The notes under the pieces are model-generated. The model was given only the letters and a program-made list of their open reading frames with translations, made no database searches and was not told the DNA's origin. Below, piece by piece: positions 1 through 34,542 of a stretch of DNA of 34,542 nt. The position numbers were made by a program, and so were the translations under genes. The first letter of the stretch is position 1; the number at the start of each line of letters is the position of its first letter. The stretch comes from Alphaproteobacteria bacterium (GTDB taxonomy: Bacteria; Pseudomonadota; Alphaproteobacteria; Rhodobacterales; Rhodobacteraceae): assembly GCA_003331935.1 (NCBI GenBank), contig QOQE01000018.1, forward strand, positions 1-34,542, read 5' to 3'.

Positions 1-267
1 AATCATGATTAAAATACTAAGTGGCCACCTAGAGATACTTAAAAGTGCTTCAGGAGTAACGTTTGAACCCACGCTGATACCGATTAAGATAAATGAAATC
101 TGCTTTATTTGTTCTGGGACTGAAAAACCAATGCGTAATATCGCAAACAGGGTTGATACTATAACAGGGCCCATAAGAAATGGTGCAGGCAGAGCCAACC
201 CCCAACCGAATAATGAGCCCAATGTTCCGGCAAAAAATGCCATAATGATCGAATTGTTGGATTTCAT
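1..267 (-). CDS. AbrB-family membrane protein (partial, C-terminus beyond the window edge)
   Basis: The minus strand reads from an ATG at 267 to the window edge without a stop, giving 89 residues. They are hydrophobic: GTLGSLFGWGLALPAPFLMG, then a second segment, then ISVGSNVTPE. This pattern matches the repeated AbrB duplication domain (Pfam 'AbrB', once annotated as ammonia monooxygenase) of integral membrane proteins of about 350 residues, so roughly a quarter is visible. The transported substrate is not established for the family. The gene follows the DUF4387 pseudogene by 39 nt on the same strand, suggesting a former operon. No strong ribosome binding site precedes the ATG; a second ATG at 243 is possible. 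The fold call is fairly sure and the role unknown. Confidence 0.75.
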   Translation of the reverse strand, partial: MKSNNSIIMAFFAGTLGSLFGWGLALPAPFLMGPVIVSTLFAILRIGFSVPEQIKQISFILIGISVGSNVTPEALLSISRWPLSILIMI

Positions 268-306
268 ACAATTGTTCTAACTTATATCTCTTAGTTTCAG
301 GAAGTG

Positions 307-621
307 TTATTCAACCATAAGCTCTGAAATTAAGTTAGCAAGCTGAGCCCCATGCATATCTCTATCGAACCTACTACCTCGAATAAAGATACGGTTTATA
401 CTTATCTTCACAACTCTGAGTTTGTCAACAAAGAACAGTTGGATGGATCTTTACTCTATATTTAGATAATCGCACAAAAATTTTTCAGTGAGATTTTTAG
501 TGATCTTTTGGTAAATCTCTTCTCTTTTGCAAAAAATATCTACAGTTATAATGAAAGGCCCTGCATTTTTTGATCGCACTTTTTCAACGAGAGAACCCAG
601 ACTATCCATATCTAACTTCAT
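307..621 (-). pseudogene. DUF4387 family gene interrupted by an in-frame stop
   Basis: From an ATG at 621 the minus strand encodes a protein that would be 104 residues long but for a TAA at codon 57 (positions 451-453). The reading frame continues unbroken on both sides to a normal stop at 307-309. Before the stop it reads VRSKNAGPFIITVDIF; after it, LFFVDKLRVVKISINR and DRDMHGAQ. These correspond in order to the DUF4387 signatures (RSKNAGPF, FF...AIKITIPR, DRDVYGAQ). The length is normal for the family, so one substitution has broken an otherwise intact gene. DUF4387 genes usually accompany AtuA/DUF1446 genes, none of which is seen here. Function unknown. A sequencing error is the main alternative. 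Confidence 0.75.
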
Positions 622-710
622 CAACTAAATTAGGCAAAAAAATTTAGATAAGAAAAAATCAGACTAACTTGTTTTCTTGTATAAAGACGATTTATTTTTG
701 TGGTAACTTT

Positions 711-730
711 CTGTAACAAACTGTAACAAA
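711..730. repeat. Tandem 10-bp direct repeat upstream of the gene at 754
   Basis: CTGTAACAAA occurs twice in direct succession, and a third GTAAC lies 9 bp upstream. The repeat sits 24 bp before the start at 754, in an otherwise low-complexity A/T-rich stretch (622-753) with no gene. Two sites one helical turn apart could be an operator, but this is inference. Confidence 0.35.
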
Positions 731-753
731 AAATAAAAAAATGAGACACAAAT

Positions 754-1365
754 ATGAATGACTTTAGGAATAGAGATTTTTTTCATGAAGGAATGAGAGA
801 GTTTCAGGATCTATTTGACGGGAGAAGAACAGCCGAAGCTATAGAAAAAAACAGAAAGCACTATGATTTTTGGGACGATGAAAAAGAATTAATAACAAAC
901 TCACAATTTTTCTTTATAGCGAGCTCCTGGAAAGGATACATCGATTGTAATATAAAATCTGGTGATCCTGGATTTGTAAAGATACTCGATGGAGGAATAA
1001 TTGAATATCCTGAATATGATGGGAACTCGATGTATCGGACAGCGGGCAATATTATAAAAAACCCAAATGTCGCTTTACTCTTTGTAAACTTTGACGGCAA
1101 AAGTCGCCGTATTAGAATTAATGGACAGGCAAGTATTCATAGGGATAAAAAATCACTAGAAAAACACTATGGGTCTAAGTTTATTGTCAGAATAAAATGC
1201 GAAATTTACCCAAATTGCCCGCGTTATGTTCCAAATTTTAAAGATAATAAATCTTCACCGCATATTCCTAGAAAAGGGAAGGGAGTTCCACCACCACCAG
1301 AGTGGAAGCAACGGGATTATATTCGAGATATTTTGCCAGATGGAGACCCTCATAAAAAACCCTAA
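754..1365 (+). CDS. Pyridoxamine 5'-phosphate oxidase-family FMN-binding protein
   Basis: This 203-residue protein resembles the PNPOx-like split-barrel flavoproteins. The N-terminal strand FFFIASSWKGYIDC is followed by GDPGFVKILDGGIIEYPEYD, then NIIKNPNVALLFVNF and RRIRINGQASI. That is the order seen in the family (GxPGFV, P..GN, N...NP.v.llF, lRvnG). Such proteins bind FMN (some F420 or heme) and reduce small molecules; the substrate here cannot be told. It is transcribed alone, convergent with the LysE-type gene downstream. A six-codon ORF (ATG at 741) overlaps the start region and is probably meaningless. The C-terminal tail is rich in Pro, Lys and Arg. It is not the vitamin B6 enzyme PdxH. 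Confidence 0.8.
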   Translation: MNDFRNRDFFHEGMREFQDLFDGRRTAEAIEKNRKHYDFWDDEKELITNSQFFFIASSWKGYIDCNIKSGDPGFVKILDGGIIEYPEYDGNSMYRTAGNIIKNPNVALLFVNFDGKSRRIRINGQASIHRDKKSLEKHYGSKFIVRIKCEIYPNCPRYVPNFKDNKSSPHIPRKGKGVPPPPEWKQRDYIRDILPDGDPHKKP

Positions 1366-1407
1366 TTTCTCACAAATTACTCAGATTCTTGCAGGACTTT
1401 CACATCG

Positions 1408-2028
1408 CTAAAATATTGATATGGAAATGCCCACAAATACGAGAAGAATGCCAGAAATTAAATTTGTCATACGAACCGCATAGGGAGAAGATAATAATGA
1501 TCTAACTTTTGCAACAAAAAGGATCATTAAAATATTTCCAATCATCGGAATGGAAAAGGATAGTAGGGAAATTAGGCAAACATCAATAATCCCTATTAAT
1601 TCAAAATTGAAAAAACCTGGTAGTAGCGTCATATAAAATAGTGATGCTTTAGGATTTGCGGTTACTGCGATGAAGCCTGCATAAAAACCTGCAATGAAGC
1701 CTGATTTCGTAAGACGATGATCTTCACTTACAGTTTTATTTCTTAAATAAATTATTTGCAGACCCATTAAGATTAAAACGAATGAAGCAACATATCTAAA
1801 TATTAATAAAATATCGGAATAAAGCGATATCAACAGACTTAGACTGAAATAAACCACAAAGGGCCAAAGCATATCACCTAAAGAAACACCTAGAGCAAGT
1901 GATATTGACGACTTAGCCCCGCCGGAAACCGTTCTGGCAATTAGTGCTACCCATACTGGACCAGGCGTAAGAAACAAAATAACTAGTGCCAAAAAATAAA
2001 GAAAAATTTGATTGCCGTCGATGGTCAT
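1408..2028 (-). CDS. LysE/RhtB-family amino-acid exporter
   Basis: This 206-residue membrane protein has about six hydrophobic segments and the typical N-terminal LysE signature, FLTPGPVWVALIARTVSGG, followed by ALGVSLGDMLWPF. The central sequence AVTANPKASLFYMTLLPGFF corresponds to the conserved NPK..lff....pqF of the family. LysE/RhtB proteins export amino acids or their derivatives (lysine, homoserine, threonine) across the inner membrane with proton exchange. The substrate is not predictable here. The length is normal and the ATG lies at a sensible place. It is convergent with the FMN protein (42 nt apart) and divergent from the methyltransferase gene at 2108. Confidence 0.85.
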   Translation of the reverse strand: MTIDGNQIFLYFLALVILFLTPGPVWVALIARTVSGGAKSSISLALGVSLGDMLWPFVVYFSLSLLISLYSDILLIFRYVASFVLILMGLQIIYLRNKTVSEDHRLTKSGFIAGFYAGFIAVTANPKASLFYMTLLPGFFNFELIGIIDVCLISLLSFSIPMIGNILMILFVAKVRSLLSSPYAVRMTNLISGILLVFVGISISIF

Positions 2029-2107
2029 TTTTTCACAAAAATTATTTATTCACATTTTTTTGCATAAAGTGATAAGGACTTAATGACAAGGCAAAAAAGG
2101 ATGCGTT

Positions 2108-3031
2108 ATGGAAAGCATATACCAAAGAGTGAAGAAGAAAATTGATAGAAATGATCTGGTTATACTTGACGGAGGTGTTGGAACTGAGTTGCAATTTAGG
2201 GGTGTTGAGATGGACGAAACTTGGTGTGGATCTGCATCTTTAAATACCCAAGTTTTAGAACAAGTTCACTTAGATTACATTAAAGCAGGGGCTGAGATCA
2301 TTACAACCAATACCTATGCTTCTAGCCGTCTAATGCTAGAGGCGGGAGGTCTGGGAGATAACTTTGAAGAGATCAACTTGAAAGCGATTTATGCCGCTCA
2401 GGAAGCAAAAAGAAAGACAAAAAGAGATGATATATTAATTGCCGGGTCGTTGTCCCATAGGCTCCCAATACCTGATGGTGCAAAGCAATCGGATCCAAAG
2501 CATCGGATCTCAGAAAATAGATTGAAAGAAAACTGTGAAGAAATGGCTATGTTTTTAGCCGAAAATGGGTGTGACGTCATTATTTTAGAGATGATGTACC
2601 ACCCTGACAGAATGCAAGCAGTTTTTGAAGCGGCAGCAAAAAGTCGAAAGCCTATTTGGGCTGGATTCTCAACCAGATTAAGCGATACAGGGCTCGTTTT
2701 AAGTTTTATGGAAGAAGATGATGTTCCTTTTGAGAATCTCGTTTCCATAGTCAAAGACTTTAAGATCGATGTTGCAGGCATTATGCATACCGACGTAAAC
2801 GCAGTAAGTGATTCTTTAAAAGTTTTAAAAAATTTTTTTGATGGACCACTTATGGTTTATCCTGACTCGGGGGGGTGGGTTTCCCCGAATTGGGACTTCG
2901 ATAGAGTGATCCAACCCAAACAACTAAAATCCTTTGCTGAAAAATGGGTTGATGAAGGGGTAAATATTATTGGAGGCTGTTGTGGGTTGTCGCCCAATCA
3001 CATAAAGGAGATAGCCCAATTAAAAGATTGA
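2108..3031 (+). CDS. Homocysteine S-methyltransferase-family protein with altered zinc site
   Basis: This 307-residue TIM-barrel protein of the MmuM/BHMT family moves a methyl group, usually from S-methylmethionine or betaine, to homocysteine or a similar thiol. Visible motifs are LDGGVGTEL near the N-terminus, GAEIITTNTYASS, and the C-terminal zinc motif GGCCG (Cys291, Cys292). The first zinc ligand of the family is Cys in a GVNC motif; here the matching stretch is GIMH, with His227. The rest of the fold looks complete. A three-ligand site with one His may still bind zinc, but the acceptor may not be homocysteine. It is a single gene, with an ATG start, ending 9 nt before the convergent isomerase gene. 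Confidence 0.8.
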   Translation: MESIYQRVKKKIDRNDLVILDGGVGTELQFRGVEMDETWCGSASLNTQVLEQVHLDYIKAGAEIITTNTYASSRLMLEAGGLGDNFEEINLKAIYAAQEAKRKTKRDDILIAGSLSHRLPIPDGAKQSDPKHRISENRLKENCEEMAMFLAENGCDVIILEMMYHPDRMQAVFEAAAKSRKPIWAGFSTRLSDTGLVLSFMEEDDVPFENLVSIVKDFKIDVAGIMHTDVNAVSDSLKVLKNFFDGPLMVYPDSGGWVSPNWDFDRVIQPKQLKSFAEKWVDEGVNIIGGCCGLSPNHIKEIAQLKD

Positions 3032-3039
3032 TAGTCAAA

Positions 3040-3678
3040 TCAGGATTTATTTCTTACTAAACCCATAGGCATGGAAGAAATACGCTTCATTTCTTCAGTA
3101 GAGAATAGCCCAGGATTTCTTATATAGTCTAACATCATATCCGACGCATCTCCACCCCAAAAGACTTGTTCTTCGACTACAAACGTTGGTACCCCAAACA
3201 CGCCATTTTCTATAGCCTTTGATGTATTGGTACGTAATATTTTTTTGAGAGACTTTTCATCCAAGTTCGAATGTTCTGATGCATGCTTCTTCGCTATAGC
3301 TTCTAATTTTTCTATTCCCTTTTTTTTATCCGGCTGCAATCCTTTCTTGTAGATGGTATCGAATATTTCTTGGGTTACTTCAAAAGTTGAGCTTCCAGCA
3401 ATACATGCCAACAATGCTGGCAAGGGGTTAAAGGGATGTGAAGGAGGCATAGTGTATTTTATCCCTAAGCGGTCAGCCTTCCACTTAAAAAAGCGATAGG
3501 TAAATATTCTCTTAGGAACAATTTCTGCAGGCCCAAGTTGCCCCCAATTCTTCAGAAGAGCTCCAAACAAGACTGGATGTATCGTGATGTTAAGTTTATT
3601 TTCAAACTTTTTAAATTGCGAAAATTGTAGATAAGCGAATGGAGAAATAAAATCAAAATACCAATCAACTTTTTTCAA
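3040..3678 (-). CDS. 2-hydroxychromene-2-carboxylate isomerase-like (kappa GST / DsbA fold)
   Basis: The N-terminus KKVDWYFDFISPFAYLQF is the hallmark of kappa-class glutathione transferases and 2-hydroxychromene-2-carboxylate isomerases, with the active Ser in SPF. Later motifs include NGVFGVPTFVVEEQVFWGGD, the cis-proline and C-terminal substrate region. I place the start at the TTG at 3678, 4-9 nt downstream of GGAGAG, which gives 212 residues. An ATG at 3756 would add 26 residues that the family lacks and would run almost to the divergent GST gene. The enzyme isomerises glutathione-linked aromatic intermediates; the actual substrate is unknown. Its divergent neighbours are another GST and a VOC protein, which suggests a shared detoxification or ring-degradation role. 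Confidence 0.8.
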   Translation of the reverse strand: MKKVDWYFDFISPFAYLQFSQFKKFENKLNITIHPVLFGALLKNWGQLGPAEIVPKRIFTYRFFKWKADRLGIKYTMPPSHPFNPLPALLACIAGSSTFEVTQEIFDTIYKKGLQPDKKKGIEKLEAIAKKHASEHSNLDEKSLKKILRTNTSKAIENGVFGVPTFVVEEQVFWGGDASDMMLDYIRNPGLFSTEEMKRISSMPMGLVRNKS

Positions 3679-3768
3679 TATACTCTCCAACTTTAGTGCA
3701 AGCAGCGCTGCACATGAATCTTGTGCTTTACTTTTTAGTATAATAGCATCAAACACATAGGAAGCACT

Positions 3769-4431
3769 ATGTATAAACTTTACACGGCACCCACTCCAAA
3801 TGGGTGGAAAGTAGCTATGGCTCTTGAAGAGTTGAAAGCTAAATACGAGACGCAGCTCATAGACCTACAAGCTGGTGAGCAACACACGAATTGGTTTTTG
3901 CAACTTAATCCTAACGGACGAATTCCAGTGTTGAAAAAAATGGGAGAAGATAGCGTCGCTATTTTTGACTCAAACGCCATTCTTATTTATTTGGCAGAAA
4001 AGTTTGGCAAATTATTACCTTATAATGAACCTGAAAGAACGGTAGTTTTTCAATGGTTAATGTTTCAAGCAAGTGGTATTGGACCAATGCAAGGGCAGGC
4101 TGTTGTTTTTGAGCGATATTTTCCAGAGAGTATTCCAGCTGCCCGCAAACGGTATCATAATGAAACAAGAAGGTTGTATGAGGTACTAGACGTACGTCTT
4201 AGCCATTCCGACTGGTTAGCAAAAGATTTTTCGATTGCTGATATTGCTAATTGGTCTTGGATAAGGAGTCACAAATGGGCGCGAATTTCGACTGATGGTT
4301 TAGAAAATTTAGAGAGATGGATGGAGAAAATGCGTATGCGGCCAGCTTGCGAGAGAGGCTTAAATATCCCTCCATCACCTGGAAAAGCAGATAAAGTAAA
4401 GTCTTTTGGAAGTGCGATGACTACAACATGA
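3769..4431 (+). CDS. Glutathione S-transferase (YfcG/Nu-like)
   Basis: This 220-residue protein has a thioredoxin-fold N-domain and an all-helical C-domain. The N-terminus is YTAPTPNGWKVAMALEEL. The cis-proline motif GRIPVL and the DSNAILIYLAEKFG helix, whose acidic/Ser pair binds the gamma-glutamyl part of glutathione, are clear. The C-domain contains WLMFQASGIGPMQGQA, as in YfcG-type (Nu class) enzymes, which often act as disulfide reductases. The protein is cytoplasmic. The stop overlaps the ATG of the VOC gene by 4 bp, so the two are co-translated. The start faces the kappa-GST gene across a short divergent promoter region. Confidence 0.88.
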   Translation: MYKLYTAPTPNGWKVAMALEELKAKYETQLIDLQAGEQHTNWFLQLNPNGRIPVLKKMGEDSVAIFDSNAILIYLAEKFGKLLPYNEPERTVVFQWLMFQASGIGPMQGQAVVFERYFPESIPAARKRYHNETRRLYEVLDVRLSHSDWLAKDFSIADIANWSWIRSHKWARISTDGLENLERWMEKMRMRPACERGLNIPPSPGKADKVKSFGSAMTTT

Positions 4432-4910
4432 GCAAGATTGAAATTAATGGAATGGCTCATGTAATATTAACGGTTACACGTTTTAGTAAAGCAAGAGAAT
4501 TTTACAAAAGCATTTTACCTAAATTTGGTATGACCTGCGTCATGGATGGTGAGGACTTTTGTTATCATGTGGGAGGTAGAACCGCTATCGGTATAAGAAG
4601 ATGTGACCCTGAGTTTAAAAGTGAAACCTTTAAACAATATAGAGTTGGGCTCCATCATTTATGCTTAAGAGCCAAAAGTCGTGCAGATGTAGATCGGACT
4701 TATGAACTTTTGTCAAAGATTAATGCAAAAGTTGTTCGAGGTCCTGAGGAAAGGGATTGGGCCCCAGGTTATTATTACGTTTTGTTTGAGGACCCAGACG
4801 GAATTCGCATAGAGGTCAATTTTATTCCTGGTGCTGGTCTCTTGAAAGAGGGTGAAGAATTTAAGTCAAAAGATGATTACGTTCGAAAAGGTGGTAAAGA
4901 TATAAGATGA
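4428..4910 (+). CDS. VOC-superfamily (glyoxalase/dioxygenase fold) protein
   Basis: This 160-residue protein starts with INGMAHVILTVTRFSKAREF, a first beta-alpha-beta unit with a candidate metal-binding His. It continues with VGLHHLCLRAKSRADVD (second His) and ends the fold with YVLFEDPDGIRIEVNF, where Glu is the usual third metal ligand. The family covers glyoxalase I, extradiol dioxygenases and fosfomycin-resistance enzymes; the reaction cannot be told from sequence. It overlaps the GST gene at ATGA and is presumably co-translated, which favours a glutathione-linked reaction. The length is typical. Confidence 0.82.
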   Translation: MSKIEINGMAHVILTVTRFSKAREFYKSILPKFGMTCVMDGEDFCYHVGGRTAIGIRRCDPEFKSETFKQYRVGLHHLCLRAKSRADVDRTYELLSKINAKVVRGPEERDWAPGYYYVLFEDPDGIRIEVNFIPGAGLLKEGEEFKSKDDYVRKGGKDIR

Positions 4911-4942
4911 TAAATATTAGTTAACAGGAAATAGGGTAAGTA

Positions 4943-5350
4943 ATGAGTCAAAAATTAATAGAAGAGTATACGGATTTCGTAGATAAGGTTACCAGTGAAG
5001 CTTCAAAATCATCTAATAAAATGAATGAGCGCATTGAGTATCTTGGTTCTCATGGTGTTAAGGTATCGCGATTATTGACTGCTGGTATCGGCTTGTCTGG
5101 CGAGATTGGAGAGTTCAATGAAATCATTAAAAAGATAATGTTTCAGGAAAAAACGTTTGATGCCGCTTCGCACGAACATATGAAAAAAGAACTAGGGGAC
5201 ATCATGTGGTACGTTATACAAGCTTGTTTGGCTCTAAATATTGACCTAACGGACGTAATAAAAGCCAACAAAGAAAAATTATCGCAGAGATTTCCGCGAA
5301 ACCAATTTAATGTCAAAGACAGCGATAACAGAAAAGTTGGGGACATTTAA
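4943..5350 (+). CDS. MazG-like nucleotide pyrophosphohydrolase
   Basis: This 135-residue all-alpha NTP pyrophosphatase-like protein shows the ExxE...ExxD metal-binding pattern: GEIGEFNEIIKKIMF, then KKELGDIMWYVIQACLAL. It continues with DLTDVIKANKEKLSQRFP, a stretch typical of the MazG/YpjD group. Such enzymes cleave (d)NTPs to monophosphates and pyrophosphate, cleaning damaged nucleotides or adjusting pools. It lies 32 nt after the VOC gene on the same strand, with an AGG-type ribosome binding site before the ATG, and may share its transcript. It ends 15 nt from the convergent DoxX-like gene. Confidence 0.85.
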   Translation: MSQKLIEEYTDFVDKVTSEASKSSNKMNERIEYLGSHGVKVSRLLTAGIGLSGEIGEFNEIIKKIMFQEKTFDAASHEHMKKELGDIMWYVIQACLALNIDLTDVIKANKEKLSQRFPRNQFNVKDSDNRKVGDI

Positions 5351-5365
5351 CAGTCCCCTGTAACT

Positions 5366-5794
5366 CTATGCGCGGTTACCGCGCAGCGCAAAAAACAGAC
5401 CACCGACCCACATAAATACGTGTAGGTTGTCATACAAGATTACATCAAGAAAACTTTCGGGCTCTCCAATCCAAATCACACCCGTTGTGATACAGCCTAT
5501 CGTAAAACCACTAAATCGTGTTATTGTATCTCCAATCCAACTCGCAAACTTCTTCATATTAAATAAACCACCGGCAATCAATCCAAGGCCGCTTCCCAAC
5601 TCACCAAGAGCGACAACCCACCAAACCAGAACTGACAATCCATATGATTCCGCTTCTGCGGGATCTATAGGTAACTTCATTAACCCCATTTGAATGAACA
5701 ACAGAGCAAGTGGAATTCTCAACAACCAATGAGAGGTGCAAAATTCTGGGATCGAGCTACTTATTCGCTCCAATCGTTTTACTATTGCTTGCAT
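5366..5794 (-). CDS. DoxX-like inner-membrane protein
   Basis: From the ATG at 5794 this is a 142-residue protein with four hydrophobic segments. The first contains LLRIPLALLFIQMGLMKL, and the second is rich in Gly (VALGELGSGLGLIAGGLF), as in DoxX/SURF4-type quinone-related membrane proteins. An upstream ATG at 5818 would overlap the CDGSH gene, and the shorter form is preferred. It is the third gene of a minus-strand operon behind the CDGSH iron-sulfur gene, with 14 nt between them. That supports a redox or membrane-stress role but not a specific reaction. The GC-rich inverted repeat at 5369-5385 lies inside the 3' end of this gene. Confidence 0.68.
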   Translation of the reverse strand: MQAIVKRLERISSSIPEFCTSHWLLRIPLALLFIQMGLMKLPIDPAEAESYGLSVLVWWVVALGELGSGLGLIAGGLFNMKKFASWIGDTITRFSGFTIGCITTGVIWIGEPESFLDVILYDNLHVFMWVGGLFFALRGNRA

Positions 5795-5808
5795 TAGAAA
5801 TACTCCTT

Positions 5809-6048
5809 TTAAGAACAACTACAGAGTGTAGTTTTGTATTCTTCACACCCACATACATTGATGGAGGTATTCGCAGTCGCGACATATTTTTCGGGGTTAA
5901 ACGCAGTATCTTTGTGACTACCATCGCACAGCGGATATTTAGCACTTTGACCACATTGGCAAATGAAATATGATTTTCCACTTACGACGTCTAATTTTGT
6001 GAATTTAGCATTTCCACCAGTCATATTTGAATACTTTCTCTCGAGCAC
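5809..6048 (-). CDS. CDGSH iron-sulfur domain protein
   Basis: This 79-residue protein contains the full CDGSH motif CQCGQSAKYPLCDGSH (Cys30, Cys32, Cys41, His45), which binds a labile 2Fe-2S cluster through three Cys and one His. A second cysteine patch at the C-terminus (VCGCEEYKTTLCSCS) looks like a decayed second CDGSH motif: it keeps Cys-x-Cys but lacks the DGSH part. CDGSH proteins move electrons or clusters. The gene lies 5 nt downstream of the exported-protein gene and 14 nt upstream of the DoxX-like gene. A shorter start at Met9 is possible. Confidence 0.88.
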   Translation of the reverse strand: MLERKYSNMTGGNAKFTKLDVVSGKSYFICQCGQSAKYPLCDGSHKDTAFNPEKYVATANTSINVCGCEEYKTTLCSCS

Positions 6049-6053
6049 GTTAT

Positions 6054-6305
6054 TCAGTTTACGGCGACAAGGTCAAGTGCTTTGTTGCATGACCCAATTG
6101 AGCTTACAGACATGCCCATGTCATGCTGGCGCTTACATTCAGACTGTAAAGTCTTTATGTCTGCTAACGTTTTCTGGTTGAATGATGCTGTCTTTAAAGC
6201 TTTGTTGATTTTAGTGTTAAATGCCGCCATTTCACTGCAGCCACTTGCGAATACACTCGGCGCCGTCAGTGAAAGAATAAAAGCTGTTGTAAGAATTTTT
6301 TTCAT
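6054..6305 (-). CDS. Small exported protein, unknown function
   Basis: This 83-residue protein starts with a clear signal peptide, MKKILTTAFILSLTAPSVFA, with a likely signal peptidase I cut after VFA. The mature part is about 63 residues, mostly helical and lysine-rich, and has three cysteines: one in GCSEM just after the cut, one in SECKRQ and one in GSCNKA. The Cys near the cut is not in a proper lipobox, so a lipoprotein is less likely. I do not recognise the family. It is first in a tight operon with the CDGSH and DoxX-like genes; the promoter presumably lies in the divergent region 6306-6473. Confidence 0.7.
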   Translation of the reverse strand: MKKILTTAFILSLTAPSVFASGCSEMAAFNTKINKALKTASFNQKTLADIKTLQSECKRQHDMGMSVSSIGSCNKALDLVAVN

Positions 6306-6473
6306 TATTTTTCTCCAAAATTAAGTAAGGGTCAGATAGGTCTTATTTTCTAAAATCCAAGTTAAAAGAAATATTTTTTTTGTTGTGGGACAAAATGACA
6401 CACTTGGTTGCCATCCTTTCGTTTCAACCCATATGTCGAAATTCATCATTATTTAAAAAAGGCAAGAGCGAAA

Positions 6474-6689
6474 ATGAGACGACCATCAACAGCAAATATG
6501 AAGGCAAAGGGTCAATTCCCTAGCGACAGAGAAACTTTACAAGACTCTGTAGAATTAATATTCGGATCGGACATCGATCAAATGAAAGAAATGGCTTCAA
6601 AAATGAGAACGAGATTTTTTCAGGCGGCTATAGCTGGAGTGATCGGGTCCATTATTTTCTACTATCTCTTATTGAATCATCATATTTGA
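6474..6689 (+). CDS. Small protein with one C-terminal membrane segment
   Basis: Starting from the ATG at 6474 this is a 71-residue protein. A soluble part with a SVELIFGSDIDQMKEMASKM helix is followed by one C-terminal membrane segment, AAIAGVIGSIIFYYLLL. The open frame also extends to a TTG at 6408 (93 residues), but no good ribosome binding site precedes it, so the start is uncertain. I do not recognise the family. Its stop overlaps the start of the TIGR03643 gene (TGATG), placing it at the head of the photolyase operon. Confidence 0.6.
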   Translation: MRRPSTANMKAKGQFPSDRETLQDSVELIFGSDIDQMKEMASKMRTRFFQAAIAGVIGSIIFYYLLLNHHI

Positions 6690-6889
6690 TGCAAGAAGTT
6701 GAAAAACTGTATACTGAAGCGCGGCTGTCTGAACTTATTGAGCTAGCGCTTAGTGACAAAGTGAGTTTCACGGCAATAAGGAACGAATTTGGACTTAGGG
6801 AAATCGAAGTTAAAAACCTTATGCGAAAGAATTTAAAACCGAGAAGCTACTCTGCTTGGCGCAAACGAATTTTTCGGAAAGGAAAGTAA
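6689..6889 (+). CDS. TIGR03643 family protein
   Basis: This 66-residue basic protein ends with [20 protein letters not shown], the diagnostic end of TIGR03643. The preceding [17 protein letters not shown] looks like a small helix-turn-helix ([16 protein letters not shown]...GLREIEV). Members are short, widespread in marine and photosynthetic bacteria and commonly lie next to photolyase/cryptochrome genes, as here, but have no proven function. The ATG overlaps the preceding stop by one base (TGATG), and the stop lies 8 nt before the photolyase start, so translational coupling is likely. Confidence 0.85.
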
Positions 6890-6897
6890 TATTACAC

Positions 6898-8403
6898 TTG
6901 AATATTGTATGGTTTAAAAGAGACCTTCGGATGCTCGATCATGAGCCTCTCTCGGACGCCTGTGCGTCTGGAAAAATTCTACCTCTATATATTATCGAGC
7001 CGCAGCTATGGAGACAACCCGACGTTTCTTACAGGCATTTTATCAATCTTCACCACTACCTTAAGCAACTTGATAAAATGTTTAAAGGTAAAGGCCTACA
7101 GCTAGTAATCAAAGTCGGGGAGGCACTGCCTGTTTTGAAGTCTTTGCGAAATAAACATGATATCAATAAAATATACTCTCATTACGAAACATGGAACAAA
7201 TTTTCAAAAAATAGGGATGAAGAGGTTCGAAGGTGGACTGCAGAAAATTCCATAAACTGGATAGAATATCAACAGAATGGTGTCGTTAGAAATTTAAAGA
7301 CCCGTGATGGGTGGTCGACGCTTTGGCATAACTACATGCAAAAAAAGATACGTGAAGTGCCCAACAAAATTTATTGTGTGCCGGAGGATTCTGATGCATT
7401 GCCATCTTTTCAAGACTTACAACTAGATTATGATGGTTTCAAACCTAACACAAATTTTTGTAAGATTGAGCCAGATGTTGTGTTAGAAAGTTTTTTAAAT
7501 CAGCGCGGTGAAAACTATCAAAAGGAAATGTCCGGACCCCAGTTATCTGAACAGTCTTGTTCTAGACTGTCTACGCATATTGCTTTTGGAACTATTTCTA
7601 TCCGTACAATTTTCCAAAGAACGCAAGAGCGAGCAAAAAAAAACAGAAGTAAAACTGACGATAAAAAAAGAAACTGGCAAGCATCTTATAATTCCTTCCT
7701 CAAAAGGCTCCGGTGGCATTGCCATTTTATTCAAAAATTAGAAGATTTAAGAAGCATAGAGTGGAAAAACATTCACCCCATTTATGATAAATTAGAGAGA
7801 CAAACTTCTTATTCTGAAAACTTTGAAAAATGGAAAAGTGGTAAAACGGGGTTCCCTTTTATTGATGCCTGTATGCGATCATTGATATCAACCGGATGGA
7901 TTAACTTTCGTATGCGAGCAATGCTTGTTAGTTTTGCCAGTTACAATCTATGGATTGATTGGAGACTAACATCTCATTATTTAGCAAAGCTATTCTCAGA
8001 TTATGAGCCTGGAATCCATTATTCCCAAGTTCAGATGCAGTCTGGTACCACGGGTATTAATACAATTCGGATTTACAACCCAATCAAGCAAGGATTGGAA
8101 CATGATAATCAAGGCGAGTTTATCAAAAGGTGGGTCCCGGAGTTGAGGCATTTGCCCGCAGCAAATATTCATAAACCTTGGGAAACGCCAGAATTATTAG
8201 GTGAATATTATAAACCCATAGTGGATGAAAAACTATCAAGGGTAAGCGCTTCAACCAGAGTTTACGAACTCAAAAACATGGGAACGGCGAGATCCCAAGC
8301 GAAAGCTATTTGGAAGAAGATCGGTAGTAGAAAAAGTTCTGAGAATGACTATCTTAGATCCAGAAAAAAACATACAAGGTTACAAAAAGAATTTGAGTTT
8401 TAG
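6898..8403 (+). CDS. Cryptochrome/DNA photolyase family protein
   Basis: This roughly 501-residue flavoprotein has an N-terminal photolyase domain ([17 protein letters not shown]) and a C-terminal FAD-binding helical domain. The latter shows [40 protein letters not shown] and [13 protein letters not shown]. Photolyases use blue light to repair UV-induced pyrimidine dimers; some members are light sensors. Where CPD photolyases usually have a NNGGWQWAA-type stretch, this one has [13 protein letters not shown], so it is a divergent subgroup. The start is taken as TTG at 6898, at the canonical N-terminus and downstream of GGAAAGG; TTG 6856 would overlap TIGR03643. Repair versus sensing is undecided. 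Confidence 0.88.
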
Positions 8404-8421
8404 TATTTCCATTTCCTCGCG

Positions 8422-9201
8422 ATGCACTATTTGAAATGCATGGTTTTTAAGGGATACAAGCTGCTGGCAATATTTTATGGTTTAATGTGCCATGGTATAT
8501 TTCTGATCGCTGGTGCAGTAATGTTTTCTACCATCCTGACAGGCTTTCAATTTTCAGTCGGGGCGTTAGAAGGCTTAAGCGCGGTGGCAATTAATTTCCT
8601 GTTGTTAATTCAGTTTCCCATAGGGCATTCATTTTTCTTGTCAAAACGTGGTATGAGAGTGTTGGAGATCTTTGCGCCTAAAAGTTATGCAAAAACTCTT
8701 AGAACAACTATTTACGCTACAATTGCTTCTATGCAACTCATACTTTTATTTTCTCTTTGGAATTTTTCTGGAGTTTTTGTTTGGCAAATTGAGATGCCGG
8801 CAAACTTGATAATGATTTTGCTTAACTTAGCTAGTTGGGCTTTGCTATCTATTTCTTCAATTCAAGCAGGATATAAAGTTCAAACCGGTTCATTAGGTTG
8901 GACATCTGTTTATCAGGGTAAGGAACCGATTTTTCCTGACATGCCGACGCGTGGTATGTTTTCAATAATAAGGCAACCCATTTATCTTTCCTTCAGCCTG
9001 GTCCTTTGGACAAGTCCTCAGATGAGTTTAGATTTGTTTATCGTCGCTCTATCCTATTCTCTGTATTGTTACTTTGGTCCTATGTTGAAAGAAAAAAGAT
9101 TTTATAGAATTTATGGTAATCAGTTCACTGAATACCAAGAGAGAGTTCCCTACTATCTTCCATTAATTTCTAGATATGTTGGACCATTTAAACGTGGGTA
9201 A
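8422..9201 (+). CDS. Membrane methyltransferase of the ICMT/NnrU-like type
   Basis: This 259-residue protein has five or six hydrophobic segments. The C-terminal part contains MFSIIRQPIYLSFSLVLW and YFGPMLKEKRFYRIYGNQF then YQERVPYYLP. That arrangement (RHP/RQPxY, then E..l...yG..y..Y...vp...P) is the signature of isoprenylcysteine O-methyltransferase and related membrane methyltransferases, which bind S-adenosylmethionine at the membrane surface. His of the usual RHP is Gln here. The substrate is unknown. It follows the photolyase by 18 nt and probably shares its transcript. The ATG at 8422 lacks a strong ribosome binding site; Met7 is an alternative. Confidence 0.72.
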   Translation: MHYLKCMVFKGYKLLAIFYGLMCHGIFLIAGAVMFSTILTGFQFSVGALEGLSAVAINFLLLIQFPIGHSFFLSKRGMRVLEIFAPKSYAKTLRTTIYATIASMQLILLFSLWNFSGVFVWQIEMPANLIMILLNLASWALLSISSIQAGYKVQTGSLGWTSVYQGKEPIFPDMPTRGMFSIIRQPIYLSFSLVLWTSPQMSLDLFIVALSYSLYCYFGPMLKEKRFYRIYGNQFTEYQERVPYYLPLISRYVGPFKRG

Positions 9202-9268
9202 AGCAAACGAAATAGTTGAAAAACTTGTCAAGAGAGCTAAACTCAAAAAAATGAAAGTTTATAAATGA
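9176..9268 (+). CDS. Possible 30-residue basic peptide ORF
   Basis: An ATG at 9176, overlapping the 3' end of the membrane methyltransferase gene in another frame, opens 30 codons ending TGA at 9266-9268. The peptide is lysine-rich and could form an amphipathic helix (ANEIVEKLVKRAKLKKMKV). No clear ribosome binding site is seen. It fills most of the gap before the GAF gene, but chance is a fair explanation. Confidence 0.2.
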   Translation: MLDHLNVGKANEIVEKLVKRAKLKKMKVYK

Positions 9269-9289
9269 AACTTTTAGAGAGAGGATTTT

Positions 9290-10117
9290 TTGGAAGATTA
9301 TAGAGACTTTTCACCCGCTGCCATTCCAAGCAACGAAGTCCGTAGACTGGAGGCTGTTCGAAAAACTGGAGTAATGGACGTTGCCAACGAAGAGCTGTTT
9401 TTAATCTACACAGAGCTAGCAAAAGAAATATCGAATATGCCTGTGAGCTATACTGGGCTTATAGATGAAGAAAGACAGTATATGTTGTGTCATGTTGGGC
9501 TATCAAAAGATCGTCCTGACAGCGCCCCTAGAGAAAAAACATTTTGCCAATTTGCTTTGAATAGTACTGACCCGATATTAGTAGAGGATTGTAGTAAGGA
9601 CGAGAGGTTTAAAAATCATCCCGTAGTCACTGGAGATCCATATGTAAAATTTTATGGGGGGTTCCCTTTAGTTACACAAGGTGGATTAATATTAGGAACG
9701 CTTTGCGTTGTAGATACGGAGTTGGGTAAAAAACTCGACAACAATCAAATCACATTAATACAAAAGCTCGCAGCAAGGCTGGCACATCAACTTGAAACGC
9801 AGGGTGATCAGAGAGAAATCACTGCATCTCGAACAATTGATATGCTCAAAGTGATTGTTAAAAATTATCCTGATATGACTATTAAAGATACTATAAATTT
9901 CTTAACAATTATTGAAGGAAGACCTATAGACGAAGAAGGAAAACAAAAGTTAATAAAATGCGACTTGCTCGATGCTTCTGGAGTGATGACCAGAAGGGGT
10001 AGGGAATTCCAAAGTGAATTAGATCTTGATCAGGGAATATTTAAAAGAATATCGATCAGTAAAGACCAAGCTGAAGCTAACCTCGATTCCATGCTTTCTG
10101 AATTGGGAGATATTTAG
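9290..10117 (+). CDS. GAF-domain sensor protein with unknown C-terminal region
   Basis: This 275-residue protein has a GAF domain over about residues 15-170. It contains PVSYTGLIDEERQYMLCHVG, the TFCQFAL stretch, ILVEDCSKDERFKNHPVV and FYGGFPLVTQGGLILGTLCV, the usual order for the GAF domains linked to sensory kinases. Here no kinase, GGDEF or phosphatase domain follows. The last roughly 95 residues are helical and unrecognised (MTIKDTINFLTIIEGRPIDE..., then MSELGDI). A free GAF protein may sense a small ligand or redox state and act on a partner. The TTG start at 9290 is chosen because AGAGAGGA precedes it at good spacing. The next gene starts directly after its stop. Confidence 0.75.
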   Translation: MEDYRDFSPAAIPSNEVRRLEAVRKTGVMDVANEELFLIYTELAKEISNMPVSYTGLIDEERQYMLCHVGLSKDRPDSAPREKTFCQFALNSTDPILVEDCSKDERFKNHPVVTGDPYVKFYGGFPLVTQGGLILGTLCVVDTELGKKLDNNQITLIQKLAARLAHQLETQGDQREITASRTIDMLKVIVKNYPDMTIKDTINFLTIIEGRPIDEEGKQKLIKCDLLDASGVMTRRGREFQSELDLDQGIFKRISISKDQAEANLDSMLSELGDI

Positions 10118-10459
10118 GTGTTTGCAGTTATTTATCAATTTAAGTTTCCCGGTGTAAGCGAAGCAAAGGTAGCGGCAGGGTTCTGTTCAGAATCACTTGG
10201 TGGGAAAATCGCTGAGTATGATTTTCTGGGTTTAAATATACTTATTAGTAAAGATGGTGACCTAAATATTCATGTTAAATTTGAGGATGCTAAATCTTTG
10301 AAAAAGTTTGAAGACGATTCAGAAAAGCTTCTAGGTGATTTAAGGAATAGCTTCGTCTTTAAAGAAAACAAAGTGTCTGGTGTCTTTGCCTTTACTTATG
10401 AGAAAGAGGCAGTGGCTACAGATATAAAAATTGAAGGTGCCTCTGTAGTAAGAAACTAG
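10118..10459 (+). CDS. Unknown protein coupled to the GAF gene
   Basis: This 113-residue soluble protein begins at a GTG placed immediately after the TAG of the GAF gene, with GGGAGA six bases upstream, so it is translationally coupled. The alternating pattern (FAVIYQFKFPGVSEAKV, NILISKDGDLNIHVKFED, SGVFAFTYEKEA) suggests an alpha/beta sandwich of the ferredoxin-like or dimeric barrel kind. I cannot assign a family. The strict coupling suggests that it works with the GAF protein, perhaps as its effector or ligand-delivery partner. No signal peptide or membrane segment is visible. Confidence 0.65.
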   Translation: MFAVIYQFKFPGVSEAKVAAGFCSESLGGKIAEYDFLGLNILISKDGDLNIHVKFEDAKSLKKFEDDSEKLLGDLRNSFVFKENKVSGVFAFTYEKEAVATDIKIEGASVVRN

Positions 10460-10626
10460 TGAGCGTCGGTAGTATTTGAAGAAGAAGCGGGCACCACTGA
10501 AAAACATATTCAATTGATACATTTTTCAAGTTATGCTACGTCTTTTTGACGCTACGTAAACTAATTTTAAGCGTTTCGTTTAAGTTAAAGATATATATTC
10601 AAACATATTTTCTATAGATTAAGAGC

Positions 10627-11670
10627 ATGGTTAAAGAGAATGAAAGTCAACGGCGCAGAACTGATCCCTTCGGAGGGATAAGGGGCAGCGAAATAAATAA
10701 TGAAAGTGGTAAAATGCTAACCCCTTTCGAAGTTGATCTTCAAGAGGCTTTGACTGGAATACAAAAATCACTCGATATATGGGATGGAAAAATTGATCCA
10801 AGAAGAGCAGGAAATATTAGAGAGAGAATTAAACAAAAAACTCAGATGAAGAACGAAACACCTTTTAATTGGAAATCGGTTAAAGAGTACGATCGTTCGT
10901 TAGTAGACATTTATCTTCGTTGGTCAAATAAGACGATCAGAAGTCAAAAAAATGTACCAGAAAAACAAGTAAGGGTTGCTTTAGTCGGTTTACTAGCTTT
11001 TTACAAAAAAATAAATGTGATGTCCCCAGATCTTTCACATCCGGACATCATCCGATGTTTTAACACAACTGCTAAAAACTACGGCCTAGAAGGATTCAAA
11101 ATACCTACTGATTTAGCATTTAATCCGGAACGACATATAGATCCATTTGCCGGAGTGAGAGGTAATAATGCTTTAAGTAAAAATCAATTCAAGAAAGATT
11201 TAGATGTAGCAGTAGAAGAATTAGACTTTTCAATAGGGTATATGGATCAACTAGACATACCGACATATAGAAAAGAATACAGATATAAAAAAAGAAAGCC
11301 AAAGTTTGTAAAGAGAAGTTTCAAAACGTCTGATTCTTATTACCAAGTAGATCTATGGTGGCCTGGAGGCTCTTTGCAATCTCTTAATAATGTCCCGATT
11401 AATAAAGCAAGAATGGCACTAGTGTCTATGAGAAGTTTTTTTGAAAAAATAGATATACAAAACCCTGATTTCAATGATGAAACCGTTCAATCCTTGTATA
11501 TGAAAACTCGTGAAAGAACTGAACCAAAAGACCTTACTAACAACAATCCTGAAATTAAGTCGATAGAAAAAGGAGGGACTAGTTACTGGTCAAATCTTAC
11601 TCATCGGTGGGTGAAAGGTAAATTAGACAAAAAAAGTGGCAGATTTGTAGCTCCTGAAAAAGGACTATGA
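10627..11670 (+). CDS. Unknown protein built from two copies of one domain
   Basis: This is a 347-residue basic, soluble protein of no family known to me. Residues about 13-148 and 172-293 are clearly related. DPFGGIRG (13-20) matches DPFAGVRG (172-179). A Trp-containing middle is followed by KNVPEKQVRVALVGLLAFYK against NNVPINKARMALVSMRSFFE, then NVMSPDLSHPDIIRCF against DIQNPDFNDETVQSLY. The second copy carries a very basic stretch (RYKKRKPKFVKRSFKTSD). A short tail contains TSYWSNLTHRWVKGKLDKKS, resembling small DNA- or protein-binding modules. It is monocistronic, followed by the hairpin at 11680. It is clearly a real gene, since the ancient duplication has been kept; its function is unknown. 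Confidence 0.75.
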   Translation: MVKENESQRRRTDPFGGIRGSEINNESGKMLTPFEVDLQEALTGIQKSLDIWDGKIDPRRAGNIRERIKQKTQMKNETPFNWKSVKEYDRSLVDIYLRWSNKTIRSQKNVPEKQVRVALVGLLAFYKKINVMSPDLSHPDIIRCFNTTAKNYGLEGFKIPTDLAFNPERHIDPFAGVRGNNALSKNQFKKDLDVAVEELDFSIGYMDQLDIPTYRKEYRYKKRKPKFVKRSFKTSDSYYQVDLWWPGGSLQSLNNVPINKARMALVSMRSFFEKIDIQNPDFNDETVQSLYMKTRERTEPKDLTNNNPEIKSIEKGGTSYWSNLTHRWVKGKLDKKSGRFVAPEKGL

Positions 11671-11679
11671 ATATCATAA

Positions 11680-11700
11680 AAAGTCCCTAAAATGGACTTT
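11680..11700 (+). terminator. Hairpin after the two-domain protein gene
   Basis: A perfect 7-bp stem AAAGTCC / GGACTTT with a 7-nt loop lies 10 nt after the stop at 11670. It is followed by a T-containing stretch rather than a pure T run, so termination may be inefficient. Confidence 0.5.
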
Positions 11701-11778
11701 GTAGTTACCTAGTTTTATTTTGTGTTTTCATGAATTTTTAATGAGTAAGGAAAACAACTGAGACTAATAGCACAAATA

Positions 11779-12159
11779 ATGCTTTTTATACTTGGCGCTT
11801 GGGCAATATTTGCTGGGATTGGGGCATTACTAGGTTACACTTTCTACTTTCCCTTTGAGTTTACTAAGACCTTGGAAGATATCCCTTTTCACCGATGGCA
11901 GGTTGTGCGTGTTAGTGTCTTTCTAACCTTCGGGTATTTGGCTATACGGCATTTTTTATTGGGAAATGAAAAACTGTACCCGGTGCAATTTCTTGATATA
12001 TATTTAAAGTTCTTAGGAGGCTCGGGTCTGATTATTTATTATCATCAGGGAATAACTGAATATCGAGAGTATGCAACTCTTGGTTTTTTTATTGTAGCAG
12101 CCTTATTTTCGCATTTTTTAGCGAGACCAGAATATAAAAAGATTTTCTTCAAAAGATAA
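11779..12159 (+). CDS. Small integral membrane protein, unknown function
   Basis: This 126-residue protein has about four hydrophobic segments: an N-terminal LFILGAWAIFAGIGALLGY, a second around VSVFLTFGYLAIRHFLL, then LKFLGGSGLIIYYH and ATLGFFIVAALFSHFLA. It ends in a short basic tail (KKIFFKR) that should stay in the cytoplasm. The pattern resembles small uncharacterised membrane proteins found in many marine proteobacteria; I can name no family. It stands alone between the two-domain protein and the cyclase gene. Confidence 0.65.
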   Translation: MLFILGAWAIFAGIGALLGYTFYFPFEFTKTLEDIPFHRWQVVRVSVFLTFGYLAIRHFLLGNEKLYPVQFLDIYLKFLGGSGLIIYYHQGITEYREYATLGFFIVAALFSHFLARPEYKKIFFKR

Positions 12160-12309
12160 AAAATCCATTGAAGATTAGTTGAAAAATAATACTATCTAAT
12201 TATCTATCAGTGGTAAGTAAATTGAGGGTCAAAAAAGCTTGTGCAGTGGCTTGCTTATCACAATTGATATTTTCTAGAGGTTTAAAGTAAGGGGAAAGAG
12301 GAATAGAAA

Positions 12310-14073
12310 ATGGCTACTGTAAATAGAAGACTAACATCGATATTGGCAACTGATTGTGTTGGCTTTAGTAGCCTCATGGAAAAAGACGAGGAAAAAACGT
12401 TAGACAACTTGAAGGCCTGTAGATCCATTATAGACCCCTATATTGAAGAATTTGGTGGAAAAATTTTTTATACCGCTGGCGACTCTGTAATAGCAGAATT
12501 TGTAAGTCCGGTATCCTGTGTTAATGCTGCAATAAATTTTCAAAAAGCTATTGATGAAAGAAATAAGGTCACCGAGGAAAGCTCAATCATGACGTGGCGA
12601 GTGGGAGTACATATGGATGACGTTATTGTTGAAAAGGATAATATTTATGGTAGCGGCGTTAATATAGCCGCCCGGTTGGAAGCAGCATGTACACCCGGCC
12701 AAATACTTATATCTTCTACCGTTAAAGATCAAGTCGACAATAAAATAGAATTTTCAGTTGAAGATGCGGGAACTAAGGCATTAAAAAATATTTCTGACAG
12801 CTATCAAACTTATGGCATTTCCCCAACGGGTGGAAAAGTAGAGAAAACTGATGGTAAGAGCTATGCAAAGAAAGAATCTGAGAGGAATTATAAACCAAAG
12901 TTGGCAGTCATGCCGTTCTCGAATGCAAGCAATGATGAAGATAGTGGTTACCTGGTAGATGGAATTGTAGAAGACTTGATCACAGAATTTTCAATGATAA
13001 GAGAATTAGAGTTAGTCTCTCGACAATCATGTTTTGATTTTAGAGATAACGATATGGATCTTAAAGCGTTTTGTGAAAAGTTCAGTGTTGATTATGTTGT
13101 TGTTGGAAGTATTCGTTCATCAGGTAAGAGAGTAAGAATTTCTGTAGAATTGTCTGATGCGAAGGATGATAGTCAGATTTGGAGCCAAAAGTTCGATAAA
13201 ATTATCGAAGATATTTTTGATGTTCAGGACGAGATAGTTAGACAAATTTCAGGAAAACTTTTGGGCGAGATTGAATTGTCGAGCTTAGAAAGAGCGCAAA
13301 GAAAGCCCACCGAAAATTTGTCATCGTACGAATTACTTTTGAAAGGGAAAGTTTTACATCATAAAATACAAAAAGATGCTTTGCGCAATGCTTTAACTAC
13401 ATTCGATGAAGCGATAAAAGCTGATGAAACCAATGGCCAGGCATATGCTTGGAAAGCTTGTGCACTTGGACAGGGTATGAGTAGAGGCTTTATTGAGGGC
13501 GATATGGCTGAGATATGGAGTGAGGCAGAGGGTTGCCTTAAAAAGGCACATGAACTGAATGATAATGACTTCGAAGTTCATAGATTGATGGCTGAAGTTA
13601 ATCTATCTGGTAGAAATTTTAGAGTAGCAGAAAGGCATGCTTCTAAGGCATATAAAATGGTTCCCAATGACCCACGTGTGCTATCCGTTTATGGGGAAGT
13701 TTCATTACGATTAGGAAAAATTGATCAGGGGTTAGATGCTTTGAAGTTAGCTTTAGAGATCGACCCAATCGCACAAGGTAAAACAAACTCTGACTCTAGA
13801 ACATCTCCAGTTTTGTTTGGGGAATATTTAGCCAGAAATAAAAATAATTGTCTCGAGTTAGTAGAAAAATTAGAAGACATAGACCCTAAATCTTGGCTTG
13901 TAACGGCAAAGCTGTGTAATGATGAGGAACACGATATTACAGAGGAAGATTGGTATAAACGAGGTAAAGAGAAGTTTAAAGATAAAGATTGGACAAATGA
14001 AGTCGACGCCTTTCGCCTTAATAATGATGGCGCAAAAGAGTCGCTAATTGAATTTGCCAATAGCCTTTTTTGA
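12310..14073 (+). CDS. Class III adenylate/guanylate cyclase with TolB-like and TPR domains
   Basis: This is a 587-residue three-part protein. Residues about 5-170 are a class III cyclase domain: LATDCVGFS carries the first metal Asp (Asp15), YTAGDSV the second (Asp58), and VNIAARLE gives the Asn-xxx-Arg pair (Asn117, Arg121). Residues about 196-325 (KLAVMPFSNAS, VSRQSCFDF, VDYVVVGSIR, SQIWSQKFD) are the TolB/FlgO-like domain. The rest is TPR-like repeats. This architecture is common in alphaproteobacteria. The base-selecting Lys four residues before Asp58 is Tyr54, so cAMP specificity is unsure. There is no membrane segment, so the protein is probably cytoplasmic. It is transcribed alone. 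Confidence 0.85.
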   Translation: MATVNRRLTSILATDCVGFSSLMEKDEEKTLDNLKACRSIIDPYIEEFGGKIFYTAGDSVIAEFVSPVSCVNAAINFQKAIDERNKVTEESSIMTWRVGVHMDDVIVEKDNIYGSGVNIAARLEAACTPGQILISSTVKDQVDNKIEFSVEDAGTKALKNISDSYQTYGISPTGGKVEKTDGKSYAKKESERNYKPKLAVMPFSNASNDEDSGYLVDGIVEDLITEFSMIRELELVSRQSCFDFRDNDMDLKAFCEKFSVDYVVVGSIRSSGKRVRISVELSDAKDDSQIWSQKFDKIIEDIFDVQDEIVRQISGKLLGEIELSSLERAQRKPTENLSSYELLLKGKVLHHKIQKDALRNALTTFDEAIKADETNGQAYAWKACALGQGMSRGFIEGDMAEIWSEAEGCLKKAHELNDNDFEVHRLMAEVNLSGRNFRVAERHASKAYKMVPNDPRVLSVYGEVSLRLGKIDQGLDALKLALEIDPIAQGKTNSDSRTSPVLFGEYLARNKNNCLELVEKLEDIDPKSWLVTAKLCNDEEHDITEEDWYKRGKEKFKDKDWTNEVDAFRLNNDGAKESLIEFANSLF

Positions 14074-14202
14074 AATCTTTTAATGGGTCAGAGCAAAATA
14101 CCTTTATTAATTCTCTTTTTAATCTTTGGCCATTAAGTTGTTCTTAATAACGACTTCCTGATCTTTCTTATGTATGCGGCTTGCAGTAAAAGTACTATCT
14201 GA

Positions 14203-14228
14203 TTTTCTTATAAGCTTGAATAAGAAAA
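14203..14228. terminator. Inverted repeat between convergent genes
   Basis: A perfect 9-bp inverted repeat, TTTTCTTAT / ATAAGAAAA with an 8-nt loop, sits between the converging cyclase (stop 14073) and FAD oxidoreductase (stop 14233) genes. The stem is all A/T except one pair. The location suits a shared terminator, but the lack of GC pairs makes this uncertain. Confidence 0.4.
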
Positions 14229-14232
14229 AGTT

Positions 14233-15180
14233 TTAAAGTTTTAAAACCTGTTCAGCTAATTTGACTCCACTCGAGGCAGCATCCAAAATTGTACTACCTG
14301 AACACCAATCACCACAAACGCCTACACTCTCATTTTCGTAAAATAAATAAGCTTTACCTAAAGAACGTTCAGTGAAACCGTAAAGCCATCTATGCCCGGC
14401 TTCGTAAGTCGGTTTTGGTAGCGAGACGGGAACAGCATTTGAAACTTCTTTAAATAAAATATCTTTAATTTTGTTTTTGTCGTTATTCACTACCTTTTTT
14501 GCAAAAGGTTCCTTCGTATGTACGGTAAAACTTAATAGTCGCTGTACGCATTTAAATCGATTGTTTTCTACATAAACGTGAACATTCTTGTTCGAGAAAT
14601 AGGTCTCTTTGATGAGTGCTGGGTCAAGATCAAAGGAAAAAAGAGCGGCAGCAGAGCTCCTCATTTCGACTTCACTAAGGCAACTATCAAATCTATCTAG
14701 TTGATTATTGATAAGGGTTTTGGCTTGATTTGGTGGGATAGAAATAATCAAAAGATCATATGATAATTTTGTAGAATTATCGCTCCTGTAGGTTACATCG
14801 ATAGTTTTATTTTTTAAATCAAGGGATGTAGCCTCGCAGCCCTCCTTAATATTTAAACCTTCTGCAAAAAAACTAACAAGGTGCGAAACGGAACTAAAAG
14901 GTTCAAATATAACCCCTTTACGCTGAATTACTTTTTCTTTTTCAGCTCTTTTAAGTATTTTTATTACAAATTCTGGTAAATCTTTATGTTTGTAAAAGTC
15001 AGGTAACGAACTTGCACCATGATGGAATACGGCACCGTCGGTTCTCCTCGTACTTAGCCTGCCTCCTGCATTTCTCCCCTTATCAATTAATAGAACGGAA
15101 TGGCCTGCCTCGGTTAATCTTTTACCGCATAGTAATCCAGAAACCCCGGAGCCAATTATTACAATTTCTTTCTTAGTCAT
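14233..15180 (-). CDS. FAD-dependent oxidoreductase (amine oxidase/renalase-like)
   Basis: This 315-residue protein begins with the dinucleotide-binding motif IVIIGSGVSGLLCGKRL and the acidic LLIDKG end of the second strand. Then comes GGRLSTRR, the GG motif of flavin amine oxidases and renalase-like NAD(P)H oxidases. The C-terminus SVGVCGDWCSGSTILDAASS is the second FAD-contacting region (GD motif). The likely role is flavin-dependent oxidation of a small molecule or reduced nicotinamide; the substrate is unknown. It starts 3 nt after the stop of the upstream small Cys-motif gene, so the three genes 15704-14233 form one coupled operon. The length is normal for the renalase-like group. Confidence 0.82.
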   Translation of the reverse strand: MTKKEIVIIGSGVSGLLCGKRLTEAGHSVLLIDKGRNAGGRLSTRRTDGAVFHHGASSLPDFYKHKDLPEFVIKILKRAEKEKVIQRKGVIFEPFSSVSHLVSFFAEGLNIKEGCEATSLDLKNKTIDVTYRSDNSTKLSYDLLIISIPPNQAKTLINNQLDRFDSCLSEVEMRSSAAALFSFDLDPALIKETYFSNKNVHVYVENNRFKCVQRLLSFTVHTKEPFAKKVVNNDKNKIKDILFKEVSNAVPVSLPKPTYEAGHRWLYGFTERSLGKAYLFYENESVGVCGDWCSGSTILDAASSGVKLAEQVLKL

Positions 15181-15183
15181 ATA

Positions 15184-15456
15184 TCAGCTATGTATGAGAA
15201 TTTTTTTTTTGCTAGTTTTATCTAAGATTAGAGATAAGTTATTCATTTTTGATAGATAGGCAATAAAGTACTCCCCTTTTTCCTCCGAACATTCTTTATG
15301 CATAAAAAAACAATTTATACATAAAGTTAATTTTCTTTTTTTCCCAATATTGATTTTGGTTATTGGAATTGTCTCGTCAAAATCAGGATGTGGGTTTTCT
15401 GTTGCCTTACAAAAATCACACTTTGCTTTTGGTCGGTTATAAATAAATTTTTGCAT
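15184..15456 (-). CDS. Small Cys-motif protein (possible zinc ribbon)
   Basis: This 90-residue basic protein has two Cys pairs: CDFC at about residues 13-16 and CINC around residue 46-49, the latter followed by FFMHKEC. The spacing suits a small zinc-ribbon or knuckle. I cannot name a family. It lies 2 nt after the preceding small gene and 3 nt before the FAD oxidoreductase, so all three should be co-translated. It may be a metal-binding partner of the flavoprotein. The C-terminal half is hydrophobic then basic. Confidence 0.6.
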   Translation of the reverse strand: MQKFIYNRPKAKCDFCKATENPHPDFDETIPITKINIGKKRKLTLCINCFFMHKECSEEKGEYFIAYLSKMNNLSLILDKTSKKKILIHS

Positions 15457-15458
15457 TT

Positions 15459-15704
15459 TTACTTCTTTTCCAAGCTTCTGAAATCTGCCTTAGGTCTATT
15501 ACCTTCAAAATCAATATGACAAACATTTTTATTATGACGTTGACACCATACTTGAATGCCAACTAGAGAAAAGCCTACATCAACTTTTACATAGTCTCGA
15601 AGAGTTATGTCTGGGTTCTGCAAAGCTCCATATTCTTTTAGACAGGTTTCACAGACCATAGGCTCTGTTATATTATTTAATAAATTCTCATAATTATCGT
15701 TCAC
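15459..15704 (-). CDS. Small conserved Cys/His-motif hypothetical protein
   Basis: This 81-residue protein has CETC near residue 18, then VGIQVWCQRHNKNVCHIDFE. The stretch resembles the xxQVWCxRHxxNVxHIDFEG pattern I recall from conserved hypothetical proteins of proteobacteria. Two Cys of the first pair plus the Cys and His of the second could bind zinc. It heads the three-gene operon ending with the FAD oxidoreductase; a minus-strand promoter should lie in the AT-rich gap 15705-15799. Function unknown. Confidence 0.65.
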   Translation of the reverse strand: MNDNYENLLNNITEPMVCETCLKEYGALQNPDITLRDYVKVDVGFSLVGIQVWCQRHNKNVCHIDFEGNRPKADFRSLEKK

Positions 15705-15799
15705 AATGACCCCTTATGGATTTAAATAAGCTCTTAGCAAAAATTTCAATCCAATACATAATCTAAAGGTTTAAAATTTTAAAAATAAATATGTAAAAA

Positions 15800-17389
15800 T
15801 TAGATTTTTTTCTTCGCTGCTTCCCTCAATGGAGCTTTAGTGATTTTACCGTTAACATTCCGTGGTAAAGGTTCCTGGGAAATCGTAATCTTATCTGGAA
15901 CCTTGTAATCGGCGACTTTTCCCAACAACTTCTGTCGGATGGTATTGGAGTCAATGGCATTTGATGAAGAAAAAATAAAAGCGTGCGACCTTTCACCTAG
16001 TATGGGGCAAGGGTATGGAACCAAAGCGGCCTCTTGCACTTCATCCATTAGCATCATTAAATTTTCTATTTCAGCACTAAAGATTTTATAGCCTCCCCGA
16101 TTTATCATATCTTTCTTTCTATCATGAATACGTATAAATCCATTTTCATCTTCACTAGCTATATCACCTGACTTCCAATACCCATTGTCAAAAGAGCTTT
16201 CACTTGCATGTTCGTTTCTCCAATATCCTGGCACGACCATCGGTCCTTTAATCCAGAGTTCACCACTCTCACCTTTTTTAACTTCTTTGTTATTATCGTC
16301 AACAATCCTAACCTCACCACATGGTACTACAAGACCAACACTATCACCTGGGTCATTGCTATCGATTGGAATAATAGTGGTCGGGGAAGTAGTTTCAGTT
16401 GCACCGTAGGCATTATGAAGACTTAGAAAAGGTAGCTTCGAAGATAATTCCTTCCTTATCGCATCAGGCATAGGGGCTCCTCCAAACGCACCGATTCTCC
16501 ACGATTGTAAATCCTCAGCAACTAATGTATTTCGATGGAGGAGTAATGCGTACATGGCTGGAACGAGTATCGAATACGTTAATCCATATTTTTTCGCAAG
16601 ACTTGCAAATTCTTGTACTTCAAAATGCTCCATTATGACGATTTTGCCTGCGCACCCTATTAAAGTCAGAATTTGAGCGACCAGTCCGGTAACATGACTA
16701 GCGGGTACAGCCAGAATAGTACATTCACCATCCTGAAGTTCTAGCTCCATTCGAAAATGAAGAAAAGAATGAACGAGTCCGAGGTGGGTTAGAATAGCTC
16801 CCTTTGGACGGCCAGTGGTACCAGAGGTATAAAGCAGTATCGCTGGCTCTTCCTCATGTATGTTGTTTGAAACAATCTTTTCCTTAGCCCCTCGTTGAAG
16901 TAAGTCATTAAATTTTAGACAATCAATTTTTGAATCATTAAACGTACTTATAAACAGTATTGGACTTTTATTTTCGTTAATGGGCTGTTCTTTTTCCGTT
17001 TCTTTATCAAATATAACTGCAGAAATTCCTGCATCATTGTAGAGAGACGTAAGCTCTTCTTTTTTATGTCTATGACCAACCGGCATGGCAATAAGACTAG
17101 TTTTGAATGCAGCGAAAAGTGCAACAACAAATTCAATACTATTTGCTAGATTGATAACGAGGATATTCTTTTCCTTCAGCCCAGATTTCAGTAATCCTCC
17201 AGCTAAGTTATCGGACAGCTCATCAAGTTGTTTATAAGTTATAATTTTTTCATTAAAGCAGAGAGCTATTCTATTTGGGTGCGTTTTGACGACATGTTTA
17301 AAAATTTCAAGGAAATCATTTGGTCTATCGGCAAAACACATAAGTTCTCGGCCATCATAATGTATCTCAATATTTTTTTTTAAATTCAT
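15800..17389 (-). CDS. Class I adenylate-forming enzyme (acyl-CoA synthetase type)
   Basis: This is a 529-residue ANL-superfamily enzyme activating a carboxylic acid with ATP, most likely to an acyl-CoA. Motifs are in order: TSGTTGRPKG (188-197, phosphate loop), NAYGATETT (about 326-334), SGDI (407-410, Asp409 binds ribose), the hinge RIHDRKKDMINRGGYKI, and PRNVNGKITK with the catalytic Lys515. The length and complete motifs suggest an active medium- or long-chain or aromatic acyl-CoA synthetase; the substrate cannot be read off. It is divergent from the class III aminotransferase gene, which may act in the same pathway. The start is an ATG with a weak ribosome binding site. Confidence 0.87.
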   Translation of the reverse strand: MNLKKNIEIHYDGRELMCFADRPNDFLEIFKHVVKTHPNRIALCFNEKIITYKQLDELSDNLAGGLLKSGLKEKNILVINLANSIEFVVALFAAFKTSLIAMPVGHRHKKEELTSLYNDAGISAVIFDKETEKEQPINENKSPILFISTFNDSKIDCLKFNDLLQRGAKEKIVSNNIHEEEPAILLYTSGTTGRPKGAILTHLGLVHSFLHFRMELELQDGECTILAVPASHVTGLVAQILTLIGCAGKIVIMEHFEVQEFASLAKKYGLTYSILVPAMYALLLHRNTLVAEDLQSWRIGAFGGAPMPDAIRKELSSKLPFLSLHNAYGATETTSPTTIIPIDSNDPGDSVGLVVPCGEVRIVDDNNKEVKKGESGELWIKGPMVVPGYWRNEHASESSFDNGYWKSGDIASEDENGFIRIHDRKKDMINRGGYKIFSAEIENLMMLMDEVQEAALVPYPCPILGERSHAFIFSSSNAIDSNTIRQKLLGKVADYKVPDKITISQEPLPRNVNGKITKAPLREAAKKKI

Positions 17390-17486
17390 TGTATCATTTT
17401 CCGTTATAAGCGCCTTCCAAAGACAGATTTCTTTTATTAAACTAATTTTTAGATTATTTTAAAGTTTTATCTGAAAAGGTACGTAA

Positions 17487-18725
17487 TTGAACAAGCAGCA
17501 TAATACTAAATTAGAGAATGATCTCTTGCTACGAAAAAGGGCTGAGGCTTTTATTCCAGGAGGCATGTGGGGTCATATGAGTGTAAAAAAACTTCCCTTT
17601 GGTTACCCACAATTTTTTTCTAAAGCAAAGGACTCAAGAATTTGGGATTTAGATGGGAACTGTTACATTGACTTTATGTGTGGTTATGGACCGAATATAC
17701 TTGGATATAACAATGCAGATGTTGATCAGGCCGTTAATGAGCAACGTAAAAAATTAGACTTAGGGAATGGTCCGTCGGCATTAGTTGTTGATCTAGCAGA
17801 AAAAATAACAACCTTGGTCGATAGTGCCGATTGGGCTTTGTTTGCAAAAAACGGTACGGATGCTACGACAACGTGTCTAACCATATCGAGGGCAGCTACG
17901 GGTAAAAAAAAGATATTAGTAGCGAAAGGGTCTTATCACGGGTCAGCCCCATGGTGTACTCCTGTGGCAACAGGAGTAGTTGAAGAGGACATTTCAAACT
18001 TAATTTTCTTTGAATACAATGATAGCGCTTCCCTTGAAGATGCTGAAAAGAAGGCAGGCGCTGATCTCGCAGGAATAATCCTAACCGCATTCCGTCACGA
18101 TGTTCGGAAAGATCAAGAATTGCCAAAAAAGATTTTCTTACAGAAAGCACGGGAGATTTGTGACAAGAAGAACGCTGTTCTTATATTAGATGATGTTAGA
18201 GCAGGTTTTAGGCTGAACCGAAGTGGGAGCTGGTTTGATTATGGCGTTAAACCAGACCTAACCGCTTTCTCAAAAGCAATTGGAAATGGATACCCTCTAT
18301 CTGCAGTAGTCGGCGTCGATAAATTGAAACAGGCAGCAAGTGAAATTTATGTTACTGGATCCTTTTGGTGTAATGCCACTTCGATGGCCGCTAGCCTAAA
18401 GACTTTGTCAATAATCGAAGAAATAGATGTAGTAGCCCATATTTCCTATTTAGGTAATAAACTTAGGACTGGCATAGACCAAATCGCTAATAATTTTGGG
18501 GTTGAGATATCTCAATCAGGTCCTTCCCAGATGCCTTTGATATTGTTCGAGCAAGACAGTGATTTTTCGAAAGGGTCAAAATTTGTCCAATATCTATTGA
18601 ATAAGGGAGTTTATTTTCATCCTTGGCATAATATGTTTCTCTCTCTGGCCCATACTGCTGAAGATGTGGATATGACACTCGATGCGGTAGAATACGGAAT
18701 GAAGAAAATATCTCAAGAGTTTTAG
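17487..18725 (+). CDS. Class III PLP aminotransferase (glutamate-1-semialdehyde aminomutase-like)
   Basis: This 412-residue fold-type I PLP enzyme has the PLP lysine at Lys263 in DLTAFSKAIGNGYPLSAVVG. The Asp that binds the pyridine nitrogen is in VLILDDVRAGFRL, and the phosphate-binding SFWCNATS lies downstream. The N-terminus RAEAFIPGGMWGH resembles the aminomutase-like subgroup near HemL, but these enzymes often have other substrates (omega- or beta-amino acids). A TTG start at 17487, preceded by GAAAAGG, is used because no ATG fits. The downstream permease gene follows after 34 nt, suggesting one transcript for uptake and transamination of an amino compound. Confidence 0.83.
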   Translation: MNKQHNTKLENDLLLRKRAEAFIPGGMWGHMSVKKLPFGYPQFFSKAKDSRIWDLDGNCYIDFMCGYGPNILGYNNADVDQAVNEQRKKLDLGNGPSALVVDLAEKITTLVDSADWALFAKNGTDATTTCLTISRAATGKKKILVAKGSYHGSAPWCTPVATGVVEEDISNLIFFEYNDSASLEDAEKKAGADLAGIILTAFRHDVRKDQELPKKIFLQKAREICDKKNAVLILDDVRAGFRLNRSGSWFDYGVKPDLTAFSKAIGNGYPLSAVVGVDKLKQAASEIYVTGSFWCNATSMAASLKTLSIIEEIDVVAHISYLGNKLRTGIDQIANNFGVEISQSGPSQMPLILFEQDSDFSKGSKFVQYLLNKGVYFHPWHNMFLSLAHTAEDVDMTLDAVEYGMKKISQEF

Positions 18726-18759
18726 TAGTATTACTTCGATCTCTTCACACACTAAACGC

Positions 18760-19953
18760 GTGCATATAATTATATGGGGGTTGATATTTCTGTTTTTATT
18801 CTCCATGCCAATGTTGATTTCTAGAGATTGGCATTTGATGATTATAAGCCAAGTTGGCATAACGATCATTTTTGCTATAAGTTTTAACCAGCTTCTTGGC
18901 CAAACGGGTCTATTGAATTTAGGGCATTCAATCTTTATGGGAGCAGGAAGCTATTTTTCAGGTTTGATTTTGTTACAGATTAACAATGGTGCTTTATATA
19001 TTCCTTTACCAATTTTACCTCTATTTGGTGGGGTTGCAGGGTTCATCCTGGCTGGAATAGTTGGGTATTTTTCTGTACAACGAGCTGGAATGATTTTCGC
19101 TATGTTGACGCTAGCCTTACTGGAGTTTGTTAATTCTTTTAGTATCTCATTCCCGAGCATATTAGGAGGAATGACAATAGATAGGACCCTTAATACCGAT
19201 TTTTTTAATTTTAATTATAAAAGCAATAGATCAGTGTGTCATATTGTTATACCGTGGTTATTCATAGCTTTATATGTTTCTTATTATTTTTTACAAACTC
19301 CGCTTGGCAAAATGTGTAATGCTGTAAGAGAAAATCCCTCAAGGACCGAATATATTGGCTACTCCATCTATATGGTAAGGTATCTTTCTTTCTGTTTTTC
19401 GGGTTTCATAGCAGGAATTGCGGGAACTTTGTTTGTAATCAATTATGAATTAGTTTCCCCCGAAGTATTCAGTCTCCGTGAGTCTTTTAACATTCTAGCT
19501 GCAACCTTTATCGGGGGCACTGGATATTTTTTAGGGCCAATTATAGGAGCCTCTATATTTTCGTTATCTAGTATAGTATTAAGCAATAGCACAGAAATAT
19601 GGTCATTATATCAAGGAATAATTCTAATGATCTTCGTTCTTTATTTTCCTAGGGGGCTGACTGGTTTTTTTATTGATCAAAGAGGTTTGAATAAATCTAA
19701 AAGTAAGCTTGATCTGCTTTACCATTATCTAAAAACGATAGTTCCTGCTCTCATTACAATATTTTCATTCGCCTGGCTTATTGAATGTTTAAATACTATT
19801 TTGCATCACCAAGAGAAAGCCGATTTTGTATTTCTTTGGGTTTTATTTTCGACTTCGAGTCCGTTTAATTGGTTCGTAGCTATTTTATTAGTAGGTCTTG
19901 GTATCTATTTTCTATTATCTAATATAAGTATAAAAAAAGACCATTTGGTATAG
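18760..19953 (+). CDS. LivM-type branched-chain amino acid ABC permease, orphan
   Basis: This 397-residue permease has about ten hydrophobic segments. The LivM signature is clear: FNQLLGQTGLLNLGHSIFMG and AGSYFSGL near the N-terminus, the cytoplasmic AVRENPSRTEYIGYSIYMVR coupling loop, then FIGGTGYFLGPIIGA. Roughly 80 residues follow after the usual end (FPRGLTGFF) with two more hydrophobic segments, an unusual extension. The partner genes (LivH, ATPases LivG/F, binding protein) are absent from the window, so it must use subunits encoded elsewhere or be a remnant. The GTG at 18760 has a poor ribosome binding site; the start is uncertain. Confidence 0.78.
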   Translation: MHIIIWGLIFLFLFSMPMLISRDWHLMIISQVGITIIFAISFNQLLGQTGLLNLGHSIFMGAGSYFSGLILLQINNGALYIPLPILPLFGGVAGFILAGIVGYFSVQRAGMIFAMLTLALLEFVNSFSISFPSILGGMTIDRTLNTDFFNFNYKSNRSVCHIVIPWLFIALYVSYYFLQTPLGKMCNAVRENPSRTEYIGYSIYMVRYLSFCFSGFIAGIAGTLFVINYELVSPEVFSLRESFNILAATFIGGTGYFLGPIIGASIFSLSSIVLSNSTEIWSLYQGIILMIFVLYFPRGLTGFFIDQRGLNKSKSKLDLLYHYLKTIVPALITIFSFAWLIECLNTILHHQEKADFVFLWVLFSTSSPFNWFVAILLVGLGIYFLLSNISIKKDHLV

Positions 19954-19969
19954 GCTGCCTAGGGTCTTC

Positions 19970-20959
19970 TCAAAACGGCTTACTTTTTATCCAATCGACA
20001 GTTTCACGCATTATTGTTGGAAAATCTCTAATCTTTACCCCCAGACTATCCCTTCGTTTAAAATCAAATTGGGTTGGTGCTATATGATTTTCTGAAACCG
20101 GTTGAGGCATTTGCATATTGGGGATTAACTTCTGGCACTCTCTATAAATATCATTCCAATGAAAACTATCCAAGACGCCAAAGTATCGACCAGAAGCTGT
20201 GGGATTTTCGTATGCAGCTAAAAATAGGCGTGCTAAGTCATGAAGGTGTATTAGAGAAGCCGAGTCATTTGGTATTTTTTTATGTCTCGGAGGTCCTCCT
20301 TCCAGAACACTTTTTATCCATAAAAAGGGGTTGTGCTTAAAATGCTCTGGTAATATGGCGGATCCATACAAACCAGTTGGTAGAAAAACTGATATTCGTA
20401 AGTTGTTTTCAGCACAAAACTTAAATGCGGCTTTTTCCATATATGTTTTAGCAGCCGATGTATACTTTTTTGACCTGCATTGCTCTTGTTCATCTGACCA
20501 ATGATCAAGCTCATTTTTAATTAAAACTGGAGGTATAGGGTTCGTGCTAGAAGTAGAGGAACAAATTAAAACATTCTGAACGTTATTTTTTTTTGCCATC
20601 TTCAGAATATTAAGGCAGCCATCAACAGTGGGTTTAATGATCTCATTATACCCTCTGTCGTCATTAAGCTCCTTAGAGGGTGTTCCATCAAAACCCTTAT
20701 ATGTGGGTATAAGGCAACAAATAAAAACTGCATCAGCTCTTTTGAGAGGACTTTCTAATGAAGAAATATCTGCCATATCAGCTGGAAAAAAATTGGCATT
20801 CTCTCCAGAGGGGAGGTTTTTTAATCTAGCAATTCTATCTTGATTATCTACATTTCTAAGCGTGCCATTTACTTGATAGCCTCTATCTAGTGCTTCTCTT
20901 AAAATGCTTGAGCCAACCAAACCGCTTGACCCAAATATAGTTAATAATTTTTTTTCCAT
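19970..20959 (-). CDS. NAD(P)-dependent SDR/epimerase-like protein
   Basis: This roughly 329-residue extended short-chain dehydrogenase-like protein has the N-terminal LLTIFGSSGLVGSSILREAL nucleotide motif and ICSSTSST at the catalytic Ser strand. The active-site helix reads KKYTSAAKTYMEKAAFKF, resembling the dihydroflavonol-reductase group. However, Tyr and Lys are separated by four residues (YTSAAK) instead of the usual three, so the catalytic Tyr may be displaced or the activity lost. SVFLPTGLYG follows, as in the family. The ATG at 20959 has GGGTGA just upstream. The substrate is unknown. It is convergent with the LivM-type gene. Confidence 0.78.
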   Translation of the reverse strand: MEKKLLTIFGSSGLVGSSILREALDRGYQVNGTLRNVDNQDRIARLKNLPSGENANFFPADMADISSLESPLKRADAVFICCLIPTYKGFDGTPSKELNDDRGYNEIIKPTVDGCLNILKMAKKNNVQNVLICSSTSSTNPIPPVLIKNELDHWSDEQEQCRSKKYTSAAKTYMEKAAFKFCAENNLRISVFLPTGLYGSAILPEHFKHNPFLWIKSVLEGGPPRHKKIPNDSASLIHLHDLARLFLAAYENPTASGRYFGVLDSFHWNDIYRECQKLIPNMQMPQPVSENHIAPTQFDFKRRDSLGVKIRDFPTIMRETVDWIKSKPF

Positions 20960-21023
20960 CAATTCACCCGATTTAATTTTATTTTGTCGTTCTTAAGTTT
21001 TTATAGTAAGTCCAAAAACCAAT

Positions 21024-22559
21024 TTAGTCCTTTAGAAAAATCTTAGTAACGCCAATACCAGTTGCTTCGTAAGCATCATATATTTCATCAGCCCCTGAAA
21101 TTCGAAGCGTCTCCGGATTTCCTTGGGACCGGGTAGGTACAATTATTTTTCCTTTGAAACCGTAGCGTCTCGCTTGTTGGGTAGACCAGTTTTGAGCATG
21201 AAACTCTGGAAGAGCTAAAATAATAGCTTTTAATTTTCCAAATCGTAGCTTTGACCAAAATCCTGGGTCCTCTGCGTCAGCAAAAGTAACCCTTTTTCCA
21301 AATTTTAATTGCTCCTTAACAAGATCAGTATCAGCGTCAAATCCTACTACTTTTATACTATTAGCTGATAAATTATCGAAAATCGCACTACCCACTCTCC
21401 CCATACCTAATACCATTACATCAGCTCCACCACATGTATGAGGTTGTTCATCTGGGTGATGCTGAGGTCTTTCAAATCTTACCAAATACTTTTCGAGTGC
21501 CACAAAAATTTCATGTACAAAACTATTCAAGATCGCACCTAATGCAAAGCTTAGGCAAATAGTACAAGTTAAAATAGAAAAAGTTTCTGAGTTTAATAGT
21601 CCATTTTTTTCCCAAGATGATATTAGTATCAATGAGAACTCTGAATACGTTGCTAATGAAACGACTATTAAGAAAGCAGTGTAAGCTCTTAGCTTAAAAA
21701 CTATAAGTAGACCAAATAAAATTATCGACTTTATGAAAACAAAGCTCGTAATTACAATTGCACTGTAGATAATCTGCAAATTTAGATCTAAGCTCATTCC
21801 CAATGAAAAGAAAAAAGCTACCAATAGGATTTCCCTTATTGTCCATATTCTCTCTCCAAGTTGTTTTGCAGATTTATAGTTTGCCATTAACATTCCTAGA
21901 GTGAGGGCGCCAATTTCTCCTGATAGGCCAGCATATTTAAAGAGCGCAGAACCTAATAACAAAGCTAGTAAAATGGTAGCAATCAATTCTAATTCTTCAG
22001 TGGCGTTAAATTTTTCTAATAGTACTTTTAATACTGGAATTAATAATGGTAATGCGAGAAGGTAAAGAGTTGAAGGTGTCCAAGATGTGTCATTTGTTAG
22101 TAACAGAACTATAAGAGCTAAAATATCTTGAAAGATTAATATGGATATAGCCAGCCTGCCATGGAAGGTTGTTAATTCATTTCTATTTTCGAGAGCCTTT
22201 GAAGCTATGATTGTACTGGAGAAAGTAAAAGCTAAACAAATCAGCACTTTTATCTCTAAGCTCACGCCAAGATTAACAAGTATCATAAAAATAATAAAAA
22301 CGGCAGCGGAGTGCATCAAGAATACAAAAAAAAGTGACGGATTAAGCAATGATGAGGGCTTTATTTTTAAACCTATAGAAAATAATAGAAGATCAACACC
22401 AATCTCGGATGGTATCTCTAATAATGATTTTCCACTTCCATCATAAAGTGAGAATAAATAGCCCGATGCGATAAACCCTACAATCGTAGGAATAAATATC
22501 AACCGACAGAGATAGCCAGCAAAAAGAGCAGCTGCCATCCATAACAATACTGTTTCCAA
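21024..22559 (-). CDS. CPA2-family cation/proton antiporter with RCK (TrkA-N) domain
   Basis: This 511-residue protein combines a membrane antiporter of about 370 residues and 11-13 hydrophobic segments with a cytoplasmic nucleotide-binding RCK domain. The membrane part carries EIGVDLLLFSIGLKIKPSSL and FTFSSTIIASKALENRNELT, as in KefB/CPA2 exchangers. The RCK part begins DVMVLGMGRVGSAIF, a Rossmann GxGxxG, with FDADTDLVKEQ after the second strand. It should exchange K+ or Na+ for protons at the inner membrane, gated by nucleotide or ligand binding to the RCK domain. It is complete, stands alone and starts with an ATG. Confidence 0.87.
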   Translation of the reverse strand: METVLLWMAAALFAGYLCRLIFIPTIVGFIASGYLFSLYDGSGKSLLEIPSEIGVDLLLFSIGLKIKPSSLLNPSLFFVFLMHSAAVFIIFMILVNLGVSLEIKVLICLAFTFSSTIIASKALENRNELTTFHGRLAISILIFQDILALIVLLLTNDTSWTPSTLYLLALPLLIPVLKVLLEKFNATEELELIATILLALLLGSALFKYAGLSGEIGALTLGMLMANYKSAKQLGERIWTIREILLVAFFFSLGMSLDLNLQIIYSAIVITSFVFIKSIILFGLLIVFKLRAYTAFLIVVSLATYSEFSLILISSWEKNGLLNSETFSILTCTICLSFALGAILNSFVHEIFVALEKYLVRFERPQHHPDEQPHTCGGADVMVLGMGRVGSAIFDNLSANSIKVVGFDADTDLVKEQLKFGKRVTFADAEDPGFWSKLRFGKLKAIILALPEFHAQNWSTQQARRYGFKGKIIVPTRSQGNPETLRISGADEIYDAYEATGIGVTKIFLKD

Positions 22560-22652
22560 AGTAATATCCTAGGTTAATTCTCTTAAGATTAGTTTTAAAA
22601 TTTAGTCAGTCAAATTAGTTTAGCGACTATTGCTTTTAAAACTTTCTTTTTA

Positions 22653-23564
22653 TTATGATTTTTTATTATGACTGTTTTTCTGTTCTAGTATACCAGAAGC
22701 TAGGAATACACCGATCGCCACCAAAAAGATGCCAGCCATCTTAATTGCTGGTACAGACTCATTTAAAAACAGAATTCCTCCCATCATTGCAAGTATAGGT
22801 GTAAGTGCGCCAAAGGCACCCATCTCGGATGCACCTATAAGGCGAACTCCATAGTTGAAAAGAATAGTGGCTAGAATACCTATCACTAAACTTTGAATGA
22901 ATATGGTAATCCCTATATCGAATGCAGATACATCATGGAAGGTAACTTTTCCGGTTAGGAGTAGAATAGGGGTGATGAATAAAGTGCCCCAAAATAAACC
23001 TATTAAAAGACCATGAAGAGGAGTAAGTCCACTTTGACGAAAGATAACTGAATAGATAGCAAAAAGTCCTGAGCCAATTAAAAAAAGAATATGGCCTCTC
23101 CAAACCCCTTCATCAGAATTAAATATAATCTGCCATAAACCAACCATTAGTGCGCCAATCAATATAATAAGTAACCCAGTTCGCCGCACCTGGTCTAACT
23201 TTTCTCCTAATATAAAAAACGCTGCTAGTGCGGTCCAAAAAGGTAGCATGCCGGGAGCAAGAACTCCACCATCAGATGCAGGAGCAAAGGATAGTCCACT
23301 TGATACAATATATGGGAAAATAGCACTTGCGCCAATCATCAACATTCCAGCCTTGAGCCAAGATAGTCCTCTGGGGATCAAATCATATTTGATCATAAAA
23401 GGTGCCATAATTAAAGTACTCGGTACCAGTCTTAGAATTAAAACCTCCTCGACTGTGAACTTGGTGCTCACAGAAAATCTCGTAGCAACTATAAATACAG
23501 CCCAGATGGAAACTGTTATTAGAGCAACAAGGACCCCTAAATATGAGCGTTTTAATTTTAACAT
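22653..23564 (-). CDS. DMT-superfamily (EamA) transporter
   Basis: This 303-residue protein has ten hydrophobic segments in two EamA halves, each of five helices. The first half contains STLIMAPFMIKYDLIP and PASDGGVLAPGMLPFWTALA, ending with FILGEKLDQVRRTGLLII. The second ends with MMGGILFLNESVPAIKMAGI. The acidic E at the end of helix 4 (GEKL, NESV) is typical. Such proteins export metabolites, drugs or amino acids; the substrate is unknown. It is one of three EamA transporters in this window, each in a different local context. It is transcribed away from the GFA gene. Confidence 0.85.
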   Translation of the reverse strand: MLKLKRSYLGVLVALITVSIWAVFIVATRFSVSTKFTVEEVLILRLVPSTLIMAPFMIKYDLIPRGLSWLKAGMLMIGASAIFPYIVSSGLSFAPASDGGVLAPGMLPFWTALAAFFILGEKLDQVRRTGLLIILIGALMVGLWQIIFNSDEGVWRGHILFLIGSGLFAIYSVIFRQSGLTPLHGLLIGLFWGTLFITPILLLTGKVTFHDVSAFDIGITIFIQSLVIGILATILFNYGVRLIGASEMGAFGALTPILAMMGGILFLNESVPAIKMAGIFLVAIGVFLASGILEQKNSHNKKS

Positions 23565-23679
23565 GAACTATTTCTATATATATTCAACGATCTTGCTAGA
23601 ATTATTTTTAAAAAATGTTGTACTCGTGTGCTCTATGACTCCATACTATGGGTAGTATGAAATTAAATTGGGCGAAAAA

Positions 23680-24090
23680 ATGAATGTGGATGGAAAGTGT
23701 CTATGCGGGCAAATTGAGTTTAAAGCAGATATTGATCCCACGACTACAACGATCTGCCACTGCACAGATTGCCAGATAAATTCAGGTACTGCGTTCGGTT
23801 ATGTCGTTGGAGCTGTTAATGATAGCTTCAAGCTACTTAGGGGAAAATTAAGTTTCTACGTTAAAGTAGCTGATAGTGGAGCAAAACGTGAGTTATCCTT
23901 TTGTGGTGTTTGTGGGACCAGAATTTACGCTCGACCGATAGATGGAAAATCTGGTTTTTTGGGATTGCGGGTTGGGGCAATTAGACAAAGAAGGATACTA
24001 CAACCCAAGCGGCAAGCATGGAAAAAATCTTGTTTAGATTGGGTGAAGTCAATTGAAACAGAGCGCACCTTTGAGACTCAGCCTAGATAA
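23680..24090 (+). CDS. GFA-family zinc protein (glutathione-dependent formaldehyde-activating type)
   Basis: From the ATG at 23680 (a TTG at 23668 adds four residues) this is a 136-residue protein with the zinc ligands of the GFA family: GKCLCGQIEF, then ICHCTDCQINSGTAFG, then FCGVCGTRIYA. These give two Cys-x-Cys pairs, a Cys-x2-Cys pair and further Cys that bind structural and catalytic zinc. The family is named from an enzyme speeding formation of S-hydroxymethylglutathione from formaldehyde; most members have no proven role. It is the first of three same-strand genes ending with an EamA exporter at 25339. The length is normal. Confidence 0.85.
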   Translation: MNVDGKCLCGQIEFKADIDPTTTTICHCTDCQINSGTAFGYVVGAVNDSFKLLRGKLSFYVKVADSGAKRELSFCGVCGTRIYARPIDGKSGFLGLRVGAIRQRRILQPKRQAWKKSCLDWVKSIETERTFETQPR

Positions 24091-24128
24091 AATTCGTGAA
24101 ATAAAATTAAGTATACTGGAAAAAAATT

Positions 24129-24419
24129 ATGAAAAAAGGATATATTCTTGGACAGATAACGATTACAGATCCGGAAAAATATCAAAAATACGCTTCAGAG
24201 ACAGAAAAAATCATCAACAAGTTTGGAGGTAGGTATTTAGTAAGAGGTGGCACTCAATCTGTTGCTGAGGGGACACCACCGGGAAATCGTGATGTTGTAG
24301 TTGAATTCGATAGTCTGGAAAAAGCAAAAGAGTTTTACCACTCTACAGAGTACGCAGAAATAATCGATTTTCGCAAACAGAACTCAACAGGTTATATCCT
24401 TTTAGTCGAAGGATATTAA
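24129..24419 (+). CDS. DUF1330 family protein
   Basis: This 96-residue protein has a ferredoxin-like, dimeric alpha-beta barrel fold: GYILGQITITDPEKYQKY, then FGGRYLVRGGTQSVAEG, then VVVEFDSLEKAKEFYHS and IDFRKQNSTGYILLVEG. This set and its order are the DUF1330 signature. No reaction is established for most members. It has a small putative binding cleft with the conserved GGR(Y/F)LVRGG. It lies 38 nt after the GFA gene on the same strand. Length and start are as usual for the family. Confidence 0.88.
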   Translation: MKKGYILGQITITDPEKYQKYASETEKIINKFGGRYLVRGGTQSVAEGTPPGNRDVVVEFDSLEKAKEFYHSTEYAEIIDFRKQNSTGYILLVEGY

Positions 24420-24487
24420 ATCAAAACGTATTTAAAAATTCTTATAAATAGTCTATTTATCGAACTGGTTTCAGTTTCCAGCTTAAC

Positions 24488-25339
24488 ATGACTACTTCAT
24501 CAAAAAAGGGCATAGTAACTCTTATTATAGCAACCTTCTTTCTCTCTTTGATGGACGGTATGTCGCGTTATATGGCCGAACTCTATGATGTTTTGAATAT
24601 AAATATGTTTCGGTTTTGGATAATTGGAAGTTTTGTAATTTTGATCAGCTTAAGGGGCCGTGGTGTTTTACGGTCAATTCTTAAGACAAAGCAACCGATC
24701 GTTCAGATTTCTAGAGGTCTTTTATTCATTTCATCTTTATTAATGGCTATCTATTCATACACTCAAGTTGGATTGATAGTTACGCACGCGTTAATGGCAG
24801 TTTTCCCTCTTCTTACAGTACTCTTGTCGGGGGTGTTTTTGAAGGAAGAAATTACACAAATAAAATTAATTGCAGTGGGAGTAGGGTTCATTGGTGTAAT
24901 TATTATTATCAATCCAGTAAATCTTCAATTCTCTTTGGTATCTTTCCTACCTCTGATCTCTGCAGTTACGTTCGCAATTTATGCAGTTCTCACGCGTAAA
25001 GTTGCCTTAACAGACAATACCGAAACCAGTTTTTTTTGGGTATCTGTAGTATCTGCGATAGCGATTACAATTCCAAGCCCACTGTTTTATAACCCGATAC
25101 AATTTTCTGACATATATTTCCTAATTTTGTTGTGTATGTTTAGTTTGTTGGGACACTTTTTGCTGACTAATGCATATCGCTATACAGAAGCCAGTGTTTT
25201 ACAACCATTTTCATATTTTCATCTTTTCTTCGCTTCATTAGTTGGAATTATTTTTTTTAAAGACCCTTTAACGATTTCAACTGTTGCTGGAGGGTTGCTA
25301 ATTGTTTTTGGTGGAATTTTGATTTCCAGAAAAAGTTAA
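24488..25339 (+). CDS. DMT-superfamily (EamA) transporter
   Basis: This 283-residue protein has ten membrane segments and two EamA halves. The first half includes LDGMSRYMAELY-like N-terminal helices and VGLIVTHALMAVFPLLTVLL with FLKEEITQIKLIAVGVGFIG. The second ends with SYFHLFFASLVGIIFFKDPL. The E/D at the end of helix 4 in each half (KEEI, KDPL) is as usual for the family. It probably exports an amphipathic metabolite or amino acid. It is the last of the same-strand run starting at 23680; the 68-nt gap upstream could hold its own promoter. Confidence 0.84.
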   Translation: MTTSSKKGIVTLIIATFFLSLMDGMSRYMAELYDVLNINMFRFWIIGSFVILISLRGRGVLRSILKTKQPIVQISRGLLFISSLLMAIYSYTQVGLIVTHALMAVFPLLTVLLSGVFLKEEITQIKLIAVGVGFIGVIIIINPVNLQFSLVSFLPLISAVTFAIYAVLTRKVALTDNTETSFFWVSVVSAIAITIPSPLFYNPIQFSDIYFLILLCMFSLLGHFLLTNAYRYTEASVLQPFSYFHLFFASLVGIIFFKDPLTISTVAGGLLIVFGGILISRKS

Positions 25340-25530
25340 ATGTATTTTTAGAAGCGAACGCAGGGATATTTAAAGTGACATTTTTTACATAAGAGTTTGT
25401 CAAATTTATTTCTTTTTGGGTTCTAGCTTTTGTACTTGGGAATTGCGTTTATAAATACAAAATTGAAGTGAATTATACAAGAAAGATCCATCATTTTTTT
25501 CTGCTATTTTTTCCAATTTTTGCTAGCTAG

Positions 25531-25812
25531 TTATTTTCCTTCCCGTTCTGGAGGATTTCTGGGCCTGTTTGGGGTTGGTATCCTGAATATAAAAATTTCA
25601 ATAAGTACGGCAGTGAGGCAAAAGCGTTTACAGTCATAGTTGTAAAAATGAAGGATGGGTCGGCTGAAGCAGTAAAAGACGTTATTCTCCAGCCCTCAAA
25701 GTCACCCACTAACCTTTTTAGTTGTGTTGCTCAATACAAAGATACAGATGATAACTTTATCTATATTGAATTGAATACTCTTGAGAATAGAATGGATGCT
25801 GATCAATATTAA
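25531..25812 (+). pseudogene. Start-less coding remnant, possibly an ABM-like barrel protein
   Basis: After a TAG at 25528-25530 a frame stays open to TAA at 25810-25812, 93 codons, but has no start codon until an ATG at 25648. The translation looks like real protein: GWYPEYKNFNKYGSEAKAFT, VIVVKMKDGSAEAVKDVI and FIYIELNTLENRMDAD. The end is like the antibiotic-biosynthesis-monooxygenase fold (beta strand, 'y.E.w.....d.h'). The N-terminal part appears deleted or frameshifted. The upstream part of the gap, 25340-25530, shows nothing recognisable. It could also be a short functional gene starting at 25648 (54 residues). Confidence 0.4.
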
Positions 25813-26061
25813 TTGAGAGGTTATAGCAGGCCTCTTACCCCTTTGTTGTTCCGGAAATGTCTAGAGAGTTTTTTAGTAACGCTGAGGATTTCGTCTGGTT
25901 TAATTCTAATTATTTTTAATAGAAGCAAGCTTTTTCTTTCATACTCGTTTATACCACACTTATCCGTGAGCTATTATCAACACAGGTCAATCCTTTTTAT
26001 ATAATCCTTTAATTAAATCAGAAGCATTTTTTTATTTCTTTTTTTTTATAATTTTGTATAT
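25813..26061. other. Gene-less stretch before the polyamine operon leader
   Basis: No convincing gene is seen. A weak hairpin (AGAGG at 25816, CCTCT at 25831) follows the remnant's stop and could end its transcript. The rest is T-rich; a long T/A tract at about 26030-26060 lies just upstream of the operon leader and probably contains its promoter, but I cannot place -35 and -10 boxes with confidence. Confidence 0.3.
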
Positions 26062-26325
26062 ATGCGCTTACGCTCGTGTCTCTAACCCCTGAAAATTCAG
26101 ATAATGGTTATGCAACGGCGTAAATGTTTTTAATTCGGGCCGGGCTTTGTTTCATGCTAGAAAGCATAAAGTCCCATCCGCCTAGTTTTGAGAGGGTTTG
26201 CGTTATTTATTAACGTTGTATGCCAACGGGTTTTAACACCAATTTAGCATTGAACGTTTTTGCCTTTTTATCGCGAACTTTTTTTTTGAAAATGCTGCTC
26301 AGGCAGCAATACAAGGAGAAAGAAA
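26062..26325 (+). promoter_or_regulatory. Structured 5' leader of the polyamine operon (candidate attenuator or riboswitch)
   Basis: Several base-paired elements are visible: TAACC (26083-26087) with GGTTA (26106-26110), closing a CTGAA hairpin; GGGCTTT (26142-26148) with AAAGTCCC (26168-26175), enclosing a perfect ATGC/GCAT hairpin; and a long-range helix ATGCAACG (26110-26117) with CGTTGTAT (26214-26221). CGTTG of the last helix can instead pair with CAACG (26224-26228), giving a terminator-like hairpin before GGGTTTT, so the two structures exclude each other. A TGCTGC/GCAGCA hairpin (26293-26308) lies just before the AAGGAG ribosome binding site. Two tiny Arg-containing ORFs (from 26062 and 26104) could be leader peptides, but have no ribosome binding site. 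The identity is unknown. I do not recognise a known riboswitch. Confidence 0.5.
26214..26234 (+). terminator. Terminator-like hairpin in the polyamine leader
   Basis: CGTTG (26214-26218), loop TATGC, CAACG (26224-26228), then GGGTTTT. The stem has only 5 bp, so on its own it is weak; its interest is that the 5' arm is shared with the long-range helix to 26110-26117. Confidence 0.35.
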
Positions 26326-26778
26326 ATGACGTCACACAATCAAGTTAATTCTACGCAAGCTCCTTGGGGGCAGCATTTAGTGCTAGACTTTAATGGATGC
26401 TCTAAAGAACTTTTATCTAACAAAGAAAATATTCTTAATTGGAGTAAAGAGCTAGTGGAAGCTATTGATATGGTTGCCTATGGTGAGCCGATCATTGAGC
26501 ATTTTGCTACACATTCTCATGAGGCGGCCGGCTACACTTTACTTCAGATGATTGAAACTTCAAATATTGCTGCGCACTTTGCGGAAAATATTGGACAGGC
26601 ATATATTGATGTTTTTTCATGCAAAGCATTCGATGTTGAGGTGGCGCTTGAAGTATGCAAAAAATATTTCAATCCAGCCAAATTCAATATGCATAGTATG
26701 GACCGCGGGTTCCATAAGAATGATCAGGCTGGGGAAAGAAATTTTTCTAAGGAGGTTCAAAATGAACAGGCGGCCTAA
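26326..26778 (+). CDS. Divergent AdoMet decarboxylase-like protein (pyruvoyl-type paralog)
   Basis: This 150-residue protein is related to the bacterial SpeD fold (GQHLVLDFNGC at the start, AYIDVFSCKAFD at the end). In canonical SpeD the residues Ser63, His68 and Cys83 (Thermotoga numbering) form the pyruvoyl group, processing base and proton donor. Here Ser79, His84 and Cys99 have exactly the same spacing (+5, +20). The motif ESHISIHTWPE, however, is replaced by ETSNIAAHFAE. The Glu before the Ser is Thr, Ser55 aligns with Thr71, and the Trp and Glu after the His are lost. It may be a pyruvoyl decarboxylase with another substrate (ornithine or arginine), or a non-catalytic partner. It is first in the operon, with a strong AAGGAG site, and overlaps speE by 17 nt. 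Confidence 0.75.
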   Translation: MTSHNQVNSTQAPWGQHLVLDFNGCSKELLSNKENILNWSKELVEAIDMVAYGEPIIEHFATHSHEAAGYTLLQMIETSNIAAHFAENIGQAYIDVFSCKAFDVEVALEVCKKYFNPAKFNMHSMDRGFHKNDQAGERNFSKEVQNEQAA

Positions 26779-27673
26779 CTTTATTGAAGACGTTCATAGT
26801 ATTTATACTCTTAAAGGTAGCAAGGCCTTTCAAGGCTTTGAGATAAATAGAACTTTGTTTGAAGGTGCAAGCCAATATCAAGATATTGCAATTTATGAGA
26901 ATGACTCACTTGGTCGTGTATTGACTCTAGATGGAATTATTCAGATCACAGAATGTGATGAGTTCGTTTATCAAGAGATGATGGCACATGTGCCTCTTTT
27001 TTCTCATGAAAACCCAGAACATGTCTTGATTATTGGCGGTGGCGATGGTGGAATTTTGCGGGAGGTTCTTCGACATAATGACGTAAAAAAAGTTGTCATG
27101 TCAGAAATTGATCAGATCGTGATTGATGCCTGTGTGGAGTATATGCCGAGTGTTAATAATGCTGGTAAAGTTTATAGAGATCCAAGGACTCAGCTTATTG
27201 TTGGTGATGCTTTTGCATATGTTCAAGAAACAGAGCTAAAATTCGATGCGGTCATCATCGACTCCACTGATCCCACTGGACCGGGAGAAAAGTTATTCAG
27301 CCATGAATTTTATAAAAATGTTGTTAAAATTCTCAACAAAAATGCTTTGATATCGACGCAGGGAGGCGTTCCTTTATTTCAACCCGGTGAAGTAGGGAAT
27401 ACACATTCCTGTTTAAAAGACGCGGGCTTAAATGCGAGTTGTTATATTGCTGCTGTTCCAACCTATTATGGCGGCTACATGACTTTGGGTTTTGGGGCCT
27501 TAAATTCAAAATGGTCGCTGCCGGACTTAGAAACATTAGAACAGCGGTTTAAAAGAGCATGCATTAGAACTAAACATTATAGTCCCGCTATGCATCGTGC
27601 ATCTTTTGTTCTTCCCCCATGGATTGAAGATGACATTAATACTAAATCAAATAAAAAAGAGGAGGCTGCATAA
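26762..27673 (+). CDS. speE: Spermidine synthase (polyamine aminopropyltransferase)
   Basis: This 303-residue enzyme transfers the aminopropyl group of decarboxylated S-adenosylmethionine to putrescine, giving spermidine and methylthioadenosine. Motifs: SLGRVLTLDGIIQITECDEF with the following YQEMMAHVPL, the nucleotide motif VLIIGGGDGGILREVLRH, SEIDQIVID, then IIDSTDPTGPGEKLF with the catalytic Asp. The start is the ATG at 26762, seven bases after a perfect AAGGAGG; this overlaps the upstream gene by 17 nt, so the two are coupled. The frame is open further upstream, but that part reads through the first gene and is not coding. It is immediately followed by speD, 1 nt after its stop. Confidence 0.93.
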   Translation: MNRRPNFIEDVHSIYTLKGSKAFQGFEINRTLFEGASQYQDIAIYENDSLGRVLTLDGIIQITECDEFVYQEMMAHVPLFSHENPEHVLIIGGGDGGILREVLRHNDVKKVVMSEIDQIVIDACVEYMPSVNNAGKVYRDPRTQLIVGDAFAYVQETELKFDAVIIDSTDPTGPGEKLFSHEFYKNVVKILNKNALISTQGGVPLFQPGEVGNTHSCLKDAGLNASCYIAAVPTYYGGYMTLGFGALNSKWSLPDLETLEQRFKRACIRTKHYSPAMHRASFVLPPWIEDDINTKSNKKEEAA

Positions 27674-27674
27674 G

Positions 27675-28088
27675 ATGAACCATCTTGATAGTGATTATTT
27701 CTCAACCTGCTCTTCGACAGGCGATCAGTTTGCTGGACGGCATATATTAGCCGACTTTTGGGGAGTAGAGCGTATGGGCGAGTTAGACTTTATTCAGACG
27801 ACCATTGAAGAAAGTGCACGCAAGGCTGGTGCTACCATTCTACATTCCTACTACCATCCTTTTGGTGAAGGAATGGGCGTTAGTGGCGTAACTGTCTTAT
27901 CTGAAAGTCATATTAGTATACATACTTGGCCAGAACGTAATTTTGCATCAATTGATATTTTTATGTGCGGAAACTGTGATCCTCAAACTTCCGTTGATTA
28001 TTTGCAGAAGATTTTGAAGCCCTCATCAGTCGATCAGAGCTTGAATCGTCGAGGTGTCATTTCTGCTGTTGCGCAAATATATAGTTAG
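27675..28088 (+). CDS. speD: S-adenosylmethionine decarboxylase proenzyme
   Basis: This 137-residue proenzyme is self-cleaved between Glu77 and Ser78 to make the pyruvoyl cofactor. The motif ESHISIHTWPE (77-87) is perfect. His83, Cys98 (in IDIFMCG) and Ser70 (VSGV) are the processing and catalytic residues. The substrate S-adenosylmethionine is decarboxylated to the aminopropyl donor for SpeE. The ATG at 27675 follows the SpeE stop by 1 nt, with GGAGG nine bases upstream; longer upstream readings overlap speE and are rejected. It ends the operon; a weak A/T hairpin (28129-28142, CTAAAA/TTTTAG) may end transcription. Confidence 0.95.
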   Translation: MNHLDSDYFSTCSSTGDQFAGRHILADFWGVERMGELDFIQTTIEESARKAGATILHSYYHPFGEGMGVSGVTVLSESHISIHTWPERNFASIDIFMCGNCDPQTSVDYLQKILKPSSVDQSLNRRGVISAVAQIYS

Positions 28089-28241
28089 ATATTGGAGTGG
28101 TTGAAGTATGAGGGTCTAAGGTCTATTGCTAAAACATTTTAGATTTTCTAGTTAGGAACTTATAAGGCTTTATCAATATTTTAATTTTCTCGTTGCTCTT
28201 ATATTAAATACGAATACTAGGAAAACTTTTCAAAAGCATTA

Positions 28242-29648
28242 TCACGATTTCTGCTTTTTTTTGGAGAACGGACCACGCTTTCTTTTTCCCTCTCTTTTTT
28301 TCTTCCTTCGATCACTGGTCATTTGGTTAACTTTTTCTTCATCAAAACTCTCTACTTCTTCGATAGGGGGTAGTTTTCCTTTAAAATTCTCTATTAGTGC
28401 TATAGCAATATCCTCAGAAGAAAACTGAGTTAAAAGTTCTTTAGCTAATTTCAGTTCGCCAGAGCTCTTTTTTTGGCTTTTCGAAAGGTAGTTAATGATT
28501 TTCTCATTATCTTTGCGTTCTATTTCTTGTTGAGACAGAAACTTATTTATAACGGGCTTTACTTTGGCCGAATGGATCAACCTCTCGTATCTTCTCCTCT
28601 CACCAGGTGAACAAAAAAGAATACTCCGCCCCTTGTTGCCAGCTCTCCCTGTTCTCCCACTTCTGTGTATTAATATTTCTGAATTTTGAGGAAGCTCAGC
28701 ATGTATCACTATATCTAGATTAACTAAATCAATTCCTCTTGCTGCAACATCTGTTGCAACACATATCTTACAACGGCCGTTCTTGATGGACTGTAACGCT
28801 TTAAATCTTTCTGATTGATTAAGAGCTCCTGATAAAGATACTACTGAAAAACCTCTATTTAACAATCTAGAAGAGATATGTGTCACAGCGTTTCTAGTAG
28901 AGCAAAAAATTATTACTGTTTTATCATCATGAAATCGCAGAAAGTTAAATATAGCATTCTCTATGTCATACCTTTTAATCATGTACGTTTCATAAGATAT
29001 ATCGGTATGGGCTTTTCCTAAACTGGTGGCTTCAATTCTCACTGCATCTTTTTGATACTTTGATGCTAATGACAATATTTTTTTTGGAATGGTTGCGGAA
29101 AACATAAGTATACGTTTACTCTTTGGGCTTTGATTAACAATAATGTCTAAATCTTGTTTGAATCCCAGATCTAGCATTTCATCAGCTTCATCAAGCACGA
29201 GTGATTTAATGTTGTTTAGGTCAAAAGTTTTCCTACGTATGTGATCATTTATCCTACCAGGTGTTCCTATTAAAAGATCAACTCCATTTCGGATATTATT
29301 TCTCTCCTTTTTAATATCCATTCCGCCGATCGCTGTAGAGATTGTGATAGAGGTCTTGGAAAACAGCCATGCTAATTCATTAAAAACCTGTAAAGCTAGT
29401 TCTCGTGTAGGGGTGACGATCAGAGTTTTAAGTTTATTATCCTCATCTATAATTTCTTTAAGCCCATCACATGATATTGACAAACCATACGCGAGTGTTT
29501 TGCCTGAGCCAGTTTGAGAGCTCACCAGAAGATCTTTACCACTATTACCCGGGCCTAGGACTAAACTTTGGACTGAAGTTAGTTTTTCATATCCCTTTTC
29601 ATCTATTGCGGATTGTAACTCTTTTGGGACGTTTTTTAAGTCAACCAT
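28242..29648 (-). CDS. DEAD-box ATP-dependent RNA helicase
   Basis: This 468-residue helicase has two RecA domains. Motifs in order: LTSVQ (Q motif), SSQTGSGKT (I), PTRELALQ (Ia), TPGR (Ib), LDEADEML (II), SAT (III), ATDVAARGID (V) and HRSGRTGRAG (VI). The C-terminal extension is short and ends in a very basic tail (RRKKKREGKRKRGPF), likely RNA-binding; it lacks the RNA-binding domain of long DeaD/CsdA proteins. The likely role is RNA remodelling in ribosome assembly or RNA decay, often important in the cold. It is transcribed alone. Which named helicase it matches cannot be told. Confidence 0.92.
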   Translation of the reverse strand: MVDLKNVPKELQSAIDEKGYEKLTSVQSLVLGPGNSGKDLLVSSQTGSGKTLAYGLSISCDGLKEIIDEDNKLKTLIVTPTRELALQVFNELAWLFSKTSITISTAIGGMDIKKERNNIRNGVDLLIGTPGRINDHIRRKTFDLNNIKSLVLDEADEMLDLGFKQDLDIIVNQSPKSKRILMFSATIPKKILSLASKYQKDAVRIEATSLGKAHTDISYETYMIKRYDIENAIFNFLRFHDDKTVIIFCSTRNAVTHISSRLLNRGFSVVSLSGALNQSERFKALQSIKNGRCKICVATDVAARGIDLVNLDIVIHAELPQNSEILIHRSGRTGRAGNKGRSILFCSPGERRRYERLIHSAKVKPVINKFLSQQEIERKDNEKIINYLSKSQKKSSGELKLAKELLTQFSSEDIAIALIENFKGKLPPIEEVESFDEEKVNQMTSDRRKKKREGKRKRGPFSKKKQKS

Positions 29649-29705
29649 TTGCCCAATCTATAGAATAATCAAAATAAAGATATAGCTAAGATATATAATT
29701 TTTAA

Positions 29706-29724
29706 TACCAATTTGTTATTGGTA
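29706..29724. repeat. Perfect inverted repeat between two minus-strand genes
   Basis: TACCAAT and ATTGGTA (7 bp each) are separated by TTGTT. It lies in the 150-nt gap between the hydrolase stop (29800) and the helicase start (29648). It could be an operator or a weak terminator of the hydrolase transcript; no T run follows on the minus strand. Confidence 0.4.
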
Positions 29725-29799
29725 GTTTATGAGTTCAACCAGTAATAAGTGAACACAGCCTTAGCTAAGATTTCTTAATATATAACTAAAAGAAGGTAT

Positions 29800-30648
29800 C
29801 TAGGTACGGTTAGCAAGAAAATGGCGCATAACTTTTTCTGCACCATCTGGATCATCTCGATGCGGTCCATGCCCAGAACCCTCAAACATATGTAGGCAAG
29901 CATTTTCACCGATGGAATCTGCAATGACTTTAGAACATAGAGTTGGTGTGACGGGGTCTAGTGTCCCGCCAATGACTAATGTAGGACAAGTGATATTCGC
30001 AATCTCGGCACGCATATCCATGCTAGCCATTTCGCCAGCAAAGAAATGGATCGCCACTTCAGGGCGCTCGATAGCGCGCTCACGGAAAGCATTTGCTTCT
30101 GGCGCGTTCGGGTTGCTATAAAGCGGCAAGCATACCTCGCCATAAGTATCATAGGCATCTTGGGACGGGTTGGAAAAGAACTGGTGCGATACCTCCGCAG
30201 CACGTTTCCCGCCAAGTTTGCGCATTATTTTCACGGTCTCGTCAAGACGAAATTGCGCAGCTGTCGAGGATAGTATCAATTTTGATAACCCAGAAGGATG
30301 GCGTGCAGCAAAATGCATTGCTACCATTCCTCCAAAAGACTGTCCGAATACTACAGGAGAGTGAATTCCAAGTTTCTTGCAAAATAATGCAAGATCGTCA
30401 GCCCATTGATCCAGATGCCAAGTTTCTTTCGTACCAGTTGAGCGTCCACAACCACGATGGTCCAGATAGATTAACTGATGCGTATTGCTGTATCGGTCAA
30501 AATAGGGACGCAATGTTGAGTGGTCATAGCCCGGTCCACCATGCAACAAGATCAATGTTGGGCGTTGTTCCATTTTTGGAGTGTTAGCATCAAGGCTTTC
30601 TCCTACGACGTCAAAAAAGATGCGTGCTGAACCAACATCAATAAGCAT
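29800..30648 (-). CDS. Alpha/beta hydrolase (proline iminopeptidase-like)
   Basis: This 282-residue hydrolase has the oxyanion segment LLHGGPGYDHS, DHRGCGRS, the nucleophile elbow VVFGQSFGG (Ser104), the acid in VIGGTLDPVTP and the His in GSGHGPHRDD. HGGPG and DxRGxGxS are typical of prolyl aminopeptidases and related hydrolases of peptides, amides or esters. No signal peptide is visible, so it is probably cytoplasmic. Base composition is visibly richer in G+C than its neighbours, with many long open frames on the opposite strand, and it lies next to the first tRNA-derived repeat, both consistent with acquisition. The ATG has AAGGAAG upstream on the minus strand. Confidence 0.87.
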   Translation of the reverse strand: MLIDVGSARIFFDVVGESLDANTPKMEQRPTLILLHGGPGYDHSTLRPYFDRYSNTHQLIYLDHRGCGRSTGTKETWHLDQWADDLALFCKKLGIHSPVVFGQSFGGMVAMHFAARHPSGLSKLILSSTAAQFRLDETVKIMRKLGGKRAAEVSHQFFSNPSQDAYDTYGEVCLPLYSNPNAPEANAFRERAIERPEVAIHFFAGEMASMDMRAEIANITCPTLVIGGTLDPVTPTLCSKVIADSIGENACLHMFEGSGHGPHRDDPDGAEKVMRHFLANRT

Positions 30649-30750
30649 AATACTTCCTTATAAATGATCCATCGTGATTATTAAACATTTATAAGGTATT
30701 ATCTCAATTATTTATAAAAAATTTAAGGCTATTATGTATTATTTTATAAA

Positions 30751-30878
30751 TGTCTGGGGTGGTAGAATTCGAACCTTAGGTACACGGGATCAAAACCTGT
30801 AGATATTGTTGTCAGGTTTTATGAGTATTCTCATAACCCTTTAAAATAGTTCTTATGCCACGAAAACTGTTGTCAAAA
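30751..30878 (-). repeat. Degenerate tRNA-Gln 3' half plus element sequence (copy A)
   Basis: Positions 30751-30800 read on the minus strand as a tRNA 3' half: an anticodon loop TTTTGAT (anticodon TTG), the T-arm around GGTTCGAAT, and an acceptor strand ending in CACCCCAG then ACA instead of CCA. The T and anticodon stems contain mismatches and no 5' half exists, so it is not a working tRNA. On its 5' side it carries the same sequence as copy B, aligning without gaps for 106 nt and including a 30-nt identical stretch (30827-30856), then 17 further identical bases (30862-30878). The rest of the gene-less gap 30649-31075 shows nothing else. Confidence 0.7.
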
Positions 30879-31075
30879 ATCCAGGCTTAATTAAACAGCT
30901 TGAGCGTCTTTGAGCAGATATTTTGCGCCTAAAATATAGTTAAAACAGCAGTGGAAATTTTTGCCGATTTTAAGGCCATTAACTCTCAAGACGGTAGCTT
31001 CTTAAGTCATTAAAATTTATTTTGACAACGGCTAAAACTCAAGTAAAAGGCAAAGATGATTTTGGAGAGAGATCA

Positions 31076-32011
31076 ATGTCCTCAGAGAAAAAAGGTATAC
31101 TTTTTATAATAGCTGGAATGGCTGTTTTTTCCATTCAGGATATAGTTATTAAATCGCTAGCCAATCAGATTTCATTAACTCAGATTTTATTTTTTCGAGC
31201 AGCGTTAGGGACTATCCTATTAACAAGCCTTTTATGGTTCTTAGGAAAACCTTTAAAGTTTGGATCCTCATATCCGTTGGTAGCCATTTTTAGAGGGAGC
31301 TCCTTCTTTTTAGGGTTCACTTTGTTTTATATCTCAATCTCTAAGTTGCCCTTGGCAATAGCTACAAGCTTATTTTTTATCCATCCCATAATCATTACTG
31401 TTATCTCGATATTTTTTCTTAAGATTTCCATCGGATTTCATAGAATTATTGCCATCATTATAGGTTTTATAGGCACACTATTAATCGTCAAACCCTCATT
31501 TAATAATTTCGATTGGTATATGTTATTTCCGATAGCAACTGCTTTTAGCTACTCTGTCGGTATGCTTTTAGCAAAAAAAACAAGTGATAGAGATAATGCC
31601 TTTCAACAGTCCTTTCATATATATTTTGGGGGACTTATTTTAAGTCCCTTTGTAACTGTTTTGGCGATAAATGCTTTCCCAAATATGGATGTTAAGCAGT
31701 TAGAATTTCTCTATCTAACTTGGACAATCAGCGATTTCAACGCCTTATTGGCTCTTTTGATTATTGCGTTTACGGGTACAATTGGCATTTTCTCTCTTGT
31801 ATATGCCTATAATATTGGATCACCTCAGTCGAATGCCCCGGCAGAGTATATACTTCTAGTATATGCGTTGTTAGCAGGTTATTTCATTTTTGGGGAAGTT
31901 CCTGATCTTCTATCGTTTGTTGGAATGGTTTTTATATCGTTAAGCGGAACATACATTTTTGTAAGGGAAAATATAAGAGAGCAGATTGTGGCTGCAGAAA
32001 AGCAATGGTAG
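31076..32011 (+). CDS. DMT-superfamily (EamA) transporter inside tRNA-like repeats
   Basis: This 311-residue transporter has ten hydrophobic segments and two EamA halves: an N-terminal GILFIIAGMAVFSIQDIVIK, then FFRAALGTILLTSLLW, PLAIATSLFFIHPIIITVIS with IGFIGTLLIVKPSF, and SPQSNAPAEYILLVYALLAG with FGEVPDLLSF near the end. I use the ATG at 31076, preceded by GGAGAG at good spacing; a TTG 18 codons upstream adds a hydrophilic stretch not seen in the family. It is the only gene between tRNA-Gln-derived copies A (30751) and B (32061), so it looks like cargo of a small insertion. It probably exports an amino acid or other metabolite. Confidence 0.83.
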   Translation: MSSEKKGILFIIAGMAVFSIQDIVIKSLANQISLTQILFFRAALGTILLTSLLWFLGKPLKFGSSYPLVAIFRGSSFFLGFTLFYISISKLPLAIATSLFFIHPIIITVISIFFLKISIGFHRIIAIIIGFIGTLLIVKPSFNNFDWYMLFPIATAFSYSVGMLLAKKTSDRDNAFQQSFHIYFGGLILSPFVTVLAINAFPNMDVKQLEFLYLTWTISDFNALLALLIIAFTGTIGIFSLVYAYNIGSPQSNAPAEYILLVYALLAGYFIFGEVPDLLSFVGMVFISLSGTYIFVRENIREQIVAAEKQW

Positions 32012-32060
32012 ATTGAATAACTTAGATATAGGTAGCAATACTAGTTTGAAATATAATCAA

Positions 32061-32220
32061 TGGCTAGGGTGGTAAGATTCGAACCTACGGTACACGGGAT
32101 CAAAACCCGTTGATATTGTTATCAGGAGTTATCAGGATTCTCATAACCCTTTAAAATAGTTCTTATCCTTCTCATGCTTCTTATGTGTTATCAGGAAAAT
32201 CAAGAAAACTGTTGTCAAAA
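32061..32220 (-). repeat. tRNA-Gln 3' half plus element sequence (copy B)
   Basis: Positions 32061-32110 on the minus strand read as the 3' half of a tRNA-Gln: a clean anticodon stem ACGGG/CCCGT around TTTTGAT (anticodon TTG), T-arm GTAGGTTCGAATCTTAC, acceptor strand CACCCTA, G and CCA. The match to copy A is 43 of 50 bases by eye in this part. The sequence beyond the anticodon stem is not tRNA but is shared with copy A, so both copies are junctions of the same kind of element. Compared with A, copy B has about 32 extra bases near 32167-32203. No 5' tRNA half is present anywhere in the window. Confidence 0.72.
32118..32195. repeat. Three copies of GTTATCAGG in copy B
   Basis: Exact 9-mers GTTATCAGG start at 32118, 32128 and 32187. 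The first two are 10 bp apart, about one helical turn. Copy A has only a related GTTGTCAGG at 30808. Both copies end with GTTGTCAAAA. This pattern resembles the arm-type binding sites of tyrosine recombinases beside their core site, which here would be the anticodon region of the tRNA. Confidence 0.45.
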
Positions 32221-32242
32221 CTGTTAAATTTTAAGGAAATAA

Positions 32243-33325
32243 CTAAATGCGGTACTTGCTTACCACTTTTTCGTTCCATTCTAAACCAATACCGGGTTTA
32301 TTAGGAATTTGAACGTGTCCATCAATAACAGTAAATGGATCTAAAAGTATATCGTCTGCCCAATCAAGCCACTCTAGCCAGTGCGCTGTTTGGGATACTC
32401 TCATTACGTGAGAACCGACCTCAGGATAAAAGTGCGTGGAAATGGGTATTCCTCCAGTACCAGCTATCGCTGCCGAGTTTATCCAACCGGTCACACCACC
32501 AATTCTCATAAAGTCTGGCATCACTAAGTTCGAAGCTTTTTTTTCAATAGCCTTGTAAAGCTCTCTGGGTCCATAAAAGTTTTCACCTAGTTGAATAGGC
32601 GTTTTTATTTTTCTTGTTAGTTGGGAGTAGCCTTCTAGGTTATCGTAAACAAGTGGCTCCTCGATCCAAGTCAAATCAAATTGGTCAAGTACCCTACATT
32701 TATTTAAAGCCTCTTCCAAAGATAAACATTGATTAAAATCAACCATAAGTTTAACTTCCGTTCCGATAGCCTTTTTTACGGTTTCGATAGCCTTCAAATC
32801 GTCATTGTAGTTTTCCCTGCCCAATCGCATTTTTATAGCCGAAAAGTTTCCTTGCTCAACTAAGAACTTGGCCTCCTTTGAAAGGACATTACCTTTTTCT
32901 AACCACAGTCCATTACTGTTATAGGCTTTGACTGGGCCAACGGTACCTCCCAAGTAGCAGCATAAAGGTTGAGAAGCTGCCTTGGATACAGCATCCCAGA
33001 TCGCCATATCTACCCCAGATACGGCAGTAAGAGATAATCCTTCATAACCTATAAAATGTAACGATTGTCTCATTAGCTCAAAGTTATCATAAGGAGCTAG
33101 CTTCTTGTTTTGGAGTACCTCATTGAAGTCATCAATGATTGAACTGATATATTTTAAGGATTTACCTATATAGGGTTGCAAATAGCTTCTCCCCACGATT
33201 CCCTCGTTTGTGTAAAGATCGATTAAAAGGATTGGCCATTCTTTAATATAAGCAATTTTAGCTTTAATGGGTCTTTTTAACGTTAAAATAATTGACCTTG
33301 TTTTTACTTCTTTGAAAGTTAACAT
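32243..33325 (-). CDS. Mandelate racemase/muconate lactonizing enzyme-family protein
   Basis: This 360-residue enolase-superfamily enzyme has the metal-binding residues Asp in LMVDFNQCLSLEEAL, Glu in WIEEPLVYDN and Glu in IQLGENF. The catalytic base candidates are Lys in AIKMRLGR, and the Asp-His dyad in MPDFMRIGGVTGW and ISTHFYPEVGSHVM. That dyad is the mark of the mandelate racemase subgroup, which removes a proton next to a carboxylate. The reaction could be racemisation or dehydration of a sugar or aromatic acid; the substrate is unknown. The gene lies alone between tRNA-like copy B and the T-arm fragment at 33421, so it may be cargo of an insertion too. Confidence 0.87.
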   Translation of the reverse strand: MLTFKEVKTRSIILTLKRPIKAKIAYIKEWPILLIDLYTNEGIVGRSYLQPYIGKSLKYISSIIDDFNEVLQNKKLAPYDNFELMRQSLHFIGYEGLSLTAVSGVDMAIWDAVSKAASQPLCCYLGGTVGPVKAYNSNGLWLEKGNVLSKEAKFLVEQGNFSAIKMRLGRENYNDDLKAIETVKKAIGTEVKLMVDFNQCLSLEEALNKCRVLDQFDLTWIEEPLVYDNLEGYSQLTRKIKTPIQLGENFYGPRELYKAIEKKASNLVMPDFMRIGGVTGWINSAAIAGTGGIPISTHFYPEVGSHVMRVSQTAHWLEWLDWADDILLDPFTVIDGHVQIPNKPGIGLEWNEKVVSKYRI

Positions 33326-33420
33326 TTTAATTAATCCTTTTTGAGACCTATATAATATTTAGTGCTTAAAAAGATCTTATCATATATTCTCTCAATTTAA
33401 CTTATTGAAAAAATTTACTT

Positions 33421-33444
33421 TGGGCATAGGATTCAAACCTACGG
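33421..33444 (-). repeat. T-arm-like tRNA fragment (copy C)
   Basis: The minus strand reads CCGTAGG TTTGAAT CCTATGCCCA, a T-stem of five pairs around a T-loop, the same segment as in copy B (GATTCRAACCTACGGT on the plus strand). No anticodon part is left. It ends 3 nt from the stop of the DUF924 gene. It is short, so chance cannot be excluded. Confidence 0.4.
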
Positions 33445-33447
33445 TTC

Positions 33448-34200
33448 TTATCTAATTTTTTGATCAAAAGAAAGATTGCCACCAGCCCAAATTGGTAAAT
33501 TCTCCTTATCATTGAGCCATTTTTCTTCTTCAGGGGTATTAGCTCTTCCAAACTCTGAATTTCTTTGCGGGTAACGCCCAAATTTTTCTAAAACCTGCCT
33601 ATGTTGATCTACCGCTTTTTTATTTCTTCCTTCAAATAAACTGAAATCAGGATGAGCGTCAATTGCCATGTCAATTATTTCGCATGCGCGAACAAGGTCG
33701 ACTATTTCTTCTGAATGGGCCAAAGCCCAGGGAAGTAAATACAGTAGTGCTGGGGGCAATTTTAAAGTTTGTTCGACTTTCTCTTTACTAACTAGGTCTC
33801 GAACGAGCTCGCGTCCTATGTAGTCATACGAAAAAGCTTCGGCCGTCCCTCGAAAACATGAGCGAGATAGTTGATCTGCTAAGAGCACTCTAGCAACCTG
33901 GCCCTCAATTGTGAACCATTTATCCTCCACCAAAGTTTGTGGATCAGCTTTCAGTTCGCGAATAACAGATGAAAATGGTTTGCAAATATCGTCTAAAGCA
34001 GTTCCACTTCTAAACCATATGCCTAATAGTGGCTCCACTGTTTCATCGTAAAAAAGGCTTTTTCTATCATTAGGATTATTAATATCGCAGCCACACATGT
34101 AATTTAAAACACTGCTCGGAGAACGAGGATTATTAAGAGCTTTCAGGACTGCGGGCTTGTTACTAAATTGCTCAGGGGTAAGATCGTCTGGTAACATCAT
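33448..34200 (-). CDS. DUF924 family protein
   Basis: This 250-residue protein has the DUF924 pattern: RVLLADQLSRSCFRGTAEAF (as in LDQfpRnmfRgt..af), LYLLPWALAHSEE, then EKFGRYPQRNSEFGRANTPE near the end. The fold is all-alpha and TPR-like; the biochemical role is unknown. The protein is longer than the usual 180-210 residues because of an extra N-terminal stretch of some 45 residues with two Cys (NYMCGCDIN), which I have not seen in the family. Start: ATG at 34200 with GGGA six bases upstream, or the next ATG at 34197. It is divergent from the oxidoreductase gene at 34267. Confidence 0.83.
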   Translation of the reverse strand: MMLPDDLTPEQFSNKPAVLKALNNPRSPSSVLNYMCGCDINNPNDRKSLFYDETVEPLLGIWFRSGTALDDICKPFSSVIRELKADPQTLVEDKWFTIEGQVARVLLADQLSRSCFRGTAEAFSYDYIGRELVRDLVSKEKVEQTLKLPPALLYLLPWALAHSEEIVDLVRACEIIDMAIDAHPDFSLFEGRNKKAVDQHRQVLEKFGRYPQRNSEFGRANTPEEEKWLNDKENLPIWAGGNLSFDQKIR

Positions 34201-34266
34201 TTAAAATCCCTTTTTTATAGTGTATCATAAAACAATCAATTTTTTCTCGTAATAAAAGGAGTAGAG

Positions 34267-34542
34267 ATGCGTGCGATTGGCTTAATGAAGCATGGCGGAC
34301 CTGAAGTGCTAGAGCTTATTGAAGTGCCTGAGGTTAAACCTGAAGCGGATGAAATACTGGTGCAGGTGTTTTGCGCAGCTATAAATCCAACAGATATTTT
34401 AGCTCGTAATGGAGGTATAGCAGAAAGACAAAAACCTTATGATCCTCCATATGTTCCGGGAATGGATGTTTCTGGGAAAGTAATGGAGATTGGAGAAAAC
34501 GTCAAAACTCGTCTTAAAAAAGGCGACGCGGTCATGGCAATG
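34267..34542 (+). CDS. Quinone oxidoreductase-like MDR enzyme (partial, runs off the window)
   Basis: From an ATG at 34267 with AAGGAG upstream, 92 codons run to the window end. They form the N-terminal GroES-like domain of the medium-chain dehydrogenase/reductase family: GGPEVLELIEVPEVKPEADE, VFCAAINPTDILARNG, PPYVPGMDVSGKV, NVKTRLKKGDAVMAM. The NPTD motif and the absence of a catalytic Cys/His zinc site so far point to the zeta-crystallin/quinone oxidoreductase branch, which uses NADPH to reduce quinones or enones. About 230 residues, including the nucleotide-binding domain, lie beyond the edge. Confidence 0.85.
   Translation, partial: MRAIGLMKHGGPEVLELIEVPEVKPEADEILVQVFCAAINPTDILARNGGIAERQKPYDPPYVPGMDVSGKVMEIGENVKTRLKKGDAVMAM

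Follow-up and report, generated by a model that had tools for sequence, protein, structure and literature searches.

A SpeD-family protein predicted to act as a pyruvoyl ornithine decarboxylase in an alphaproteobacterial speDC–speE–speD operon

Introduction

SpeD homologues that act as ornithine decarboxylases, named SpeDC, are described in the relevant sections of Li et al. 2023 (PMC10407285), where four diagnostic residues are given: Gln at position 1, Thr at position 2, Phe at position 3 and Tyr at position 4. SpeD-derived arginine decarboxylases, SpeDA, are a further outcome reported in those sections, as are SpeD–SpeDC fusions, some of which have a degraded SpeDC domain. SpeDC is already known in phages: the portions of a PNAS 2023 paper dealing with these proteins (PMC9992855) present the HTVC201P protein as an assayed phage arginine decarboxylase, and the phiN3 protein, able to restore spermidine to a speD mutant, as the one AdoMet decarboxylase (AdoMetDC) among phage ornithine decarboxylase proteins. 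Elsewhere in the family, the trypanosome AdoMetDC acts together with a catalytically dead paralogue, the prozyme, as stated in the pertinent part of PMC5201418, and fusions of AdoMetDC to an aminopropyltransferase feature in parts of PMC11107197 and PMC12803844.

Here, we analyse a SpeD-like gene in a window of 34,542 nucleotides, the whole stretch of DNA under study, from an alphaproteobacterial genome that is 90% complete. The initial annotation of this window described the gene product as a SpeD paralogue that keeps the catalytic residues and loses the AdoMet motif. It proposed that the protein could be a pyruvoyl decarboxylase supplying putrescine within a self-contained spermidine operon or, alternatively, a prozyme-like activator of SpeD.

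Results

The speDC candidate is a conserved member of the SpeD family

The reading frame of the speDC candidate is uninterrupted from its ATG to its TAA, and the product matches the PF02675 model with 79.7 bits, against a cut-off of 25 (Table 1). Membership of this family indicates that the likeness of the 150 aa protein to SpeD reflects homology, not chance. The protein scored 46.5 bits with the NCBI equivalog model for AdoMetDC (TIGR03330), under the cut-off of 75.65, and is not classed as a canonical SpeD by that model. Comparison with 13 same-genus copies gave dN/dS values of 0.06–0.12, similar to those of SpeE (0.07–0.11); many dS values exceed 1, and the ratios are rough. Purifying selection acts on the speDC candidate, and we rejected the possibility of a pseudogene on the same rough values.

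Table 1. Coordinates of the speDC candidate, its predicted functional residues and the adjoining genes
Feature	Position	Strand	Evidence
speDC candidate, 150 aa, SpeD-family pyruvoyl L-ornithine decarboxylase (predicted)	26326..26778	+	PF02675 E 2.5e-22; Q74, T78, S79, H84, F85, Y93, C99
Thr78 and Ser79 codons, predicted self-cleavage and pyruvoyl site	26557..26562	+	S79 aligned with T. maritima Ser63; Ser invariant in 12/12 relatives; cleavage putative
His84 (catalytic) and Phe85 (SpeDC residue 3) codons	26575..26580	+	Alignment, residue reading
Tyr93 (SpeDC residue 4) to Cys99 (catalytic) codons	26602..26622	+	Alignment, residue reading
speE, spermidine synthase, 303 aa	26762..27673	+	PF01564 E 6.4e-58; TIGR00417 288.9 bits vs cut-off 249.55
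speD, canonical AdoMet decarboxylase, 137 aa	27675..28088	+	PF02675 E 1.6e-31; TIGR03330 120 bits vs cut-off 75.65

A phmmer alignment placed Ser79, His84 and Cys99 on the catalytic residues of T. maritima SpeD, named Ser63, His68 and Cys83 in the relevant section of PMC10407285, with no gap in that stretch. These three residues, together with Thr71, are as the initial annotation had them, and the downstream SpeD has Ser78, His83, Cys98 and Ser70. The Ser, His and Cys were invariant in 12 of the 12 aligned relatives, and the loss of Ser from close homologues, which would have counted against a catalytic role, was not seen among them. The reported loss of the AdoMet motif also stands, with T. 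maritima Glu62, Thr69, Trp70, Pro71 and Glu72 replaced by Thr78, Phe85, Ala86, Glu87 and Asn88. The pair of 11-residue motifs originally quoted in its support was, however, one residue out of register, as ESHISIHTWPE of SpeD pairs with TSNIAAHFAEN.

A structure prediction, which the initial annotation had suggested, was built from 12 sequences. The best model had a mean pLDDT of 81.5 (the other four, 64, 56, 53 and 41) and a class 1b AdoMetDC-type fold; its best structural match was T. maritima AdoMetDC (E 1.2e-10, TM-score 0.87 by target). The match of the modelled fold is silent on substrate.

A tree of 41 rows and 144 columns, in which the window's protein and its close kin formed seven SpeDC rows, separated the SpeDC rows, the phage arginine decarboxylase rows and phiN3 from the SpeD rows with support of 100/98. 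Two SpeD loci, L127 and L130, were dropped, as the pattern missed both. The grouping of the SpeDC rows as a single clade was weakly supported (76/0) in this tree, in which long branches were flagged. Given the depth of the split from SpeD, we rejected the idea that the gene arose by recent local duplication of the speD in its operon.

speDC, speE and speD form a conserved operon

The end of speDC and the start of speE overlap by 17 bases, speD starts one base past the end of speE, and by eye a purine run resembling a ribosome-binding site accompanies each of the three genes. PF02675 was searched in 41 genomes, comprising the window's own and 40 relatives, with 22 of the same genus. Within the genus, 14 of the 22 had two matches each, while the remaining eight had none. 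In all 14 carriers the order and strand of speDC–speE–speD were identical and the spacing was near-constant, with the end of speE 880–895 bases and the end of speD 1304–1310 bases downstream of the speDC stop. Completeness of the genus genomes ranged from 58 to 91%, and that of the eight genomes lacking the operon from 58 to 80%. The chance that incompleteness alone accounts for at least eight absences was 0.16, and we therefore do not take these eight genomes as cases of true absence.

Diagnostic residues favour ornithine as substrate

We took the diagnostic columns to be S-5, S-1, H+1 and C-6, from the text order and spacing in the section of PMC10407285 that describes the residues. At these inferred columns the speDC candidate has Gln74, Thr78, Phe85 and Tyr93, the published set in kind and order, and the same four residues were present in the copies from all 14 same-genus carrier genomes. 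Reading the columns in 41 rows, we found none of the four residues in any of the 16 SpeD rows, T. maritima included. Three alphaproteobacterial rows had three of the four, with Phe in place of Tyr in families f29 and f6, and Thr in place of Phe in family f80. Of the two assayed phage controls, HTVC201P has Gln, Thr, Ser and Gln, and phiN3, which was the best phage match of the speDC candidate, has Gln, Asp, Phe and Tyr and lacks WPE. Since phiN3 restored spermidine without WPE, the loss of that motif is by itself no proof that AdoMet decarboxylation has been lost.

The residue pattern favours ornithine over arginine as the substrate of the speDC candidate. The foremost alternative is that the protein is a SpeDA, a pyruvoyl enzyme forming agmatine from arginine, with a ureohydrolase then releasing putrescine. 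In favour of this reading, HTVC201P groups on the speDC candidate's side of the tree and agrees with it in Gln and Thr; against it, HTVC201P has Ser and Gln where the candidate has Phe85 and Tyr93. The window's genome also encodes two ureohydrolases (L093:1773-2585 and L094:2404-3390), one arginase-like and one guanidinopropionase-like. The arginase-like protein exceeds the cut-off of an agmatinase model by 3.4 bits (177.7 vs 174.3), yet its nearest solved chains are named arginase (1.8e-67), far closer than the best agmatinase (1.1e-31); we take these arginase chains to be plant enzymes. The other ureohydrolase is nearest to 3-guanidinopropionase (2.6e-47). Moreover, PF04371, the agmatine deiminase (AguA) family, had no match in any of the 22 same-genus genomes. 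We regard the arginine route as unlikely. The arginase-like protein could be a source of ornithine, fitting the sequence-based assignment as SpeDC.

No other ornithine or arginine decarboxylase was found in the genus

The initial annotation noted that the window holds no other ornithine or arginine decarboxylase gene, and we found that this extends to the window's own genome, where LysA is the sole PF02784 protein, and PF01276 and PF04371 gave no match. Across the genus, LysA was the only PF02784 (fold-III) decarboxylase in 20 of 22 genomes, and the remaining two had none. The PF02784 genes of these 20 genomes were 63–100% identical to the window's own LysA; in one genome LysA is split into two overlapping ORFs, and hence gives two matches. 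A PLP-dependent ornithine decarboxylase was thus not found by PF02784 in the 22 same-genus genomes, most of which are incomplete. Nor did PF01276 give a match over its cut-off in this set, the nearest being a sub-threshold score of 22.8 of the 27 bits in genome G003. Among three further genera sampled from that genus's family, two (G022 and G023) encode an additional PF02784 protein whose closest matches are lysine/ornithine or ornithine decarboxylases, and in the third (G024) both PF02784 copies are LysA.

SpeDC relatives occur in other genomic contexts

An alignment of SpeDC searched against 385 sampled genomes of the class matched 11 at E 1e-12, the window's own included. Four of these had all four diagnostic residues and three had three, and the four weakest were unmatched by the residue patterns. 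In a sample of the phylum, the window's own genome was the single match among 398 at E 1e-15. Peptide patterns recovered 16 loci from the genome_contigs collection, two of which also showed the speDC–speE–speD order, one labelled Micavibrio and the other from an unclassified proteobacterium. At L019:4393-7352, in a Sedimenticola MAG, a SpeDC relative is followed downstream by nspC (411.8 bits, cut-off 409.05) and by a homologue of carboxynorspermidine synthase (491.5 bits, under the cut-off of 800). This route requires a diamine and not decarboxylated AdoMet, and an assayed SpeDC of Ca. Electrothrix has the same nspC-type neighbourhood, as described in the corresponding section of PMC10407285. 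In two other families (L118:4616-6080 and L119:5082-6734), the SpeDC-like gene adjoins hemB, and a second PF02675 match lies on a different contig.

Separately, family f104 (L123:3954-5697, L122:4853-6553 and L124:4668-6486) encodes a divergent SpeD-like protein of ~123–144 aa with a weak SpeD-family match, always beside an ORF of 439–463 aa of unknown kind.

SpeDC is fused to SpeE in a second alphaproteobacterial family

At two loci, L116:4238-5503 (-) and L117:5113-6510 (+), SpeDC is fused in frame to SpeE. The two genomes belong to another alphaproteobacterial family, f46, and are 69 and 75% complete; samples of the family and order around the fusion genome contained just these same two. 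The 421 aa ORF of L116 matches PF02675 at 16–127 and PF01564 at 184–362, and exceeds the cut-off of the speE model (266.9 vs 249.55 bits); the L117 frame has both domains too. Both fusions carry all four SpeDC residues, and in both genomes the same contig holds a separate SpeD match and a second aminopropyltransferase, with an amine oxidase in addition at L116. The presence of the fusion in two genomes makes an assembly error unlikely.

The varied company kept by SpeDC relatives speaks to the proposal that the protein is a non-catalytic, prozyme-like partner activating the neighbouring SpeD. Such a role would suit a gene beside SpeD, and it has parallels in the trypanosome paralogue (relevant part of PMC5201418) and in the degraded SpeDC domains of some SpeD–SpeDC fusions (same section of PMC10407285), but Ser, His and Cys are invariant in the 12 aligned relatives, where a prozyme would be expected to have lost them. 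Furthermore, the gene adjoins hemB in two families, its fusion partner in f46 is SpeE and not SpeD, and the Sedimenticola relative sits with nspC. We consequently regard this suggestion of the initial annotation as very unlikely. Equally improbable is a second AdoMet decarboxylase, or an enzyme with dual activity towards AdoMet and an amino acid, as phiN3 might suggest (Q/D/F/Y without WPE, yet active in the speD mutant; portions of PMC9992855 cited above), since the operon already has a canonical SpeD, the residue preceding the Ser in the speDC candidate is Thr instead of Glu or Asp, the candidate scores under the AdoMetDC model cut-off, and the 100/98 split sets it apart from SpeD, though phiN3 falls on its side.

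Viral relatives form a sister group to most cellular SpeDC rows

A scan of the viral_contigs collection returned 92 related loci. We kept the best 80 (L143–L222), which were 42–60% identical to the query. The Gln...ThrSer....His...Tyr pattern was present in 79 of these best 80. Residue 3 was Phe in 30, Leu in 33, Met in eight and Ser in one of the 72 loci read directly; in seven further loci a SpeD-like ORF was met first, and residue 3 was left out of the count. A SpeE-like pattern was found inside the 3 kb flanks of one of the 79 loci. Removal of near-copies at 85% identity reduced the 79 viral rows to 30, which clustered together (88/79) as the sister of 14 cellular rows (97/81), with the f80 row outside; the bootstrap of this tree was not fully settled, and rows L121_f6, L132_SpeD and L023_B23 were left out of it.

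In a further viral locus, L022 (MW495066.1, recorded as Microcystis phage MaAM05), two SpeD-family genes and speE adjoin one another. The second of its SpeD homologues lacks the SpeDC residues.

Discussion

We propose that the protein encoded at 26326-26778 is SpeDC, a pyruvoyl ornithine decarboxylase in a full ornithine-to-spermidine operon, a reading to which we assign a probability of roughly 0.85 on the strength of sequence comparisons. For this operon we infer the following self-cleavage, substrate and flux. SpeDC would adopt the class 1b AdoMet decarboxylase fold, cut itself before Ser79 to generate a pyruvoyl cofactor, and decarboxylate L-ornithine to putrescine. SpeD would make decarboxylated AdoMet, and SpeE would join putrescine with the SpeD product to give spermidine, so that speDC–speE–speD would constitute a complete pathway from ornithine to spermidine that relies on two pyruvoyl enzymes and dispenses with a PLP decarboxylase. 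The original suggestion of a putrescine-supplying pyruvoyl decarboxylase in a self-contained operon thus gains support from the four SpeDC residues, from a layout shared by 14 of 14 carriers, and from the finding of no other ornithine or arginine decarboxylase in 22 genomes, most of them incomplete. The fusion of relatives to SpeE and the placement of the Sedimenticola relative beside nspC, in a route independent of decarboxylated AdoMet, also count in favour of SpeDC.

If this reading is right, it places SpeDC in a small-genome alphaproteobacterial genus where our searches returned no PLP ornithine decarboxylase; of the three further genera sampled in that family, two encode an ornithine decarboxylase-like PLP protein. 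The genus would be a clean case for asking whether there is an advantage in replacing a PLP enzyme with a small pyruvoyl one. Its single-cell relatives bear names that suggest a marine genus, and our literature search found no report of a marine alphaproteobacterial pyruvoyl ornithine decarboxylase.

The SpeDC–SpeE fusion is the most interesting by-product of this analysis and looks new, as a literature search of open-licence papers found no fusion of this kind. A fusion of AdoMetDC to an aminopropyltransferase is reportedly also the subject of work by Green (2011). The SpeDC–SpeE protein would take ornithine towards spermidine on a single chain. We tentatively suggest, while holding it slightly less probable than the contrary, that SpeDC and SpeE constitute a coupled unit, represented in the window's genus by genes that overlap and in family f46 by a single polypeptide that would lead from ornithine through putrescine to spermidine, perhaps passing putrescine between its domains. 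As part of the same tentative proposal, this bacterial SpeDC lineage, the nearest cellular kin found here of the large viral SpeDC group, may be close to the source of the phage gene. The viral sister group bears in any case on the origin of phage speDC genes.

The kind of enzyme is already known, and the 26326-26778 protein is very probably a further example of the SpeDC published in 2023 (PMC10407285, in the sections on SpeDC). In common with the proteins described there, it belongs to the class 1b SpeD family, keeps Ser, His and Cys, has Gln, Thr, Phe and Tyr, and is clustered with speD and speE, in a 90% complete genome where no canonical SpeA or SpeC was found. Its host is alphaproteobacterial, and those sections name no SpeDC from that class. 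The assignment is based on the published description of the residues and on a tree that separates the protein from SpeD. SpeDA (same sections, and HTVC201P in the portions of PMC9992855 cited above) is alike in family, catalytic residues and loss of the AdoMet motif, but differs at Phe85 and Tyr93, where HTVC201P has Ser and Gln, and the window's genome is without a clear agmatine route. The trypanosomatid prozyme (pertinent part of PMC5201418) is likewise a SpeD-family paralogue encoded with AdoMetDC, but is catalytically dead, whereas the catalytic residues of the speDC candidate are invariant. The L116 and L117 fusions resemble the AdoMetDC–aminopropyltransferase fusions described in parts of PMC11107197 and PMC12803844 in having a SpeD-family domain ahead of the aminopropyltransferase; in those proteins the N-terminal domain is a working AdoMetDC, whereas that of L116 and L117 is SpeDC-like, with a separate SpeD encoded nearby. 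Finally, the related viral loci share with phage SpeDC (same portions of PMC9992855) an identically spaced set of Gln, Thr, Ser, His and Tyr, in 79 of the best 80; in contrast to the speDC candidate, most of these viral genes have neither speE nor speD within 3 kb, and their counterpart of Phe85 is often Leu or Met.
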